This document shows, one piece after another, positions 1 to 64,000 of a stretch of 64,000 bases of DNA. The DNA is taken from assembly GCA_000690595.2 (NCBI GenBank), contig JHUT02000001.1, forward strand, positions 186,001 through 250,000, given 5' to 3'. This DNA comes from Natrinema mahii. GTDB taxonomy: Archaea; Halobacteriota; Halobacteria; Halobacteriales; Natrialbaceae. The stretch's first letter is position 1, and every line of letters begins with the position of its first letter. Under the pieces are notes generated by a model. It searched no databases. It was not told the DNA's origin and saw only the letters and a program-made list of their open reading frames with translations. The position numbers were made by a program, and so were the translations under genes.

Positions 1-2146
1 CGGTGAGGACGAAGTCGTCAGAACCTACGTTCGACATTTCTTCGTCGAACATCACCGAGAAGGTATCCGTCCCGGCGTTTGCCTGCACGGAGTCGATCGA
101 CGGGGAGACGGTGTCTTTCTCGAGTTCCTGCACCGTTGTAGTCTCAGTGTTTCCACCCTTGTCCGTCACGCTGACAGTAACGGTGGTGCTATCACTGTCC
201 TCGAGGGTAGACACGTTGAGAGGTGAAATCGACGTGGATCCGGCGACGGTATTTACGCTTCCGGACACGTCAGCGCCATTGGTGCCAGTAACAGTCACCT
301 CGACATCGACGATCTCCTCGGTAAGATCGACCTCGACACTGTAGGTTTCATCGTTGTTCCGGTTGATCGTCGGTGTAGCGACATCGGCAGTAGTGATCCT
401 CGGATCGGTGGTGTCCTGGAGCGCGACCGTCTCGCTACTGTCGACGTAGCGTTCCTCGCCGGTCGCGGTGTCCGGAACCTCCCCGGAACGCACAGTAATC
501 ACGTCGGTACCGAGATCACTGGCAGCGACCTCGCTGTCCAGTGTGAGTATCGCGGTCGTCTCACCTTCGGTGTGTGTCACGCCGTCGATCGCAGACGCGC
601 CGTCGCCACTGACGTCCTGATACGCGACGTCAGTGCGATTGAGTCGGTCACCGATGCCTTCGGAAAAGGTGACCGTGACCGCGTCCTGGCCAGCGTTCGC
701 TTCGACACTGCTGATCGACGGTGCCGCAGCGTTGACGTCGACGGTCGTCACGGAGTCCGCGGAATTGCTCGTCCAGTCAACGCTGTCCGCTGCCACGAGC
801 GTGACTTCGTAGTCGGTGTTGTCGTCGATCGCTGCGTCGCTCAGGTCGAACGTCTGAACGAGGTCGGTCCCGCTCCGCTGCTCGACTGCCTCGCTGACCA
901 CGTACGTTTCGTCCGAATCAGGGTCGGACAGTTCGAGACGAAGGTCCGTCGCGTTGGTGGCGTCGGCGTAGTCGTACGTGACGTCGACCGTGTCACCCGG
1001 CGCGACGTCCTCGGTCGTGTTCAGTCCCACGGCAGTCAGTTCCGGGTCGTTGTCGTCGACGACGACGGGGGCGCCGTCAGTCGACGTGCTGTTGGTGTTC
1101 CCCGCCGTGTCCGTCGCTTCGATCGTCACCGAGTACGCACCGTCGGCGAGGTCCCCCGGCGTCGTTCTCTGGGCGTCGAGATCGAGGGTCACGGATTTCG
1201 AGGCGTTGCTGATGTATCCCCCATCGTCGATCTCGTAGGTGTACGCCTGCCCGGTCGCGTTGTACGTTTCCCCCTCGAGCGTGACGGTCACGTTCTGTGT
1301 ATTGGTCTCGAGATAGTCGTAGGCGATGTCGAGGGTGCTCCCCGAGGACACGGTCACACCCGCTTCGTTGCGGAGGTCGAGCGTCGGTGTTGGCGAGACC
1401 GTATCGACGACGAACGACGACTCGTACTGTGTGGCCGCGTGACCGGCGTTATCCGCCACATCGACCGTGACGGAAACGCTGCCGTCTTCGTAGGCGTATC
1501 CAGCGGGCTCGAGAGTGAGGGTCCCACTCCCGCTATCGTAGGTGACAGTGTCATCACCGATCCCGGCATCGTCTACCACGGTTGAACCGTTGTTCTCGAC
1601 GCTGACCGCGATCGAGTCGGCGTCCACACCGGACGCCTCGTCGGTGAGTGCTACCGTGTAGGACTGAGTTGCATCGTTCGTGACTGACCCATCCGACGGC
1701 GTTGGGTTACTGATCGCCGGGGCGCCGTCAATTTCGACGGAATCGGTCCCCTCCGATTCGACGAACTCCGGTCCCTCATCGACAGCAACGGTAACGATAT
1801 CACCGGCGTCGAAGGTCATCCCGTCGAGATCAGACAGGGTAATTTCGGCAGTGATGTTGCCTGCAGTGTTGTTCTCGAGATCGCGGCTCCCGTCGTCCTC
1901 GATCGTGACGTTTGCAGTATTGGTATCTGTGTCAGCAATCCGGAACGTCGCGTTTCCGGCAGTGGTTTCATCGATTGTAGTCGATACTGTTACTGTTCCG
2001 TTCGACTCCACGTACGCCTCTGAAACGTCGACGCCATCCGCTGTCGCGGCCGCACTCCCCGCAACTGCTATGGTCCCCCCAAAAACAGCGACGACCACAG
2101 CAACTGACAGGAGTGCGACATAGGTTCGCTCCCCTATCTCTGTCAT
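1..2146 (-). CDS. Secreted surface protein with tandem Ig-like repeats (partial, C-terminus outside window)
   Basis: An uninterrupted reading frame of about 715 codons runs from an ATG at 2146 to the window edge. The first ~35 residues form a signal peptide (short charged start, then a hydrophobic AVVVAVFGGTIAVAG core and small residues before the cleavage region). The rest is repetitive and rich in Thr, Ser, Asp and Val, with recurring segments of the type S-I-D/S-S-V-x-A-N-A-G and V-T-V-x-D-x-x-G-N-T, as in bacterial/archaeal Ig-like (Big) and adhesin-like surface repeats. No catalytic motif is visible. It is probably a cell-surface or secreted structural/adhesive protein; the anchor would lie beyond the window. 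A PKD/PGF-CTERM surface protein follows upstream in the same orientation. Family assignment is by repeat style only. Confidence 0.8.
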   Translation of the reverse strand, partial: MTEIGERTYVALLSVAVVVAVFGGTIAVAGSAAATADGVDVSEAYVESNGTVTVSTTIDETTAGNATFRIADTDTNTANVTIEDDGSRDLENNTAGNITAEITLSDLDGMTFDAGDIVTVAVDEGPEFVESEGTDSVEIDGAPAISNPTPSDGSVTNDATQSYTVALTDEASGVDADSIAVSVENNGSTVVDDAGIGDDTVTYDSGSGTLTLEPAGYAYEDGSVSVTVDVADNAGHAATQYESSFVVDTVSPTPTLDLRNEAGVTVSSGSTLDIAYDYLETNTQNVTVTLEGETYNATGQAYTYEIDDGGYISNASKSVTLDLDAQRTTPGDLADGAYSVTIEATDTAGNTNSTSTDGAPVVVDDNDPELTAVGLNTTEDVAPGDTVDVTYDYADATNATDLRLELSDPDSDETYVVSEAVEQRSGTDLVQTFDLSDAAIDDNTDYEVTLVAADSVDWTSNSADSVTTVDVNAAAPSISSVEANAGQDAVTVTFSEGIGDRLNRTDVAYQDVSGDGASAIDGVTHTEGETTAILTLDSEVAASDLGTDVITVRSGEVPDTATGEERYVDSSETVALQDTTDPRITTADVATPTINRNNDETYSVEVDLTEEIVDVEVTVTGTNGADVSGSVNTVAGSTSISPLNVSTLEDSDSTTVTVSVTDKGGNTETTTVQELEKDTVSPSIDSVQANAGTDTFSVMFDEEMSNVGSDDFVLT

Positions 2147-2460
2147 GATTGTGTATTATGATATCCGACAGCAGGTTCCGATTGCCCCCATCACCTACTC
2201 CCGGTACATGTCGTCAACTACTCTCCCAGCACATAACGTTAATGGGCACTGATAATTCATTATATCTAATAGTTATAGGAGTTCTTGTTCGGCAACTGTA
2301 ATGGACAATACTAGTACGCGTGCCACCACTTCATGTGACGCGCGGTGAGGTTCCGCTCCGCCGGTCGACATCCCGCTGCCGGCAGGTGGGGATAGATCGA
2401 GCGTTGCGAGACGGGATCCGGAACCGCGAAAACTACGAGTTCAGATTCACAGCCGATTCG
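2147..2460. other. Intergenic stretch, probable promoter region of the Ig-like gene
   Basis: This stretch separates two minus-strand surface genes. Around 2250-2285 it becomes A+T-rich (runs such as attcattatatctaatag), in contrast with the G+C-rich genes on both sides, which suits a promoter for the gene starting at 2146. No canonical haloarchaeal TATA box at the usual distance was identified and no small gene is supported. Confidence 0.4.
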
Positions 2461-4146
2461 TCACTGCTGGCGGCGAAGCGCCAGCATCGCGAACGCGAGG
2501 AGGGCAACGAGCGTGACGGTCACTCCGAAGCCGGGAATCGGTCCGCTCCCGCCGTCATCGCCATCGTCACCATCTCCGTCGCCGCCGTCTCCATCGCCGC
2601 CGTCGCCACCGTCTCCATCGCCACCGTCGCCGTCACCTTTGCCGGGGTCTTTCTCGGTGACGGTCACCGTATCCGTCACGGTATCGGTTTCACTGAAGTC
2701 GTTCCTGACGGTGAGTTCGACATCGTAGGTGCCCGGCTCCGCGAACGAGGTCGTGACGGTCTCGCCGGTGTAGCTGTCGCCGTCGATCTTCCACTCGTAG
2801 GCGATGATCTCCCGTTCCTCGTCGGTCGACTTCGCGGCCGAGAACGTGATTTTCTCGCCGACCGTCGCTGACTCGGGATGGATGACCATCACTGCCGTCG
2901 GCTTGGGGTTGTCAGGTTCGTCGCCACCGTCACCGCCACCGCCACCGCCCGGCGGGAGGTAACCGCCGCCGCCCCCGCCGCTACTGGAGGCTTTCAACGT
3001 GACTGTCCCCGTTGCCGTGTGGAGTTGGTCGCCGGACGAATCCGCCGCAACGTGGACATACCGGTACGTCCCGTCGCTCCACGCTTCGAGGGTGCCGACG
3101 TCGATCGTCGCGTTCGAACTATTCGTCGCCACCGCGGTGGCAGACGCGTTCAGCGTGATCCCGCCAGTCGTACTCTCGTTCACGAGCGACGAGTTGAGCG
3201 CCGCAAGCGTGGTGTTCTCGAACGTCTCGTTGTCGACTCGGAAGTCGCCGTTGAAGCCACTCACACCCGGCTCGAGCGTGATATTGTCGGCCGAGAGGTT
3301 CGTACTCGGATCGGCCGTGACGTTCAATATCGTCGACGTATCGTTGAACGCCGCTGCATCGTAGAGGAAGATCCCCTGCCCGACCTCGCCGCTACCGGGC
3401 TCGATGCCCGTGGTCGTCTCGAACGTCACGTTCTCTCCGAGATCAGCATCCGAGGGGGTCACCGTCGACGGCCCCTCTTGGACCTGGAACGCGTCGAGTC
3501 CGATGATCGTCGATTCGCCGGCATCGACGAGGTCCCCGTTGTCGACATCGAGGCCGTTACCGCCGTCCTCGATCGTGGTCACCATCGTGACGTACTGTCC
3601 GGGGCTATCGGCGTCGTAGGTGACGGGATCCTCGAGGGCACCCTCGCTGGTGACTTTCGTTTCCTCGATGCTTGTGAACGTCATGTTGTCGTTGAGTTCG
3701 GACAGGTCGTTCGCATCGAGCAGTGCGAAGAGATCGGTCATCTCGACGCTCGAGTCGACGTCCGGTTCGGCGACGATCACTCGGACTTCCTCTCCGGCGT
3801 AATGTTTGCTTGTGCTAGCGGAGTCACTACTGTCGAGTTCGAGTGGCACTGCAGTCCCGTTCGTGAAGACGCCAACTCGGTTCCGGTTGGCCGGGATTTC
3901 GCCGTCGGGACTCTTGATCCGAACGTCGTGGAGCGGGACCGTCGTCTCGGCCGCCTCGAGATCGGCACGATACGGAATGACCGATCCTCCCCAGAGAGAG
4001 ATGTTATCGATGTTCGTGTCGTATATCCGATCCCCTGTTGGTTGCGTCGTCATCGCTGCTGGTGACGATGTCGCGCCCACCGCACCGGCGATCGGCGTCG
4101 CTATCAGGATCAGTATCATCCCGACAACGACAGTTGATTTAGACAT
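2461..4146 (-). CDS. PKD-domain surface glycoprotein with PGF-CTERM anchor
   Basis: 561 residues. An N-terminal signal peptide (residues 1-25, hydrophobic VVVGMILILIATPIAGAVG) precedes a secreted region of ~380 residues with many N-x-T/S sequons. A glycine-rich linker with runs of Gly follows, then a PKD domain (about 400-490; AYEWKIDGDSYTGETVTTSF is a typical PKD core), a Gly-Asp repeat linker (GDGGDGDGG type) and a C-terminal PGFG motif, a hydrophobic segment and Arg-Arg-Gln-Gln. PGF followed by a transmembrane helix and basic residues is the archaeosortase A recognition signal, so the mature protein is expected to be processed and lipid-anchored to the cell surface. It lies head-to-tail with the Ig-like gene at 1-2146. 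Function beyond a surface role cannot be read from the sequence. Confidence 0.85.
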   Translation of the reverse strand: MSKSTVVVGMILILIATPIAGAVGATSSPAAMTTQPTGDRIYDTNIDNISLWGGSVIPYRADLEAAETTVPLHDVRIKSPDGEIPANRNRVGVFTNGTAVPLELDSSDSASTSKHYAGEEVRVIVAEPDVDSSVEMTDLFALLDANDLSELNDNMTFTSIEETKVTSEGALEDPVTYDADSPGQYVTMVTTIEDGGNGLDVDNGDLVDAGESTIIGLDAFQVQEGPSTVTPSDADLGENVTFETTTGIEPGSGEVGQGIFLYDAAAFNDTSTILNVTADPSTNLSADNITLEPGVSGFNGDFRVDNETFENTTLAALNSSLVNESTTGGITLNASATAVATNSSNATIDVGTLEAWSDGTYRYVHVAADSSGDQLHTATGTVTLKASSSGGGGGGYLPPGGGGGGDGGDEPDNPKPTAVMVIHPESATVGEKITFSAAKSTDEEREIIAYEWKIDGDSYTGETVTTSFAEPGTYDVELTVRNDFSETDTVTDTVTVTEKDPGKGDGDGGDGDGGDGGDGDGGDGDGDDGDDGGSGPIPGFGVTVTLVALLAFAMLALRRQQ

Positions 4147-4386
4147 GGTATCATGACTGGTATCTATTTAGTTATTTCTTTCTATCGTCACAGACGTATT
4201 CTCGAGATACGAACGGTTCAGTCCGGCGTGACGAACGGAATCCAAAACGAGGCCGTGTATCGTTTTCTAACCGGTGCCGATACCGGGCCACTACACGGGC
4301 CCATCTCCGTTCTCGAGTCGACGACGAGCGCTTTCCGACGGACGAATCACGAGACTGGGAACGGGCCGGCGTTCAGCGAGTGCCTA

Positions 4387-4466
4387 TAGTAGCTCCTGAA
4401 ACGATTTACACGCCGATCACGACGCTGTCCTGCGATCGAGTGTGCAGTGACTTTCAAGAGCAACTA
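4387..4466 (+). mobile_element. MITE-like hairpin element, copy 1 (80 bp)
   Basis: The element starts TAGTAGCTCCTGAAACGATT and ends TTTCAAGAGCAACTA, giving imperfect terminal inverted repeats, and is bounded by TA on both sides. An inner dyad pairs ACACGCCGATC with GATCGAGTGTG. It has the same length and base pattern as the element at 30265-30344, which is in the opposite orientation. It sits in the 415-base divergent gap 4147-4561 between two surface-protein genes, where it may influence their transcription; nothing else is recognisable in that gap. There is no coding capacity, so mobilisation would need a transposase in trans. Confidence 0.85.
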
Positions 4467-4561
4467 TAGTGTTCCAGAAACCGATACGTTCACATCGCTG
4501 TATCGTGAATTCGCCACGACGGCCAGCGGGCATTCGATCGCCACACGGCCCAACCGAACCT

Positions 4562-5707
4562 ATGGCACTGTCTCATACGCACTCCCGATTGTCTCAAGTA
4601 GCGGTACTCGCGGTTATCCTCGTCGTTCTCGTCGGCTCCATCGGCACGGTATCGGCGGCCGCCGATACCGATGCCGAGGACTCCGAACTCACGGTCTCGG
4701 ATACGATCGATACGCCGACACGGACCGTGACGATCGAGGGGTCGGAGTATACCGTCTCCGAACTCGCGAGCGTGGATAAGGGCGGCTCGATCTCGGTCGA
4801 TGTCTCGACGGGGGCGAATACGAACTACAACGTCTACCTCTATAACAGCGATAAATATGTAGAACTCTCGGAGAGCGGAGTCGGGCCACAGCAGCTGACC
4901 ATGGACACGGCCCCCGTCGATCCGGGAACGTACGCACTGACGCTGTATATCGACGGCGACTACGTGGATTACCTCCCGGTCGTCATCAGCGGTTACGACG
5001 TCTCGACGACACATCCCACGTCGGTCGAGACGGGCACCGAGAACGTGACCGTCGACGTCACGAGTACGGCGACCGCTGACGGCACCGAGAGCTCGCCCGC
5101 GGGCGTCGAAGTCGTCGCCTGGAACGACGACACGGTCATCCGCGAGTCCGCGACGCACGTCGACGGCGAGACGTATCGTGCAACCATTTCCACCGCCGAG
5201 TTCGCGGTCGAGGAGACGTACGCCGTGTACGCCGCCGCCCAGGGCACCGAACAATACGAGGGCGAACCGGAGGCACTCGGCGTCAGCGACGGCGGCACGC
5301 TCCGAGTGACACGCGACGACGGCGGTAGCGATGACGACGACAGCGATAGCGGGACCGACGATGGCAGTGACAGCGACGAGACCGATACTGGTGATAGTAA
5401 CGTCGACGGGAACGAAAGTCTCGACGGAAACGAAACCGACCCTCTCGAGGGGAACGAAACTGATCCTCATGGGGACGGGAACGAAACCGGTTCTCTCGAC
5501 GGAAACGAAACGAACTCGTCCGACAATGATGGATCAAACACGTCGGAGTCCGAGCGCAACGAGTCCGTGATCGAACCGACGGACGACGGCAACGATCCGG
5601 CGACCGACGGCGGAACCGACTCGGTGCCGGTAAACGCCATCCCAGTCCTCGTGAGCGTCCTCTTACTCGGTGGGCTCTACGGGAGACTGACGTCCTCTCA
5701 CGGCTAA
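4562..5707 (+). CDS. Secreted acidic protein with sequon-rich tail and C-terminal membrane anchor
   Basis: 381 residues from the ATG at 4562. The frame is open further upstream, but this start places a clean signal peptide first (MALSHTHSRLSQVAVLAVIL, then VVLVGSIGTVSAA). A beta-rich extracellular part follows, about 30-240. From about residue 240 there is a very acidic D/S/G/E tail containing repeated D-G-N-E-T/S and E-G-N-E-T units, each an N-glycosylation sequon, and then a hydrophobic segment (AIPVLVSVLLLGGLYG) near the end with a short basic tail. It is probably a membrane-anchored, heavily glycosylated surface protein. It is divergent from the PKD protein across a hairpin element. No enzymatic motif was recognised. 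Confidence 0.75.
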   Translation: MALSHTHSRLSQVAVLAVILVVLVGSIGTVSAAADTDAEDSELTVSDTIDTPTRTVTIEGSEYTVSELASVDKGGSISVDVSTGANTNYNVYLYNSDKYVELSESGVGPQQLTMDTAPVDPGTYALTLYIDGDYVDYLPVVISGYDVSTTHPTSVETGTENVTVDVTSTATADGTESSPAGVEVVAWNDDTVIRESATHVDGETYRATISTAEFAVEETYAVYAAAQGTEQYEGEPEALGVSDGGTLRVTRDDGGSDDDDSDSGTDDGSDSDETDTGDSNVDGNESLDGNETDPLEGNETDPHGDGNETGSLDGNETNSSDNDGSNTSESERNESVIEPTDDGNDPATDGGTDSVPVNAIPVLVSVLLLGGLYGRLTSSHG

Positions 5708-5950
5708 CGCCGTCGGGTTCTTCCACTGGGGGTCGCTCCCACGGAAATACGAGAGCCGCGGGTTCGTCGTCGCGGTGGACGCTGACCTGCGTTTCGAGCG
5801 GTGGCAGTCCAGCCCCCGTCTGACAGCGGGTCGGAGAACGTGTCCGGCTCGGTTGCCGATGGTCAGCACGTCGTTCTCGGCCGCGGCATCGTCCACCCCA
5901 CAGTCAGGACGCCGGACGCGTCCCCGACACCAACCGAATACCCCAACACA

Positions 5951-5967
5951 AACGTTTAAATAACGTT
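5951..5967 (+). promoter_or_regulatory. Near-palindromic A+T box, candidate TATA/operator of the small zinc-finger gene
   Basis: AACGTTTAAATAACGTT is a near-palindrome containing TTTAAATA, a good haloarchaeal TATA box, about 60 bases upstream of the ATG at 6022. The rest of the 314-base gap 5708-6021 shows nothing recognisable. A GGGGAGGGGAAG purine run lies just before the ATG and may act as a ribosome-binding site. Confidence 0.45.
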
Positions 5968-6021
5968 TTGTGATAGTGAAGATAGAGTGACATAATCGGG
6001 CAACTATGGGGAGGGGAAGAT

Positions 6022-6144
6022 ATGAGTGACGATCCGACCACGAGGACAGCTCACTGTCCGAACTGTGAGACGGCGCGCGACATCCGCATCACAGTTCCGT
6101 GGCAGGACGATATCTGCTTGCAGTGCGGCGAATCCGTCGAGTAG
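6022..6144 (+). CDS. Small zinc-ribbon protein (40 aa)
   Basis: A 40-residue reading frame with C-P-N-C at residues 12-15 and C-L-Q-C at 32-35, the usual two CxxC knuckles of a haloarchaeal zinc-finger micro-protein. It starts at ATG with a G/A-rich stretch immediately upstream. Such proteins are often missed by length filters. The role is unknown; a structural or regulatory zinc site is the only inference. Confidence 0.7.
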   Translation: MSDDPTTRTAHCPNCETARDIRITVPWQDDICLQCGESVE

Positions 6145-6498
6145 ACGGCTTCGGACGGGTCCGAGACGCGGAGATCAGTCTCGAGCTGCCGACCCGTCGA
6201 ACCGGCCGACCGACAGCGGGGGGCCGCTGCTGACCGCAGTTGCGTGACAGCGGCCGATCGCATCGACTGGCCCTGCTGGGACCGGCTCGGCAGCCCCCGC
6301 TCCGTGGACGACTGTCGTCTCCGGCCACCACGTCGAGCCCGTCGCAGTGGTGACTGCCGACGACTGCTCGAGCGAGGAGACCCACAGCTACCGACCCCAC
6401 CGATCACCGGCTCGTCGCGGGAGAGTGCGGTATCGCGTGCGAGATGTGGACTCTCTCGAGGGACGGCCGACCGACCCGTCCACGGTCGGCCGAAGACG
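6145..6498. other. Gene-free G+C-rich stretch
   Basis: The 354 bases between a small zinc-finger gene and the 3' end of the coiled-coil gene hold only overlapping shadow frames. No promoter, RNA gene or clear repeat was recognised. Confidence 0.4.
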
Positions 6499-7545
6499 TC
6501 AGCTGTCTCCGGGGCCGCTCTCGTCGGCGGTCACCCGCGGGCTCTCCCTCGAGTCCCGCGGGGGACTCGAGTCCAGCGTGGGACTCGAGTCCAGCGTGGG
6601 TTCGTTCGAGTCCGGTGGCGTCCCGCTCGAGTCCGATGCGGTACCGCTTGAGTCCGGTGGCGTCCCGCTCGAGGCAGCCGGCCGGGTGACCGTCGAGGTC
6701 GTCGTCTCGCCGGGGATTGCCGCGTCGGCCGGGAGGACGAGTCGGCGCTCGGTGTACTCGAGGCCGTTCGTGCGCTGGGTGCGTTTGCGGACCGCCAGCC
6801 GGTGTTTGGAGAGGTCGAGCGCGGCGTCGATCGTGCGGGAGACGAGTTTCTTCGCGTAGGTCTCGCTGATGCCCGCTTCCTGGCGGCGGATCCAGTGTTT
6901 GAGATCGGAGGCAGTGACGTACTCGTCGACGGACTTGCAGCCGTCGGTCCAGGGATCGTCGCCGACGGCGGGATCGGTCCTGGCTTGCCAGAGTTTCGCC
7001 GCGAGTCTGGTAGGGAGGGAGTTGGCCGTCGACCGGCGCATGTCCGCGTCCATGCGGGCCAGTTGCTGAACCGGGAGCAGGTCCCCGTGGGCGAGCGCCA
7101 CGTCGTCACCCCGGTCGAGCGGATCGCTCGCGTCGGGGACGCGGTAGTAGGTCTCGCCGTCGTCCTTCGCGAGTTTCTCGAGGCGGTCGCCGGCGACCGC
7201 GACCTCGTGGGGGTCGACGGTCTCGGTCCGGAGGTGGGCCCCCTTCTCGAGTTCGCGCGCCTGGAGTTCGCGGACGCGGTCCTTGTTGGCGTCGGCCTTC
7301 CGGAGCGCCGCCTCGGCGGCACGTCCGGTCTCCGTCGTCCGGGACTCGCACTCGTCTAATTGGGACTCGAGGTGCTCGATGCGCTCGTCCTTGCGGGCGC
7401 ACTCGGACTCGAGGGCCGCGATGCGCTCGTCTTTGGCGTCGCATTCGGACTCGAGTTCGGCGACTCGGTCGGTGAGGGTCGTGACCTGTTCGCGAAGCGC
7501 CGCGAGTTCGCGTGCGAGATCGTCGCGGGTCGCGTCACTCGCCAT
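6499..7545 (-). CDS. Coiled-coil protein of unknown function
   Basis: 348 residues from the ATG at 7545 (the frame is open 17 codons further, but this start overlaps the previous gene by only 11 bases). Residues ~5-95 form a coiled coil with a 14-residue repeat (LESECDAKDERIAA then LESECARKDERIEH). A conserved-looking globular core of ~170 residues follows (including the segment LPVQQLARMDADMRRS and a basic region WIRRQEAGISETYAKKL that could bind nucleic acid). The C-terminus is a low-complexity Ser/Pro/Asp tail built from DSSGTPP-like units. The gene is the second of a two-gene minus-strand unit, opposite a PhiH1-repressor-like gene. The layout resembles regulated modules of haloarchaeal mobile elements, but no known function was recognised. 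Confidence 0.7.
   Translation of the reverse strand: MASDATRDDLARELAALREQVTTLTDRVAELESECDAKDERIAALESECARKDERIEHLESQLDECESRTTETGRAAEAALRKADANKDRVRELQARELEKGAHLRTETVDPHEVAVAGDRLEKLAKDDGETYYRVPDASDPLDRGDDVALAHGDLLPVQQLARMDADMRRSTANSLPTRLAAKLWQARTDPAVGDDPWTDGCKSVDEYVTASDLKHWIRRQEAGISETYAKKLVSRTIDAALDLSKHRLAVRKRTQRTNGLEYTERRLVLPADAAIPGETTTSTVTRPAASSGTPPDSSGTASDSSGTPPDSNEPTLDSSPTLDSSPPRDSRESPRVTADESGPGDS
6562..6597. repeat. Two tandem copies of an 18-bp unit
   Basis: GGGACTCGAGTCCAGCGT occurs twice in succession (6562-6579 and 6580-6597). Degenerate relatives follow to about 6680. They encode the Ser/Pro/Asp tail of the coiled-coil protein. The unit contains the palindrome GGACTCGAGTCC. In-frame gain or loss of units would change only tail length. 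Confidence 0.8.
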
Positions 7546-7951
7546 CGCGATCACCGTGATTACAGTCGTCGGTGGGTCCCGTGAGACGGTCGTCATCTGC
7601 GTGCTTCGAGCCGACGGGATCGATCGCCCCCGGATCCGGGCCGGAATAGGTCGTCGTCAGCGAGTCACAGCCCGCGAGCGTCGTAGGGTCCTCGGTCACC
7701 GACAGCGGCCGCTCACACAGCTCGAGGCCGACGCGTCGCGCCTCCGCATCGATCTCGCGCAGGCGACGCGTCGCCTCGCGGCGCGTCTCGTCGTCCAGTG
7801 TGTCGTCAGTTCGGTGGACCTCCTCGAGGAGGGTTTCAGCGAGGTCGGTGATCGCCTCGAGGCGGTCGCGGACCGCGTCGGGGTTTCGGTTGGTGTCCGG
7901 CGATGCGTGTCGGTCGGGGCTTTCAAGGCCCCGCGAATCGTCGTTTGTCAT
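7535..7951 (-). CDS. Small acidic helical protein of unknown function
   Basis: 138 residues starting at the ATG at 7951. The middle (about 25-85) is helical and charged, with heptad-like spacing (VRDRLEAITDLAETLLEEV). The C-terminus is disordered and rich in Asp, His and Gly. Its end overlaps the start of the downstream coiled-coil gene by 11 bases, so the two are probably co-transcribed and translationally coupled. A divergent winged-helix repressor gene lies 227 bases away across an operator-like dyad. No family was recognised. Confidence 0.6.
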   Translation of the reverse strand: MTNDDSRGLESPDRHASPDTNRNPDAVRDRLEAITDLAETLLEEVHRTDDTLDDETRREATRRLREIDAEARRVGLELCERPLSVTEDPTTLAGCDSLTTTYSGPDPGAIDPVGSKHADDDRLTGPTDDCNHGDRDGE

Positions 7952-8096
7952 GGCTTCCGTAGGGGAGTTACGGGAGCTTCTCGCGGACTCGGTGCTTCCA
8001 CCACCGATCCGCTGTTTTCGACTCTCGAGAGAGTCAAATCCGCGTATAGCTTCCGTAGAAAGATACTGGAACTCGAGCCACTTAATTATCTAGTGT

Positions 8097-8120
8097 ATAT
8101 GGCTCGTTACTGGACCATAT
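8097..8120. promoter_or_regulatory. Inverted repeat in the divergent intergenic region (candidate repressor operator)
   Basis: ATATGG at 8097-8102 and CCATAT at 8115-8120 form a dyad with a 12-base spacer. It lies between the minus-strand pair (start 7951) and the winged-helix gene (start 8179), in a locally A+T-rich region. A second small dyad, CACT-N9-AGTG, ends just before it. Position and symmetry suit an operator for the adjacent regulator; binding is inferred. Confidence 0.45.
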
Positions 8121-8178
8121 GTCTTAGACAGCTTCTGATCCGATGCAGTTAATCACCGATCAGATGATTTTCGGGGGT

Positions 8179-8484
8179 ATGCGGGCCCGTGTCTCATGGA
8201 TGAACGAGGCCGACGATGCCGTTTTAGAATACCTCCAAGAACTCGAGACCGACACGGGCCACCGGATCGCGCTACCACCGACTGCCATCTGGTATAATCT
8301 TGTTGTGGAACTCGGTGTGTTAGACCGGAGTCAAAATACCATCTCCCGGCGCATGAACGTACTCGCCGACGGAGGATTGCTCGAAAAGACCGACGAGAAA
8401 CGCGGTTACTACAGGGTGACTGATCGAGGGATTGCGTATCTTGAGGGCGAACTCGAGGCAAGTGATCTCGAGCAAGACGACTAA
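8179..8484 (+). CDS. PhiH1-repressor-like winged-helix regulator
   Basis: 101 residues from the ATG at 8179, chosen because the M-R-A-R-V-x-W-M start matches the usual start of haloarchaeal PhiH1-repressor-like proteins; the frame is open 12 codons upstream. A winged-helix fold is visible: helices in DDAVLEYLQELE, IALPPTAIWYNLV and RSQNTISRRMNVLADGGLLE (recognition helix and following turn), then a wing strand GYYRVTDRGIAYLEGEL. This family regulates haloarchaeal phage and chromosomal genes. It faces the small-protein/coiled-coil pair divergently, which suggests it controls that pair and itself through the dyad at 8097-8120. Confidence 0.75.
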   Translation: MRARVSWMNEADDAVLEYLQELETDTGHRIALPPTAIWYNLVVELGVLDRSQNTISRRMNVLADGGLLEKTDEKRGYYRVTDRGIAYLEGELEASDLEQDD

Positions 8485-8494
8485 CAACGACTTT

Positions 8495-8660
8495 AGCTTG
8501 CTATCGGGCACTGATAACAACCAAAAAGCCCCGACGCGCTCGAGGGCTGCGACTCGCTGCGCGCTTCACTCACTCCGTTCGTTCCAGTGCTTGCGTCGTC
8601 TCGCACCTCGAGCGCGTCGCCCCTTTCAGTCCCACCCGACGGTGGTCTGGTCAGCAAGCT
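8495..8660. repeat. Nested-hairpin non-coding element
   Basis: An outer 8-bp inverted repeat (AGCTTGCT at 8495-8502, AGCAAGCT at 8653-8660) encloses a perfect 13-bp inverted repeat (GACGCGCTCGAGG at 8533-8545, CCTCGAGCGCGTC at 8606-8618). No gene is supported in 8485-8821. The interior pyrimidine-rich stretch ending CCCCTTTCAGTCCCACCC resembles sequence seen repeatedly between haloarchaeal genes, but copy number cannot be judged here. It could be a dispersed repeat or a structured RNA. Confidence 0.5.
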
Positions 8661-8821
8661 ATCGATAGCGACACAGAGTACAGTAGTAGCGCCAGAACTA
8701 GTCTATCCGTTCAACGATAACGCAGTTACCTATGACCAACTTTGAATTTTTGTTCGTCGAGTATAGTTATCGAACGCGTAGGTAGCATCATTCGTATTGG
8801 GATAGTCGTCGAAGTAGCCGT

Positions 8822-9004
8822 ATGAGTCTCCGGAAGCGTCTGGGATTACGACTCCACCGGGCGCTCCTCTATTGGGGACTCTTGGACCATCCGTACGGTC
8901 GCGAGTATGCGAAAGAACGATACACGCCACTTGGCGGGGAGAGCGAGGAGTATTCGCTGAACGAAAACGACGATTCCGCTGAACTGAACGAAACTGATCG
9001 TTGA
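8822..9004 (+). CDS. Small hypothetical protein
   Basis: 60 residues from an ATG. The N-terminal half is basic and amphipathic (MSLRKRLGLRLHRALLYWGL), the middle has Tyr/Arg-rich YGREYAKERY, and the C-terminus is acidic and polar. This uneven charge layout looks protein-like rather than a random frame, but no family was recognised. A short dyad GTTCG-N14-CGAAC lies about 45 bases upstream. Downstream is a convergent glycosyltransferase remnant. Confidence 0.45.
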   Translation: MSLRKRLGLRLHRALLYWGLLDHPYGREYAKERYTPLGGESEEYSLNENDDSAELNETDR

Positions 9005-9026
9005 TCGATGACGGAAGACTCAGTAC

Positions 9027-9695
9027 CTACCAGTTTCCGTCAATCGCTCGCCGGTAGCACTGCTCTGCCTGCTCTGCAACGGCGTCCCAGTCGTATCGTT
9101 GGGCTCGAGTCGTCGGTTCCGTATTCGGTCGTTCGCTGGCAAGTGCACGCTCGAGAACGTCGGCTACGTCGTCGACCATCGGTGAGGCGAGGAACCCGGC
9201 GTCGTCGATCACTTCGGACGCGGCGGACTCGGGATGCTCCGCTGCGATAACGGTACAATCCGCAGCCATCGCCTCGGCGAACGTGATTCCGAAGCCTTCC
9301 CGGGTAGACGGTGAAGCAAAGATATCCGCCGCGCGCATGTGTGCGAGAACATCGTCGTACTCCTCGAGGAAGCCAAGCATCATTACTCGGTCAGCGTGGT
9401 TCAGGGTTTGGGCCTGTCGCTCGAGGGCGTCCCGTTCCGGTCCATCGCCGATGATACCCAGCGTGATGTCGGGATCGGTTTCGGCGACTTGATCGAACGC
9501 CTCGAGAAGCAGATCGACGTTCTTGTGTTCGATAAGTCGTCCTGCATAGAGGATATCGAACCCGTCTTGGGCAGGCCGGGTCGTTTCGATTTGCTCGACA
9601 TCGATCCCGTTAGGGACGATCTCGATTTCGTCTCGAGACCGGCCTATCTCCGTGAGACGGTTTGCCGTGACGCTCGAGATAGCAATGCCGGAGTT
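9027..9695 (-). pseudogene. GT4 glycosyltransferase, N-terminally truncated
   Basis: The open frame below an in-frame TAG at 9696-9698 encodes about 220 residues that begin inside the family: a segment EIVPNGIDVEQIE, the nucleotide-sugar domain start DILYAGRLIEHKNVDLLLEAF, then GIIGDGPERDALE and the E-x7-E signature in STREGFGITFAEAMAAD. A typical GT4 enzyme has ~170 further residues at the N-terminus, which are missing here. The DNA just upstream carries a helicase fragment on the other strand, so the 5' part was replaced by a rearrangement. An internal ATG at 9383 could start a 118-residue fragment, but no function is expected. Confidence 0.8.
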
Positions 9696-9769
9696 CTAGC
9701 AGCAGTATACCACTGGTGCTGCGAGCATGAAATGGCTCATGAAGAGCGATCTGACCGATCACGATCTAA

Positions 9770-10040
9770 GCACTCCATCAAGCACTCTCGCGGTACGACG
9801 ACGTCGTCGAAGACGCGCATCACGTTCGCGTCCTCACCATCCACGCGAGCAAGAGAGTCGAGGCCACGGACATCTGCTGCTTCGATGGAGTCACAGGGAA
9901 AATCGTCCGTGAGATGGATCGGTCGGAGGAGACGCGCCGAACGAAGCCTGGACGTGGTACGTCGGCCTGAGCAGAGCGTCAGAGCGACTGCACCTGATGT
10001 ACGACGCCTTCCCTGGGACCATCGATCATCTGCCGAGTCA
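9770..10040 (+). pseudogene. UvrD/RecB-type helicase C-terminal remnant, frameshifted
   Basis: One frame reads SRYDDVVEDAHHVRVLTIHA followed by SKRVEATD, which is helicase motif V (T-I-H-A-S-K-G-L-E with Gly changed to Arg). After a shift near 9940 the next frame reads EAWTWYVGLSRASERLHLM, which is motif VI (Y-V-G-L-S-R-A). Both are hallmarks of superfamily 1 UvrD-like helicases. Only ~90 codons survive, no start remains, and the piece is wedged between a truncated and an intact glycosyltransferase gene. It is a fragment left by recombination, not a working gene. Confidence 0.75.
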
Positions 10041-10041
10041 T

Positions 10042-11253
10042 CTATTCGTATGCGACTTCCTCCTGATAGAGACTAATGTATTCCTCAGCGACGGACTCCC
10101 ACTGGAACTTCTCTTCAGCGACTTTTCGAGCATTCTTCGCCATCTGTAACCGCTCTTCTTGATTGTTTATCAGCTTCAATATCTTATCAGCTAATGATCT
10201 GTAGTCTTCCTTATCAAATAGATATCCGTTGTATCCATCCTCAACTTGGAGCGGAATACCGCCAACATTGGATGCAACTGCTGGTGTGGATGTCGCCAGT
10301 GCTTCAGTTAGTGCCATACCGAATCCCTCCTCTCGGGATGGTAAAACAAAAATATCGGCATTCTCATAGAGTTTCCGCAGTTTTTCCTCAGGCACAAACC
10401 CTTCAAAAACAAACACTCCCTCAAGATTCTCCTCGTGGATTGTCTTTCGACACTCTTCGACGAATTCCTCCTCTACCGCTGTATCACCTGCAACCCGAAA
10501 CACTACTTTCTCGTCAATAGCCTTATTGACGATCTTGGCGGCATTAAGGAGTACATCTACCCCTTTTCTATGAGTGATAGTTCCAGCAAAGAACACAGTC
10601 ATAGGGGTCTCTTCACTTGGGTGTGGATCAGCATTAAACCGGCTTGTGTTGACCCCATTCGGAATAATACTGATATCTTCAATTCCTCGCTTGCGGAGTT
10701 TCTCTGCTAAATCAGGATTCAAAACTACGCTGTGAGAGACTCGCTCCATGAGATGGATATCCGGCGATATTATTTTTAGGAATAGAGGCGAGTCGGAACC
10801 ATCGTCAAAGTTGAACCGCATTTCTTCCTCTCCGATATGTGCAGTGTAGACCATTTTCTTTCTCAGCCGAGGAAGTAGGTGGACTAGAATATTCGCAGTA
10901 AACGGAAGATGGACGTGCAAGACATCAAAGTGTTCTGTCTGGAGATAAGATCGTAGGCGAAGCGCAAATTCAGTCCGATCTAGAACGAACTTTGGTAAGC
11001 CGACTGGACTCCTGATTTCGTTATATGGTATCTCCTCGTCTTGGACAGCGCTCCCAATCGACAGATCAAATCTGACGAATTCCACGCCCTCTCTTTCTTC
11101 GTAGGGGGATAGTCCTTCCCACTGCCGTTCTAGAACTGTTACGCTGTGACCAGCTTCAGCAGATTGCCTTGCGAGATTATATACAAACTTCGAGACAGAC
11201 CCTTTTCCCGGCCCAACTTGACAGTGCTCGTCATAGAGGTGTAGTATCTTCAT
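10042..11253 (-). CDS. GT4 family glycosyltransferase
   Basis: 403 residues, normal family length. The N-terminal Rossmann domain starts MKILHLYDEHCQVGPGKGSV (glycine loop at 14-19). The C-terminal domain begins near 217 (MTVFFAGTITHRKGVDVLLN) and carries the E-x7-E motif at Glu309/Glu317 in REEGFGMALTEALA. This fold transfers a hexose from a nucleotide sugar to a lipid-linked or surface glycan in the cytoplasm, with retention of configuration. It is the first intact gene of the A+T-rich polysaccharide island and is followed upstream by a GT2 gene in the same orientation. Acceptor and sugar are unknown. Confidence 0.9.
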   Translation of the reverse strand: MKILHLYDEHCQVGPGKGSVSKFVYNLARQSAEAGHSVTVLERQWEGLSPYEEREGVEFVRFDLSIGSAVQDEEIPYNEIRSPVGLPKFVLDRTEFALRLRSYLQTEHFDVLHVHLPFTANILVHLLPRLRKKMVYTAHIGEEEMRFNFDDGSDSPLFLKIISPDIHLMERVSHSVVLNPDLAEKLRKRGIEDISIIPNGVNTSRFNADPHPSEETPMTVFFAGTITHRKGVDVLLNAAKIVNKAIDEKVVFRVAGDTAVEEEFVEECRKTIHEENLEGVFVFEGFVPEEKLRKLYENADIFVLPSREEGFGMALTEALATSTPAVASNVGGIPLQVEDGYNGYLFDKEDYRSLADKILKLINNQEERLQMAKNARKVAEEKFQWESVAEEYISLYQEEVAYE

Positions 11254-11331
11254 CTTGCGTAGTTATGACACGTATCTTCTGATATTGCTTCTGTAATTAG
11301 ATTACTGAGTTTAGAGCGAAGGATCGGCTTC

Positions 11332-12303
11332 TTAGTCTGCATAAAGACCTCTAATGAAGCCGATCCCCCACGACCAGAACCATATAGAAATCAGTGCAGC
11401 GTACACGGGGAGCTGAGTCCATCGATTACGTTTCATAGTCAGGTAGATACTCATACACAGAATTCCAACTGTTCCAAAAATCAATGTCCCTGCCAGTACC
11501 TTAAGCCAGGATCGGGATTTAAAGCTGGCCATAAGAAAAGCAGTTAAAAGAAATATTATTGATGAAGGAGCAAAATGAAACCACTCGCTCATCTCTGGAT
11601 GAAGTTTCGTCGCCTGTGCTCGCCCAATCCCATATCGATATCCCATCTTTAGAAATGACTTCCAACTGGGCCGTCGATAGTGCTGAACTGCTGCATTAGG
11701 TGTATACAGTATCTTGTATCCATTTTCACGGATTCTGTAGTCCATCTCCTCATCGTCAACAGTTATCAAATCATGGTTGAAACCACCGACCTCCTCAATA
11801 ACTTCCCGTCGATAAACGACATTACAAGTTGGATTATGATATATCTCCCGAGTCTCTTCACCTTCAAACCCGTACCTAGCACCTACACCGCTCAAGAGAG
11901 AGAGCACGTCACCAACTGACTTCGCAAACGCAGTATCGTCCTCTGGGGTTTTATTCGGACCACCAACAGCTGCTACCTCCCCATCGTTATCGAAGTGTTT
12001 GATCAAGGTCGATAGCCAGTCTTCAGGAACGACACAATCGGCATCAGTGAACGCAATAAATTCGCTTTCGGCTGCTTGTACGCCAAGTTCTCGCGCATAA
12101 CTGATCGTTCCTTTATCCTCATATATTATATCACAATCATATTCTTCGGCGATAGCAGTTGTATTGTCGTTTGAATGTCCGTCAACGATGATTACGTTAT
12201 ACGAGCCTGTGTAGTCCAAAGACTCGATTGAACCCAAACATGCTTCAAGAGTATTCTCGTCGTTAAACGTCGGTATTATAATCGACGTTTCGTATCTAGG
12301 CAT
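11332..12303 (-). CDS. GT2 family glycosyltransferase with C-terminal membrane segments
   Basis: 323 residues. The GT-A domain opens with TSIIIPTFNDENTLEACLGS, has the metal-binding DxD in FTDADCVVPEDW (about 88-98) and the acceptor-side HNPTCNVVYRREV and DDEEMDYRIRENGY motifs. Two to three hydrophobic segments follow from about residue 250 (FAPSSIIFLLTAFLMASF, VLAGTLIFGTVGILCMSIY, LISIWFWSWGIGFIRGL), so the enzyme is membrane-bound with its catalytic domain in the cytoplasm. It probably adds a sugar to a lipid-linked glycan. Upstream of its ATG the DNA is A+T-rich, and the next gene is divergent. Confidence 0.88.
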   Translation of the reverse strand: MPRYETSIIIPTFNDENTLEACLGSIESLDYTGSYNVIIVDGHSNDNTTAIAEEYDCDIIYEDKGTISYARELGVQAAESEFIAFTDADCVVPEDWLSTLIKHFDNDGEVAAVGGPNKTPEDDTAFAKSVGDVLSLLSGVGARYGFEGEETREIYHNPTCNVVYRREVIEEVGGFNHDLITVDDEEMDYRIRENGYKILYTPNAAVQHYRRPSWKSFLKMGYRYGIGRAQATKLHPEMSEWFHFAPSSIIFLLTAFLMASFKSRSWLKVLAGTLIFGTVGILCMSIYLTMKRNRWTQLPVYAALISIWFWSWGIGFIRGLYAD

Positions 12304-12488
12304 TGGTGTAGTAGATTCTCCCTCTGGATGGAATATAGAACTTCTGTCTCTGGGGCGGATAATAGTTTTAGCTATATCGGAGGGATAATACTGCCGAAGT
12401 TGCTATCCTTTGGGACTATTTGCTGATCTTCTCTGATCACAGTGAGTCCGGAAAGACCTTTATCACTAACCCGAACACCTCATTGTAT

Positions 12489-13401
12489 ATGATATCAGAA
12501 TGGGTAGGGAATCTCAGGCGGCAAGCGGACCAATACGGCCCCCAAGCCTATATGACGGCGTTCAAGGAATTTACAATCCGAGCCCCAATTTCGCTCTTCA
12601 ACAAGTATATTTGGAATTATGGGACTCCGATATTTGAAAAAGAGTGGGATATTTTAGTGGTATTAGACGCCTGCCGCTATGACTTGTTCACAGAGGTCTC
12701 GTCAGATTATAACTACCTTCCCGACAAACCCGATTCAACTTTTTCCGTAGCGTCGGCAACCCACGAGTGGATGCCTAGAAACTTCTCAAATAGCGATTAT
12801 GCCAGGGAGATGCTATCAACGGGTTATATCTCGGCAAATCCCTTTGCTGAGGAATACTTATCTGAGGATGACTGGGCATTTGTTGATGAACCGTGGCGGG
12901 ACCATAAGTCTGAAGTCTACGCTTGCCCCCCCCCGCGCGGTTACCGATTATGGAATACGCAGATGGAGGAAATCGGATGTAGATCAGCTTATTCTCCACT
13001 ATATGCAACCTCATCAGCCGTTTCGGTCGATGGATAGTCCTGACGATGCGATTAACGCTCAGGGAATATTCCGTAGATTGGAATACGGATTACTTGAGGA
13101 AGAGGAAGTATGGGCTGCGTACCGCGATAATTTGGAATGGGTACTTGATGACGTTTCACTACTCATTGAGAACGTATCTGCTGATCGAATAGCGATAACC
13201 TCTGACCATGGTAATTCCTTTGGACGACTTGGTATATATGGTCATCCAGCATACGTTCCTCTAAAAGAGTTGAAACAGGTTCCATGGGTAGTCACGGAAG
13301 GCTATGATAAGCAAACACATTCTCCCGAGTTGAAACCTACTAACCGTAACAAAATATGTGATGAAACGGAGGAGATGCTGACTGCACTTGGATACAAGTA
13401 G
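12489..13401 (+). pseudogene. Sulfatase/alkaline-phosphatase-superfamily protein split at a C9 tract
   Basis: From the ATG at 12489 the frame encodes the start of a haloarchaeal sulfatase-like protein (EKEWDILVVLDACRYDLF, metal-site Asp near the start of the domain). At nine consecutive C residues (12926-12934) it runs into a wrong frame ending at 13037. The correct continuation is one frame away: TDYGIRRWRKSDVDQLILHY, later ITSDHGNSFG and GHPAYVPLKELKQVPWVV, ending at 13401. Eight C residues would give one continuous protein of ~304 codons. So the gene is either a recent frameshift, a slippage-controlled gene, or intact with a homopolymer sequencing error. Family members modify or hydrolyse sulfate/phosphate esters, and relatives are common in polysaccharide loci. 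Confidence 0.75.
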
Positions 13402-13511
13402 TATGATGACAAATAGCTAGCTAGACCTCTCTTCGAATAACAAGGTAATCCTATTTAGGTGTTCGCCATCACGTGGAAAAGGATTTTACAAACAAGAAAC
13501 AATCCTTGTAT

Positions 13512-14693
13512 ATGAATATCGTCCTGGTACTCACGACTGGCGAAGGGGGTATACCTCACTATACTGCTGAGCTAGCTAATTCTTTACAAGAACGAGGAAA
13601 TACGGTCACTGTAATAAAGCCGCAGGAGACAACGGGGGATGAGTTTTTCAATAGTGATATAAATCTCAAAAATTGGTTCACTAATCCGAACGTTTCTTTT
13701 GCTAATATCGCTGAACTGAAGGTGTCACCATCTGAGCTGTACAAGGCATGTACTAGTCTTCGAAAACTTTCCGAGCTAGATCAACTGGATCCAGATGTCG
13801 TTCATTTCACCCACAAACCTCATTCATACCTCTGGCCTTTCATACCCACTATCGATACTAATGCTCCAATAATAGAGACGAGACATAATACAGAGAACAA
13901 TAACCTCCTCAAAATTCCTGGCCGTGACTTACCAATTCGGGAAGATCCTAAGATAATTGCCGCTATGAACTTCGATAGTGTTTTACGGAATATATTCACT
14001 GGTGTTCAAGCGGATGGCTATATTGCCCATACAGAATCTAATACACGGGATCTACTGGAAAAGTACCCGGATTGCTCTGTTGAGAAAATCCCGCATGGAG
14101 CATTCACAATCTTTGCTCCGGATTCCGATCCAAGAGCTGGATCCTCGGATACAACATCAGACAATACACTCCTGTTTTTCGGGAATATAACTGGAAGCAA
14201 AGGACCAGATCAATTAGTCAGGGCTACAGTAAAAGCGTCAAATGAAATAGACAATATAAAAACCATAATTGCGGGATCGGGAAATATCCCGAGGCGGACT
14301 ATGAATACCATCGAAGACAATAGATCTCTATTTGAAGTGATTAATGAGTTTATCCCAAACAAAAAGGTTCCAGAATTATTTGATGAGGCAGATATTGTTG
14401 TGATTCCTCATAAGGAACAGCGAGGCCATAGCGGCACTATGACGATTGCATTCTCTCATGGTAAACCAGTAATCTCTACTAACGTTGGAGAATTTAACAA
14501 GCTAGTTCTGAAGACGGGAGCAGGCTATACGGTTGAACCAGGAGATATCGAGGGTATGAAAGATTCAATATGTGCCCTGTTATCGGATCCTGTTCTCCGC
14601 CAAACAATGGGGAATAATTCGCGTGAAGTGGCTGAAGAATTGTCGTGGACTCAAGTAGCACAGAAGACAGAACAATTCTACAGGCACTGCTAG
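13512..14693 (+). CDS. GT4-like glycosyltransferase with atypical E-x7-E region
   Basis: 393 residues from the ATG at 13512 (frame open 13 codons upstream; MNIVLVLTTGEGGIPHYTAE is the natural Rossmann start with its glycine loop). The C-terminal domain reads LLFFGNITGSKGPDQLVRAT, then VPELFDEADIVVIPHKE and SGTMTIAFSHGKPVISTNVG. The second Glu of the usual E-x7-E is replaced around PHKEQRGHSGTMTIAFSHG, as in some GT4 subfamilies where Ser-Gly-x-x replaces it. It is probably a sugar transferase for the island's glycan. The next genes downstream are transposase remnants. Confidence 0.85.
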   Translation: MNIVLVLTTGEGGIPHYTAELANSLQERGNTVTVIKPQETTGDEFFNSDINLKNWFTNPNVSFANIAELKVSPSELYKACTSLRKLSELDQLDPDVVHFTHKPHSYLWPFIPTIDTNAPIIETRHNTENNNLLKIPGRDLPIREDPKIIAAMNFDSVLRNIFTGVQADGYIAHTESNTRDLLEKYPDCSVEKIPHGAFTIFAPDSDPRAGSSDTTSDNTLLFFGNITGSKGPDQLVRATVKASNEIDNIKTIIAGSGNIPRRTMNTIEDNRSLFEVINEFIPNKKVPELFDEADIVVIPHKEQRGHSGTMTIAFSHGKPVISTNVGEFNKLVLKTGAGYTVEPGDIEGMKDSICALLSDPVLRQTMGNNSREVAEELSWTQVAQKTEQFYRHC

Positions 14694-15330
14694 TTTGAAC
14701 CTCGTTGGCTGAGTGTTTCGACTGGTGTTTGATTCTCAAGCGCTTGGTGACTGCGACGGTGGTTGCAGTAGGCAGTGTAGGCAGTTAGCCAGCGCTCGGC
14801 GCTGGCCTGACTACCATTCTATGTTTCGTAAAACCGCTTGATACGCATTGTATACGTCTGGAAAATCTTCTCAGCGATATTGTGATTGATGTAATCAAAT
14901 GACCAGTAATATTAGTGCGTGCAAGGTCGGTTAGATAGTCTATGCCATTGACGAGAAACTCCGCGCCAGAGACGCGGGGTTTCTGTTTCAGTCCATTCAG
15001 AAACCATTCGGCAGGATCTCGGCCTCTCTGTTCTGAAAGTCGTGCGTGGAGCACGACTTTCGAATCGACATTAATCGCCGCGTAGAGCCACACTTTCTCT
15101 TTATGTTCGAGTTGGACTTATTTCTCATCGACCGCAACGTGATCTGGCTCAGCGGTGAAATCTTGGTCGTAGTGAGCGGCGTACGCTTGGTACCGGTGCT
15201 GGATCGTAGCTCGGTGTCGATTGACGCCGAACCACTCACAGAGGTCTCGACATTCCGCCAATGACGCTGCTCCAGCATGGGCAGCGCACGCCAGCTTGGC
15301 TTAATGATCAAGGAAAGAATTGAAACCGCG
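14694..15330 (-). mobile_element. Degraded IS6-family transposase remnant
   Basis: Minus-strand frames can be joined into an IS6-type transposase: an HTH part (LAECRDLCEWFGVNRHRAT), the first catalytic Asp in DHVAVDEK followed by a stop, then KVWLYAAINVDSKVVLHARL, the second-Asp region FLVNGIDYLTDLAR, a frameshift, MRIKRFYET followed by a stop where Trp is expected, and the C-terminal RRSHQALENQTPVETLSQ. At least two nonsense changes and one frameshift make it inactive. No intact ends were identified. It separates two glycosyltransferase genes and marks an old rearrangement point. Confidence 0.75.
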
Positions 15331-15429
15331 AGTACTAGGAATCAATATCTATAGGTGTTCAAGATCTGACTTCCGGTTAGCCTATCTTCAGAACTTCTCT
15401 TAACTACTAGATCAGGCTGGCGTGCGCGT

Positions 15430-15960
15430 TCGATCACTGTCCAAAAACTCCACATCAGAAGCGCTCAGTTGTACCAAGGACCGCTATCTACCAGAACGAC
15501 AGGATCGCCACGACATCGCTTCAGTACTTGTTTGACGAATAGCAGGGCGTCGAGGTCAAATCAGCCGAGTGAGACCTCGATATGAACGACTTCGAACATC
15601 CCCACATCGACTGCTGCCCAGACGTAGACCTCGGTCCCCTCAACTTTGAGCTTGGTCTCGCCGATTGCTATCGGCGAGTGGCAGTCAGGCTCCGGCTCAA
15701 ATAGGTTGCGCCAGTCGATGATACCACTGGGGCACAGCCTCATACGTCTGCCTGACTACCCTCTTCACGCGACGATACGAAAGACTGGCATGGTACAGAA
15801 ACGCCGCTTCAACACGCTGTTCCGTCAGCGTATCCTCACGTGAAAACATCTCTTGCTCAACCACACGGTTGAGCATCTTCTGGACACCACATCAGACTGC
15901 TCAACCGCGTTCTCCTTCCTGCTAAAGTTTACACCATTTAAAGAATCCAGAGAAACGATT
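15430..15960 (-). mobile_element. Second degraded DDE transposase remnant
   Basis: A minus-strand frame ending near 15561 carries ETKLKVEGTEVYVWAAVDVG and FEVVHIEVSLG, the first-Asp region of a haloarchaeal IS6-like DDE transposase. After a stop it continues LDALLFVKQVLKRCRGDPVVL (second-Asp region). Upstream frames give an HTH-like segment (EQRVEAAFLYHASLSYRRVK). Several stops and shifts are present. It differs in sequence from the adjacent remnant, so two separate elements decayed here. Confidence 0.6.
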
Positions 15961-16039
15961 TTGACCGCGAATACGCTCACGACGATGGTGAGTACGTTGA
16001 CGGAGACTTTATTTGAATAGCCAATCATCATTAGCGTCA

Positions 16040-16927
16040 ATGGATGACCCATCAGTTGTTGCCCTCGTTTTGAATTGGAATAATTGGGAAGATACTATTC
16101 AGTGTATACGTTCTCTCAAAGAACAAGAATATGGTGATTTAAATATTATTGTCATTGATAATGGGTCCTCTGATGACTCCCTATCCCATCTGCAACAAAT
16201 TGACAATATAGATCTTGTGCGTAATACAGCTAATCTCGGATTTGCTGGTGGAATGAATCGTGGAATAGAGACCGCTCTAGATTACTCTCCAAAATACATC
16301 TGCGTAGTTAATAATGATTCATTTACAGTACATAGTGATACTATCAACTCACTCGTTGTTTGCGCAGAAAATAATGATGACGTTGGGATAGTCTCCCCCA
16401 TAATTAAAGATGGTTCCGGGTCCAAAATATGGTTCGAACAGGGAGCGATCAATTGGAGCAGTGCAACTACCTACCACAAGACTGTTGATCAAGACAGAGG
16501 CTTAATCTATAATGAATATATTCCAATGTGCTTTTCTCTCATTCGACCCGAAATATTTGAGGAGATTGGATATTTCGATGAAGACTACTTTTTATACTAC
16601 GAGGATGTTGATTTTTGCACACGAGCAAAACAGAGGGGGTGGGAACTAGCTACATATCTAGATACGGAGGTTCGTCATCAAGGCACTGCTAGTACTAGTG
16701 GAGAATACGGGGAAACTATGTCTTACTACCAAACTAGAAATAAAATATTATTCCACAAAAAACACATAGGGGATCTCGATGCCAGCTTTCATCTACTACT
16801 ATTATACTGGTTGGCCGGTCGAACTTTTGCCCGTATCATCCGTCTAAATTTGGGTTCGATCTATGCCTTATTCCGTGGAGTATACGATGGTATGAATGGG
16901 TTGACTGGTAAAGGTCCATACCCGTAG
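16040..16927 (+). CDS. GT2 family glycosyltransferase (rhamnosyltransferase-like)
   Basis: 295 residues from the ATG at 16040. The start VVALVLNWNNWEDTIQCIRS, the middle LVRNTANLGFAGGMNRGIE, the metal/nucleotide site ICVVNNDSF and the segment GYFDEDYFLYYEDVDFCTRA are the classic motifs of the WbbL/RfbF group of GT2 enzymes, many of which transfer L-rhamnose to a growing O-antigen-like chain. The rml genes 9 kb downstream could provide dTDP-L-rhamnose; the link is an inference. The C-terminus has a weak hydrophobic segment. The gene is convergent with the next GT4 gene. Confidence 0.88.
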   Translation: MDDPSVVALVLNWNNWEDTIQCIRSLKEQEYGDLNIIVIDNGSSDDSLSHLQQIDNIDLVRNTANLGFAGGMNRGIETALDYSPKYICVVNNDSFTVHSDTINSLVVCAENNDDVGIVSPIIKDGSGSKIWFEQGAINWSSATTYHKTVDQDRGLIYNEYIPMCFSLIRPEIFEEIGYFDEDYFLYYEDVDFCTRAKQRGWELATYLDTEVRHQGTASTSGEYGETMSYYQTRNKILFHKKHIGDLDASFHLLLLYWLAGRTFARIIRLNLGSIYALFRGVYDGMNGLTGKGPYP

Positions 16928-16954
16928 ATTTTAGAGGACAGATGACGGGATCTC

Positions 16955-18118
16955 TTAGAGATATCTCCGAAGTTTGGTATGGAGTTCTTCTGAGAGAGAT
17001 TGCCAAGTATATTCCTCTCTCTTTGATATCACATTTTCTGACAGCTTCCGGCGGAGATTCTCATTCTCAGAAATTTCTGTAATATAATCTAGAATCTTTC
17101 CCCGATCACCGACTAGTGCTTCAGACTTATGGCTAACATCAAACCCCTGCACTCCAAATTCAGTGGAAACAACAGGTAAATCCGCTGCAAAATAATCCAT
17201 TATTTTAACGTTTGATCCACCGCCAGAAATAACCGGATTAATAGCCATATCTCCCAATGAAAGCGCCGACATAAGGTCCTCTACAAATCCAATGGTGTGG
17301 ATCCGTGGATCTGATGGTTGCACCCTTGAACCAACATTTCCAATAATTAGCAAATGGTAGCTTTCATCGAGTTCTGACCAATTTTCGCAGAGCCATTCCG
17401 CTGCCTCAACATTCGGTGCATAATCTGATCCAAGAAACACAGATAGTGTTACGTCCTTTGGTATACCAAATTCTTCTCGACTATGGGTGTCTGTTTTGCT
17501 TGTTATCTTGTATTTATCGATCCCGTTCGGTATAACAAATAGATCGTCGTTTAGTGGCTCATACTCTTCTTTATCATCTTCAGTGGTACAAACAACTGCA
17601 GTAGATTTTTTTACTGCTTCTTCTTCAATCTCCTTCATTTTACTCCCAGTATAGGATGAATAAATAGCATCTGTTGATGTTCTGTATCGTTCATACTCCA
17701 CGTTGTGACTAGTATAAATCACAGGTGTATCGACAGCCTCGGCGAGAAATTTAGCCATATATGGATCGTCGCCTAAGACGATGTCCGCTTGATTGGCACT
17801 GTTCTTCAATTTAGCAGAAGAGATCCAAGGTAAGAGGGCGCCCCAGAGAACACCTCCTAATCCTAGAAAACTCCCAGCCTTTGGTAGATCGTAGACCACT
17901 CGATAATCCCGATACTCGGTTATCCCATCTTGTGGATGAATTTCTGTTGAATGGATTTCCCTATCTCGATAATAACTAGCAATGGGGCCTGCACAACAGT
18001 ATCGGTCTACTTGACTCCCTAGCGCAGGAAAGGACATCACCAAACCATGTGTACGTTGATATCCGCCTGCATCTGGAGGAAAACTTCTATTGCTACATGT
18101 CGCCTGAAGTACTTTCAT
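16955..18118 (-). CDS. GT4 family glycosyltransferase
   Basis: 387 residues. The N-terminal domain starts MKVLQATCSNRSFPPDAGGY, with the inter-domain segment LFVIPNGIDKYKI. The C-terminal domain includes LSVFLGSDYAPNVEAAEWL, HTIGFVEDLMSALSLGDMAI and GGGSNVKIMDYFAADLPVVS, the pattern of the Glyco_trans_1_4 subgroup in which the first Glu of E-x7-E is replaced by GGGSNVK. Its ATG overlaps the TAA stop of an upstream decayed gene (TAATG), so it was once the second gene of a coupled unit now cut off from its promoter by an IS element; expression may depend on internal or IS-borne signals. Confidence 0.88.
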   Translation of the reverse strand: MKVLQATCSNRSFPPDAGGYQRTHGLVMSFPALGSQVDRYCCAGPIASYYRDREIHSTEIHPQDGITEYRDYRVVYDLPKAGSFLGLGGVLWGALLPWISSAKLKNSANQADIVLGDDPYMAKFLAEAVDTPVIYTSHNVEYERYRTSTDAIYSSYTGSKMKEIEEEAVKKSTAVVCTTEDDKEEYEPLNDDLFVIPNGIDKYKITSKTDTHSREEFGIPKDVTLSVFLGSDYAPNVEAAEWLCENWSELDESYHLLIIGNVGSRVQPSDPRIHTIGFVEDLMSALSLGDMAINPVISGGGSNVKIMDYFAADLPVVSTEFGVQGFDVSHKSEALVGDRGKILDYITEISENENLRRKLSENVISKREEYTWQSLSEELHTKLRRYL

Positions 18119-18248
18119 TACTGTTTTAGCTTTTCGTCATCTGCTGATTTAAGACCCACTATGTCGCTCTTTCGGAAGGCAGTCAAGAGGTCCCGAAGTC
18201 CGTAAAAACCCCACATCTAACACTAGCGTGCTAATAGATTTAATTGTA

Positions 18249-19250
18249 CGCTCTTGGGAAGCACGTTGTTGGTGAGTCAGAGGACGGTTCGAACGATTTC
18301 TTTGAGAGCTTCTCGACCAGGTTTGCGGAAGATTCGGTGGCGGAGCTGGAAGGCTCTGAGATATGGTGTGAGCTTATCTTTTGAGACGTCTCGGTGCGGC
18401 GAGAGCCACCGTCGCACCAGCGACGCGTGGCTCTCGCAGGTATTCACGTGGGCGTCTCCATCGACGTATTCGCCCTCACCGTGAATGACCGCTTCTCGCT
18501 GGTAATTCTCGTCATCTTGGAGTGGGTCGTACGTTCGAAATCCGTCGGTGTAGACGGTTAGCGACTCCTCCTCGTGGTCACCGAGGAGGAGTCGCACGGT
18601 CGATTCGTCAGCGGATTTTGCTGGGACGACGTATCGCTGATCGCTGCCGCGATCAACGAGTGTGAACACTGGCGGCTGGTCATCCTCGTAGCTTCCGCGT
18701 CCACGCGACGAAAGGCCACGCGAGCGCGACTCTTGGTCGCGCTCGCGGCCTCTGAGCCCCGCAGACACGTAGAGTTCGTCGATCTCGACGGGACCGGCGA
18801 GGTCGATGGCTAGCGCGTCGAGCGTTCTGGCGAACTGCTCGACGCGCCGCCGCAGTGACAGGTAAGAAACGTCGAGTTCAGCGTCTAATTGGCGAATACT
18901 GGTGTTGAACCGGAGCAGCGTGTAGTACGCGAACAAGAGCTTGTCGAGGCCGATCTTCGCGTGCGCGAAGATCGTGCCGGTCTCGACGTTGAACGTGCGG
19001 TCGCAATCCTTACAGAGATACCGCTGATAAACTCGGTAGCTGCCGTGCTTGATCACTAACTCAGACCGGCAGCGCGGGCACTGGAGGCCTTCGCGCCAGC
19101 GAACCTGCTCCAGCAGGTTCGCGGCGCTCGCCTCCGAGTTCAACAACTCAAACGGGAACATTGCATTCGGGTGACGCGGACGCGTCACCCTGCCCGCTAC
19201 GCTTTCTCAGCGCCAGCTCTCCCTGACCAACAATCTACTTCGCAAGAGCG
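18249..19250. mobile_element. Intact IS1595-family (ISH4-like) insertion sequence, 1002 bp
   Basis: Ends are imperfect inverted repeats: the left end starts CGCTCTTGGGAAGCACGTTG and the right end, reverse-complemented, starts CGCTCTTGCGAAGTAGATTG; both continue TTGG and later AGAG. A perfect 9-bp direct repeat TTAATTGTA flanks it (18240-18248 and 19251-19259), the footprint of a single transposition. The length, the single transposase gene and the zinc-ribbon/DDE protein match the ISH4 group of IS1595. Its base composition is G+C-richer than the surrounding island, fitting a late arrival. Confidence 0.9.
18277..19161 (-). CDS. IS1595-family transposase
   Basis: 294 residues from the ATG at 19161; an upstream GTG at 19188 would add nine residues, but MFPFELLNSEASAANLL is the usual start of the family. 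The N-terminal zinc ribbon has CPRC and CKDC pairs. The catalytic ISXO2-like domain contains the first Asp in GPVEIDELYVS, the second in LTVYTDGFRTYDPL, and the His/Glu part in HVNTCESHASLVRRWLSPHR. No stop or frameshift is seen, so it looks functional. It catalyses cut-and-paste or copy transposition using the ends at 18249 and 19250. Confidence 0.9.
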   Translation of the reverse strand: MFPFELLNSEASAANLLEQVRWREGLQCPRCRSELVIKHGSYRVYQRYLCKDCDRTFNVETGTIFAHAKIGLDKLLFAYYTLLRFNTSIRQLDAELDVSYLSLRRRVEQFARTLDALAIDLAGPVEIDELYVSAGLRGRERDQESRSRGLSSRGRGSYEDDQPPVFTLVDRGSDQRYVVPAKSADESTVRLLLGDHEEESLTVYTDGFRTYDPLQDDENYQREAVIHGEGEYVDGDAHVNTCESHASLVRRWLSPHRDVSKDKLTPYLRAFQLRHRIFRKPGREALKEIVRTVL

Positions 19251-19443
19251 TTAATTGTATATTCCAACTGTTGCTCTGAATCCGGTCTAAATTCTTTGAG
19301 ACCAGTGTCGAGTGTAGAATCATGATCATCGAGCCAGTCAGGATTACATGAGCTAACCGGCCTTCATTGGGTGCCTCATCGATTGCTTCCGTCCGACAGT
19401 ATAGGAGGGTGTTATAAGTGCGTGAGTTCATTAGAGACTTCTA

Positions 19444-21525
19444 ATGAACGATAGTGGGAGCCACTCTAACAAAAAAGATCATATTCTCCATATGCTATTA
19501 TCGTCTACGTCTTGGCGCACGAAGCTTATTTCTGGCCTGGTAGTGTCGTACTTTATCCTATTGGGAGGGTATATCACGTCGTCTTGGCTATTTTCGATTA
19601 GTACACTTATAATAGTTTTAGTCGCGCCTGGTTTTCTGTGTTTAGCACATACGGATTATGATCCTGCACTAAAAATCATCCTCATCCCTGTAATTAGCTT
19701 ACTCCTTGCTACTCTTACATCATTTATATTCCCTATCGCCGAGATCACCGGTTTGTCTAATAGCCCCCTCCATACGGGTCTAATCCTAGTCGCTTTGGGA
19801 CTCCCATTAGGCGTAGGAGTTAGTGTAGCAGTCATCAAAGATGAACCTCCACAAATCCCTAAAATCCCATCTTATTCACTTTATGCTCTCGTACCAATAC
19901 TGCTCGGAGCACTTGGAGCTTCGATTCAAACCTACACTGGATCCGTTTGGCAAAATTATCTTATCATCGTTATCCTCTGTGCCTATTTCGTGGTCTTCTA
20001 CTATCGAACAGGATCTGATCTCGAAAGTATCTTTTATATATACGGGATTGCATTAGGTATCTTATTTTCCCGTGTACTTGTTTCACCATATGTGATCGGG
20101 GCGGATATCCAACTATCTACGCATGTTATAGAGGAGATGATGCGTACAGGGAGTTGGGAGCCTTGGAGGGGGGGACACCGATCCCTTCCAAGCATTACGG
20201 TTGTTCCGATTCTCTTACAATCTATTTCGAACATCCCAATTGATTACGTTCTTAAAATAGTCTATTCAGGCTTGTTCGCGCTCACGCCTGTTGGAATCTA
20301 TATTCTAGGCAGAATGCGCTTAGACCGTACTGACTCATTTGCTGCAGCGGGGATATTTATAGTCTATCTTACCTTCTTCCGCGTCGTCCCTGGGAAGCAA
20401 CATATCTCCCAACTATTTCTCGTTACTTTATTAATAATTTGGTGTAGCAATGAGGACTCTACTCAGAATAACATCTTAGTCTTGCTTCTTGCCTCTGGAG
20501 TTATACTTTCACACTATGGTGTTTCCTTCATACTTATCGGGAATCTATTTGGGTCATATATATTAGCACACCTACTATTCCATCGGGATATCGGATTTTC
20601 ATTCATTTCTATATTTAGCGTATCTACGGTAGGTTGGTATCTATATGGTGCAGGTGGAGGCAAAGTTGCTGGTGTAGTAACAGCGATCCTGAGTTCCATC
20701 CAGAGTGTTCTAGTATCAGGTTCCCAATCCAGGACTGGAGCGTCAGTTGCATCATCGTCTACCTACTTAATGAAACAGTTGAATCTACTCCTGTTTATTA
20801 TTCTTCTATTATTAATCGGAATTGGGATCCTCTTTATTCTCTACAACCTCTTCCAGCGGCAGTCAGTCTTCTCCCTAAGATTTGATCTGCTCTCAATCGG
20901 ATTTTGGGGTCTCGTTTGCGTTTCGATGTTTATGTCGGGTCATTTAGGTATAGACCGCGCGTTAGATATTAGCCTGCTTGTATTAGCACCAGTTGCTTTA
21001 TTCGGGTACCGTACCCTCCTTGACCAAGCCCCAAGAAATACTATTCAGGTCGGAAAAGTAGTACCGATAGCCTTTGTTGTTATTCTATTCTTATTCACCT
21101 CAGGGATTGCTTACGAGGCTTCTCCACGTCCTGCAAGTAGCGCTGTTAACCTCCATGAAGATCCCAACTCGATAGTATATTCTCACAGTGATTATTCTGC
21201 TGCAAAGTGGTTATTCGAAAATAAAGGGCAGAACTCTATGATTTACGCAGATCAGTACAGCCAGTATATTTTCATCAGAATTGATGGCACTCACTTATCT
21301 TATATGACACCACTTTCGTGGAAGGGAGCCTCTTGGATCAAGCAACCATCAGGCTCATCGTATGTATTTATTAGAAATTCTGCCGTTTCTTCTAAATCAC
21401 CTCCGGGAGTAATTCAATCGAAAGTAAGCCAATCAACCTTTTCTATGTATGAGTCTACATATTCAAAGGTATACTCCTCTAACGAAGCGAATGTATTTAT
21501 AAATTCAACAGAACACGATACGTAG
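19444..21525 (+). CDS. Large polytopic membrane protein (polymerase- or DUF2206-like)
   Basis: 693 residues with about 13-15 hydrophobic segments between residues 25 and 560 (for example LISGLVVSYFILLGGYITSS and LLFIILLLLIGIGILFILYN). A soluble region of ~130 residues at the C-terminus reads SHSDYSAAKWLFENKGQNSM onwards. The loop THVIEEMMRTGSWEPWRGGH and the topology resemble the archaeal DUF2206/COG5650 membrane proteins and GT-C or repeat-unit-polymerase-like proteins found in glycan loci. Within a locus holding a flippase and many glycosyltransferases, a role as polymerase or lipid-linked glycosyltransferase is plausible but not shown. Confidence 0.75.
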   Translation: MNDSGSHSNKKDHILHMLLSSTSWRTKLISGLVVSYFILLGGYITSSWLFSISTLIIVLVAPGFLCLAHTDYDPALKIILIPVISLLLATLTSFIFPIAEITGLSNSPLHTGLILVALGLPLGVGVSVAVIKDEPPQIPKIPSYSLYALVPILLGALGASIQTYTGSVWQNYLIIVILCAYFVVFYYRTGSDLESIFYIYGIALGILFSRVLVSPYVIGADIQLSTHVIEEMMRTGSWEPWRGGHRSLPSITVVPILLQSISNIPIDYVLKIVYSGLFALTPVGIYILGRMRLDRTDSFAAAGIFIVYLTFFRVVPGKQHISQLFLVTLLIIWCSNEDSTQNNILVLLLASGVILSHYGVSFILIGNLFGSYILAHLLFHRDIGFSFISIFSVSTVGWYLYGAGGGKVAGVVTAILSSIQSVLVSGSQSRTGASVASSSTYLMKQLNLLLFIILLLLIGIGILFILYNLFQRQSVFSLRFDLLSIGFWGLVCVSMFMSGHLGIDRALDISLLVLAPVALFGYRTLLDQAPRNTIQVGKVVPIAFVVILFLFTSGIAYEASPRPASSAVNLHEDPNSIVYSHSDYSAAKWLFENKGQNSMIYADQYSQYIFIRIDGTHLSYMTPLSWKGASWIKQPSGSSYVFIRNSAVSSKSPPGVIQSKVSQSTFSMYESTYSKVYSSNEANVFINSTEHDT

Positions 21526-21536
21526 GCCAGTGGATT

Positions 21537-22739
21537 TTATTCACCATCTCCGGATATGTCCAATAGTGTCTGTTCAAACTCTCTCGTAGCATCATCCCAC
21601 GTATATTCTGTCACATGGTTGTACCCTTGACTCTGCAAGTGATGTCGTTTATTTTCGTTTTCAATGAGTTCACGAACAGCATCAATCAATGCAGCACTAT
21701 CCCGGGGTGGGACAATTGAGGCAGTTTCTCCGTCTTCAGCGTAATCAGGCACTCCACCAACATTAGTGGCAACGACGGCACATTTGCAGGCCATCGCCTC
21801 TAGAGGTGGGAGTTGACATCCTTCAACCCAACTTGGAAGCACAAAGATATCCGCGTTAGAGTAGAGTTGTCGTAATTTATCGTCTGAGATGTGAGGATGT
21901 TGAATAACGTGATCTGAGTATGCGTCTCCCTCCAGCTCGGAGCCGTACATATGGATCTCCACATCATACGACGCCCCGATTTCTCTCACGAGTTCTTTTG
22001 CTTCTCTCTGTCCTTTCCACGGAGCATCGCGTGACGGAAGGAGAATGGAGATTCTCTCACTATCATCGGTCTGTTCGGGATAGAAAATAGAGTGGTTAAC
22101 ACTATTAGTGATTACCCCGGCGACGTGTTGATCAAACTTCACTTCTAATAGCTCCCCCAACCATGATGAGATCGTTATCTTCGATAAGGGTAACTCGTAG
22201 GAGTGATCGACCAATTTCTTTTGCCGTCTTGCTTTCGAACTTGATGGCGTTACTTCGTGCATCTCAATCGGATATCGTGCTGGTTTATCGGCAAGTGTCG
22301 AGACTTGCTCCCACGCCTCATCACTATTCCACGTATCCCATATCTCGTAATGTTGAACGAAATACGCCTTCTCTCCCTTCGAATCATCAAGGGCAGCGAC
22401 GGTGTACGCAGTTTCCCAAGCTGTCGCAATTGTTATATCGGCATCAGGGATAGAGTCCTCAAAGTGACTGATGAAGTTTGGCGCAAGTGTCGGAATCTGC
22501 CGTACTGGTACATCAAGATCAAACCAGTCAACGCTATCCGATATAAGACGAGAAACAGTTCCTACGGTTTGACTGACTTTTGGTCGTAGAGCAAACCACT
22601 TCTCTTCCATTCGGGAAGGAACCAGAGGGTATAAGATGGTTACCTCGTGTCCTCGATCTGAAAGCCTGTTTGCGTATTCGAATACAACACGTACACCACC
22701 ACCAATACCAATACCAGGCAAGACGAAGTTCACTTTCAT
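21537..22739 (-). CDS. GT4 family glycosyltransferase
   Basis: 400 residues from the ATG at 22739; the frame is open 27 codons further, but MKVNFVLPGIGIGGGVRVVF is the expected Rossmann start with its glycine loop. The C-terminal domain includes RISILLPSRDAPWKGQREA, HPHISDDKLRQLYSNADIFV and the E-x7-E signature in SWVEGCQLPPLEAMACKCAV, followed by VATNVGGVPDYAEDGETASI. It ends only 11 bases from the convergent membrane-protein gene. The substrate is unknown; it is one of several sugar transferases that would build the island's repeat unit. Confidence 0.88.
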   Translation of the reverse strand: MKVNFVLPGIGIGGGVRVVFEYANRLSDRGHEVTILYPLVPSRMEEKWFALRPKVSQTVGTVSRLISDSVDWFDLDVPVRQIPTLAPNFISHFEDSIPDADITIATAWETAYTVAALDDSKGEKAYFVQHYEIWDTWNSDEAWEQVSTLADKPARYPIEMHEVTPSSSKARRQKKLVDHSYELPLSKITISSWLGELLEVKFDQHVAGVITNSVNHSIFYPEQTDDSERISILLPSRDAPWKGQREAKELVREIGASYDVEIHMYGSELEGDAYSDHVIQHPHISDDKLRQLYSNADIFVLPSWVEGCQLPPLEAMACKCAVVATNVGGVPDYAEDGETASIVPPRDSAALIDAVRELIENENKRHHLQSQGYNHVTEYTWDDATREFEQTLLDISGDGE

Positions 22740-22834
22740 TTTGACTTCACCAATCAAATCTGGAGGCTTATGGATACTTGTATCGAATTCCTTAAGAGCC
22801 CCAACATCGGTATCATACAACTAAGTGTCTATAA

Positions 22835-24100
22835 ATGACTGGTTCTAATAACCCTATTGAGATCACCCTAATCAATTATTTTGGGTATTCAAATAAGGGC
22901 GACTCTGCAATCGTTCTTAGTATGATTGACACTTTAGAAGAGAACTTCGAGGAAGTTTCCTTTACTCTTGAATCGTGGAGTCCAGAGCTTGACCAACAAG
23001 TGTATGATGCGGATGTCTTCCCTCCACTTTGGCGTTACCCAGTGACATTACCGATAATACGGTTTTCACCACTTACCATACTTGAAGCAGGTAGAAAAAT
23101 CCCTTATACCCTAATGAATCGAATTACAGGAAACTCTGTTAGAAATAGCTGGTTATTACGGTCGAAGGAACAAGAGTTAATTAAGCGAATGAGCGATTCA
23201 GATTTGATAATCAGTTGTGGAGGCGGGTATTTACATGATACATATGGGCCAGCGTTCTTGAGGCACTTATACACTCTATCAGTAGCAAATAGTATAGACA
23301 CTCCGGTAATGGTTTATGCCCAGTCCATCGGTCCATTTAGTTCCGAATACTATGGGCGAATCGCTGCTTCAGTCCTGAATGGAACCGACCACATCACTAT
23401 ACGAGATAAGATCTCACAAGAATATCTAAGCAATATTTTCGTCACAGAAACTCCAATTGAGGTGACTGCTGATGCTGCATTTTTACTCACACCACGGCCA
23501 TCTGAGAAATGCTCAAATGGACTATCTGAGATAGAATCTTCAGATTTCCCTGTAGGGATTACTGTCCGAAAATGGGAGTATCCGGGGGCCTCAGATCCCG
23601 AGTTCTTGCGGAAGAGATATCGAAAAGAGATGGCGAATTATATTGACTACCTACATCGCACACAAAGTGCAGACATCTATTTCTTCAATCACACCCCAGA
23701 GGATAAACGGGAGGCAGAGCGGATACTCACTAGGTGTGAATCAACACCTGACACTACCATCCTCAATCCGGATATTCACCCCCGAGAACTGAAAACTATG
23801 ACTGGTGCTGTTGATTTATTTGTTGGCACACGGATGCACTCAACAATCTTTTCGATGGCGATGAAGACGCCAACTGTAAGTATTGCATATCTTCCTAAAT
23901 CCACGGACCTTATGGAGAGATTAGGACTGGACCAGTTCGTAGTGGATATCGATGAAGTGACTGGAAATGATTTAATCCAGATGACCGAAATGATTCACAC
24001 AGATGAGTCTTATAGACAGAAACTAGACGAAGGAATCAGTAAAATCAAGAAATTATCTGGGAAGAATGCAGAGATCGCTGAACAACTAATTGATGATTGA
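22835..24100 (+). CDS. Polysaccharide pyruvyl transferase family protein
   Basis: 421 residues. It starts with ITLINYFGYSNKGDSAIVLS, the N-G/S-x-G-D-x-A-I motif of the WcaK/CsaB family. The middle reads DLIISCGGGYLHDTYGPAFL and MVYAQSIGPFSSEYYG, and the C-terminal part has LKTMTGAVDLFVGTRMHSTI with the conserved R-M-H. Such enzymes add a pyruvate ketal from phosphoenolpyruvate to a sugar of an exopolysaccharide or surface glycan, giving it negative charge. Its last 15 bases overlap the convergent flippase gene. Confidence 0.88.
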   Translation: MTGSNNPIEITLINYFGYSNKGDSAIVLSMIDTLEENFEEVSFTLESWSPELDQQVYDADVFPPLWRYPVTLPIIRFSPLTILEAGRKIPYTLMNRITGNSVRNSWLLRSKEQELIKRMSDSDLIISCGGGYLHDTYGPAFLRHLYTLSVANSIDTPVMVYAQSIGPFSSEYYGRIAASVLNGTDHITIRDKISQEYLSNIFVTETPIEVTADAAFLLTPRPSEKCSNGLSEIESSDFPVGITVRKWEYPGASDPEFLRKRYRKEMANYIDYLHRTQSADIYFFNHTPEDKREAERILTRCESTPDTTILNPDIHPRELKTMTGAVDLFVGTRMHSTIFSMAMKTPTVSIAYLPKSTDLMERLGLDQFVVDIDEVTGNDLIQMTEMIHTDESYRQKLDEGISKIKKLSGKNAEIAEQLIDD

Positions 24101-25507
24101 AGAAAAGATCTCCTTCATCATACTTCGGAAGTCTGGATTCGTAATCAATAGCACGAAATAAACCACTCCACCAACCCCAATTAGCACTCCAAGCGAGACT
24201 AATGATTGGACAGCGATTGTGGATTTCAGCAACCATACGATAACGGCCATTAGAGCACCTGAAGCCACCATCCAAAAAATATTCTTAACGGGTACGCGTA
24301 TCTCCAGATCCAGCAGCCGAGGGACACTCAAGTAGTAGAGACTAGCATTCAAGATGTATGAACTGAGCATCGCAATTGCCGCCCCAACGATTCCAATTAG
24401 GGGAATCAAAATAATATTTAAAGATACATTTGCTATAATTGAGATTGCGGAGATTTTGAAGGCGGTCGCTGGCTTGTCCCCCGCCATCAATATATTGAAT
24501 ATGATGTTATGGAAAGAGTGGACAGTGCGTTCTGCCATTAAGAGAATTAAGACAACTCCACCCATCCCAAAAGCAGGCCCATAGACTAAGGAAAGCAGAT
24601 CCGTTGAGAGAGGAAGAGAACCAAAGAATATGGCAATTGGAATTAACAAAGAGTAGGTGATGGCAGATGGGACTGTATCCTCAACTGTCTTCTTATCCCC
24701 CTCCGCAAATAATCTACTGAAGTTAGGAAAAACTACCTGGGCAATGGCACCGCTAGCTAGAATACTGACAGCAGACACTCTCCATGCGATCTCGTACACC
24801 CCAACGTACATCTCTGAGAGAAAGAAACCAATTACCAAAACATCAATCCAACCATACACTAGTCCACTACTCCGCACCAACATATTATACTTTGAAAATG
24901 AATAAATGGATTCAAGATGTTTCAGAGAAGGAGTAGAAAGATTCGAATCTATCCAAATCCACGCTAGGGGTAGTATACTAGCACTTCCAACTACTCCCCC
25001 AAATATTAGCGCTTTAACCTCAAGTCCATACAATATTAGGGCCACAGACATTACGATTGTGACAATAGCACGAACTCCCTCTAATATAGCTGATATCTCT
25101 ATCTTCAATTCTCCGCGTAAAAGAGAAAGAACAAGTTGCGAAAGCACCGTGGCGAACAATAATAACAAAAGCTCCCAGATGAGAGGAGACCCCAGATACT
25201 CTGTAATTGTCTTTGACATTAATAAGACTAATACAGAAATCACCCCGAAAGAGACCGCCATAATCAACAATGCAGAAGTGAAAAGCTCGCTATTATCTCC
25301 CCCCTCACTAATTCGCTTCTCTGCTGCACCCTGTACGCCGAGATCTGCGGGCACAGATAAAACGCCAACTAGTGACTGTACAAGAAAGAAAACACCAATA
25401 ATTGCAGGTCCAAGCGTTCTCGCATAGTATATTGTTCCCAGAAACCCAAGTGCCGCAGTAGAAACACGAGATAAGAAGAGAACCACGCTAGTCCGTTCAT
25501 AACCCAT
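24086..25507 (-). CDS. Wzx-like oligosaccharide flippase
   Basis: 473 residues from the ATG at 25507 (MGYERTSVVLFLSRVSTAAL; nine extra codons are possible upstream). There are 12-14 predicted membrane segments, with the first-helix pattern FLGTIYYARTLGPAIIGVFF typical of the MOP/PST polysaccharide transporter superfamily. The middle and end contain the usual two-bundle arrangement. It is expected to move lipid-linked glycan units from the inside to the outside of the membrane. It overlaps the pyruvyl transferase end and is divergent from rmlC. It marks the end of the A+T-rich island. Confidence 0.88.
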   Translation of the reverse strand: MGYERTSVVLFLSRVSTAALGFLGTIYYARTLGPAIIGVFFLVQSLVGVLSVPADLGVQGAAEKRISEGGDNSELFTSALLIMAVSFGVISVLVLLMSKTITEYLGSPLIWELLLLLFATVLSQLVLSLLRGELKIEISAILEGVRAIVTIVMSVALILYGLEVKALIFGGVVGSASILPLAWIWIDSNLSTPSLKHLESIYSFSKYNMLVRSSGLVYGWIDVLVIGFFLSEMYVGVYEIAWRVSAVSILASGAIAQVVFPNFSRLFAEGDKKTVEDTVPSAITYSLLIPIAIFFGSLPLSTDLLSLVYGPAFGMGGVVLILLMAERTVHSFHNIIFNILMAGDKPATAFKISAISIIANVSLNIILIPLIGIVGAAIAMLSSYILNASLYYLSVPRLLDLEIRVPVKNIFWMVASGALMAVIVWLLKSTIAVQSLVSLGVLIGVGGVVYFVLLITNPDFRSMMKEIFSSIIN

Positions 25508-25516
25508 ATAGGTAGG

Positions 25517-25524
25517 ATATATAC
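25517..25524 (+). promoter_or_regulatory. Candidate TATA box of the rmlC-rmlA unit
   Basis: ATATATAC lies 25-32 bases before the GTG at 25549, the spacing expected for a leaderless or near-leaderless haloarchaeal transcript. This gap is also the point where A+T-rich island DNA changes to G+C-rich DNA. Confidence 0.5.
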
Positions 25525-25548
25525 AGGTGTACAAAGAAACCCTTGGAT

Positions 25549-26013
25549 GTGATCCACGACCTCAAAGTCCGCGACCTGCAAGTAAACCCCGACGAGCGCG
25601 GCCATCTCGTTGAAGTCTACCGCGAGGACTGGGACGAGTACGATATCTCCCCGGAGATGTCCTACTACTCGATGACCTATCCAGGCATCATCCGTGCCTG
25701 GCACCGCCACCTAGAGGGCCAAATTGACCACTTCGTCTGCCCCGAGGGCCGCATCAAAGTCGGCGTCTACGACGACCGAGAGGACTCCCCCACCCAAGGC
25801 GAACTCAACACGTTCATCATCGGCGAACACAACCAGCAGATGATCCGCATCCCAGGCGACTGCTGGCATGGCTTCAAAGCCATCGGCGACAAGCCGTCGC
25901 TCCTCATCAACTATCCGACGCAGCTCTACGACTACGACGATCCGGACGAGGAACGTATTCCATATGACACAGACGAAATACCTTTAGACTGGGAAGAGGA
26001 ACCGCACGCATAA
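25549..26013 (+). CDS. rmlC: dTDP-4-dehydrorhamnose 3,5-epimerase-like cupin
   Basis: 154 residues from a GTG at 25549, chosen because MIHDLKVRDLQVNPDERGHL matches family starts and the TATA spacing fits; a TTG two codons earlier is also open. The cupin core shows the family pattern IIRAWHRHLEGQIDHFVCPE, with catalytic-type His in the W-H-R-H region, then GRIKVGVYDDREDSPTQGEL and MIRIPGDCWHGFKAIG. It would epimerise dTDP-4-keto-6-deoxyglucose at C3 and C5 on the way to dTDP-L-rhamnose. It is shorter than bacterial RmlC (~180). Its TAA overlaps the rmlA ATG by one base, so translation is probably coupled. Confidence 0.85.
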   Translation: MIHDLKVRDLQVNPDERGHLVEVYREDWDEYDISPEMSYYSMTYPGIIRAWHRHLEGQIDHFVCPEGRIKVGVYDDREDSPTQGELNTFIIGEHNQQMIRIPGDCWHGFKAIGDKPSLLINYPTQLYDYDDPDEERIPYDTDEIPLDWEEEPHA

Positions 26014-27086
26014 TGAAGGGAGTACTCCTTTCGGGGGGAACAGGTTCGCGCCTACGTCCAATTACTCACACGGGACCGAAACAACTCGTCCCAGTCGCAA
26101 ACAAACCCGTCCTCGAATACGCAATTGAGGATCTCAAGGAAGCCGGTATCACCGAAATCGGTGTCATCCTCGGAAACAAGGGCCGCGACGAGATACAGGA
26201 ACTCCTCGGTGACGGATCCGAATATGGCGTGGATATTACGTACATCGTCCAGGGGAACCCACTTGGACTCGCACACGCAGCCGGCTGTGCAAAAGACTTC
26301 GTCGGTGACGATGATTTCGTGATGTACCTCGGGGACAACATCCTCAAATCGGGTGTTATCGAACTCGTCAAAAGCTTCGAGGCGGGCGACTACGGCGCAG
26401 GAATCGCCCTCCAGGAAGTAGACGATCCACAGGCCTTCGGCATCGCAGATGTCGATAACGAGGGCAACGTCACGGAGCTCATCGAAAAACCTGACGAACC
26501 GCCGACGAACCTCGCACTCATCGGGATGTACGTCTTCTCACCCGCGGTCTTCGACGCCATCAACGATCTCGAACCGTCGTGGCGTGGTGAGCTCGAAATC
26601 ACGGATGCTATCCAGGATCTTCTCGAAGACGACTACGAAATCGACTCTCACGTCGTCACGGGCTGGTGGAAGGACACCGGGAAACCCGAGGACATTCTGG
26701 AGGCAAACCGGCTCGTCCTCGAAGATACCAAACTGAATACAGCAGGCGTTGTTGAAGACGGTGCGGAGACCGACGGACGTATCGGACTTGCGGACTCCTC
26801 GGTCATCGAAGACGGTGCTGTTGTAAGGGGCCCCGTCTCCATCGCAGAGAACACGACTATTAAGAGCGGAACGTACGTTGGTCCGTATACATCGATTGGC
26901 GCAAACTCCACACTGGAGGATATCCACATCGAGAATAGCGTCGTCATCGGCGACTCTGAAATAACTGCCAACGGCCGTATCGTCGATAGCTTACTCGGGC
27001 GCAACGCCAACGTCGAGAGCGCGGACGACCTCCTTCCGGAGGGCCGGCGACTCGTCGTCGGTGAGAACTCCCAACTCAAACTCTAA
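26013..27086 (+). CDS. rmlA: Glucose-1-phosphate thymidylyltransferase, long form
   Basis: 357 residues. The nucleotidyltransferase signature is at the start (MKGVLLSGGTGSRLRPITHT, then GPKQLVPVANKPVLEYA), with YLGDNIL and a conserved GWWKDTGKPEDILEAN in the sugar-binding part. A C-terminal left-handed beta-helix of ~110 residues follows (hexapeptide-like IAENTTIKSGTYVGPYTSIG), the mark of the long archaeal form. It makes dTDP-glucose from dTTP and glucose-1-phosphate, the entry to the rhamnose pathway. It overlaps rmlC by one base and is followed after two bases by a zinc-finger micro-protein. Confidence 0.93.
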   Translation: MKGVLLSGGTGSRLRPITHTGPKQLVPVANKPVLEYAIEDLKEAGITEIGVILGNKGRDEIQELLGDGSEYGVDITYIVQGNPLGLAHAAGCAKDFVGDDDFVMYLGDNILKSGVIELVKSFEAGDYGAGIALQEVDDPQAFGIADVDNEGNVTELIEKPDEPPTNLALIGMYVFSPAVFDAINDLEPSWRGELEITDAIQDLLEDDYEIDSHVVTGWWKDTGKPEDILEANRLVLEDTKLNTAGVVEDGAETDGRIGLADSSVIEDGAVVRGPVSIAENTTIKSGTYVGPYTSIGANSTLEDIHIENSVVIGDSEITANGRIVDSLLGRNANVESADDLLPEGRRLVVGENSQLKL

Positions 27087-27088
27087 CG

Positions 27089-27268
27089 ATGCGCATCATT
27101 ACTCACACCTGTCCGGCCTGTGGTACCGTCGTTGCAGCGAACGAACTCGAAAAGAACCGCGTGATGAAGTGTCCGGGACTCGGGTGTCAGGAAGTTCTTC
27201 GCTTCGAGCATCTCCCCGAGGACGCACGCGAACATTTCCTCGAAAACCGGGACCGCTACCAGATCTAA
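27089..27268 (+). CDS. Zinc-ribbon micro-protein inside the rml cluster
   Basis: 59 residues. C-P-A-C at 8-11 and C-P-G-L-G-C at 28-33 form a rubredoxin-like zinc site; the remainder is a charged helix (EDAREHFLENRDRY). It begins two bases after the rmlA stop, so it is almost certainly co-transcribed with rmlC and rmlA. Its last four bases overlap the convergent rmlD gene. The role is unknown; position suggests a partner or regulator of nucleotide-sugar synthesis, which is inference only. Confidence 0.75.
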   Translation: MRIITHTCPACGTVVAANELEKNRVMKCPGLGCQEVLRFEHLPEDAREHFLENRDRYQI

Positions 27269-28155
27269 GGCAACGCATCCCAGACAGTTTCGACGTCCTC
27301 GCGCAACGTTGGCTGGGGGCGATCAAGCTCTGATTCCACCTTTTCAACGTCAAGGCAGCTGTACGTCGGTCGTGTCGCGTCTCGTTCGACGTCGTCCATC
27401 GATCCTTCACTGAGCAATTTTTCGCTGCTGCCGACGTGATCAGCAATCACTTCCCCGAATTCGTAAGGGGTGATACACGACGAACACGCAATATGGAAAA
27501 GACCTGTGGCTTCCTGCTCGATCAGATCCAGCAGTGTTTCGGCGGCCTGGCCAGCACGTGTTGGTGTCACCCACTGATCCGTGAACAACGGAGCATCTTC
27601 GCCTGAGAGGAGCCGGCCGCGAACCCATGCCGGAAACCCCGTGAGATCCACACTACTTCGGTGGATCCCCCAGACGAACGAGAGGCGAGCCACGAGCGCG
27701 TCCGTGGTTTCTTCGGTGACCGTCTGTTCGCCTGCTAGCTTCGACTTGCCGTACACCTGTACCGGGTTCGTGTCTGCTGACACACTGTACGGATCACGTT
27801 CGGTCCCATCGAAGACATAGTCAGTCGAAATGTGAACGAATTCAACATCATTCGCGTCACAGTGAGTGGCCAGCCCACCAGGGGCGTCGCCGTTGATTAT
27901 ATTCGCTTGTTCCGGATTCGTTTCACAGCCATCGACATCCGTCATTGCGGCACAGTTGACGACTACGTCTGGGTTGTGTTCGGTAAGGACGTTATCAAAC
28001 GAATCATATTCTCGGAGATCGAACTGCGTGAGTGGAATGTCGAACGCCGGTCGCGTTGAGTGATAGGTCCCAGAGACGTTCCACCCGCGTTGCTGACCTG
28101 CACGTACGACGTTACTACCGAGGAGACCGTTCGCACCGACGACGAGAAGTTGCAT
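27265..28155 (-). CDS. rmlD: dTDP-4-dehydrorhamnose reductase
   Basis: 296 residues, normal length. It is an extended short-chain dehydrogenase: NAD(P) glycine motif G-A-N-G-L-L-G at 7-13, the family signature VVVNCAAMTDVDGCE at about 64-77, the STDYVFDG motif at 110-117 and the catalytic pair Tyr135/Lys139 in YGKSK. It reduces dTDP-4-keto-L-rhamnose to dTDP-L-rhamnose, the last step of the pathway. It is divergent from rmlB across 52 bases and converges with the rmlA operon. Confidence 0.92.
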   Translation of the reverse strand: MQLLVVGANGLLGSNVVRAGQQRGWNVSGTYHSTRPAFDIPLTQFDLREYDSFDNVLTEHNPDVVVNCAAMTDVDGCETNPEQANIINGDAPGGLATHCDANDVEFVHISTDYVFDGTERDPYSVSADTNPVQVYGKSKLAGEQTVTEETTDALVARLSFVWGIHRSSVDLTGFPAWVRGRLLSGEDAPLFTDQWVTPTRAGQAAETLLDLIEQEATGLFHIACSSCITPYEFGEVIADHVGSSEKLLSEGSMDDVERDATRPTYSCLDVEKVESELDRPQPTLREDVETVWDALP

Positions 28156-28173
28156 ACTGTAGTGTTCCGACAG

Positions 28174-28186
28174 TAATGTAAATAGG
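28174..28186. promoter_or_regulatory. Shared A+T box between divergent rmlD and rmlB
   Basis: TAATGTAAATAGG lies midway in the 52-base gap. It is about 22-34 bases upstream of the rmlB ATG (28208) and 19-31 bases upstream of the rmlD ATG (28155) on the other strand, so one A+T-rich core could serve as TATA element for both leaderless transcripts. Confidence 0.4.
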
Positions 28187-28207
28187 TACTGCGAATACGG
28201 TCATAAC

Positions 28208-29134
28208 ATGCGAATTCTCGTCACTGGCGGTGCTGGATTCATCGGATCTAACTTCACCCATTACGTCCTTGACGAACACGAGGACGACGAAGTGATCACA
28301 CTGGACGCATTGACGTATGCGGGTTCGAAAGATAACCTCGATGGCGTTCTCGACGACCCACGACACGAGTTCGTCGAAGGTGACATCCGCGACCGCGATC
28401 TCGTCACAGACCTCGTCTCCGACGTCGATGCAATCGTCAACTTCGCGGCGGAATCTCACGTGGACCGGTCAATCGAAGGTGCGAAACCCTTCGTCACGAC
28501 GAACGTCCAGGGCACCCAGACCCTCCTTGACGCCGCCAACGAAGCAGATATCGAGCGCTTCCTCCAGATCTCGACCGATGAGGTGTACGGCCAGATTCTC
28601 GACGGGAAGTTCTCCGAGGACGATCCACTTAACCCCCGGAACCCATATTCGGCGACGAAGGCAGGTGCAGACCTCCTCGCACAGAGCTTCCAGACGACTC
28701 ACGACCTTCCTGTCCTCATTACGCGGACGTGCAACAACTTCGGTCCCCGTCAGCACCCTGAGAAACTCATCCCGAAATTCATTCAGAACGCGGCCGACGG
28801 CCAAGACCTGCCCGTCTACGGCGACGGATCGAACGTTCGCGAGTGGATCTACGTACAGGATAACTGCCGAGCACTCGACGTGGTCCTCCGGGAAGGGGAA
28901 ATGGGAGAGATCTATAACATCGGAAGCCACGCGGAGAAGACGAACCTCGAAGTCACCGAAGCGATTCTGGATGCTGTCGGGGCAGATGACGACCTGATCG
29001 AGTTCGTCGAGGACCGCGCCGGCCACGATCAGCGCTACGCACTCGAAACCGAGAAAATCGAATCCCTCGGCTGGGAACCGGAATACGCGTTTGAAGAGGG
29101 CCTCGAACGAACAGTCGAGTACTACTTGGACTGA
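28208..29134 (+). CDS. rmlB: dTDP-glucose 4,6-dehydratase
   Basis: 308 residues. The NAD glycine motif is T-G-G-A-G-F-I-G-S at 6-14. The signature FAAESHVDRSI is at 79-89. The catalytic set is Thr123-Asp124-Glu125 in ISTDEVYG, plus Tyr147/Lys151 in YSATK. The Asp-Glu pair after Thr distinguishes dehydratases from epimerases. It converts dTDP-glucose to dTDP-4-keto-6-deoxyglucose. The NUDIX gene starts two bases after its stop, implying one transcript. Confidence 0.93.
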   Translation: MRILVTGGAGFIGSNFTHYVLDEHEDDEVITLDALTYAGSKDNLDGVLDDPRHEFVEGDIRDRDLVTDLVSDVDAIVNFAAESHVDRSIEGAKPFVTTNVQGTQTLLDAANEADIERFLQISTDEVYGQILDGKFSEDDPLNPRNPYSATKAGADLLAQSFQTTHDLPVLITRTCNNFGPRQHPEKLIPKFIQNAADGQDLPVYGDGSNVREWIYVQDNCRALDVVLREGEMGEIYNIGSHAEKTNLEVTEAILDAVGADDDLIEFVEDRAGHDQRYALETEKIESLGWEPEYAFEEGLERTVEYYLD

Positions 29135-29136
29135 CG

Positions 29137-29589
29137 ATGCCTGGCGAAGAGAAACCGATCTCGCCGTCTGAGTGGCAGGCAATCGTAGAGAACATACCAC
29201 TCGTCTCCGTTGACCTCGTCGTCGAACATGATGGCGGTATTCTCTTGGGCAAACGCGAAAACGAGCCCGCCAAAGGGGAATGGTTCGTGCCCGGTGGAAC
29301 GGTACTGAAGAATGAAGCCCGGACTGAGGCTGTCTACCGCGTCGCCAAGGAAGAACTCGGAGAATCGGTCGTCATTGACGAGTGTCTTGGTACCTACGAG
29401 CACTTCTATGATACCTCTGAGATTGAGGGTGTTGACTCGAAACACTACGTGGCGACTGCGTATCGCTGCCATCTCGAACACGATGAGCCCGATTTCTCTG
29501 GCGACGACCAACACAGTGGGATTGACGTCTTCCATCCGCCGTTCAACGACCTCCATCCGTACGTTGAACGATATTTTGACGACCTCTAA
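29137..29589 (+). CDS. NUDIX hydrolase, GDP-mannose mannosyl hydrolase-like
   Basis: 150 residues. The NUDIX box spans about 54-75 (Gly54, Glu60, Arg68, Glu72, Glu73, Gly75), but position 69, normally the first catalytic Glu of R-E-x-x-E-E, is Val. Loss of one box Glu is a known feature of GDP-mannose mannosyl hydrolases, and the N-terminal segment WQAIVENIPLVSVDLVVEHD also fits that group. It may hydrolyse a nucleotide sugar or control sugar-nucleotide pools. It lies two bases after rmlB. The exact substrate is uncertain. Confidence 0.82.
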   Translation: MPGEEKPISPSEWQAIVENIPLVSVDLVVEHDGGILLGKRENEPAKGEWFVPGGTVLKNEARTEAVYRVAKEELGESVVIDECLGTYEHFYDTSEIEGVDSKHYVATAYRCHLEHDEPDFSGDDQHSGIDVFHPPFNDLHPYVERYFDDL

Positions 29590-29733
29590 GACAGTACTTG
29601 GTCTACCGAAGACCCTGCTCACGAAGCACCTTCCCGATCTAATCCCTCAGCCGTTAGAGCGGAACCTGGCGAAAACCGAACAAAGCAGCGTCGAACATCC
29701 TTCATACAAAATGGACTACCCGATGGGTACCCC

Positions 29734-30198
29734 GTGGTTCTGATGTCGCGCCAGATGTTCGGATCCAGCGTCTATGAGGCCGCCGTCGAGGTGAACGACC
29801 GCCAGCCCGAACGGTTGGTCGATCTCCTCGCGGACCACGTCGACCTCGAGGGGTCCCGCATCGCGGTTCTCGGGCTCGCGTTCAAACCACAGACCGACGA
29901 TATCAGGAACTCCCGTGCCATCCCGGTCATCGAGCGACTGCAGGAGCGCGGTGCCGAGATCGTCGCGTACGATCCGGTCGCGGTCGAACCGATGCGAGAG
30001 CGGTTCCCCGAGATCGAATACACTGCAACCGCGAGGGACGCACTCACTGACAGCGACGGCGCAGTGGTCGTAACGGACTGGGACGAGTTCGCGGCGCTCA
30101 ACGAGGCGTTCGACGAGATGGCGTCCCCCGTCGTCGTGGACGGCCGCCGCATCGTCGAGCGCCGGGACGGGATCACGTACGACGGACTGACGTGGTAG
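29734..30198 (+). pseudogene. UDP-glucose/GDP-mannose dehydrogenase, C-terminal fragment only
   Basis: The frame encodes ~150 residues that begin at the end of the central domain ([18 protein letters not shown]) and contain the whole C-terminal UDP-binding domain ([50 protein letters not shown]). The N-terminal NAD-binding domain and catalytic Cys region of the ~430-residue family are absent. No credible start exists, only a GTG at 29734. It is a truncated remnant of a uronic-acid-forming dehydrogenase such as AglM. Genes around it are also decayed. Confidence 0.85.
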
Positions 30199-30264
30199 CT
30201 GAGACGAGTCACCGCGAAACGAACTGCCGAAGGGCCCCGCGTCTTCGCGGGGACCGGACTACTA

Positions 30265-30344
30265 TAGTAGCTCTTGAAAGTCACTGCACACCCGACCGCA
30301 GGACAGCGTTGTGATCGGTGTGTAAATCGTTTCAAGAGCTACTA
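30265..30344 (-). mobile_element. MITE-like hairpin element, copy 2 (80 bp, best preserved)
   Basis: TAGTAGCTCTTGAAA at the left and TTTCAAGAGCTACTA at the right are perfect 15-bp inverted repeats, each flanked by TA. The interior pairs CACACCCGA with TCGGTGTGT. The reverse complement matches copy 1 almost base for base at the same length. It sits between the dehydrogenase fragment and a zinc-finger gene. Confidence 0.9.
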
Positions 30345-30464
30345 TAGACGGGCGAATCCGCCACCAGAATCCTAGTAACAGAGCAGGTGAGCTGCCCTCC
30401 GGCTGGTGGTTTCGTCCTCGGTGGCAGAGGGTTTATTATGATGTGAGAGAACGGTGTACGTGAT

Positions 30465-30629
30465 ATGCAACAGCAGGAACATGAAGCCGCCGAGAATTCG
30501 CCGGTCGACGCACTCGAGGGAACGAACTGTACGTTCTGCGACGACGGGGAACTCGTTCGAGGGGAGTACAAGGGGAACACGGCCGTTATCTGCGATTCGT
30601 GTGAGACGCCCGGCGCGCAATTCTGGTAA
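30465..30629 (+). CDS. Zinc-finger micro-protein (54 aa)
   Basis: 54 residues with C-T-F-C at 22-25 and C-D-S-C at 43-46, separated by a short beta hairpin (GELVRGEYKGNTAVI), ending GAQFW. The layout is that of haloarchaeal CxxC/CxxC micro-proteins. Starts at ATG; the next DNA downstream is an epimerase remnant. Function unknown. Confidence 0.72.
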   Translation: MQQQEHEAAENSPVDALEGTNCTFCDDGELVRGEYKGNTAVICDSCETPGAQFW

Positions 30630-30686
30630 TACCGGCCGGTTTCGTTTCTGAGCGAACGACAGCCGCTGCCGATTCGATAACCGCAC

Positions 30687-31083
30687 GGAAGAACACGAAG
30701 GCGAGTACGCCAACGTGATCGCGCAGTTCGCTACCGACCTCGCCAGCGGTAATACGCCAATCCTCTACGGCGACGGCACCAAACGCGGGACGTCACCCAC
30801 GTCTCCGACATTCGTCCGCGGCCTCGAACTCGCGGCCGATCACGAACTCAGCGGCGTCTCCAACCTCGGGACCGGCCACGCGTTCGCTTCACCGATCTCG
30901 TCGACATGCTCAACGACGAACTCGGCACCGACAGCGAGCCCGAATACGTCGCAACTCCTGTTCCAGAAGACGTCTACGTCCACGAGACCTGTGCCGACGC
31001 GAGCAAGATGCATGAAACAATGGGGTGGGAGCCGGACATCGCGCTCGAGACGGGCCTCGAGCGGGTCTGCGAGCCCGACTAGT
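30687..31083 (+). pseudogene. NAD-dependent epimerase/dehydratase, C-terminal remnant with frameshifts
   Basis: Pieces in different frames read EEHEGEYANVIAQFATDLAS and NTPILYGDGTK, then (shifted) FVRGLELAADHELSGVSNLG, then (shifted again) FTDLVDMLNDELGTDSEPEY and HETMGWEPDIALETGLERVC. This is the second half of a GalE-like UDP-sugar epimerase. The NAD-binding half and the catalytic Tyr/Lys are missing. It is inactive. Confidence 0.8.
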
Positions 31084-31168
31084 CGCGGCCGGCCGGATCG
31101 TTCTAGCGAGACTAGAGCGTGCCGCTAGCTACTAGCGGTCGTTCGAAGAGAACGGGCGCGACCGATCG

Positions 31169-32428
31169 TTACCGATCGATCGCGCTCAGGAAAAAGGACG
31201 AGAACACGGTCTGGAGGCCGATGACGATCGCCGTGAACGCGACGAGCGACCCCATCGTGAACTCGAGGGACGCGAACCCGTTCGTGACCCACTGGTAGAC
31301 CAGTGCGGCCGCGTAGAGCCCACCGAGGCCGAACAGCACGAGTCCGGCCGTCGCGCCGTGTTCGAGGGACAGCGACGTCGTCACGCGCTCGGTGATCGGA
31401 TCGGTCGGTTTCTGGATGGGGTCGCTCGCGACGGTCGCGAAGACGCCGAGACTGCCGATCTGATAGCCGACGATCGTCAGCAGGCTGCCGGCGATCATCG
31501 AATGGATCCCGAGAGTCACGCCGCCAATCGATACGCCGGTGTAGGCGATTCCCATCACGGCCAGCCCGGCGAGACCGAGCAGGAGTCCCGGGACCGAGAA
31601 CAGGTAGCCGGGGGCGTTTACCAGCATGAACCGGACGTGCCGCCAGCCGTCGCTGAAACTGTCGAGGGTCTCTTCGCCCTCGCGTTCGTGGTAGACGATC
31701 GGCGTCTCCGCGATGTCGAGGTTCTTCGCGCCGGCTTCCATGATCATCTCCGACGCGAACTCCATTCCGGTCGTCTCGAGGTCCATCGTCTCGTAGGCCT
31801 CCCGCGTGAAGATCCGGAAGCCGCTGTGGGCGTCGCTCACGCCCGCGCCGTAGAAGGCGTTCAGGAACTTGGTCAGCAGCGGATTCCCGACGTATTGATG
31901 AAGCGACGGCATCGCGCCGGGCTTGATCTCGCCCTCGAGTCGGCTCCCCATCACCATGTCGGCGTCGTGCTCCTGAAGGTGAGCCAGCAGGCGCGGGATC
32001 TGTTCGAAGTCGTAGGTCGTGTCGGCGTCGCCCATGACGATGTACTCGCCGCGAGCGCGATCGAACGCGTACCGGTAGGCGTAGCCGTAGCCGGGTTGGT
32101 CGGGTTCGTAGACGATCGCGCCCAGGTCCCGCCCGATTTCGGGCGTCCGGTCGGTCGAACTGTCGCTGAGAATGATCTCGGCGGTCATGCCGAGGTCGTT
32201 GATCGCCGTTTTCGCGCGCCCGATACACTCGGCGATGCCCGCCTCTTCGTTGAGCGTCGGCATAACGATGCTCAGGGCCGGCGTCTGCTCACTGTCGGGG
32301 CCGAGGAGGAACTCGTCGGCCTCGTGGTCGCCCCCACGCTCGTAGCGGCCCGGGTCCGGCTCGGAGTCGTCGTCCAGTCGCTGCTGTGCCGACGAGTGCT
32401 GCTGTTCGCTCTCTTTTGATGTACTCAT
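31169..32428 (-). CDS. GT2 glycosyltransferase, dolichol-phosphate sugar synthase type
   Basis: 419 residues. An acidic N-terminal extension of ~50 residues precedes a GT-A domain: LSIVMPTLNEEAGIAECIGR, the metal site GEYIVMGDADTTYDFEQIP (D-A-D), GSRLEGEIKPGAMPSLHQYV and GAGVSDAHSGFRIFTREAYE, all typical of DPM1-like enzymes. Four hydrophobic segments follow from about residue 265 to the end. Such enzymes load a sugar onto dolichol phosphate at the cytoplasmic face, the first or a feeder step of archaeal N-glycosylation. It is separated from the rml genes by decayed sugar genes. The exact sugar is unknown. Confidence 0.88.
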   Translation of the reverse strand: MSTSKESEQQHSSAQQRLDDDSEPDPGRYERGGDHEADEFLLGPDSEQTPALSIVMPTLNEEAGIAECIGRAKTAINDLGMTAEIILSDSSTDRTPEIGRDLGAIVYEPDQPGYGYAYRYAFDRARGEYIVMGDADTTYDFEQIPRLLAHLQEHDADMVMGSRLEGEIKPGAMPSLHQYVGNPLLTKFLNAFYGAGVSDAHSGFRIFTREAYETMDLETTGMEFASEMIMEAGAKNLDIAETPIVYHEREGEETLDSFSDGWRHVRFMLVNAPGYLFSVPGLLLGLAGLAVMGIAYTGVSIGGVTLGIHSMIAGSLLTIVGYQIGSLGVFATVASDPIQKPTDPITERVTTSLSLEHGATAGLVLFGLGGLYAAALVYQWVTNGFASLEFTMGSLVAFTAIVIGLQTVFSSFFLSAIDR

Positions 32429-32552
32429 AGTAGTCGTCTCTTCCAGTCGGAAACCGATAGGGTAGTCACGTTCATGTCAGGTATTTCTGTCGGCCCCCAT
32501 ATCTGTTGGTGATACGCTATACTGGAAACCCCTGAATAAGCGTTCGGTATTA

Positions 32553-32631
32553 TAGTAGCTCTGGAAGGCAATGCGTACCCGATCGCGGGACAGCGTTGCG
32601 ATCGGTGTGTGAATCGTTGCAGGAGCGCCGA
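32553..32631 (-). mobile_element. MITE-like hairpin element, copy 3 (79 bp, diverged)
   Basis: The element starts TAGTAGCTCTGGAAGGCAAT and ends CAGGAGCGCCGA, flanked by TA at both ends. The interior GACAGCG-TTGCGATCGGTGTGTGAATCG (split here for length) is shared with copy 2; one base is deleted. It lies in the 324-base gap 32429-32752 upstream of the dolichol-type GT2 gene; nothing else is recognisable there. Confidence 0.8.
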
Positions 32632-32752
32632 TAGGTGAACGGCCCGCCATTGCTAGGGCGGAGATGACATCGATCGCATCTATTTTGAATCGGATTCGCC
32701 GAGAGAAAGTCACGGAGCGAACGAGAAACGCCAAACTGCAGTCCGGAGCGAG

Positions 32753-33868
32753 TTAGCCACCACTCGGAGCGCTCGAGTTCGAGGACGCAGCGACGTCGAC
32801 CCAGAGGTGGACGGAGTACTCGGTGTCGGTCATCGACGGCTCGGCCGGCACGTCACCGCCGGGGAAGAGCAGCCAGACGATGCGTTGGTCCTCGCCGACC
32901 ATGGTCGGCTCGAGGTCGTACTCGTGGTGCCAGCTCTCGTTGTGTGCGATCGTGGTACTGAACCGATCGAGTTCGCGCTGCTCGCGGACGACGGTGTCGT
33001 TGACCGTCGCGTTCCCGTCGCCCGTCTCGTTGCCGATCACCTCGACGTCTTGCTCGAGGACCACCACCGTATAGTCCGTCGTCTCGTGTTCGTGGTTGTC
33101 GATCCCGACGATCAATTCCTGGCTCTCCCCCTGTGTGAACTCCTCGGGGTAGTCGTCGGCGACCAGTTCGCCGTCGTCATCCTCGGTCAGCAGATAGATC
33201 GCCGAGAACTGCTCGCCGGACGGTGGGACCAGCACCGCGTACCCCACGCTCCCGACGGCCAGACAGACCGACAGCACGAGCAAGACGTTTAGCGCAGCGT
33301 CGGCGCGCGTATCGGGCTCGAGCAACTCCGCGCGGCCGGCGGCGTACCACTCGCGGTAAGGGACCCGAAAGCGGTCCTCGGCCGGCAGCTCCCAGCGGCG
33401 GGTGGCAGCCACGGCCGTCGACGCGAGCGTAAAGCCGCTGACCGCCACCGCGATCGGAACGAGGCGAATCCCCCAGGGGGTGAAATTCAGGACGAGCCCG
33501 ATGAGGGGGACGATCGCGATACTGAGACCGAACGAGAGCGCGACGCGCTCGATGCCGTCGATCCCGTCCCGAGAGGCGAGTGAGTCGGACCAGCCGTCCG
33601 AGTCCGCCGTCTCGTCTCCGTCCGTCTCGGGTGCCGTTCCCTCGGGTGTCTCGCCGGCCTCGGGAAACAGCGCTGCGATGAACGCGTATCCCGGGGCGAA
33701 GAGAACGAAGACGAGGCCAAGCGCCACGCGCAGCGGCGTCTCCCGAACGATCGGGGCGAACACGGCCACGTTCGTCGCGACGACGAACGCCGCGACCGCG
33801 GCGAGATCGGCCGGCAACTGCCTGATCGGCCGCGGAACGAGAAGCCACACCGACCGGGAAGCGACCAT
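32753..33868 (-). CDS. DUF1616 membrane protein
   Basis: 371 residues. Five or so membrane helices: two near the N-terminus (LAAVAAFVVATNVAVFAPIV, RVALGLVFVLFAPGYAFIAA), two in the middle (ERVALSFGLSIAIVPLIGLV and the following IRLVPIAVAVSGF region) and one near 200 (NVLLVLSVCLAVGSVGYAVL). A ~150-residue extracytoplasmic C-terminal domain of beta type has several N-x-T/S sites. LRVALGLVFVLFAPGYAFIA is the DUF1616 hallmark. Family members often accompany surface-glycan genes; the biochemical role is unknown. Confidence 0.85.
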   Translation of the reverse strand: MVASRSVWLLVPRPIRQLPADLAAVAAFVVATNVAVFAPIVRETPLRVALGLVFVLFAPGYAFIAALFPEAGETPEGTAPETDGDETADSDGWSDSLASRDGIDGIERVALSFGLSIAIVPLIGLVLNFTPWGIRLVPIAVAVSGFTLASTAVAATRRWELPAEDRFRVPYREWYAAGRAELLEPDTRADAALNVLLVLSVCLAVGSVGYAVLVPPSGEQFSAIYLLTEDDDGELVADDYPEEFTQGESQELIVGIDNHEHETTDYTVVVLEQDVEVIGNETGDGNATVNDTVVREQRELDRFSTTIAHNESWHHEYDLEPTMVGEDQRIVWLLFPGGDVPAEPSMTDTEYSVHLWVDVAASSNSSAPSGG

Positions 33869-33941
33869 TCACCCGCTAGTATCGGGGACGGCGGTAAAAA
33901 CGGTCCGAAAACACCCCGCCGATGACCGTCTCGGTCCGCGG

Positions 33942-34952
33942 CTAGCCGTCGCTCGACTCGAGCGACGCATGCGTCCGCGTGTCCGCCTCGAGGATGCGCG
34001 CTACCACCTGTACTTCCTCATCGGCCGAAATCTGCTCGGACTCGAAACACGCATGGAGGACCTTCCGTGCGAGGTCCGGATCGACCGACCGGGACGTGCC
34101 CATCCGTTGCTCGAGCGACTCGATGCGGGCCGTGAGCGTGCCGAGACACGCCGCGAGGTCCGTGTCCGATCGGCCGCCCGCGCTCGCCTGAGTCGGGAGA
34201 GTCGCGTCCCGGTCCTCGGGGTCGATGCCGTCCGACGCGTCGTCGTCTCGTTGCTCGGACGAGCGGGCGTTTCCCGTGGACGACTCCGTAGTCTCGAACG
34301 CCGCGTCTACATCGGTGTTCCCGCCGTCACCGAGTGTCGGGTCGACCGAGTCCGGTTCCGATCGATGTCCGTCAGCGACGCCTTCTGGATCGTGGTCGGC
34401 TGACGGGTCGCCGGGTGTGGAGTCGTCCGCGTCGGTCTCGGCCTTCTCGAAAAACCGCTCGACGAACGCCTGCCTGTCGCTCCAGTCGAATCCGTCGATG
34501 CCGTTGACTCGCTGGCTGATGGTCGCGCTGGTGACGCCGAGGCGCTCGGCGAGTTCGGCCTGTGTCGCGGCCGGTCGCTCGCGGATTTCCCGCAGGGTCT
34601 CCCGCTGTTTTTCGGTGACCTCGATCGGGCCATCGAACTCGGTCGAATCGCCGCTCATAGCTTCGTCATCGGACGTCTCGTTCGCGTCTGTCGTCGAACC
34701 GGAATCAGTGTCTGCCGCCGCTGTCGTATCGGTTCCCGAGGCTGGGTCATCCTCTGCGGGATCGCCGTACTCGGAAAGCACCTGTTCGACCAGCGATGTC
34801 GTTGCACCGGTAACGTCATCGGCGATTTCTTCCATCGATGCCCCCGGACGCGATTCCGCGACCGAGAGGATTCGCTTGTGGACGACCGCTCGCGGGTGAT
34901 GCCGGGTTCGTTCGTTCCCTTTTGGGGTGTTCGATGTTCGTGTATCACTCAT
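33942..34952 (-). CDS. Helix-turn-helix protein with acidic linkers
   Basis: 336 residues. Two HTH-like regions are visible: residues ~20-60 (HHPRAVVHKRILSVAESRPG, then ASMEEIADDVTGATTSLVEQ) and ~110-150 (TEKQRETLREIRERPAATQA, then ELAERLGVTSATISQRVNGI), the second a MarR/LrpA-like winged helix. They are joined by highly acidic Asp/Ser/Thr-rich linkers, and a C-terminal helical part follows (LTARIESLEQRMGTSRSVDP). It is probably a transcriptional regulator; targets are unknown. It starts at ATG after an A+T-rich region (tatacctttttgcactg) that may hold its promoter. Confidence 0.72.
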   Translation of the reverse strand: MSDTRTSNTPKGNERTRHHPRAVVHKRILSVAESRPGASMEEIADDVTGATTSLVEQVLSEYGDPAEDDPASGTDTTAAADTDSGSTTDANETSDDEAMSGDSTEFDGPIEVTEKQRETLREIRERPAATQAELAERLGVTSATISQRVNGIDGFDWSDRQAFVERFFEKAETDADDSTPGDPSADHDPEGVADGHRSEPDSVDPTLGDGGNTDVDAAFETTESSTGNARSSEQRDDDASDGIDPEDRDATLPTQASAGGRSDTDLAACLGTLTARIESLEQRMGTSRSVDPDLARKVLHACFESEQISADEEVQVVARILEADTRTHASLESSDG

Positions 34953-35066
34953 ACTCCCCCTCCGGTTTCACGGGGGTTGTTCTCCCCCATCCGTTGTCAT
35001 ATACCTTTTTGCACTGATACAATAAACTTAATCAAGCATGTAAGTCTTTTCCTAGTAGCTGACCGT

Positions 35067-37157
35067 CTAGTCATCGGCAGGGATGGACCCGTCCGACGAC
35101 TCGCCGAGACCGCACAATCGGCGCGCCTTCTCGAGGATAGCCGCCGACTCCGCCTCCGGAACGGTGTCGGAGTCGAAGACGGCACGTTCGTATCCCTGAG
35201 TGATGGCGCGAAGCAGGTCCGTCTCCGCCGCATCGGCACTACGGTACGTGTGATAGAACTCCCAGTGGGTCAGCGACTCCTGCCCGTCGATCCGGGACGC
35301 CAGCGCACGGCGAACGGCGGCGTAGCTCGTTCGTGCAGCGTCGTCCGGTCGACCGGCCGCGAGTTGCTCGGCCGCCCGCTCGAGCAGGGGTTCGACCGGA
35401 TTCGCTGCGGACCCGGTCGATCGATCGGCGGGTGCCCGCTCTCCGGTGACGGCCCCCTGATCGCCCGCCGGACTGCCAGGCGACGCGCCCTCGTCCGAGC
35501 GACGGATCCACCAGAGACCGACCCCGGCCGCAATGACCGCGGCGAAGCCGAGTGCAAGCAGGGCCGGCGTCGGAATCCGTGATGTCGAGCCATCGATCGC
35601 CACGGTGGTTTCGGTCCTCGCCGCCTCGAGGTTCGACCCATCACCTGTGTAAACCGCGGCGACTGTCACGTCGCCGCCGCTCGAACGCGGAACGGACGCC
35701 GTCGTCCCGAACGCGCCGCCGGCCTCGGTCGTGACGGTATCGACGGTCGACCCGTCAACCCGGATCTGAATGGACTCCCCTCGAACACCGTCCCCGTCGG
35801 CGGTGGCGAGCGACCCGTTGACCGTGACATCCTGCCCGCTGACCGAGGTGTCGTCGATCGAGACCGTACTCCCCGTCTCGCGAACCGTCACGGTCGTCGT
35901 CGTAACCGTTCCGGCGAGTGCGCGCTCCTCGAACGGGAGCCGAACGGCTAGTTCTCGGTCCCCGTCTTCGACGGCCGCCGGAATCGGGCTCGACGAACCG
36001 AACACCCCGTTTCTGACCGGTGCCGTCTCGAGCCGTTGGCCGCCGAGGGAGACCGAAACCGGGACGCCGTCGACCGACCGACCGTCGACGGTCAGTTCTC
36101 CCGTAACGGCGTGTCGTTCGCCGTACGCCACTTCGCTCGGCGTCTCCTCCAGTACGAGCGTCGGTTCGACCTGCTCGATCGAGACGTCGACTGTCGTTTC
36201 GTTGCCCAGATAGATCGACTGGGTGTCGGGAACGTACTCGACGTCGAGTTCGTCGGTCGAGAGCGATTCGTCGGTCGGGCGGTACTCGAGGGTGAACCCG
36301 CCGTCGGCGTCAGTCGTGACCCGTTCGGTGTGATTGCCGATGTCGAGTCTGAGCTCCTCGTTCGCGATCGGACTCCCGTCGAGCGTCCGCAGCTCCCCAG
36401 TTGCGACCAACGGGTCGCGGAACGAGATCTCCTCGCGCTCGGTCGTAAGGGAGAGGACCGTCTCCTCGAACTCTAGGTCACGAACGACGGTCTGTTCGGA
36501 CTCGATCTCGTCGGTGACGGTTTCGATCGCGGCGTCCGGTTCGGAGAGGTCGGTCCCCGTCTCCGTCTCGATGTCGGCATACCCCTCGCGAACGGAGCCG
36601 CCGAGCGACTCGATCTCGTCGGCCAGCGACTCGAGTTCGCGGGCGAGTTCGCGGGCGCGCTCCTCGTTACCGTCCTGGCGAGCCGCGTCGTACGCCGCTT
36701 TGGTGGCGCGATACTCCTGGACGGCTTCGGTCAATTGCGCCTGTTGCTCGCCGGTCTCCTCGAACGTCTCTTCGTTGCTCTTCCCGTCGGTCTGGCCGGC
36801 GACGTCGACGTACTGCTCGAGCCGGTCGCGGTACTCGTCACCGACGTACTCGCTCGCGAGTTCGTACTCGCCCTCGCTCAACTGGATCGCGCTCTCACCG
36901 AGTTGGGACGACAGGCGATTCGACAGCCAGCCTTCGACGCCCTCGAGGTCGCCGTCCTCGGAATACGCATCGGGGTTTTGATGCGATGGCGTCTCGTTTC
37001 GTTTCTCGGCCGAATCGTTTTGCTGGGCCGCAACGCGCTGCTGTGTCTCACCGTCCGAAACGGCAGTGGCCGCGCCCATTGGAACGACTCCGCCGATAAT
37101 CACCAGAACGGTGATGGAAAGAGCCAGCACGAGAGCGCGACTGCCGACAGTGTTCAC
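35067..37157 (-). CDS. Secreted/membrane DUF4129 protein with Ig-like repeats
   Basis: 696 residues from a GTG at 37157 that directly precedes the signal peptide (ALVLALSITVLVIIGGVVPM). Then come a helical region (~90-220, coiled-coil-like), two to three beta-sandwich repeats (~230-520; for example DPLVATGELRTLDGSPIANE, a transthyretin/carboxypeptidase-regulatory-like or Ig-like pattern), a single membrane helix near 545 (ALLALGFAAVIAAGVGLWWI) and a cytoplasmic C-terminal DUF4129 domain (AARTSYAAVRRALASRI, SLTHWEFYHTY). DUF4129 proteins occur next to MoxR and DUF58 genes, as here, where the DUF58 gene is divergent across 117 bases. The role is unknown, possibly envelope assembly. Confidence 0.82.
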   Translation of the reverse strand: MNTVGSRALVLALSITVLVIIGGVVPMGAATAVSDGETQQRVAAQQNDSAEKRNETPSHQNPDAYSEDGDLEGVEGWLSNRLSSQLGESAIQLSEGEYELASEYVGDEYRDRLEQYVDVAGQTDGKSNEETFEETGEQQAQLTEAVQEYRATKAAYDAARQDGNEERARELARELESLADEIESLGGSVREGYADIETETGTDLSEPDAAIETVTDEIESEQTVVRDLEFEETVLSLTTEREEISFRDPLVATGELRTLDGSPIANEELRLDIGNHTERVTTDADGGFTLEYRPTDESLSTDELDVEYVPDTQSIYLGNETTVDVSIEQVEPTLVLEETPSEVAYGERHAVTGELTVDGRSVDGVPVSVSLGGQRLETAPVRNGVFGSSSPIPAAVEDGDRELAVRLPFEERALAGTVTTTTVTVRETGSTVSIDDTSVSGQDVTVNGSLATADGDGVRGESIQIRVDGSTVDTVTTEAGGAFGTTASVPRSSGGDVTVAAVYTGDGSNLEAARTETTVAIDGSTSRIPTPALLALGFAAVIAAGVGLWWIRRSDEGASPGSPAGDQGAVTGERAPADRSTGSAANPVEPLLERAAEQLAAGRPDDAARTSYAAVRRALASRIDGQESLTHWEFYHTYRSADAAETDLLRAITQGYERAVFDSDTVPEAESAAILEKARRLCGLGESSDGSIPADD

Positions 37158-37274
37158 GGCCGATCAGTTCGCAACGCATCCCAATAAGGTATTCTCTCTC
37201 GAGAGGGCGAACTGCGTGGAGTCTCGGCTGGCGGAATCAGTACTTTCAACTCGCTCAGCGAAATCTGTCGAGAT

Positions 37275-38774
37275 ATGCATCCCACGCGCCGGGGCTGGAC
37301 GGTCGCCGCACTGGCCGTCGTGCTCGCCGTCCTCGCGGTGGTGTTCGCACGCCCGGTCGTCCTCGGCGGCACAGTCCTCGTCGGTGCGTGGCTGCTGACC
37401 CAGCAGTATCGCTTCCTTCGCGACCTCGAGCAAACGACCGACACGCTGTCGGTCGTGCAATCGCCCGCACAGACGACCGTCCACACCGAAAGTGAGATCC
37501 CGGTTACGCTCACCGCGACGCGCGAGACCGAGACGGCGTTAACCCTCGAGATCACCGCCGGACTCCCGGTCGGGGCGAGGACGACCGAGCCGATCTCGGT
37601 GACCCTCGAGCCCGGTACCGAACGAACGGACCGGACGCGGACGGTCACCTGGCCCGTCGCCGGTCGCCACGGGTTCGATGCCGCCGCCGTCACGGCGACG
37701 GACGGGCTGTTCCGTGAGACGATCACGACGGGGTTGACACCGACGGTGACGGTCGAACCGCCCACCCCCAGAACGCTGCACGTCGGCGAGGGCGGCGATC
37801 GTATCGCTGCCTCGTACGGCACTCACGGGACCGAGCGGTCGGGGTCGGGGATCGAACTGGCCGAACTGCGCGAGTACGTGCCGGGCGATACCGGAAAGCA
37901 AATCGCCTGGAAAGCGACCGCACGGTATGGCACGCCGTACGTCCGCGAGTACGAGGCCGAGACCGACCGGCGGACCCTCCTCGTCGTCGACCACCGCGCG
38001 GCGCTCGGTGCCGGCGCACGGACCGAGGCGAAACTCGATTCGCTCCGGGAGGTCGCGCTGTCGATCGCGGGGACCGCGCGCCGTCTCAACGACCCGCTCG
38101 GACTGGTGACGGTCGGTGACGAGGGGATCACGAGCCGAACCGGACTGGCGTCGCCAGCGGTTACCCACGGGACGATTCGTCGCCAACTGCTCGACCTCGA
38201 GCCGACAGCGACGAGTGAGCCGACAGCGACAGCCGTCTCCGGTCGCGACGGGCCCTCGTCACCGCCCCGCCCTGCGGACGGGTCGCCGTCACGGATTCGT
38301 GGGCGGAAGCCGAACGCGGCTTCCCCCGCGGACGCCCAGCAGTCGTTCGGCGATCTCGAGAAGGGGGACGACGCGTTTTCGCGGACGCTTCGCCCGTTCT
38401 ATGCCGATCGGCAGGTGTACCGCGAGCGAGCGAGCGAGGACCCGTTGTACGACGCCGTCCGAACGGGCGTGACGAACGCACAGGGGCAACTCTGGACCGT
38501 CATCTGCACGGACGACTCGCGGCCGGCGGAACTCCGCGAGACGGTATCGTTCGCACGGCGGCGAGGCAACGTGATGGTCTTGCTCGCGCCGACGGTCCTG
38601 TACGAACCCGGCGGACTGGCGGACATCGAACGCGCCTACGACAGATACGTCTCGTTCGAGGAGTTTCGACGCGAACTCGCGACGTTCGATACCGTGACGG
38701 CGCTCGAGGTTGGGCCGGCGGATCGACTGGCAGCGATTCTCGACGCGGGGCGATCGACCGGGGGGCGCGCATGA
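37275..38774 (+). CDS. DUF58 domain protein (MoxR-associated)
   Basis: 499 residues. Two hydrophobic helices lie at 8-45 (TVAALAVVLAVLAVVFARPV and following). A beta-rich extracytoplasmic or juxta-membrane region follows. Then the DUF58 signature LAELREYVPGDTGKQIAWKA appears at about 195-215, with the VWA-like continuation RRTLLVVDHRAALGAGARTE. A low-complexity insert at ~310-350 separates the two halves of the domain. DUF58 proteins partner MoxR AAA+ ATPases in poorly understood maturation systems. Its last four bases overlap the next gene. An exact palindrome, CTCTCGAGAG, lies at 37195-37204 in the divergent promoter region. Confidence 0.88.
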   Translation: MHPTRRGWTVAALAVVLAVLAVVFARPVVLGGTVLVGAWLLTQQYRFLRDLEQTTDTLSVVQSPAQTTVHTESEIPVTLTATRETETALTLEITAGLPVGARTTEPISVTLEPGTERTDRTRTVTWPVAGRHGFDAAAVTATDGLFRETITTGLTPTVTVEPPTPRTLHVGEGGDRIAASYGTHGTERSGSGIELAELREYVPGDTGKQIAWKATARYGTPYVREYEAETDRRTLLVVDHRAALGAGARTEAKLDSLREVALSIAGTARRLNDPLGLVTVGDEGITSRTGLASPAVTHGTIRRQLLDLEPTATSEPTATAVSGRDGPSSPPRPADGSPSRIRGRKPNAASPADAQQSFGDLEKGDDAFSRTLRPFYADRQVYRERASEDPLYDAVRTGVTNAQGQLWTVICTDDSRPAELRETVSFARRRGNVMVLLAPTVLYEPGGLADIERAYDRYVSFEEFRRELATFDTVTALEVGPADRLAAILDAGRSTGGRA

Positions 38775-39325
38775 GCGTTCGAATCGACACGCTCCCGGCG
38801 GCAGTCGGCCGCGACTGGGTGAGCGGCGCAGCGCTCGGAGCGATCGTCGTCGGGTTCGGCATCGTCGCGGGCCCGATCGGGATCCTCGCGGGGACAGCGA
38901 CCGCGCTCGTCGGCTCCCTGTTCGGGGCACCGTACGCGTTCGCGCTCGGCCACGTCGCACTCGCCGCGATCGCCCCGATCGGGATCGATCCGATCTCGGT
39001 CGTCGTCGTCGAAGCCGCGTTCGTCGCCGTGTTGCTCGCCCCACTCCGCCGGACGACGAGCCCGATCGCCCTCGCGGGGGTCGCGCTCACGAGTACGCTC
39101 GTGATCGCGGGCATCGCGTGGCTCGTCGTCGACGCGCAGTCGACCGCTCTCGCGGCGCTGACGGTACTCGGTTGCCTCGCGATCGCCGCGTACGCCCTGC
39201 ACCGACTCGAGGTCGTTCGCCTCGGGCTCGTTCCCGACGACGACGGACGAGGCCGGTCGACGACCGACGAATCGATCCCCGACCCCGTCGGGACGGACAC
39301 CCAGCGACAGACCGAGGATAACTGA
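38771..39325 (+). CDS. Small polytopic membrane protein of the MoxR/DUF58 module
   Basis: 184 residues with five or six hydrophobic stretches from 15 to 145 (GAIVVGFGIVAGPIGILAGT, YAFALGHVALAAIAPIGIDP, VVVVEAAFVAVLLAPLRRTT and others) and an acidic polar tail. ATG overlaps the DUF58 stop (ATGA), so it is translationally coupled. No characterised family was recognised; conserved position with DUF58 in haloarchaea suggests a membrane partner. Confidence 0.75.
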   Translation: MSVRIDTLPAAVGRDWVSGAALGAIVVGFGIVAGPIGILAGTATALVGSLFGAPYAFALGHVALAAIAPIGIDPISVVVVEAAFVAVLLAPLRRTTSPIALAGVALTSTLVIAGIAWLVVDAQSTALAALTVLGCLAIAAYALHRLEVVRLGLVPDDDGRGRSTTDESIPDPVGTDTQRQTEDN

Positions 39326-39328
39326 GCT

Positions 39329-40255
39329 ATGAGTGATGCCGACCGGACCGAGATGGACGCTGATCGAGCCGCTGAAGACGACGGGGACCGACTCGAACTC
39401 GCGGCGCGAGCGGAACTCCTCGAAGCCGAAAACGAGCGACTGCGATCCGAGTACGCTCGCGCCCGCCACTCACAGTACCGTCGTACTGCGGCGGGACTAG
39501 CGCTGGTCGGGGTTCTCGCAGGCCTTGCCGGTCTCCTCTTCCCCGACGCCCGTGAGGTCCTCTTCGCGCTCGCTGCGGTGGGTCTATTCGGCGGTGTCCT
39601 CACCCACTACGTGACCCCCGAGACGTTCGTCGCCGCAGGCGTCGGCGAACGGATCTACGCCGCGATGGCGACGAACGAGGCAGCGATCGCCGAGGAACTC
39701 GGCCTGACTGACGACCGCCTCTACCTCCCGACCGGCAGCGCCGAAGGGATGCGTCTGTACGTCCCCCAACGAACGCCCGACGAGTTGCCCGACGTCGCCG
39801 AACACAGCGGGCCGATCGTGACCGACCCCGATCATCGCGGCCTCGTCCTCGAGCCGACCGGGGCGGCGCTGTTCGAGTCGTTCGAGCGGGCACTCTCCGG
39901 CGAACTCGCGACTGCGCCCGAACCGCTCGCGACGCAGTTGACGGACGGGCTCGTCGAGCAGTTCGAACTCGCGGACAGTGCCGAATCGGACGTCGACGCC
40001 GCAAGCGGACGCGTCACCGTCGCAATCGTCGACAGCGCGTTCGGTGCAGTCGATCGGTTCGACCACCCCATCGCCTCGTTTCTCGCAGTCGGTTTCGGGA
40101 CCGGCCTCGAGCGCCCGATCCGACTCGAAGTCGCGGCCGGCGACGATCGATCGGACTGGCTGGTCACCTGCCGGTGGGAGGTCGGTACCGATGAACGGCA
40201 ACTGGCGGAGACGACTGACAGCGAGACCGACGTGCGTGCGGACAGTCGCGAGTAG
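39329..40255 (+). CDS. Membrane-associated protein of unknown function in the MoxR/DUF58 module
   Basis: 308 residues starting three bases after the previous stop. An N-terminal acidic helix with coiled-coil character (ELAARAELLEAENERLRSEY) precedes two membrane helices (~52-100; GLALVGVLAGLAGLLFPDAR and VLFALAAVGLFGGVLTHYV). A ~200-residue soluble alpha/beta domain follows, ending in a polar tail. No known catalytic motif was found. Convergent with the MoxR gene, six bases apart. Confidence 0.72.
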   Translation: MSDADRTEMDADRAAEDDGDRLELAARAELLEAENERLRSEYARARHSQYRRTAAGLALVGVLAGLAGLLFPDAREVLFALAAVGLFGGVLTHYVTPETFVAAGVGERIYAAMATNEAAIAEELGLTDDRLYLPTGSAEGMRLYVPQRTPDELPDVAEHSGPIVTDPDHRGLVLEPTGAALFESFERALSGELATAPEPLATQLTDGLVEQFELADSAESDVDAASGRVTVAIVDSAFGAVDRFDHPIASFLAVGFGTGLERPIRLEVAAGDDRSDWLVTCRWEVGTDERQLAETTDSETDVRADSRE

Positions 40256-40261
40256 AGGGCT

Positions 40262-41293
40262 TCACTCGACGTTGCCACCGTCGCTCGCTGCAGCCGAGTC
40301 GAACGCCTGACCCGTATCGGCGCTCGGGGGCTCGATCGCGTCGACGATGTCCGCGACGACCGCCGCGGGATCGACATCGCTCAAGTCCGCATCAGTGTTC
40401 AACACGAGTCGGTGGCGTAACACCGGCTCGGCCATCGATTTCACGTCGTCGGGGATCGCGTAGTCACGCCCGTGAATCGCGGCCCGTGCCTTGGCACCGT
40501 TGAGAAACGCGAGTGTCGCACGCGGTGAGGCACCGTGCGCGACATCGGCGTGGTCTCGAGTCGCGGCGACCAGATCGAGTGCGTACTCCTTGACGGCCGG
40601 CGCGACGTGGACCGTCTGAACGGTTTCGCGGGCAGCACCGAACTGTTCGGGATCGACGACTTGGTCGACCTCCTCCGGGCCGAGATCCGGGTTCTCGTCG
40701 AACCGATCGAGGAGTTCGCGCTCGTCCGACCGACTCGGAAGGTCGAGCGTCAGTTTGAACTGGAAGCGATCGCGTTGCGCTTCCGGAAGCTGAAAGACGC
40801 CTTCCGATTCGATCGGATTCTGGGTCGCGACGACCATGAACGGATCCGGCAGCGCGAGCGTCTCCCCCTCGATCGTCACGCGCCGCTCTTGCATCGCCTC
40901 GAGCAGCGCGCTCTGGGTCTTCGGCGTCGCGCGATTGATCTCGTCGGCGACGACGAGATTGGCGAAGACGGGGCCGCGCTGGAGTTCGAACGACTCCGCC
41001 CCCTGTCGATAGATGTGCGTCCCCGTGATGTCGGCAGGGAGGGTGTCCGGCGTCATCTGGATCCGGTTGAAATCGAGCCCGGACGTCCGCGCGAAGAGGT
41101 TCGCAAGCGTCGTCTTGGCGATTCCGGGCACGCCCTCGAGCAGGATGTGGCCGCGGGTCAGGAGGGCGATCGTCAGGTACTCGACGCCGTCGTTGTTCCC
41201 GATGAGGACGCGGCCGATTTCGGCCTGCAACGTCTCGTAGACGGCCTCGGGATCGCCGCTGGTCCCGTCGGCCGGATCGGTGGTGCCGCTCAT
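40262..41293 (-). CDS. MoxR-family AAA+ ATPase
   Basis: 343 residues. The P-loop G-V-P-G-I-A-K-T is at 54-61, Walker B is ANLVVADEIN with Asp117/Glu118, the sensor region is PFMVVATQNPIESEGVFQLP and the arginine-finger region is AQRDRFQFKLTL. MoxR ATPases act as chaperone-like remodelling machines for VWA/DUF58 partners. Its ATG is at 41293 and overlaps the end of the upstream DUF4350 gene by four bases, so the two are coupled. Confidence 0.92.
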   Translation of the reverse strand: MSGTTDPADGTSGDPEAVYETLQAEIGRVLIGNNDGVEYLTIALLTRGHILLEGVPGIAKTTLANLFARTSGLDFNRIQMTPDTLPADITGTHIYRQGAESFELQRGPVFANLVVADEINRATPKTQSALLEAMQERRVTIEGETLALPDPFMVVATQNPIESEGVFQLPEAQRDRFQFKLTLDLPSRSDERELLDRFDENPDLGPEEVDQVVDPEQFGAARETVQTVHVAPAVKEYALDLVAATRDHADVAHGASPRATLAFLNGAKARAAIHGRDYAIPDDVKSMAEPVLRHRLVLNTDADLSDVDPAAVVADIVDAIEPPSADTGQAFDSAAASDGGNVE

Positions 41294-42414
41294 TCGTCTG
41301 TGTTACCTTCCGAACGTGGATGGTTAAGGGCTGTTATCACGTGCTGGACCCGTTCCTCGTCCCACTCGGGATAGCGCCGACGGAGGTATTCGGCCCGCTC
41401 GGTGTCGGACAGACCGGGAACCCCGGACGTGCTGTCACGGTCAGCCGAACGCTGCGATTGCATCGGCAACCGGGAGTGGACGGCCACGGGCAGGGACCGA
41501 GTCCGGGACCGGGAGAGGAGCCCCACGAGCCCGATACCGAGAGCCCCGACGAGCAACTGTAACAGCGGCGAGTTTCGGATCGTCAGCAACGTGGCAGTCA
41601 GCGGCGGGACCGCGGCGTCGTGGGACCGGTCGATGATCACGTGATCGGCGTCGGCGTACAAGCCACGCACGAACGCGGTGTTGTCGGGTTCGTCGTACAT
41701 CGCGTTGATACTGATACTCGGATCACCGACGACGACGACCCGACCCTCGCTCACGTTCTCGACCGTTGCGACCGGATACGAGCGGAGTTCGTCCTGTTCG
41801 TCCAGAGCGTCATCTTCGGGCCCGAGATAGGCGAACTCACTGGTTCCGACGAGTACAGTCGCGTTTCCGGGCTCGACTGCCGTCGCGTAGTTGAGCGTCA
41901 ACTGATCGACGCCGGTCGTTGACCGATGATCCGTGACGTTCGTCGCGACCGGCATCGTCGGCCCGCGGAAGTGGTTGCGTTCGTCCCGCAAGAGTTGGCC
42001 GTCGGCTCGCGCCTCGGCACCGACCGTGGACAACAGCGCGTTCCCCGAGTCGCCGAAGTTCTCGAGGACGACGAGCGTCCCACCGTCGGCGACGAACTCA
42101 CGGACACGCTCGGCGTCGGCCCCGTCGTAGCGCTCGTCCGGCGCGATCACGAACGCGACCGTGTCGTTGGCCGGCACGCGGTCGTACTGTGCGGTGTCGC
42201 GGACGAGATGACGCTCGACGGTCGAGTCGGTCTCGACGTCCTGGCGGAAATCGGACGAGCCGTCCCAGGACGGATTATAGGGGCCAAACGCAGTCGACGA
42301 TGTCGCGGCGGCGGTGCCGAGCGCGACGACGACGGTGACAGCGAGTGCGAGCAGGAGAACGCGGGGCCACTCGACGCCGTCCTCGTCGCCGAGGACGCCA
42401 CCGTGCCAGCTCAT
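41290..42414 (-). CDS. DUF4350 domain membrane protein
   Basis: 374 residues. A first membrane helix (VLLLALAVTVVVALGTAAAT) is near 17-36. The DUF4350 region (~60-240) has TVAFVIAPDERYDGADAERV and FVADGGTLVVLENFGDSGNA, a GATase-like fold often found in such proteins. A second helix lies around 275-297 (LLQLLVGALGIGLVGLLS), and the cytoplasmic tail ends with YLRRRYPEWDEERVQHVITA. It belongs to the MoxR/DUF58/DUF4129 module. The role is unknown. Confidence 0.82.
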   Translation of the reverse strand: MSWHGGVLGDEDGVEWPRVLLLALAVTVVVALGTAAATSSTAFGPYNPSWDGSSDFRQDVETDSTVERHLVRDTAQYDRVPANDTVAFVIAPDERYDGADAERVREFVADGGTLVVLENFGDSGNALLSTVGAEARADGQLLRDERNHFRGPTMPVATNVTDHRSTTGVDQLTLNYATAVEPGNATVLVGTSEFAYLGPEDDALDEQDELRSYPVATVENVSEGRVVVVGDPSISINAMYDEPDNTAFVRGLYADADHVIIDRSHDAAVPPLTATLLTIRNSPLLQLLVGALGIGLVGLLSRSRTRSLPVAVHSRLPMQSQRSADRDSTSGVPGLSDTERAEYLRRRYPEWDEERVQHVITALNHPRSEGNTDE

Positions 42415-42472
42415 CGAGACACCCCCGGACGGTGAGCGATCGACCGCGCTCGAGGGCGGACGTGGTGCCGGC

Positions 42473-42754
42473 TCACAGCGGAACGACCCCCGGCGGAAGG
42501 ATCTCGAGGATCCGCCGTACGACGATGATCGCGAAGCCGACGAGTCCGACCGCGATGAGCCACCGGAGCCGGCGTCGCCACGTCGGCGTGACGTTGAACG
42601 GAGCCGTCAGCTCCGTGACGACGAGGAACCCGATCAGCGAGCAGACGAACACCAGTTCGTAGGAGAGCGCGCCCAGTAGCGCGAGGACGAGGACCGTCCC
42701 GACCATCCACGCGACGTTCCCGCGAACGAACTGCATCCGACGCTGCGTTGGCAT
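42473..42754 (-). CDS. Small membrane protein (93 aa)
   Basis: 93 residues with three hydrophobic segments (VAWMVGTVLVLALLGALSYE, LVFVCSLIGFLVVTELTAPF, WLIAVGLVGFAIIVVRRIL). It is first in the unit that continues to DUF4350 and MoxR, 58 bases upstream of DUF4350. No named family was recognised. Its start region is G+C-rich without a clear promoter; 42755-42977 separates it from a divergent gene. Confidence 0.7.
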   Translation of the reverse strand: MPTQRRMQFVRGNVAWMVGTVLVLALLGALSYELVFVCSLIGFLVVTELTAPFNVTPTWRRRLRWLIAVGLVGFAIIVVRRILEILPPGVVPL

Positions 42755-42977
42755 CTACGTCAACGAGCCACCGCAGGCCACCTAAACGTAGCGCACTCTC
42801 GGCGAACGCGAGAACGTACGCCGACTGAACACACCGTCTCGGAACTCGCTCTCGAGTACGTTGACTGACGGTCCGCAGCTTCGGCGTGTTGATACCGTCT
42901 AGACAACGGCGACCGGAAAAGCGAAACGCCCGGCGACAACGACACGTCTTTGCCGGCCCCGCTGCAAACCCGACCCG

Positions 42978-43553
42978 ATGTGGCCCTGGGGACACCTCGC
43001 CGTCGCGTACCTGCTGTACACGGGCTATCACTGGCGACGCGACCGCCGGCCGCCGCGAGCGCGTCCGGTGATCGCCCTCGCGATCGGGTCGCAGTTTCCG
43101 GACCTGATCGACAAACCGTCCGCGTGGACGTTCGGATTCCTCCCGGGCGGGCGGACGCTTGCGCATTCGATCTTCGTCGCGGCGTTGCTTCTCCCGGCGG
43201 CTTACGGTCTGTCCCGCCGTCTCGGTCGCCCCGAGACCGGAGTGGCGTTCGCGATCGGGCACGCCTCGCATCTGGTTGCCGACGTCCCGCCGACGGCGAT
43301 CCTCGCTCGAGACCTGTCGGCGACGACGTTTCTGTTCTGGCCCGTCCTCGAGCCACCACAGTACCAGAGTCCTGGAAGTATTCTCGCCGGCTTCCTGGGG
43401 TACTCGATGGGGTGGTACGAGTGGGTCCAGTTGGGGCTCGTTGCCGTCGCACTCGTCGCCTGGTATCACGACGGCGCGCCCGGTCTCGGCTACGGTCGGC
43501 GCGCGCTCGAGCGCGTCACCGGAAACCGCGGGTTGAGCGAGCCGAAACGGTGA
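42978..43553 (+). CDS. DUF457/YdjM-like membrane-bound metal-dependent hydrolase
   Basis: 191 residues. The start MWPWGHLAVAYLLYTGYHW carries the first His. ALAIGSQFPDLIDKPSAWTF (Asp-Leu-Ile-Asp-Lys-Pro), GRTLAHSIFVAALLLPAAYG (R-x-x-x-H-S) and AIGHASHLVADVPPTAILAR provide the conserved His/Asp set of the DUF457 family. Four or so membrane helices surround these residues. The substrate is unknown. It is a single gene, divergent from the MoxR module. Confidence 0.83.
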   Translation: MWPWGHLAVAYLLYTGYHWRRDRRPPRARPVIALAIGSQFPDLIDKPSAWTFGFLPGGRTLAHSIFVAALLLPAAYGLSRRLGRPETGVAFAIGHASHLVADVPPTAILARDLSATTFLFWPVLEPPQYQSPGSILAGFLGYSMGWYEWVQLGLVAVALVAWYHDGAPGLGYGRRALERVTGNRGLSEPKR

Positions 43554-43600
43554 GCCGACTGCCGGCCGCTCGAGTCCCTCCGAGAGGGAACACGGGCATT

Positions 43601-43676
43601 CGGCTGTAACGGTTTCTGACGGCGGGCCAGACGATCGGCCGCCGCGTGTGCGAAAACTGTGAAGCCGTTACTACCG
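43601..43676. repeat. Imperfect hairpin, possible diverged relative of the MITE family
   Basis: CGGCTGTAACGGTTTC at 43601-43616 pairs with GAAGCCGTTACTACCG at 43661-43676 (inverted, two to three mismatches). The internal GTGTGCGAAAACTGTGAAG resembles the GTGTGCAGTGACTTTCAAG of the 80-bp elements, and the length (76 bp) is similar. It lies in the 202-base gap before the ABC transporter genes. Relationship is tentative. Confidence 0.4.
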
Positions 43677-43755
43677 GCTCGTAATGGTATACAAAGCACG
43701 GTAGGCGGCTCGAAACAATGAGTCGTCGGTCGGCGTTCTTCGAACAGGCAAGCGA

Positions 43756-44541
43756 ATGGCCCGCGACTCACCCCCGAACGAGAACGAGAGCGCTCGAGCG
43801 CGGCCGATCAGCGACGGTGCCGACCGAACGGCGGCTCCGTCGTCGGTCGCCGTCCGCTGTGAGGGGGTGACCCACGAATACGGGACCGGGTCGACGGCGT
43901 CGCGGGCCGTCACGGCCCTCCGCGACGTCTCGTTCGAGGTGGCCACGGGCGACGTCGTCGGTCTCGTGGGTCCAAGCGGGAGCGGCAAATCGACGGCACT
44001 CCACGTCATCGGGGGCCTCCTCGAGCCGAGCGACGGAACCGTCGACGTCCTCGGGACGGATCTCACGGCGCTCTCCGGGGCGCAGCGGACGCGATTGCGG
44101 CGCGATCATATCGGGTTCGTCTTTCAGCAGTTTCACCTGCTGCCGGCGCTCTCCGCTCGAGACAACGTCGCCCTCCCACTGATCGAACGTGGCGTGGCAC
44201 GGCGCGAGCGACAGCGGCGAGCGGCCGCGTTACTCGAACAAGTCGGTCTCGACGATCGAATGGACCACCTGCCGAGCGAACTGAGCGGCGGTGAGCAACA
44301 GCGCGTCGCGATAGCACGGGCGTTGGTCGCCGACCCCGCGGTCGTTCTGGCCGACGAGCCCACGGGCGAGTTGGACACGGGAACCGGAGCGCGAGTCCTC
44401 GAACTCCTCGTCGACGTCGCGGACGAACGGACGGTACTCGTCGCGACGCACGACGAGCGAGCGATGGCGGTGACGGATCGTGTGCTTCGACTCCTCGATG
44501 GAGAGGTGCGGCAGACGGAGCAGTTCGGTAGTGAGCAATGA
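43756..44541 (+). CDS. ABC transporter ATP-binding protein (MacB/LolD type)
   Basis: 261 residues. Walker A GPSGSGKST at 72-80, Q-loop FVFQQFHLLPALSARDNV at 121-138, signature LSGGEQQRVAIARAL at 176-190, Walker B VVLADEP at 196-202, switch His in VLVATHDERAM. The FQQFHLLP Q-loop motif marks the MacB/LolD branch that works with FtsX-like permeases. An extra ~30-residue polar N-terminus precedes the fold. It overlaps the permease gene by four bases. Confidence 0.93.
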   Translation: MARDSPPNENESARARPISDGADRTAAPSSVAVRCEGVTHEYGTGSTASRAVTALRDVSFEVATGDVVGLVGPSGSGKSTALHVIGGLLEPSDGTVDVLGTDLTALSGAQRTRLRRDHIGFVFQQFHLLPALSARDNVALPLIERGVARRERQRRAAALLEQVGLDDRMDHLPSELSGGEQQRVAIARALVADPAVVLADEPTGELDTGTGARVLELLVDVADERTVLVATHDERAMAVTDRVLRLLDGEVRQTEQFGSEQ

Positions 44542-45851
44542 GTGACGATCTCCCGGAACGGAATCGAGGCCGATCTCGCGGCCGCCGGGTTCGTCGGTGG
44601 GTCGGACTCTTCCGGATCGCAATCTACCGGCTGGTGGCACGACTTCGCCACGTACCGAGACAGACGATCGTGACGGTCGCTCTCATCGCCGTTACGATCG
44701 CCCTCCTGATGATCGTGACCGGAATCGCCGCCGGCATTGCGACCGATTCGCCTGCCGACAGCGAAGCCGACGTTCGTATCGTCCCAGCTGGCGGCGGGAC
44801 GCTCTCGTCGGTCATCGATGTCGAGACCGCGCGGCTCGGAAACGTGCACGAGACGTCCGCAACGCTCGATGAGCGCGAGGACGTTGCATACGCGACACCG
44901 GTTCTCGTCGAAGCGGTCCGTATCCGGGTCGACGGGAGCGACGAAACGGAGACCGTCCTCGCGATGGGCGTCGTCCCGCCGGCCGAGCCGATCGCGATCG
45001 AGGGCGTCTCGACTGCCCCACTCGAGCCGGGGGATCCCCATTTCGCGAACGGAGCGTACGACGGTGCCCGGACCGGCGAAGTCGTGCTGACGGACGACGC
45101 AGCCGCCGCGATCAACGCCTCGGAAGGCGATTCCCTCGAGGTCGGAAGTTCGGCGGCTGCGACACGCCGTCGAGAGAACACCGGTGGCTCGCTCGCGTAC
45201 ACCGCGACCGCTATCGAAGACACGGCGGCCAACGGCGTAAGCGGTGCGCTTCCGATCGTCATGCTTCATCTGAGCGAACTCCAGTCGATATCGGGGGCCG
45301 ACGACGATGATCTGGCCGATCAAGTACTCGTCAAAACCGGACCGGACGCATCGACGACTGCGGTCGAGTCGGCGGCGGCGGACGCGTATCCGAACGCGAC
45401 GGTCCAGACGGGTGACGACGGCCAGTTGGCGTCGATCCGGAGCAACGATTTCGCGCTCGCGACGAGTCTGGTCGCGTTGATCGTCGCAGTCGTGATCTGT
45501 TCGCTGTTCGTCGCGACCTCGGCGGCGCTGACGATCGACAAGGACCGGCAGACGATTGCCGTGTTCGCGGCGATCGGCTTCTCGACCCGGTCCCGGCTCG
45601 CGATCGTCGCGGTCACGACGTTGAGTCTGACACTCGCCGGCGCGCTGGTTGGCATCGTCCTCGGAACCATCGGCATCTCGGTCACGAACTACGTCGCGAC
45701 GGCGACCGTTGCGCCGGAGCCGATCGCGACGATCCGTCCCGCGTTCGGACTCTATGCCGTCGCCGTCGCGCTGATCGCCGGCGTCCTCGCGCTTCCGTAT
45801 CCGCTCTCCCTCGTCGCGCGAACGAACGTCGTCACTGAACTGGGGCGATAA
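44538..45851 (+). CDS. FtsX-like ABC transporter permease
   Basis: 437 residues. One N-terminal membrane helix (QTIVTVALIAVTIALLMIVT) precedes an extracytoplasmic domain of ~230 residues (MacB-PCD-like; DVRIVPAGGGTLSSVIDVET). Three helices follow at the end (FALATSLVALIVAVVICSLF, VTTLSLTLAGALVGIVLGTI, FGLYAVAVALIAGVLALPYP), the FtsX topology. It pairs with the ATPase through an ATGA overlap and with a second permease two bases downstream. Substrates in this family include lipoproteins, peptides and toxic compounds; none can be named here. Confidence 0.88.
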   Translation: MSDDLPERNRGRSRGRRVRRWVGLFRIAIYRLVARLRHVPRQTIVTVALIAVTIALLMIVTGIAAGIATDSPADSEADVRIVPAGGGTLSSVIDVETARLGNVHETSATLDEREDVAYATPVLVEAVRIRVDGSDETETVLAMGVVPPAEPIAIEGVSTAPLEPGDPHFANGAYDGARTGEVVLTDDAAAAINASEGDSLEVGSSAAATRRRENTGGSLAYTATAIEDTAANGVSGALPIVMLHLSELQSISGADDDDLADQVLVKTGPDASTTAVESAAADAYPNATVQTGDDGQLASIRSNDFALATSLVALIVAVVICSLFVATSAALTIDKDRQTIAVFAAIGFSTRSRLAIVAVTTLSLTLAGALVGIVLGTIGISVTNYVATATVAPEPIATIRPAFGLYAVAVALIAGVLALPYPLSLVARTNVVTELGR

Positions 45852-45853
45852 GC

Positions 45854-47083
45854 ATGCGCCGGCTACTCATCAAAACGCACGCGATCGCTCGTCTCACACT
45901 TCGGCAAGTGCGTCACGAACGCAGCCGGACAGTGTTCGTCGGTCTCTCGATCGCACTGGCCGTACTGGCCGTCACGCTCCTGGCAAGCGTTGGCCTCGGC
46001 GTCCTCCAGACCGGCGAGGAACGATTCGATCGGGCCGGTCAGGACGTCTGGATCACGGCCGACGGCGTCGAGTTGACTGCGACTGGCGGCATCGAAAACC
46101 CGATCACCGATTCGCACCGACTCGCCGCGGACCTCGAGCGACGCGACGACGTCGAGACGGCGTCGCCGCTCGCGTTCCACGGCGTCTACGTCGGGACCGA
46201 ACCGGACGATCTCGAACTGGTGACCGGGCTCGGCGTGCCGAACACCCACGGCGATCTCTCGCTCGAGAGCGGCGATGGGTTCTCGGCGGGCGATCGTCAC
46301 TATGCGAACGGGACGTACGACGGACCGATGAGTCACGAGCTACTCATCGATCCACGGACGGCCGACCGGTTCGACATCGACGTCGGCGACACGCTCTACG
46401 TCGGGTCGAGCCGCTCGAGTGCCACCGAGCGCGAGTTCGAGGTCGTCGGGATATCCGACACGTATTCGCAGTTCCTTGGGACTTCGACGGTGACGATGCC
46501 CCTCAGCGAACTACAGACGGTCACGGGGACCACTGGCACCGATCGGGCGACGTACGTGACGGTCACCACGGCGGAGGGTGCCGATCGGGCGGCCGTCAGC
46601 GAAGCGATCCAGCAGTCCTATCCCGAATACGACGTCCGAACGAGCGAGGAACAGTTCGAGTCACTGCTGAGTGAGTATCTGTTGGTACTCGCCAGCGGTG
46701 CGACGCTCGTCGTGTTGGCACTGATAGCCGGTGTCGCGCTGACGGTGAACACGCTCGTCCTCGTGGCCGTCCAGCAGCGGGAGGAACTCGCCGCGTTGCG
46801 AGCGATCGGCCTGTCACGCGGGTTCCTCGCTGGGGTAGTCGGTGGACAGGGATTGGTGCTCGGGCTGATCGGCGGGATCCTCGGTCTCCTCGCGACCCCG
46901 GCGTTCGCGTTCGTCCTCGATCGCGTCGCCGCACGGGTCGTCGGCTTTGAGGACCTGTTACGGACGCCGCCGGAAGTCTACGTCGGGGGACTCGTAATCG
47001 CAGTCGGTATCGGAACGCTTGGCGCGATCGTCGCCGGCTGGCGCGTGGCGCGGGACGCTCGCGTCGATACCCTTCATGCCTGA
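45854..47083 (+). CDS. FtsX-like ABC transporter permease, second subunit
   Basis: 409 residues with the same plan: N-terminal helix SIALAVLAVTLLASVGLGVL, extracytoplasmic domain ~45-260, and three C-terminal helices (YLLVLASGATLVVLALIAGV, GLVLGLIGGILGLLATPAFA, VGGLVIAVGIGTLGAIVAGW). Having two different permeases suggests a heterodimeric transporter. It is the last gene of the three-gene unit; a perfect 18-bp palindrome follows 31 bases after the stop. Confidence 0.88.
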   Translation: MRRLLIKTHAIARLTLRQVRHERSRTVFVGLSIALAVLAVTLLASVGLGVLQTGEERFDRAGQDVWITADGVELTATGGIENPITDSHRLAADLERRDDVETASPLAFHGVYVGTEPDDLELVTGLGVPNTHGDLSLESGDGFSAGDRHYANGTYDGPMSHELLIDPRTADRFDIDVGDTLYVGSSRSSATEREFEVVGISDTYSQFLGTSTVTMPLSELQTVTGTTGTDRATYVTVTTAEGADRAAVSEAIQQSYPEYDVRTSEEQFESLLSEYLLVLASGATLVVLALIAGVALTVNTLVLVAVQQREELAALRAIGLSRGFLAGVVGGQGLVLGLIGGILGLLATPAFAFVLDRVAARVVGFEDLLRTPPEVYVGGLVIAVGIGTLGAIVAGWRVARDARVDTLHA

Positions 47084-47114
47084 ATCGAGGGGGAATCCCG
47101 GTGCGTTCGTTCAC

Positions 47115-47132
47115 GTATCGGATATCCGATAC
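47115..47132. promoter_or_regulatory. Perfect 18-bp palindrome downstream of the ABC operon
   Basis: GTATCGGATATCCGATAC reads the same on both strands. It begins 31 bases after the permease stop. It could be a protein-binding site or part of a transcript end; no T-run follows it. Apart from a PIN-domain remnant, the 541-base gap 47084-47624 holds nothing else recognisable. Confidence 0.4.
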
Positions 47133-47235
47133 CACACTGCAACTCCATCGGCCACTGTCCCTGCGCCAAAGCAGTACATCGTGAGCGCTGGATCCGTCGA
47201 GGCTCGCTGACGAAGGGGCAGTCGGACGCGGGATG

Positions 47236-47581
47236 TCTTCAACAAGTTCCGTCCAGCGTGTTTTTGCCCGTCCGTTATATCGTTCGCTCACGAATGTGAA
47301 GGCAAATTCCGATCGGCGGATGCAGAATGGGTATCCTCGTATCTCGGGGAACGGTGTTATATCGAACGCGTCGTTTCGAACGCTGCCACCCTCGTCGAGG
47401 TACGTGGTGATGTGGAGACGGTCGTTACGGCGGCGACGTATGTGGAAGACACGGGTTCACTCCGTTCGACGCACTGCATCTCGTCGAATCGAACGGCCAG
47501 ACCATCGTCTCGAGCGACGAGCCGTACGAGGATGTCACGTCCCGTCTGGACCTGAAGACGGTCGACGAGCACGAGGAGTGA
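47236..47581 (+). pseudogene. PIN-domain (VapC-like) toxin remnant, frameshifted
   Basis: One frame reads SFAHECEGKFRSADAEWVSS and AATLVEVRGDVETVVTAATY. After a shift near 47450 the next frame reads FTPFDALHLVESNGQTIVSS and DEPYEDVTSRLDLKTVDEHE, then stops at 47579-47581. The C-terminal D-A-x-H motif and the T-x-D-x-x-Y/F end are typical of PIN-domain nucleases. The conserved N-terminal Asp-bearing strand (V-x-x-D-T) is not seen, and no antitoxin gene remains upstream. Confidence 0.65.
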
Positions 47582-47624
47582 GGCTCCGCAACCACTAAAC
47601 GCGACTCACCCCAACCACGGGGCA

Positions 47625-49124
47625 ATGACCGACTGGACGGAGAAGTACCGCCCGACGACGCTGTCGGAGGTACGCGGCAACAACAAGGCCCGCGACCAGT
47701 TGCAGGAGTGGGCCGAGACGTGGGACGACCACCGCGAGTCGGTGATCGTCCACGGCAGTCCCGGGGTGGGGAAGACCTCCGCCGCCCACGCGCTGGCCGG
47801 CGACATGGGCTGGCCGGTGATGGAACTCAACGCCAGCGACAGCCGTGGGGCCGACGTCATCGAGAAGATCGCAGGGGAGGCCGCCAAGAGCGGGACGCTC
47901 ACCGCGGGCGAGTCGGGCCGGCGGCTGGTCATCCTCGATGAGGCGGACAACTTCCACGGCAACGCCGACTACGGCGGTTCGCGGGAGGTCACCCGCGTCG
48001 TCAAGGACGCCAATCAGCCGATCGTCCTCGTGGCCAACGAGTTCTACGACATGAGCCAGTCGCTGCGCAACGCCTGCGAGACGATCGAGTTCCGCGACGT
48101 CTCGAAGCGCTCGATCGTCCCCGTCCTGCGGGACATCTGCCGGCGCGAGGGCGTCGAGTTCGAGGAGGAAGCCCTCGAGAAGATCGCGGAATCGACCAGC
48201 GGCGACCTGCGCTCGGCGGTCAACGACCTGCAGGCGGTCGCCGAGGAGGCCGAGCGGTTGACCGTCGACGACGTGGTGACGAGCGAGCGCGACACCACCG
48301 AGGGGATCTTCGACTTCCTCGACGAACTCATCAAGGAGAAAGACGCCGAGGGCGCGCTGCGAGCGTCCTACGACGTCGACGAGACGCCGGACGACCTGCT
48401 CAACTGGATCGAGGACAACGTCCCGAAGGACTACGCGGGCGCGGAACTGGCCGACGCCTACGAGTTCCTCTCGAACGCCGACCGCTGGCTGGGGCGGGTC
48501 AGGGCGACTCAAGACTACTCCTACTGGCGGTACGCGACCGACAACATGACCGCCGGCGTCGCCGCCTCCCGGCGGGGCGACAAAGGCGGCTGGACTCGCT
48601 ACGGCCCGCCGAGTTACTGGTCGAAGCTCGGCCGAACCAAAGGAACCCGGAACACCCGCGATGCGATCGCCGAACGCATCGCCGAGCGCGAGGGAGCCAG
48701 CGTTGCCACCGTCCGTCGGGAGATCCTCCCGTTCCTCTCGGCGATGACCCACCACTGCAAGAACCGCGACCTGACGGTCCGAATGGCCGCCGCCTACGAC
48801 CTCGACGAGTCGGAGGTCTCCTTTATCACCGGCAGCGGGAAAGACACCAACAAGGTCCAGTCGATCGTCGAAGACGCCGCGGAACGCACGGCCGAACTGG
48901 CCGTCGAACACTCCGGCGACGCCTTCTTCGAGGCCGAACGCTCGAGCGGGGACGCCGCTGAAGCATCGGGTACCGACGACGGCGACGACGACGAGAGCCA
49001 GCAGACGCTCGCGGCGTCGGGAGCCGAAGACGACGGCGAACGGTCCGGCGCGGAGGGGGGCGACGACGCGGCGGCGGTCGACGAACCCGACGACGATCAG
49101 TCGGGACTGAGCGACTTCATGTGA
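47625..49124 (+). CDS. rfcL: Replication factor C large subunit
   Basis: 499 residues. The RFC box Y-R-P at 8-10 is followed by the clamp-loader AAA+ domain: Walker A G-S-P-G-V-G-K-T at 44-51, Walker B DEAD at 105-108, sensor 2 region STSGDLRSAVNDLQ. Helical lid and collar domains extend to ~410. An acidic, low-complexity C-terminal tail ends DDDQSGLSDFM, whose Gln492-x-x-Leu495-x-x-Phe498-Met499 fits a PCNA-interacting (PIP) box. With the small subunit it loads PCNA onto primed DNA. An isolated gene; the start is the ATG at 47625. Confidence 0.95.
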   Translation: MTDWTEKYRPTTLSEVRGNNKARDQLQEWAETWDDHRESVIVHGSPGVGKTSAAHALAGDMGWPVMELNASDSRGADVIEKIAGEAAKSGTLTAGESGRRLVILDEADNFHGNADYGGSREVTRVVKDANQPIVLVANEFYDMSQSLRNACETIEFRDVSKRSIVPVLRDICRREGVEFEEEALEKIAESTSGDLRSAVNDLQAVAEEAERLTVDDVVTSERDTTEGIFDFLDELIKEKDAEGALRASYDVDETPDDLLNWIEDNVPKDYAGAELADAYEFLSNADRWLGRVRATQDYSYWRYATDNMTAGVAASRRGDKGGWTRYGPPSYWSKLGRTKGTRNTRDAIAERIAEREGASVATVRREILPFLSAMTHHCKNRDLTVRMAAAYDLDESEVSFITGSGKDTNKVQSIVEDAAERTAELAVEHSGDAFFEAERSSGDAAEASGTDDGDDDESQQTLAASGAEDDGERSGAEGGDDAAAVDEPDDDQSGLSDFM

Positions 49125-49245
49125 CCGCCCGCGGCCGGTCCGGGCACCGACGACGAGTTGCATTCGCCGCGAACGCGTCAATTCATAGACTAACCGACAC
49201 TATTACGTCGCTGAGCGGTGTGACTGTCTCTTGGTGATCGGCCGC

Positions 49246-49443
49246 ATGACAGACCTCAACAGCTGCCCGCTCTGTGCCGAGCAGTACGACGACCGCAACG
49301 GGCTTCGGGTCCACCTCGAGGTGGAACACCGGAAATCGGAGATCGTCACCACGCTCATCGATCTGAACGCCGCGGGATCCGAACGCGCCGCCGACGGGGA
49401 TCGGACGACGGTCGGTGATGAACCGCCGGCGCCGCCGGTCTGA
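49246..49443 (+). CDS. C2H2 zinc-finger micro-protein (65 aa)
   Basis: 65 residues from the ATG at 49246. CPLC at 7-10, then twelve residues and H-x4-H (HLEVEH) make a classical C2H2 finger (CPLCAEQYDDRNGLRVHLEV). The C-terminal half is acidic and disordered. It may bind nucleic acid. It converges on the end of bioD, five bases apart. Confidence 0.75.
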   Translation: MTDLNSCPLCAEQYDDRNGLRVHLEVEHRKSEIVTTLIDLNAAGSERAADGDRTTVGDEPPAPPV

Positions 49444-49448
49444 GACCC

Positions 49449-50182
49449 TCAGTCGTCGCCGACTGGCAGTCGATCGCGAAACGCCGGCGACAGCGCGTCG
49501 GCGACGCCGGCCGCGAGGTCGCGAGGCGTCGTGTTTTCGCCGTCCTCGAGCGGCGGCACCGTCTCGACCGCGTAGCCCGTCATCCGCTCGAGTTCGTCGG
49601 GATTCGTCCGTTCGGCGAGCGTCTCGCCTGCGTACTCGTTGACGACGACGCCGCGGACGTCGATCCCGCGGTCCTCGAGGGCGTCGATCGAGAGCGCGGT
49701 GTGGTTGAGCGTCCCCAGTCCCGAACGCGTGACGACGATCGCCGCCGCGTCGAGGTCGGCGACGAGGTCGATGACCTCGCGGTCGCCGGCCAGCGGGACC
49801 CGGAGGCCGCCGATCCCCTCGACGATCGGGACCGGCGTCGCGTCGATCGCGCGCTCGCAGGCCTCGCGGATCGACTCGTAGGCGAGGTCCTCGCCGGCGA
49901 CGTCGGCCGCGACGCGCGGGGCCAGCGCCGGCTCGAGGAAGCGCGGACAGGTGGCGGCGTCGGGGTCGCCACAGGCCGCGGCGACGAACCCGGCGTCACC
50001 GACGAGCGAAGCTCGTCGAGCCGACGACTGTGACTCGTCGACGTCGTCGGGCGGGTGGCCGGTCTGGGCGGGCTTGATCGCCCGCGCCTCGTGGCCGGCT
50101 TCCCGGAGCAGTCGGGTGAGTCCTGCCGTGACGACCGTCTTCCCGACGCCAGTGCCGGTGCCGACGACGGCGAGCGGCCGGC

Positions 50183-50186
<4 letters not shown>
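49449..50186 (-). CDS. bioD: Dethiobiotin synthetase
   Basis: 245 residues from the ATG at 50186, which overlaps the bioF stop by four bases; the longer open frame upstream is a shadow of bioF. P-loop G-T-G-T-G-V-G-K-T at 9-17, substrate lysine in AIKPAQTGH, and the motif VEGIGGLRVPL near 125-135. It closes the ureido ring of biotin from the diamine with CO2 and ATP; where BioU supplies the carbamate, BioD uses that product. Last gene of bioB-bioU-bioF-bioD. Confidence 0.93.
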
Positions 50187-51430
<1,244 letters not shown>

Positions 51431-51555
51431 GGTTTGACTCTCACGGTTCGGGTCGGTCGGCCGGTTCGGCTCGCAGGCGGCTCGAGCCGGTCGATACGCG
51501 GCAGTCTCGGGACTCGTCTCGCATCACTCATGAAACGCGGAACGGGTGTCGGCGT

Positions 51556-52614
51556 TCAGAAGCCGGGCAGTAGATCTGCGGGACCGAAGACGCCGTACTC
51601 GCCGGCGCGGTTGCGTCGGACGCCCGCCTTCAGATAGCCCAGCGCGGGCCCGTTGACGTTTGCTTCCATGCTCGTCTCGTCGCCCAGCTGGAAGGTGTTG
51701 GTCGCCGTCTCGCCGTCGAAGGTGCGACCGGTCACGCGGACCGTCGTCGTCGTCGGCTTCTCGTCGTTGCGCACGTCGAGGATTCCGCCGACGGTGACGT
51801 CTTCGGCGTCACAGACCCCCGCACGCTCGAGGAGGACGTCGTCAGCGTGTTCCATGTCCTCGAACTCGATGACGCCGTCGTGGTCGTCGATGATCGCCTC
51901 GATCTCCGCCTCGGAGAGGTCGCGGGCGGTCTCGATGTCGTACTCGGGGAGGTGCGCGATGTCCTCGCGGACGGTGCCGCGGTTGTCCTCGTAGCCCGAT
52001 TTGAGGCCGACGCCCCAGTGGATGTCGACGTCGGTGACCTCGACGAACGACTGGGCGGCCAGCGCGGCCGCGCCGGTCAGGAGACCGGGGGTCGCGCCCG
52101 CGCCACAGATGAACGTCATGGCGCTCTCCTCGAACGCCTCGCTACGGTCGTCGAGCATGTCGATCACGCGCGAGCGCTTGAGGACATCGATCATGACCCC
52201 GGCGTAGCCGCCCTCGACGAAACGGTCGGCAGTTCGGGGAATGAAGTCGTGTTCGTAGTTCGGCAGCGCGAGCAACACGGCGTCGATCCGGTCGCCGTGG
52301 TCGATGATCTCCTGAATGGAGTCCTCGCTGGGGTGGGCCTGACTCGAGGCGACGACGCCTTTGTCCTCACCGTGTTGTTTGACGCCCCCCGCGGCCGTCG
52401 CCGTGGCCGAGCCACCGTCCGTCGCTACTTCGTTGTCGATGTTGCCCTCCGTCGCCGCCAGCAGCTCGTCGACGTCGAGACCGTCGAAGTCGACGGCGAC
52501 GCCGTGGCGGTCACACGCCGCGACGGGCGTCAGTGCGTCCTTGTGCTGGCTCACTTCGAGTGCTCGTCGGCCGATGCCTCCGGTTCCAAGTACCGCAAAC
52601 GTGATTTCGTTCAT
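51556..52614 (-). CDS. bioU: BioU-like suicide enzyme (saccharopine-dehydrogenase-like fold) for DAPA step
   Basis: 352 residues. Rossmann start FAVLGTGGIGRRALEVSQ (G-T-G-G-I-G at 10-15), a region LLALPNYEHDFIPRTADRFV, then GVMIDVLKRSRVIDML with Lys146 as the best candidate for the sacrificial lysine, and the catalytic half FICGAGATPGLLTGAAALAA. Its resemblance to saccharopine dehydrogenase and its place between bioB and bioF fit BioU, described in cyanobacteria as a single-turnover replacement for BioA that uses its own lysine as amino donor. No bioA is present in the operon. Assignment rests on fold and context; the lysine identity is a guess from position. Confidence 0.75.
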   Translation of the reverse strand: MNEITFAVLGTGGIGRRALEVSQHKDALTPVAACDRHGVAVDFDGLDVDELLAATEGNIDNEVATDGGSATATAAGGVKQHGEDKGVVASSQAHPSEDSIQEIIDHGDRIDAVLLALPNYEHDFIPRTADRFVEGGYAGVMIDVLKRSRVIDMLDDRSEAFEESAMTFICGAGATPGLLTGAAALAAQSFVEVTDVDIHWGVGLKSGYEDNRGTVREDIAHLPEYDIETARDLSEAEIEAIIDDHDGVIEFEDMEHADDVLLERAGVCDAEDVTVGGILDVRNDEKPTTTTVRVTGRTFDGETATNTFQLGDETSMEANVNGPALGYLKAGVRRNRAGEYGVFGPADLLPGF

Positions 52615-52644
52615 GAGTGTCGATGTGGTGAATTCGTCGCGTCG

Positions 52645-53748
52645 TCAGTCGTCGCTCGGTTCCGCGCCAGTACTCGCCGTCTCGCTCGAGGTGTCCGCTG
52701 TGCCGGCGTGACGAGCCTTGACCTCCTCGGGGTCGAACTCGTTGGTGTCCCGGTTGGGTTCCAGCCCCGCCCGCTCGATGATCTCGATATCGTCGCCGGG
52801 CGACTGGCCCTCCGTCGTGAGGTAGTCGCCGGTGAGGAGGCCGTCCGCGCCGGCTTCCAGCGGCAGGTGCTGCTCGTCGGGCTCGAGGTTGACCTCGCGG
52901 CCGCCGGTCAGGCGGACCCGCGAGTCGGGATGCAGCAGTTTGTACACCGCGACCGTCTTGACGATCTCCTCGGTGGTGATATCGACCCCCTGCTCGGCCA
53001 GCGGCGTCCCCGCGACCGGGTTGAGGACGTTGACCGGCAGCGAGGAGATGCCGATGTCCTGTAAGGCGATCGCGGCCTCGACCCGGTCGGTCGGCGTCTC
53101 GCCCATCCCGAGGATCACGCCCGCACAGAGGTCCATGCCGGCCTCCTTGGCGACCTCGAGGGTCTGGACCCGGTCCTCGAAACTGTGGGAATCGACGATC
53201 TCCGGGAAGTAGTTCGGGGAGGTCTCGATATTGTGATTGTAGTGATTGATCCCCTCCTCGGCGAGGATCGCGGCCTCCTCCTCGGTCAGAATGCCCAGCG
53301 AGGCGTCGACCTCGAGGTCGCACTCGTCACGGACGAGCCGGATCGACTCGAGGACTTCTTCCCACTCCTCGGGGCGGTGCTCCTTCGAGACGCCCTTCTC
53401 GGCGACGACGATCCCGAACCGCTGGGCACCGTCGCGTTCGGCCCGCTTGGCGGCCTCGAGGATCTTCTCGGGGCCGAGGAAGCCGTAGGTGTCGATGCCG
53501 GTGTCGAAGTGGACCGACTGCGCGCAGAAGCCACAGTCCTCCGCGCAGTTGCCCGCCTTCGCGTTGACGATCGAGCAGGCGTCGACCGTGCCGTCACCGA
53601 AGTGATCCCGCACGGCGGCACCGGCCTCGGCGAGCGCCTCCACCGGCTGGGCCATCAGCGCGACCCCGTCGGTCCGATCGAGGCGCTCGCCGGCCATGAC
53701 CCGCTCGAGTGCGTCGTCGACCGTCTCGTTGCCAGTCTCGTAAACCAC
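52645..53748 (-). CDS. bioB: Biotin synthase
   Basis: 367 residues from a GTG at 53748. The radical-SAM cluster C-x3-C-x3-C-x2-C region reads NAKAGNCAEDCGFCAQS with Cys68, Cys72 and Cys75. Later motifs are ETSPNYFPEIV, VILGMGETPTDRVEAA and the [2Fe-2S]-related region LTGGREVNLEPDEQHLPLEA. It inserts sulfur into dethiobiotin to make biotin. An acidic extension of ~40 residues is at the C-terminus. First gene of the operon; the dyad at 53734-53773 overlaps its start codon, so repression would block both transcription and initiation. Confidence 0.94.
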   Translation of the reverse strand: MVYETGNETVDDALERVMAGERLDRTDGVALMAQPVEALAEAGAAVRDHFGDGTVDACSIVNAKAGNCAEDCGFCAQSVHFDTGIDTYGFLGPEKILEAAKRAERDGAQRFGIVVAEKGVSKEHRPEEWEEVLESIRLVRDECDLEVDASLGILTEEEAAILAEEGINHYNHNIETSPNYFPEIVDSHSFEDRVQTLEVAKEAGMDLCAGVILGMGETPTDRVEAAIALQDIGISSLPVNVLNPVAGTPLAEQGVDITTEEIVKTVAVYKLLHPDSRVRLTGGREVNLEPDEQHLPLEAGADGLLTGDYLTTEGQSPGDDIEIIERAGLEPNRDTNEFDPEEVKARHAGTADTSSETASTGAEPSDD

Positions 53749-53773
53749 GGTTCGAATAGTGGTTAACGAGACT
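53734..53773. promoter_or_regulatory. BirA-type operator over the bioB start
   Basis: Arms of 15 bp, AGTCTCGTAAACCAC at 53734-53748 and GTGGTTAACGAGACT at 53759-53773, are complementary at 14 of 15 positions with a 10-base spacer. Inside it, TCGTAAACC-N14-GGTTAACGA follows the known BirA box TTGTNAACC-N14-16-GGTTNACAA except for one base in each outer arm. It starts within the bioB coding sequence and ends at the TATA-like box, a position suited to repression by biotin-loaded BirA. Confidence 0.8.
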
Positions 53774-53778
53774 ATAAT
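53773..53778 (-). promoter_or_regulatory. TATA-like box of the biotin operon
   Basis: On the minus strand ATTATA lies 25-30 bases upstream of the bioB GTG, the spacing expected for a leaderless transcript. It directly abuts the BirA-type dyad, so an occupied operator would cover the transcription start. Confidence 0.5.
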
Positions 53779-53847
53779 GATTGTGGATTCTCACTGCGGC
53801 TGCAACGCACGGGCCCGTTGGAGCGATGCGACCGAGCGGTGGGCCGC

Positions 53848-54819
53848 TCAGTCGTCGAGAACCCGCGTCGAGACGGCGTACGTCTCGCCGTCGTAGTGAT
53901 AGTAGCGGGTGTTCTCGATCCCGAAGATCGGCGTCCAGGCGTCGTACTCCTCGAGTCGGACCCGATCGGCGTCGTACTCGCGGGCCAACGCGATGGCATC
54001 CCGCAACTGATCGTTCCGCAGGAGCGTTTCCCTGATCAGTTCGGTCCCCGCCACGTCGTCGGTCGTTCGGACGAGTTCGTACGCGCCCAGTCGTGTGTCG
54101 TCGCCCTCGGATGCCACACGATCCGAACTCGCAACGAGGACGTCGTCCTCCCACTCGATGCTCGTGATCGCGTCCGTCGTCGTCAGCGACAGGGAGTCCG
54201 CCTCGAGGTCGAATCGGGCGCAGAACCCGACCGAGCCCTCAGCGGGGCCGTCGTCGACGTCCCCTTCGGTTCCGAAGGCGTACTCGCCGCCGCCGAGACC
54301 GGCGATCGGATCGGGCTCGGCGACGCCGTGACCGCCGGTCGATCGCCCGTCCTCGATCCCGTCGTTATCGACGGTGAGGTCCCAGGCGAAGCTGTCGCCC
54401 GGTTCGAGGCTGTGTGCCGGCTCGTTTATCCCCCGTGGCGCGACGTGGTACCAGCGGCCGTCGACGCGCTTGTGGAGGGACCACCGATACGGGTTGTGTG
54501 TAAACTCGCTGGCCGATTCGTTAGACAGCGTGAACGTCAGTCGCTCGGACTCGGTGATCGACGCGGCCGACGGCTCGAGGTAGATCGCGGTCTCTCCGGG
54601 GTCGATCTCGTCGAACGCGACGAGTCGCTCGACGTCGTACTCGGGATAGCCGTCGGGATCGGTCCCCGGCGCCGGGAGCGTTCGGTCGTCGTCGGGAAGC
54701 GGCGTGAGGTCGTCGTCCGGACGCGAGTCGTTCGCGGGCGACTCGTCGTCGCCGGCGAGACAGCCGGCGAGTGCCATGCTACCGATCGCAGCGAGGAGGG
54801 AGCGGCGCGGGCGGCGCAT
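53848..54819 (-). CDS. Tat-exported lipoprotein of unknown function
   Basis: 323 residues. The N-terminus MRRPRRSLLAAIGSMALAGC has twin arginines, a hydrophobic stretch and a lipobox L-A-G-C (Cys20), the standard haloarchaeal Tat lipoprotein signal. An acidic linker follows, then a beta-rich domain (~60-170) with LTFTLSNESASEFTHNPYRW and WYHVAPRGINEPAHSLEPG, an immunoglobulin-like pattern. It is probably anchored to the outer face of the membrane. The substrate is unknown. Single gene; it starts 295 bases from the next gene, with a hairpin element between. Confidence 0.82.
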   Translation of the reverse strand: MRRPRRSLLAAIGSMALAGCLAGDDESPANDSRPDDDLTPLPDDDRTLPAPGTDPDGYPEYDVERLVAFDEIDPGETAIYLEPSAASITESERLTFTLSNESASEFTHNPYRWSLHKRVDGRWYHVAPRGINEPAHSLEPGDSFAWDLTVDNDGIEDGRSTGGHGVAEPDPIAGLGGGEYAFGTEGDVDDGPAEGSVGFCARFDLEADSLSLTTTDAITSIEWEDDVLVASSDRVASEGDDTRLGAYELVRTTDDVAGTELIRETLLRNDQLRDAIALAREYDADRVRLEEYDAWTPIFGIENTRYYHYDGETYAVSTRVLDD

Positions 54820-54892
54820 GACCGTTCCTGCAGCCGATACTGGTAAGTGTTTTGTCGTTATGTGGCAGTGGTTGAGGGAGCCGTCGGGGCTA

Positions 54893-54972
54893 TCGCAACA
54901 ACTGAAACGATTTATACGCCAATCGCATGGCCGTCGTCCGATCGGGTGTGCAGTGACTGCCGGTGGCTACTA
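54893..54972 (+). mobile_element. MITE-like hairpin element, copy 4 (80 bp, diverged left end)
   Basis: The interior reads TGAAACGATTTATACGCCAA and CGATCGGGTGTGCAGTGACT, nearly the same as copy 1, and the right end GGTGGCTACTA is intact, but the left end has changed to TCGCAACAAC. Left flank is TA, right flank TT. It sits between the lipoprotein and the dehalogenase-like gene, in a 295-base gap with no other feature. Confidence 0.8.
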
Positions 54973-55114
54973 TTGGAGTCGGCCGACGGCCGATCGGTTC
55001 CACTCCACCGAGACGACCCGCGTTGGATCGATGACGATGTCCGAACGCAACATCGACCACGTCGTTCACGTCCATTTCCCAATTTTTGTATAGTGTTATG
55101 TGGTGTCACACAGT

Positions 55115-56014
55115 ATGGGTATTAGTATCTCGGAGGAGCACTTCGAGGACGTGCCGGACTTCGACTACGAACCGCAGTACGTCGACGTCGGCGAGTTGGA
55201 CATGGCCTACGTGGAAACGGGCGGTAACGAGGGCAATGGCGACGCCGCAGAGACGTTCCTCTGTCTGCACGGCGAGCCGACCTGGTCGTTTCTCTACCGC
55301 AAGATGATGCCGAGGCTGGCCGATCGCGGCCGCGTCGTCGTCCCCGACCTGATCGGCTGTGGCCGCTCGGATCGGTACGAGGACCGCGACGCCTACACCG
55401 TCGAGTTGCACTACGACGCGCTCCGGACGTTCGTCGAGGAACTCGACCTGACGGATATCACGCTGGTCTGTCAGGACTGGGGTGGCCTGCTCGGCCTCTC
55501 GCTTGCGGCCGAGCAGCCCGAGCGGTTCGCTCGCCTCGTGCCGATGAACACCGGCCTCCCCGACGGGAGCCAAGAGATGACCGACACCTGGCACGCGTTC
55601 GCCGAGATGGTCGCCACCGCCGAGGACCTCGATATCGGCGAACTGGTCGCGAACGGCTGTTATCGGGACCCCTCAGCGGACGTGATCGACGCCTACCGCG
55701 CGCCGTTCCCCGACGAGCGATACATGGCCGGCGCGCGGACGTTCCCCGGCCTCGTCCCGCAATCGCCAGACGACCCCGGTGCCGACTTGTTCGCCGACGC
55801 GCGGGACCGACTCGCGGAGTGGGAAAAGCCCGCGTTCGTCCTGTTCGCCAGCGAGGACCCGATCACCGCCGACAACCGCGATCCGCTACGCCGGCTGCTC
55901 CCGACCGCGAGCGACCAGCCCGACGTCTGGATCGACGAGGCGGCTCACTTCCTGCAGGAGGACGCCGGCGAGGAGATCGCCGACCGCATCGTCGAGTTCG
56001 TCGATCGGACCTGA
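55115..56014 (+). CDS. Haloalkane dehalogenase-like alpha/beta hydrolase
   Basis: 299 residues from the ATG at 55115 (five extra codons are open). The order of motifs is that of haloalkane dehalogenases: oxyanion loop LCLHGEPTWSFLYRKM, nucleophile Asp121 in VCQDWGGLLGLSLA with the halide-binding Trp next to it, acid Asp near 248 in LFASEDPITAD, and catalytic His near 278 in IDEAAHFLQEDAGEEIAD. These enzymes hydrolyse carbon-halogen bonds to alcohol and halide in the cytoplasm. The haloarchaeal substrate is unknown; epoxide-hydrolase activity is a less likely alternative. Confidence 0.87.
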   Translation: MGISISEEHFEDVPDFDYEPQYVDVGELDMAYVETGGNEGNGDAAETFLCLHGEPTWSFLYRKMMPRLADRGRVVVPDLIGCGRSDRYEDRDAYTVELHYDALRTFVEELDLTDITLVCQDWGGLLGLSLAAEQPERFARLVPMNTGLPDGSQEMTDTWHAFAEMVATAEDLDIGELVANGCYRDPSADVIDAYRAPFPDERYMAGARTFPGLVPQSPDDPGADLFADARDRLAEWEKPAFVLFASEDPITADNRDPLRRLLPTASDQPDVWIDEAAHFLQEDAGEEIADRIVEFVDRT

Positions 56015-56490
56015 CTCGAGCGAGACGGCCGATCCGACGCAGGTGATCACGTCGACCATGACGAACCCGCCGCCGTGTTCGGCAACGGGGTCGACCCGCT
56101 TTATAGTAGCCGTTGCAACGATTCACACACTGATCGCAACGCTGTCATGCGATCCTCACGTCGCTCACTTCGAACCGCGCTCCTGTCGTGCGATCAGGTG
56201 TGCAATGACTGTCAGCGGCTACTATAGCATCGCCGTCGTCGCCGCGGTCACGTTCACGAGGGAGGCCTTGCGCTCGCCGACGTCGTCCTCGAGCGGTCGC
56301 GAGCCGCGAGGCTCTCCACGAGCCGGTCTTCGAAGGGATTGAACGCCTGATCGGTGAGGTTTTCGTCGTCTTTCAGCAGGTCGACCCCGCCGCGCCAGGC
56401 TTCCTCGCCGACGCGAGCGTGGGCGTCGGTCGAGAGTCCGACCGTCGGTTTCGGGACCGTCGCCAGCACCGACCGGTCGCCGGCACAGTC
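56015..56490 (-). pseudogene. Form III RuBisCO large-subunit remnant, split by a MITE
   Basis: The first part reads SVLATVPKPTVGLSTDAHAR then GGVDLLKDDENLTDQAFNPF, the active-site segment with the carbamylated Lys in G-G-x-D-x-x-K-D-D-E. A one-base loss near 56290 shifts the frame to EDDVGERKASLVNVTAATTA, which runs into the hairpin element 56104-56224. Beyond it the frame resumes as RVDPVAEHGGGFVMVDVI and soon degrades near the dehalogenase stop. Both ends of the ~420-residue enzyme are missing. Removing the element and one TA gives an in-frame join ATG CTA AAG CGG. Confidence 0.85.
56104..56224 (+). mobile_element. MITE-like hairpin element, copy 5 (121 bp) inside the RuBisCO remnant
   Basis: Ends TAGTAGCCGTTGCAACGATT and GACTGTCAGCGGCTACTA are inverted repeats. 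Flanks are TA on both sides and form a target duplication, because the disrupted RuBisCO frame is restored when one TA and the element are removed. It is 41 bp longer than the others; the extra part includes a second copy of CTGTCRTGCGATC. Orientation is as copy 1. Confidence 0.9.
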
Positions 56491-56753
56491 ATGGTACCAA
56501 CCGGCTCGAGTAATAGGCATTGTGCCGATTCGCTGTCGACGAGGGGACGGTCGCATCCGAACCGACCCCTCGGAAACCCGTATTTTTCGGATCGGTAGCC
56601 ATGCCTCCTTATCACTGGGCATTTGTCAAATCCCGTGTCCGTCACACACCCCCGACGGCCAGTAGACTAATCAGACAGTAATTCCGCTCTTCGTGACTGA
56701 AAAAATTCCAAAAATTAAAGTCCTGTGATAATCCAGTGGTAGAGAGCGAGCGT

Positions 56754-57764
56754 ATGCACGATAGTACGACGGACATCACTCCGGGCGAGGGCGCGTTCGA
56801 GACGGGCTCGAGCGCCGCCGACCACCTCGGGGACCTCGAGGCGGCAGCCGAGTCAGGCGACAAACACGCGACTGGGATCGACGCCGTCGAGGACCGGACG
56901 GCGGCGGACGTCTTCGATCAGCTCCGGGACGACGCCGACGCGGGCGGGACCGACGACATCCTCGCCGACGAGAGTCCGGACGACATCATCGCGAGCGCGG
57001 ACGACCCCGATCCGGGGACGGAGACGGTCGACGACGCCCTGCTGGCGGACGAGGACGAACTCGCGGACCTCCTGCTGACCGGCCGCTCGACCGACGGCGA
57101 GGGTGAGTTCCACTGGATCGATACCGGTGGCTCGGGAGAGTCGACGACGGCCGGCGGTTCCGAGTCGGCGTCGGACGCGGGGTCGACATCGGCCTGGGAA
57201 GCCGACGGGACGGACCTCGACGACGTCTTCGGCGACGCGGTCGACGACGAGGTCGCCGAGGCCGAACGCGACGGGACGGCCGAACCGGGAGCGGTCGACG
57301 ACACGGCGGACGACCCCGAGGCCGGGGCAGACGCGGCCCTCGAAGTCGACGACACGTCGACCGACACGGAGACGACCACGCCCCTCGAGGACGAATCCGA
57401 CGACGCGACGACGGTCGAATCCGAACCGTCGGCCGAGGGCGAATCAGCTCCCGAGACCGACGACGCGAGTTCGGACGCCGCCGACGAGGTGTCGCCGGCA
57501 GACACCGCGACGGAGGATTCCCTCGAGGACGCTGACGCCGACACCGCCACGAGCGAGCGCGACGCCGAGAACGGTGCCGACGCCGACGACGCGCCCGACG
57601 CGGTCCCCTCCCTCGGGACCGACGACCGCGACGCGTCCGCGGATGGGGCCGACGGCCCCACGGACGACGAGTCCTCGGCCGAGGACGACGGAGCCGCGTC
57701 TGATGCCGACGGCTCGAGCGGACTGCTCTCCCGGCTCCGGTCGGTGCTGAGCGGGTTGTTCTGA
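56754..57764 (+). CDS. Very acidic, largely disordered protein
   Basis: 336 residues from the ATG at 56754. The N-terminal ~115 residues look ordered (GEGAFETGSSAADHLGDLEA, ADVFDQLRDDADAGGTDDIL, LADEDELADLLLTGR, EFHWIDTGG). Residues ~120-320 are low-complexity Asp/Ala/Glu/Thr/Ser, and the end is a short basic-hydrophobic helix SGLLSRLRSVLSGLF. No family was recognised. A run of A and T at 56700-56720 upstream probably holds its promoter. The amphipathic end could bind a membrane or partner. Confidence 0.7.
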   Translation: MHDSTTDITPGEGAFETGSSAADHLGDLEAAAESGDKHATGIDAVEDRTAADVFDQLRDDADAGGTDDILADESPDDIIASADDPDPGTETVDDALLADEDELADLLLTGRSTDGEGEFHWIDTGGSGESTTAGGSESASDAGSTSAWEADGTDLDDVFGDAVDDEVAEAERDGTAEPGAVDDTADDPEAGADAALEVDDTSTDTETTTPLEDESDDATTVESEPSAEGESAPETDDASSDAADEVSPADTATEDSLEDADADTATSERDAENGADADDAPDAVPSLGTDDRDASADGADGPTDDESSAEDDGAASDADGSSGLLSRLRSVLSGLF

Positions 57765-57850
57765 TCGCTCGCTGCCGTCGCCTCGCCCGCGCGGTCAGGC
57801 GGGTCGTCCCTTTTTCCACGAGCTGACGCCGATCCCGGGTCGGCTCGACG

Positions 57851-58003
57851 TCACTGATCGGGGTGCCATTCGAGTCCCGACCGCCGAACCGAGAACGACC
57901 GCCCGCCACACGACGGACAGCGCGTGCCGCCACCGCGCACGACTTCTCGCTCGGGAATCGTCCCCTTGAGGCCGCAGTCGTCGCATTCGATCCGAACCGG
58001 CAT
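57851..58003 (-). CDS. Zinc-ribbon micro-protein (50 aa)
   Basis: 50 residues from the ATG at 58003. C-D-D-C at 7-10 and C-P-S-C at 29-32 in IECDDCGLKGTIPEREVV and TRCPSCGGRSFSV make a zinc ribbon of the transcription-factor type. An open frame continues upstream, but its sequence is not protein-like. Function unknown. It lies between the acidic protein and sucD. Confidence 0.7.
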   Translation of the reverse strand: MPVRIECDDCGLKGTIPEREVVRGGGTRCPSCGGRSFSVRRSGLEWHPDQ

Positions 58004-58153
58004 GGCCGTGACTGCGGGGCCCATACGGCTGAAGCTATTGCAGGAATTCGACTGCAGCCGCCGCTCGAGTCGGACGATCGCGGAACGAGAAAAACGGAGA
58101 GCGCGCGCGGCCGCCACGCCGATCACGGACCGGCGCGGGTCGGGCCGACGGCG

Positions 58154-59026
58154 TTACTCGAGGTAGCCTTCGATGTGGTCGGCGACTTCCTCGGGGGTGT
58201 CGCCGACGGGGACGCCGGCGTCGTTGAGCGCCGAGATCTTGCTCTCGGCGGTCCCGGTCCCGGAGCCGGAGACGATCGCGCCGGCGTGACCCATCCGCTT
58301 GCCCGGCGGCGCGGTGCGGCCGGCAATGAAGCCGGCGACCGGCGTGTCGACGTAGTCGTCGATGAACGCGGCGGCTTCCTCCTCGTCTTCGCCGCCGATC
58401 TCGCCGCACATGACGATCGCGTCGGTGTCGGGGTCGTCCTCGAACAGCTCGAGGGCGTCGACGAAGTCGGTCCCGATGATCGGGTCGCCGCCGATGCCGA
58501 TGGCGGTGGTCTGTCCGATGCCACGAGAGGTCAGGCTATCGACGACCTGGTAGGTCAGGGTGCCCGAGCGGGAGACCAGACCGACGTTGCCTTCGGAGAA
58601 GATGTTACCGGGGAGGATGCCGAGTTTGGCCTCGCCGGGGGTGATGAGACCGGGACAGTTCGGCCCGATGAGACGGGTGTCGGTCTCGGAGAGGCGCTTG
58701 TTGACTCGCGCCATGTCCTGGGTCGGGATGCCCTCCGTGATCGCGACCGCCAGATCGAGGTCGGCGTCGAGCGATTCGAAGATGGCGTCGCCGGCGAAGG
58801 CCGGCGGGACGAAGATGACCGAGGTGTCGGCGTTCTCCTCCTCGACCGCTTCGTGGACCGTGTCGTAGACCGGGACGCCGGCGGCCTCCTGACCGCCCTT
58901 GCCGGGGACTGCACCGGCCACGACGTTGGTCCCGTACTCCATCATCTGTTCGGCGTGGAACTTGCCTTCCCCGCCGGTGATACCCTGTACCACGACGCGC
59001 GTGTCGTCGTCGACTAGTACGCTCAT
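58154..59026 (-). CDS. sucD: Succinyl-CoA synthetase alpha subunit
   Basis: 290 residues, usual length. CoA-binding Rossmann start [52 protein letters not shown], and the phosphorylated histidine His247 in [16 protein letters not shown]. With SucC it interconverts succinyl-CoA and succinate with nucleotide phosphorylation in the citric acid cycle. Overlaps the sucC stop by four bases (ATGA), so the subunits are made together. Confidence 0.95.
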
Positions 59027-60174
59027 TGTTCGGTCACCTCGTCAGCGTATTCGACGGCACGCTGAACCGCGTCCTCGAGGGTCTGTTCGACCGTCACGAG
59101 GTCCTCGTTCAGAATGTCCATGCCTTCCTCCCAGTTGGTGCCGGCCAGTCGGACGACGACCGGCTTGGGGATCTCGTCGAACTGCTCTAAGGCCTCGTTG
59201 ATCCCGCGGGCGACCTCGTCGCCCCGGGTGATTCCGCCGAAGATGTTGAAGACGACGGAGTCGACGTTGTCGTCGGAGAAGACCATGTCGAGCGCGTTCG
59301 CGATGCGGGCGGCCTTCGCGCCGCCACCGACGTCGAGGAAGTTGGCGGGCTGGCCGCCGTAGTGATCGACCAGGTCCAGCGTCGTCATCACGAGCCCAGC
59401 ACCGTTGCCGATGATGCCGACGTTACCGTCGAGACGGACGTAGTCGAAGCCGTACTCGTCGGCCTTCTGCTCGAGTTCGTCACCGCCGGCCGCTTCCTCT
59501 TCCATCTCGGCGAGTTCGGGCTGGCGGAACAGGGCGTCCTCGTCGATGTTCATCACGGCGTCGGCCGCGATGACCTCCCCGTCGCTGGTGACCATCAGCG
59601 GGTTGATCTCGGCGTCGGAGCCGTCCTTCTCGTCCCAGAGTTCGTACAGCGTCGTCAGGACGCTCGAGACGTCGCGCGCGACCGACTGGTCGACGCCGGC
59701 GTCGTAGACGGCCTTGCGGGCCTGGTAGGGATGCATCCCGAAGGAGGGGTCGATGTGTTCGCGGGCGATCGCCTCGGGATCTTCCTCGGCGACTTCCTCG
59801 ATGTTGACCCCGCCCTTGGTCGAGACCATCGCGACGGGCTTGCCCTCGCCGCGGTCCATCGTGATCCCGACGTAGAGTTCGTTCACGAAGTCGACCGCTT
59901 CCTCGACGAGGACCCGATCCACGTGGTACCCCTTCAGGTCCATCCCGAGGATGGATTCGGCCGCTTCCCGGGCCTCGTCCTCGTCCTCGACGAGTTTGAT
60001 TCCCCCGGCCTTCCCGCGGCCGCCGACCTGTACCTGCGCCTTGACCGCGACTGGATAGCCGATCTCCTCGGCCGCGGCGACGACGCCGTCGACGTCGGAC
60101 GCGAGCTGCGAGTCCGGCGTCGGTACCCCGGCATCGGCGAAGACCTGCTTCGCCTGGTACTCGTGTAATTTCAT
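59023..60174 (-). CDS. sucC: Succinyl-CoA synthetase beta subunit
   Basis: 383 residues from the ATG at 60174; the longer open frame upstream is a shadow of the UbiA gene. It starts [20 protein letters not shown], the family start, with an ATP-grasp domain ([40 protein letters not shown]) and a C-terminal ligase domain ([57 protein letters not shown]). It binds nucleotide and succinate. First gene of the sucCD operon; the TATA box at 60202-60207 fits a leaderless transcript. Confidence 0.95.
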
Positions 60175-60201
60175 ACCATTCGAACGGCCGTTCCGGCCTT
60201 G

Positions 60202-60207
60202 CTTAAA
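60202..60207 (-). promoter_or_regulatory. TATA box of sucCD
   Basis: TTTAAG on the minus strand lies 28-33 bases upstream of the sucC ATG, so transcription would begin within a few bases of the start codon (leaderless mRNA, common in haloarchaea). Confidence 0.5.
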
Positions 60208-60558
60208 TCCTGCCAGTTTCCACTCGCCGCGGGGAATCCATCGACGCGCATCAACGACACTGCCGCCGGATTCACCGACCGTCGTTTCAGTACCCTTCTT
60301 TGTGTGGGTTTTCAACTGAAGCGAGCGTGTGCAGGGGCACACGTTCGAACTCCTTCCGGAAGCCGCGGCACGTCCGGTCGATTTTCGCCCCGCCGACCGA
60401 CAGTCCTGCGACACGCAAACGCCGCCGCGTCGATGGGCCGATCGTTGCCGCCCCAGTGGATGGCGACGCCGTACCGAGCCCGTGCCGTCCCGCGACCCGA
60501 CGCGCCCGGCACAGCATTCAACCCTCGGCTCTCCTAACGGTCGGGACGAGGCACCGCT
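60208..60558. other. Gene-free divergent region between sucC and the UbiA gene
   Basis: Only shadow frames are present. No TATA box at a good distance from the UbiA GTG was recognised. No repeat or RNA gene is visible. Confidence 0.35.
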
Positions 60559-61431
60559 GTGACGAACCCCACCGCGACCCGTCGCCCCTCGAGTTGGGCG
60601 TCGTCGCTCGCCGCCGTGGCCCGATTCCTGGTCCACAGTAACCTCTTTATTTCGCTGGCGACGGTCAGCGTCGTCGTCACGACGACCCAGCTCGCCGACC
60701 TGCCCCTCGAGGCGCTGCCGGTCTTCATCGTCTTCGCGGCGACGATGTTCGTCTACACGGTCAACCGGTTTACCGACCTCGCGGAAGACGAGCAAAACGT
60801 CCCGCGGCGCGCGGCGTTTACGAAGCGGTACGGCCGCTACTGGCTGCCGATCGGCGTCGGCCTCTACGTCGTCGCGGTCGCGGTCGCCGTCGCGCTCGGG
60901 CTCTCGGGTGCGCGCTATCTGTTCCTGCCGCTCGCGGTGGTCCTGTTGTACTCCGTCGGCGGGGTCAAGCAGGTCTTCCTCGTGAAGAACCTCGTCGTCG
61001 GGTTCGCCTGGGGCGCGATCCCGCTGGGCGTCGGCTACTACTACGGACGGGTGTTCGACTCCGAGATCCTGTTTCTGGCCACGTACGTGACCGTCATGAT
61101 CACGATCGCCGCGGTGATCTTCGACGTGAAAGACATCGAGGGCGACCGCGCCGAAGGGATCCCGACGGTGCCGAACCTGTTCGGACCGGCCCGGACGCGA
61201 CAACTGTCGCTGGTGGCGACCGCGGCCGTCGCGCTGGCGGTCGTCGGCTGCGTCGGCGGCGGCGTCGTCCCCGGCGAGTTCCTCGCGGTCCTCGCGATGA
61301 ACGCCTACGTCTGTGCCTACATTCCCTTCGCGACACCCGATCGGGGCCCGCTCTACTACGGCTTCGTCGTCGACGGCGAACACCTCTTCCTCGCGGCCGT
61401 CGTCCTCGCCCTCGAGTGGCTGGTCTGGTGA
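60559..61431 (+). CDS. UbiA family prenyltransferase
   Basis: 290 residues from a GTG at 60559. Eight or nine membrane helices carry the two Asp-rich motifs of the family: N-R-F-T-D-L-A-E-D near 72-80 and D-V-K-D-I-E-G-D near 192-199, which bind the Mg-diphosphate of the prenyl donor. Haloarchaeal members take part in menaquinone, ether-lipid or bacterioruberin-type carotenoid synthesis. The carotenoid-related LyeJ group is one possibility, but context gives no support. Confidence 0.87.
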   Translation: MTNPTATRRPSSWASSLAAVARFLVHSNLFISLATVSVVVTTTQLADLPLEALPVFIVFAATMFVYTVNRFTDLAEDEQNVPRRAAFTKRYGRYWLPIGVGLYVVAVAVAVALGLSGARYLFLPLAVVLLYSVGGVKQVFLVKNLVVGFAWGAIPLGVGYYYGRVFDSEILFLATYVTVMITIAAVIFDVKDIEGDRAEGIPTVPNLFGPARTRQLSLVATAAVALAVVGCVGGGVVPGEFLAVLAMNAYVCAYIPFATPDRGPLYYGFVVDGEHLFLAAVVLALEWLVW

Positions 61432-61533
61432 CCGATCGCCGGGCCGAGAGGCCGCGCTCGAGTCGGGGCGGCCCGTCTCGGCTCGAGCCGCTTCCCAACG
61501 TTTATTCGGCTGTCGTGACTTGCAGGAAAAGAA

Positions 61534-61770
61534 ATGGGTGTACTCGATTCGTTCGGCATCTTAGCCGCAAGTATCATCACGGCGTTGGTCATGCTCCTCT
61601 TCGCCGTCCTCAGTTTCTTCGTCACCGTGTTCATCGTCCAGGCGGGCGCCGGACTGGCCGGCTACTCGCCGGGCGCGGACTTCGTCGTCCTCTCGGCCGC
61701 GATCCTCTCGACCGGGGCGATCGTCGCGGGCGCGTCCCCCGTCTCGGGACTCGCAACCACCGACCAGTAA
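61534..61770 (+). CDS. Small membrane protein (78 aa)
   Basis: 78 residues with two membrane helices (LAASIITALVMLLFAVLSFF, continuing into VTVFIVQAGAGLAG, and VVLSAAILSTGAIVAGASPV). Starts at ATG after AGGAAAAGAA. No named function; the sequence looks like a conserved haloarchaeal small membrane protein. Confidence 0.65.
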   Translation: MGVLDSFGILAASIITALVMLLFAVLSFFVTVFIVQAGAGLAGYSPGADFVVLSAAILSTGAIVAGASPVSGLATTDQ

Positions 61771-61866
61771 CGCGTTCGATCCCCGATTTTCGAGCCGACC
61801 CGGCACTATCGGATCCGGAAAACACGTCGAGAACTGTAGCGCTCCGTCGACCGTGTGGCCGCGGGT

Positions 61867-62094
61867 CTAGTCCCGATCCGTCTCGCTCCAGTCGCAGTCC
61901 TGGCACTTCCAGCCGGTAACGAGTTCGGTGACCGAGGGCATATACACCACCTTCAACGCGTTGCCCCCACAGTCCGGACACGGCTCGTCGGCCTCCTCGA
62001 TCGAGTCGACCTCCATCACCGACTCGCCCTCGATCAGTTCCGCGAGTTTTGCTGCCGTCACCATTCGCCCCTGAACGACGCGATTCTCGCTCAC
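61867..62094 (-). CDS. DUF5795-like small zinc-ribbon protein
   Basis: 75 residues from a GTG at 62094. N-terminal helix MSENRVVQGRMVTAAKLAEL, then a zinc ribbon with C-P-D-C and C-Q-D-C (EEADEPCPDCGGNALKVVYM, GWKCQDCDWSETDRD). The whole-protein pattern fits the haloarchaeal DUF5795 family, recalled from memory. Function unknown. Confidence 0.78.
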   Translation of the reverse strand: MSENRVVQGRMVTAAKLAELIEGESVMEVDSIEEADEPCPDCGGNALKVVYMPSVTELVTGWKCQDCDWSETDRD

Positions 62095-62137
62095 AATCGG
62101 GGTAGCGTTCGCAAGCGACTAAGCGTTTCCTGATACG

Positions 62138-62208
62138 GGTTGCTGTAACGGTTTCCCGGCGGGACCGCAGGGCGGTCGCGGTCCCACCGGCAATGGCTGA
62201 CAGTAACC
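62138..62208. repeat. Imperfect hairpin, possible diverged MITE relative
   Basis: GGTTGCTGTAACGG at 62138-62151 and a right end ACAGTAACC form an imperfect inverted repeat. The right half GGCAATGGCTGACAGTAACC resembles GTGCAATGACTGTCAGCGGC of copy 5. It lies in the 362-base gap 62095-62456, which otherwise shows nothing recognisable. Membership in the 80-bp family is uncertain. Confidence 0.35.
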
Positions 62209-62456
62209 GTCTGAATCGATCGCATCGGCCGCCGCTCGAGGCCGTCGAGTCAGTACCGAAAGTGCGTGAGTCCGATCGGCGAGTCCCAGTCGATCGGTGC
62301 GGCCCGCGTGCGTGTACTCCCCCATCCGTGGGCCGTCAGCGCGGTCGTCGATCCACCTACCGCGGTCGAACGGACGGGTGCCGCGGATATCAGTGTATTC
62401 CGCACATCGTGTGCGTGCCATGCACGGCCCGCGCCGCTATCGTCTCCCCCGTGTCG

Positions 62457-63254
62457 CTACGGCTCCAGTTCGAACGGCCGCGCCTCCCGGCGGAAGGCGT
62501 CGAACCGCTCGAGCGCCCACTCCCGGACGCGGTCGTCCGTCGACTCGAGCAGCGCCACCGGCAGGCCGGTGTCGTCGTGGACGCCGAACTGAACGGTCCG
62601 ATCGACGACGCCCAGATAGACGGGAACGTCCCGCTCGACGACGGAGACGGAGACGGACGGCCGATCGACGATCGACTCGAACGCGTCGGTGAGCGTTGGG
62701 TCCGTCCGGACGCTCTCCGCGACCGGTTCCGCGAGCAACATCTCGAACGCCGCGCCGTTCCGGATCGCCTCCCGCGAGGCCTCGAGGGGCTCGACGCCGG
62801 TCGCCGGCAACACCGCCTGCACGCGATCGGCCTTGGCCAGCGTCGCCGCGTGGCGGGTGACCGGCGCGTACGGGTTCGCCGTCGTGGCCTCGACCACCGT
62901 CGCGTCGGTCAGTCTGGTGGGGTCGACCCCGAGCCACTCCTCGTCGAGTCGCTCGAGGACCGGCCGCAGGCGGACCGCCGCGTCGGCCCGTTCCAGCGCC
63001 GCGGTCAGCCCCTCGGCGACCAGCGAGCCGGCCGCCGTGATCTCGTAGCGGTGCCCCCGTTCGCGAATCAGTCCCCGGTCGACCAGCCCGGACAGACTCC
63101 GGCTCAGCGTCGTCCGCACGACGTCGACCTCGGCCGACAGCGCGTCCCGCGAGACCGTCCCCTCGGCGTCGAGTCGCTCGAGGATTCGGACCCGGCTCGG
63201 CGACCGAGTCACGAACTCGAGTGTCTCGACCGCGGCGTCCGTCCGATCGCTCAT
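62457..63254 (-). CDS. Winged-helix transcriptional regulator (FilR1-domain type)
   Basis: 265 residues from the ATG at 63254 (a longer open frame upstream has no protein-like start). N-terminal winged helix at ~5-75: ETLEFVTRSPSRVRILERLD, TVSRDALSAEVDVVRTTLSR, GLVDRGLIRERGHRYEIT. The C-terminal ~150 residues (VEATTANPYAPVTRHAATLA, VQAVLPATGVEPLEASREAI, VYLGVVDRTVQFGVHDDTG) match the effector domain seen in FilR1/DUF1724-like archaeal regulators. Target genes are unknown; it is divergent from the small acidic gene downstream. Confidence 0.82.
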   Translation of the reverse strand: MSDRTDAAVETLEFVTRSPSRVRILERLDAEGTVSRDALSAEVDVVRTTLSRSLSGLVDRGLIRERGHRYEITAAGSLVAEGLTAALERADAAVRLRPVLERLDEEWLGVDPTRLTDATVVEATTANPYAPVTRHAATLAKADRVQAVLPATGVEPLEASREAIRNGAAFEMLLAEPVAESVRTDPTLTDAFESIVDRPSVSVSVVERDVPVYLGVVDRTVQFGVHDDTGLPVALLESTDDRVREWALERFDAFRREARPFELEP

Positions 63255-63392
63255 CACACCGACCCTCTCGTCGGCCCCTACTTTATCGCACTGGCCGTGC
63301 GAGGGATCGATCCACCTCCCCGACCCGGAAACCGGCGCCGGCATGGTTCTGCGCGCACAACCGTATACCGACTCCGTCCTGAACGAATCGGT

Positions 63393-63722
63393 ATGGAGAC
63401 GCGCTGGGCGACCGTCGACGGCGTCACCCTGGAGCTACCGGCCGACAGTACCGCGGGCGAACTTCGGGACGCCCTCTACAAACCCGACGACGCGGTCCTG
63501 ATCGCGGTGACCGGCGACCTCGTCTCGGTCGTCCACGATCAGGACCGGCCCCTCTCGGAGTTGGTCGCCGGCTGTGCGGACACCTACTACTTCTATCGGC
63601 CCGGCGAACCCGACCGCAACGAACTGCTGGCCGCGACGGACCTCGAGGAGGCCCTCGAGGCAGGGCTCGGTGACCGATCGGACGCCGAGACGACGTTCCA
63701 GCGGCCCGGCATCGATCACTGA
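63393..63722 (+). CDS. Small acidic protein (109 aa) of unknown function
   Basis: 109 residues from the ATG at 63393. It starts with a beta-strand region (METRWATVDGVTLELPADST, DDAVLIAVTGDLVSVVHDQD) and then an acidic helical C-terminus (ELLAATDLEEALEAGLGDRS). This looks like a ubiquitin-like or beta-grasp-sized fold, but no family was recognised. Its last seven bases overlap the convergent MOSC gene. Confidence 0.6.
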   Translation: METRWATVDGVTLELPADSTAGELRDALYKPDDAVLIAVTGDLVSVVHDQDRPLSELVAGCADTYYFYRPGEPDRNELLAATDLEEALEAGLGDRSDAETTFQRPGIDH

Positions 63723-64000
63723 CGACCGCTCTCGACCGGATCGCCGACCGCGAGAGTGCGGCCACGGTCGCGCTCGGGAACGCGCGTGATGATCATCAGC
63801 GTGTAGTAGTGATCGAACGCGTCCCAGTCGGCCCAGTCGGGAAACGTTTCCTCGCGCTTTTCGACGAACCGCTCTCGGAACGCGGTGGTCGGCTCGCCGG
63901 TGTCGGGATCGCGCTGGGGGACGACACACCGGCCGCAGGGGGTGACCCCCTCGAATCGAACGTCGCCGACCGCAAACGCCGGGGCGTCCTCGCCGACGAA
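63716..64000 (-). CDS. MOSC domain protein (partial, N-terminus outside window)
   Basis: The last 94 codons of a gene that enters from the right edge. GEDAPAFAVGDVRFEGVTPC followed by GRCVVPQRDPDTGEPTTAFR contains the conserved Cys of the MOSC beta-barrel (P-C-G-R-C), and the end is a beta-strand plus basic tail (YYTLMIITRVPERDRGRTLA). MOSC domains handle sulfur or molybdenum cofactor chemistry (as in MoCo sulfurases and YiiM-like proteins). No judgement can be made on the missing N-terminal part. Confidence 0.83.
   Translation of the reverse strand, partial: FVGEDAPAFAVGDVRFEGVTPCGRCVVPQRDPDTGEPTTAFRERFVEKREETFPDWADWDAFDHYYTLMIITRVPERDRGRTLAVGDPVESGRQ

Follow-up and report, generated by a model that had tools for sequence, protein, structure and literature searches.

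What does an inverted repeat lying exactly on the start of a biotin operon do in an archaeon? BirA combines the activities of a ligase and a repressor, a dual role worked out on bacterial promoters, and a preliminary description of the 64,000-nucleotide stretch of the Natrinema mahii genome analyzed here (the window) read such a repeat at bioB as a BirA-type operator. We find that the same box sits here on a TBP/TFB promoter, and we put the probability at roughly 93% that BirA, the bifunctional ligase/repressor, controls the bioB-bioU-bioF-bioD operon through this dyad as its operator, an estimate that covers the repression model described below.

The biotin operon and its probable operator

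The predicted operator lies in the promoter of a biotin synthesis operon that runs bioB-bioU-bioF-bioD on the minus strand of the window (Table 1). We saw no bioA in the operon; a BioU-family gene stands between bioB and bioF, and because it scores well but far below the NCBIfam cut-off, it would be a divergent BioU. A lipoprotein-like gene (MRRPRRSLLAAIGSMALAGCLAGDDES..., 53848-54819, minus strand) lies directly upstream of the bioB promoter in the same orientation.

Table 1. Features of the bioB locus, the second operator site, and the predicted regulator. Positions are those of the window unless a contig (C) or locus (L) is named; promoter positions are relative to the bioB GTG.
Feature	Position	Strand	Basis or remark
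bioB, biotin synthase, 367 aa	52645..53748	-	TIGR00433, 338.9 bits, over cut-off
bioU-like, (S)-8-amino-7-oxononanoate synthase BioU family	51556..52614	-	NF047886, E=8.7e-102, 340.5 bits, below curated cut-off of 600
bioF-like PLP acyltransferase (8-amino-7-oxononanoate synthase)	50183..51430	-	TIGR00858 best match, 396.7 bits vs cut-off 426
bioD, dethiobiotin synthetase	49449..50186	-	TIGR00347, 105 bits, over cut-off
Predicted BirA operator core, TCGTTAACC-N14-GGTTTACGA	53738..53769	-	-21 to +11
Full inverted repeat enclosing the core, 20-nt arms, ungapped	53734..53773	.	17/20 paired; 53734-53753 / 53754-53773; repeat finder
Promoter-side half-site TCGTTAACC, non-coding	53761..53769	-	-21 to -13
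Coding-side half-site GGTTTACGA, inside bioB codons 1-4 (gtG GTT TAC GAg)	53738..53746	-	+3 to +11
bioB GTG start codon, probable leaderless transcription start	53746..53748	-	Y at -1, R at +1
TATA element TTAT	53774..53777	-	-29 to -26; conserved columns, 42 genera
BRE-like CCACAA	53781..53786	-	-38 to -33; conserved CC (-38/-37) and AA (-34/-33), 42 genera
Second predicted operator site, 5' of bioY (biotin importer), 2 mismatches	C1:806228-806259 (L247)		pattern scan
BirA, the only one in the genome	L001:1189-2127	-	HTH_11 + BPL_LplA_LipB + BPL_C

The 15-bp dyad that had been described across the bioB GTG is real: 14 of 15 positions pair between its arms AGTCTCGTAAACCAC (53734-53748) and GTGGTTAACGAGACT (53759-53773). 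The core with its spacer reads TCGTTAACC-actattcgaaccgt-GGTTTACGA in the direction of bioB and TCGTAAACC-N14-GGTTAACGA on the plus strand. Measured against the published BirA consensus, TTGTAAACC-[N14/15]-GGTTTACAA, which we use throughout as given in PMC545781, the bioB box shows 15 of 18 identities at N14 spacing. The preliminary description had counted one change per arm; there is one change in one arm and there are two in the other. In both arms the second position departs from that of the bacterial consensus, with TCGT in place of TTGT.

By pattern matching with mismatches over the whole 3.8-Mb genome, we identified the bioB site as the best BirA-box match present, and the pattern GTNAACC-N14-GGTTNAC occurs exactly once at zero mismatches. 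Three places genome-wide lie within three mismatches of TCGTAAACC-N14-GGTTTACGA: bioB (one mismatch), the site 5' of bioY (two mismatches, and the only site besides bioB within two changes), and an unrelated place (three mismatches). A backward control pattern, allowed the same three mismatches, had no matches in this genome. The symmetric pattern is present in 56 of 70 related genomes, and the control in 0 of 70. We dismissed the third, weak match (C5:71851), which lies inside or beside unrelated open frames, as chance.

The probable regulator

The BirA-type operator proposed at the bioB start is supported both by an HTH-bearing BirA in the genome and by conservation of the two arms in relatives. 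A search for a BirA with an N-terminal HTH, the check suggested beforehand, found one in this genome, with domain matches placing a winged HTH at its N terminus (HTH_11, E=2.3e-14, 53.4 bits vs a cut-off of 25). The protein scores 177 bits against TIGR00121 (cut-off 83) and 56.7 bits against the repressor-domain model TIGR00122, under the cut-off of 70. Catalytic ligase domain and HTH thus share a single chain, as in Group II biotin protein ligases. Escherichia coli BirA (PDB 1bia) is likewise a bifunctional ligase/repressor with an N-terminal winged HTH, and the helix SRAAVWKHI of the Natrinema protein aligns with its SRAAINKHI, both conforming to the recognition helix SRAA(I/V)xKHI.

BirA is encoded in 70 of the 71 genomes searched. 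The HTH is kept in 69 of the 70 BirA-bearing genomes, as judged by match extent, and the recognition helix is E. coli-like in those haloarchaeal BirAs that were read. The BirA without an HTH belongs to a single incomplete genome (G002, 86%) in which box, bioB, and bioY are all absent; in another single genome (G003), BirA, bioB, bioY, and the box are all absent. As far as two such exceptions can show, this agrees with HTH and box being kept or lost together. The pairing of BirA with the operator is itself a prediction from sequence, and these genomes also contain short HTH proteins that weakly resemble the BirA N terminus (E 1e-7 to 1e-3), as would fit a different HTH regulator of biotin genes reading the box. 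These short matches, however, are scattered and missing from most genomes, whereas the box fits the established BirA consensus (PMC545781) and the HTH of BirA itself is retained almost throughout, with its E. coli-like helix. We therefore regard another regulator as highly unlikely and take BirA to be the probable reader of the box.

Conservation at the bioB start

Among 392 genomes of the order, bioB turned up in 181. We compared 110 bioB start regions from 42 genera, computing column information with one sequence per genus; related genomes are not independent, and no P value is attached to the 110-genome conservation. The expectation that both arms would recur in relatives held in all 42 haloarchaeal genera. 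GTNAAC stands exactly at -19 to -14 in 106 of the 110 promoters, accompanied in these 106 by GGTTKAC at +3; among the four exceptions, one carries GTNAAC at a spacing of 13 bp and the other three differ from GTNAAC by a single base. The left-arm columns (-20 to -13) carry 0.8 to 1.95 bits, information in the spacer columns -10 to -2 is near 0, and conservation beyond the promoter (-60 to -40) is near zero.

Because the right arm lies in coding sequence, conservation there needs a codon-usage control. In the 110 genomes this arm is spelled by codons 1 to 4 of bioB, RTG-GTT-TAC-GA, so that it falls wholly within a nearly invariant MVYE, and the half-site might be conserved for a needed N-terminal peptide with the palindrome as a by-product. 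Codon usage speaks against such a reading, since GTT is the second codon in all 110 genomes, yet it makes up 5.3% of the other bioB valine codons and 2.6% of valine codons in seven window genes including bioB. So constant a use of a rare valine codon indicates that what is conserved is the DNA sequence rather than the peptide. Two genomes that write GAC at codon 3, and whose peptide is VDE or VDK rather than VYE, still keep the valid half-sites GGTTGACGA and GGTTGACAA, and two others write TAC-AGC, giving the half-site GGTTTACAG. The non-coding left arm is strongly conserved too, and the same box is present at bioY promoters, where it is non-coding. Contradicted already by the codon and left-arm data, peptide conservation is a reading to which we give next to no credence and which we rejected; the predicted operator clearly fixes the spelling of the first BioB codons, DNA rather than peptide being held.

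The start codon itself is GTG in 101 of the 110 haloarchaeal bioB genes (this one and 109 relatives), whereas among the leaderless starts of Haloferax volcanii GUG accounts for 6 to 9% (PMC4983044). This preference is not accounted for by the half-site, which needs only the third base of the start codon.

Promoter architecture and the transcription start

All 110 bioB starts have a pyrimidine at -1 and a purine at +1, and the 30 nt upstream of the Natrinema bioB GTG contain no in-frame ATG, GTG, or TTG. The BRE/TATA elements at -38/-29, together with this strict pyrimidine/purine step, place the 5' end of the mRNA at the GTG, and on these promoter elements the bioB mRNA is most likely leaderless. 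In H. volcanii, 72% of protein-coding transcripts are leaderless (PMC4983044).

This placement bears on how the dyad would act. Its arms flank the start codon, an arrangement compatible with an RNA hairpin that controls translation or attenuates transcription, and the preliminary description had accordingly proposed combined transcription and translation control. An mRNA beginning at the GTG, however, would leave the left arm untranscribed, such that the dyad would not be whole in the RNA and neither a hairpin nor a separate translation control would be needed. The prevalence of leaderless transcripts in H. volcanii argues in the same direction, and at bioY the whole box precedes the probable start. 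We rejected the hairpin on the position of the predicted 5' end and consider it extremely improbable; the proposal of combined control thus goes unsupported. On a leaderless mRNA, bound BirA would act on transcription initiation only.

The rest of the predicted regulon

The bioY operator of N. mahii is centered 28 nt upstream of the bioY ATG, and haloarchaeal bioY operators are centered 28 to 29 nt upstream. With a weight matrix built from the bioB sites, we scanned 30 bioY promoters and found the box in 29, at scores of 21 to 33 against a best control score of -2.3. Within the 14-bp spacer of the bioY operator there is a TATA-like T-T-x-A-T, the left CC of the operator falls at the expected place of the BRE, and the central six spacer bases are 79% A+T at bioY versus 54% at bioB.

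Every haloarchaeal site away from bioB that we traced stands in front of a biotin gene: bioY, in two genomes a biotin carboxylase subunit gene, and in one genome a separate bioU. When we searched 247 genomes of the phylum with the more stringent bacterial pattern YTGT..ACAR, sites appeared in 10 of them, all outside the order of the window; 9 of these 11 sites precede bioY-like genes, which were recognized by sequence only. Since the boxes away from bioB precede biotin genes both inside and outside the order, the box appears to mark biotin genes as a class, and the bacterial-type sites outside the order suggest that it probably predates the haloarchaea.

Two further observations concern individual targets. 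In two genomes without bioB, a BirA-like box (L154:2055-2086 and L156:2055-2086) precedes a biotin carboxylase/BCCP gene by about 66 nt, and the spacer of the box contains a TATA-like stretch. Rodionov, Mironov, and Gelfand are said to have counted archaeal biotin carboxylases among BirA targets. Across the bioY loci of the window's family (L217-L245), the bioY operator scores a mean of 27.1 in genomes with bioB, many of which have TCGGAAACC, versus 29.5 in genomes without (Mann-Whitney P = 0.03, uncorrected for kinship). The lower scores may mean that import is turned off only after synthesis, or that the site is decaying.

A model for biotin control in haloarchaea

By analogy with the established biochemistry of BirA, plentiful biotin would lead BirA charged with biotinyl-AMP to dimerize, and each winged helix of the dimer would bind one of the two half-sites, TCGTTAACC and GGTTTACGA, 14 bp apart. 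The promoter architecture suggests a steric block: the dimer would sit between TATA and the open complex, covering a region that begins just past the TATA element, spans the transcription start, and ends at codon 4 of bioB, and would prevent the recruitment of polymerase or its start at the GTG and so switch the operon off. When biotin is short, or when unbiotinylated carboxylase carrier consumes biotinyl-AMP, BirA would depart and a leaderless mRNA would be made from the GTG. The second operator, over the BRE/TATA of bioY, would bring biotin import into the same regulon.

The E. coli bio operator sits between divergent bacterial promoters. Here, in contrast, the promoter is archaeal (BRE/TATA), bioB is probably leaderless, and the operator lies within the coding start. 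A BirA regulon has been predicted for both Bacteria and Archaea since 2002 (Rodionov, Mironov, and Gelfand 2002, Genome Res 12:1507, via PMC545781), and that regulon shares with ours the palindrome, an HTH biotin ligase, and the bioB operon and bioY as targets. Box, regulator, and targets are thus those of the known BirA regulon. The haloarchaeal boxes differ from it: most are of the form TCGT...ACGA, spaced by 14 bp, and those at bioB cover the start codon and the probable transcription start. Delta-proteobacterial sites likewise include acGT and ACgA-type variants (PMC545781, Table 1), and one Desulfovibrio vulgaris site is annotated at +6 of bioB; unlike the haloarchaeal sites, however, they lie mostly 60 to 180 nt upstream of the start, in no fixed register (PMC545781). 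Three things set the haloarchaeal case apart: across 42 genera the box keeps strictly to the bioB start, it locks a codon there, and at bioY it is placed differently. We found no report of a haloarchaeal BirA operator or of such control in the literature searched, most subscription journals lying outside its coverage. The consulted part of a report on Natrialba magadii notes a BioYMN importer and biotin auxotrophy and does not mention regulation (PMC3403918).

The placement on the start at bioB and over the BRE/TATA at bioY means that one repressor seems to meet two placements. We tentatively propose, at somewhat less than even odds, a single haloarchaeal BirA regulon with two fixed placements (at bioB over the start and the first codons, with BRE/TATA left free; at bioY over BRE/TATA itself), differing thresholds, and a BioB N terminus dictated by the operator. 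If this is true, synthesis would be stopped by blocked polymerase loading and import by blocked TBP/TFB binding. The constraint on codon 2 would be a clear case of DNA binding, here predicted, overriding codon choice, and the two placements would offer a clean test, in genetically tractable organisms, of the way in which archaeal transcription is blocked by a repressor of the bacterial type.
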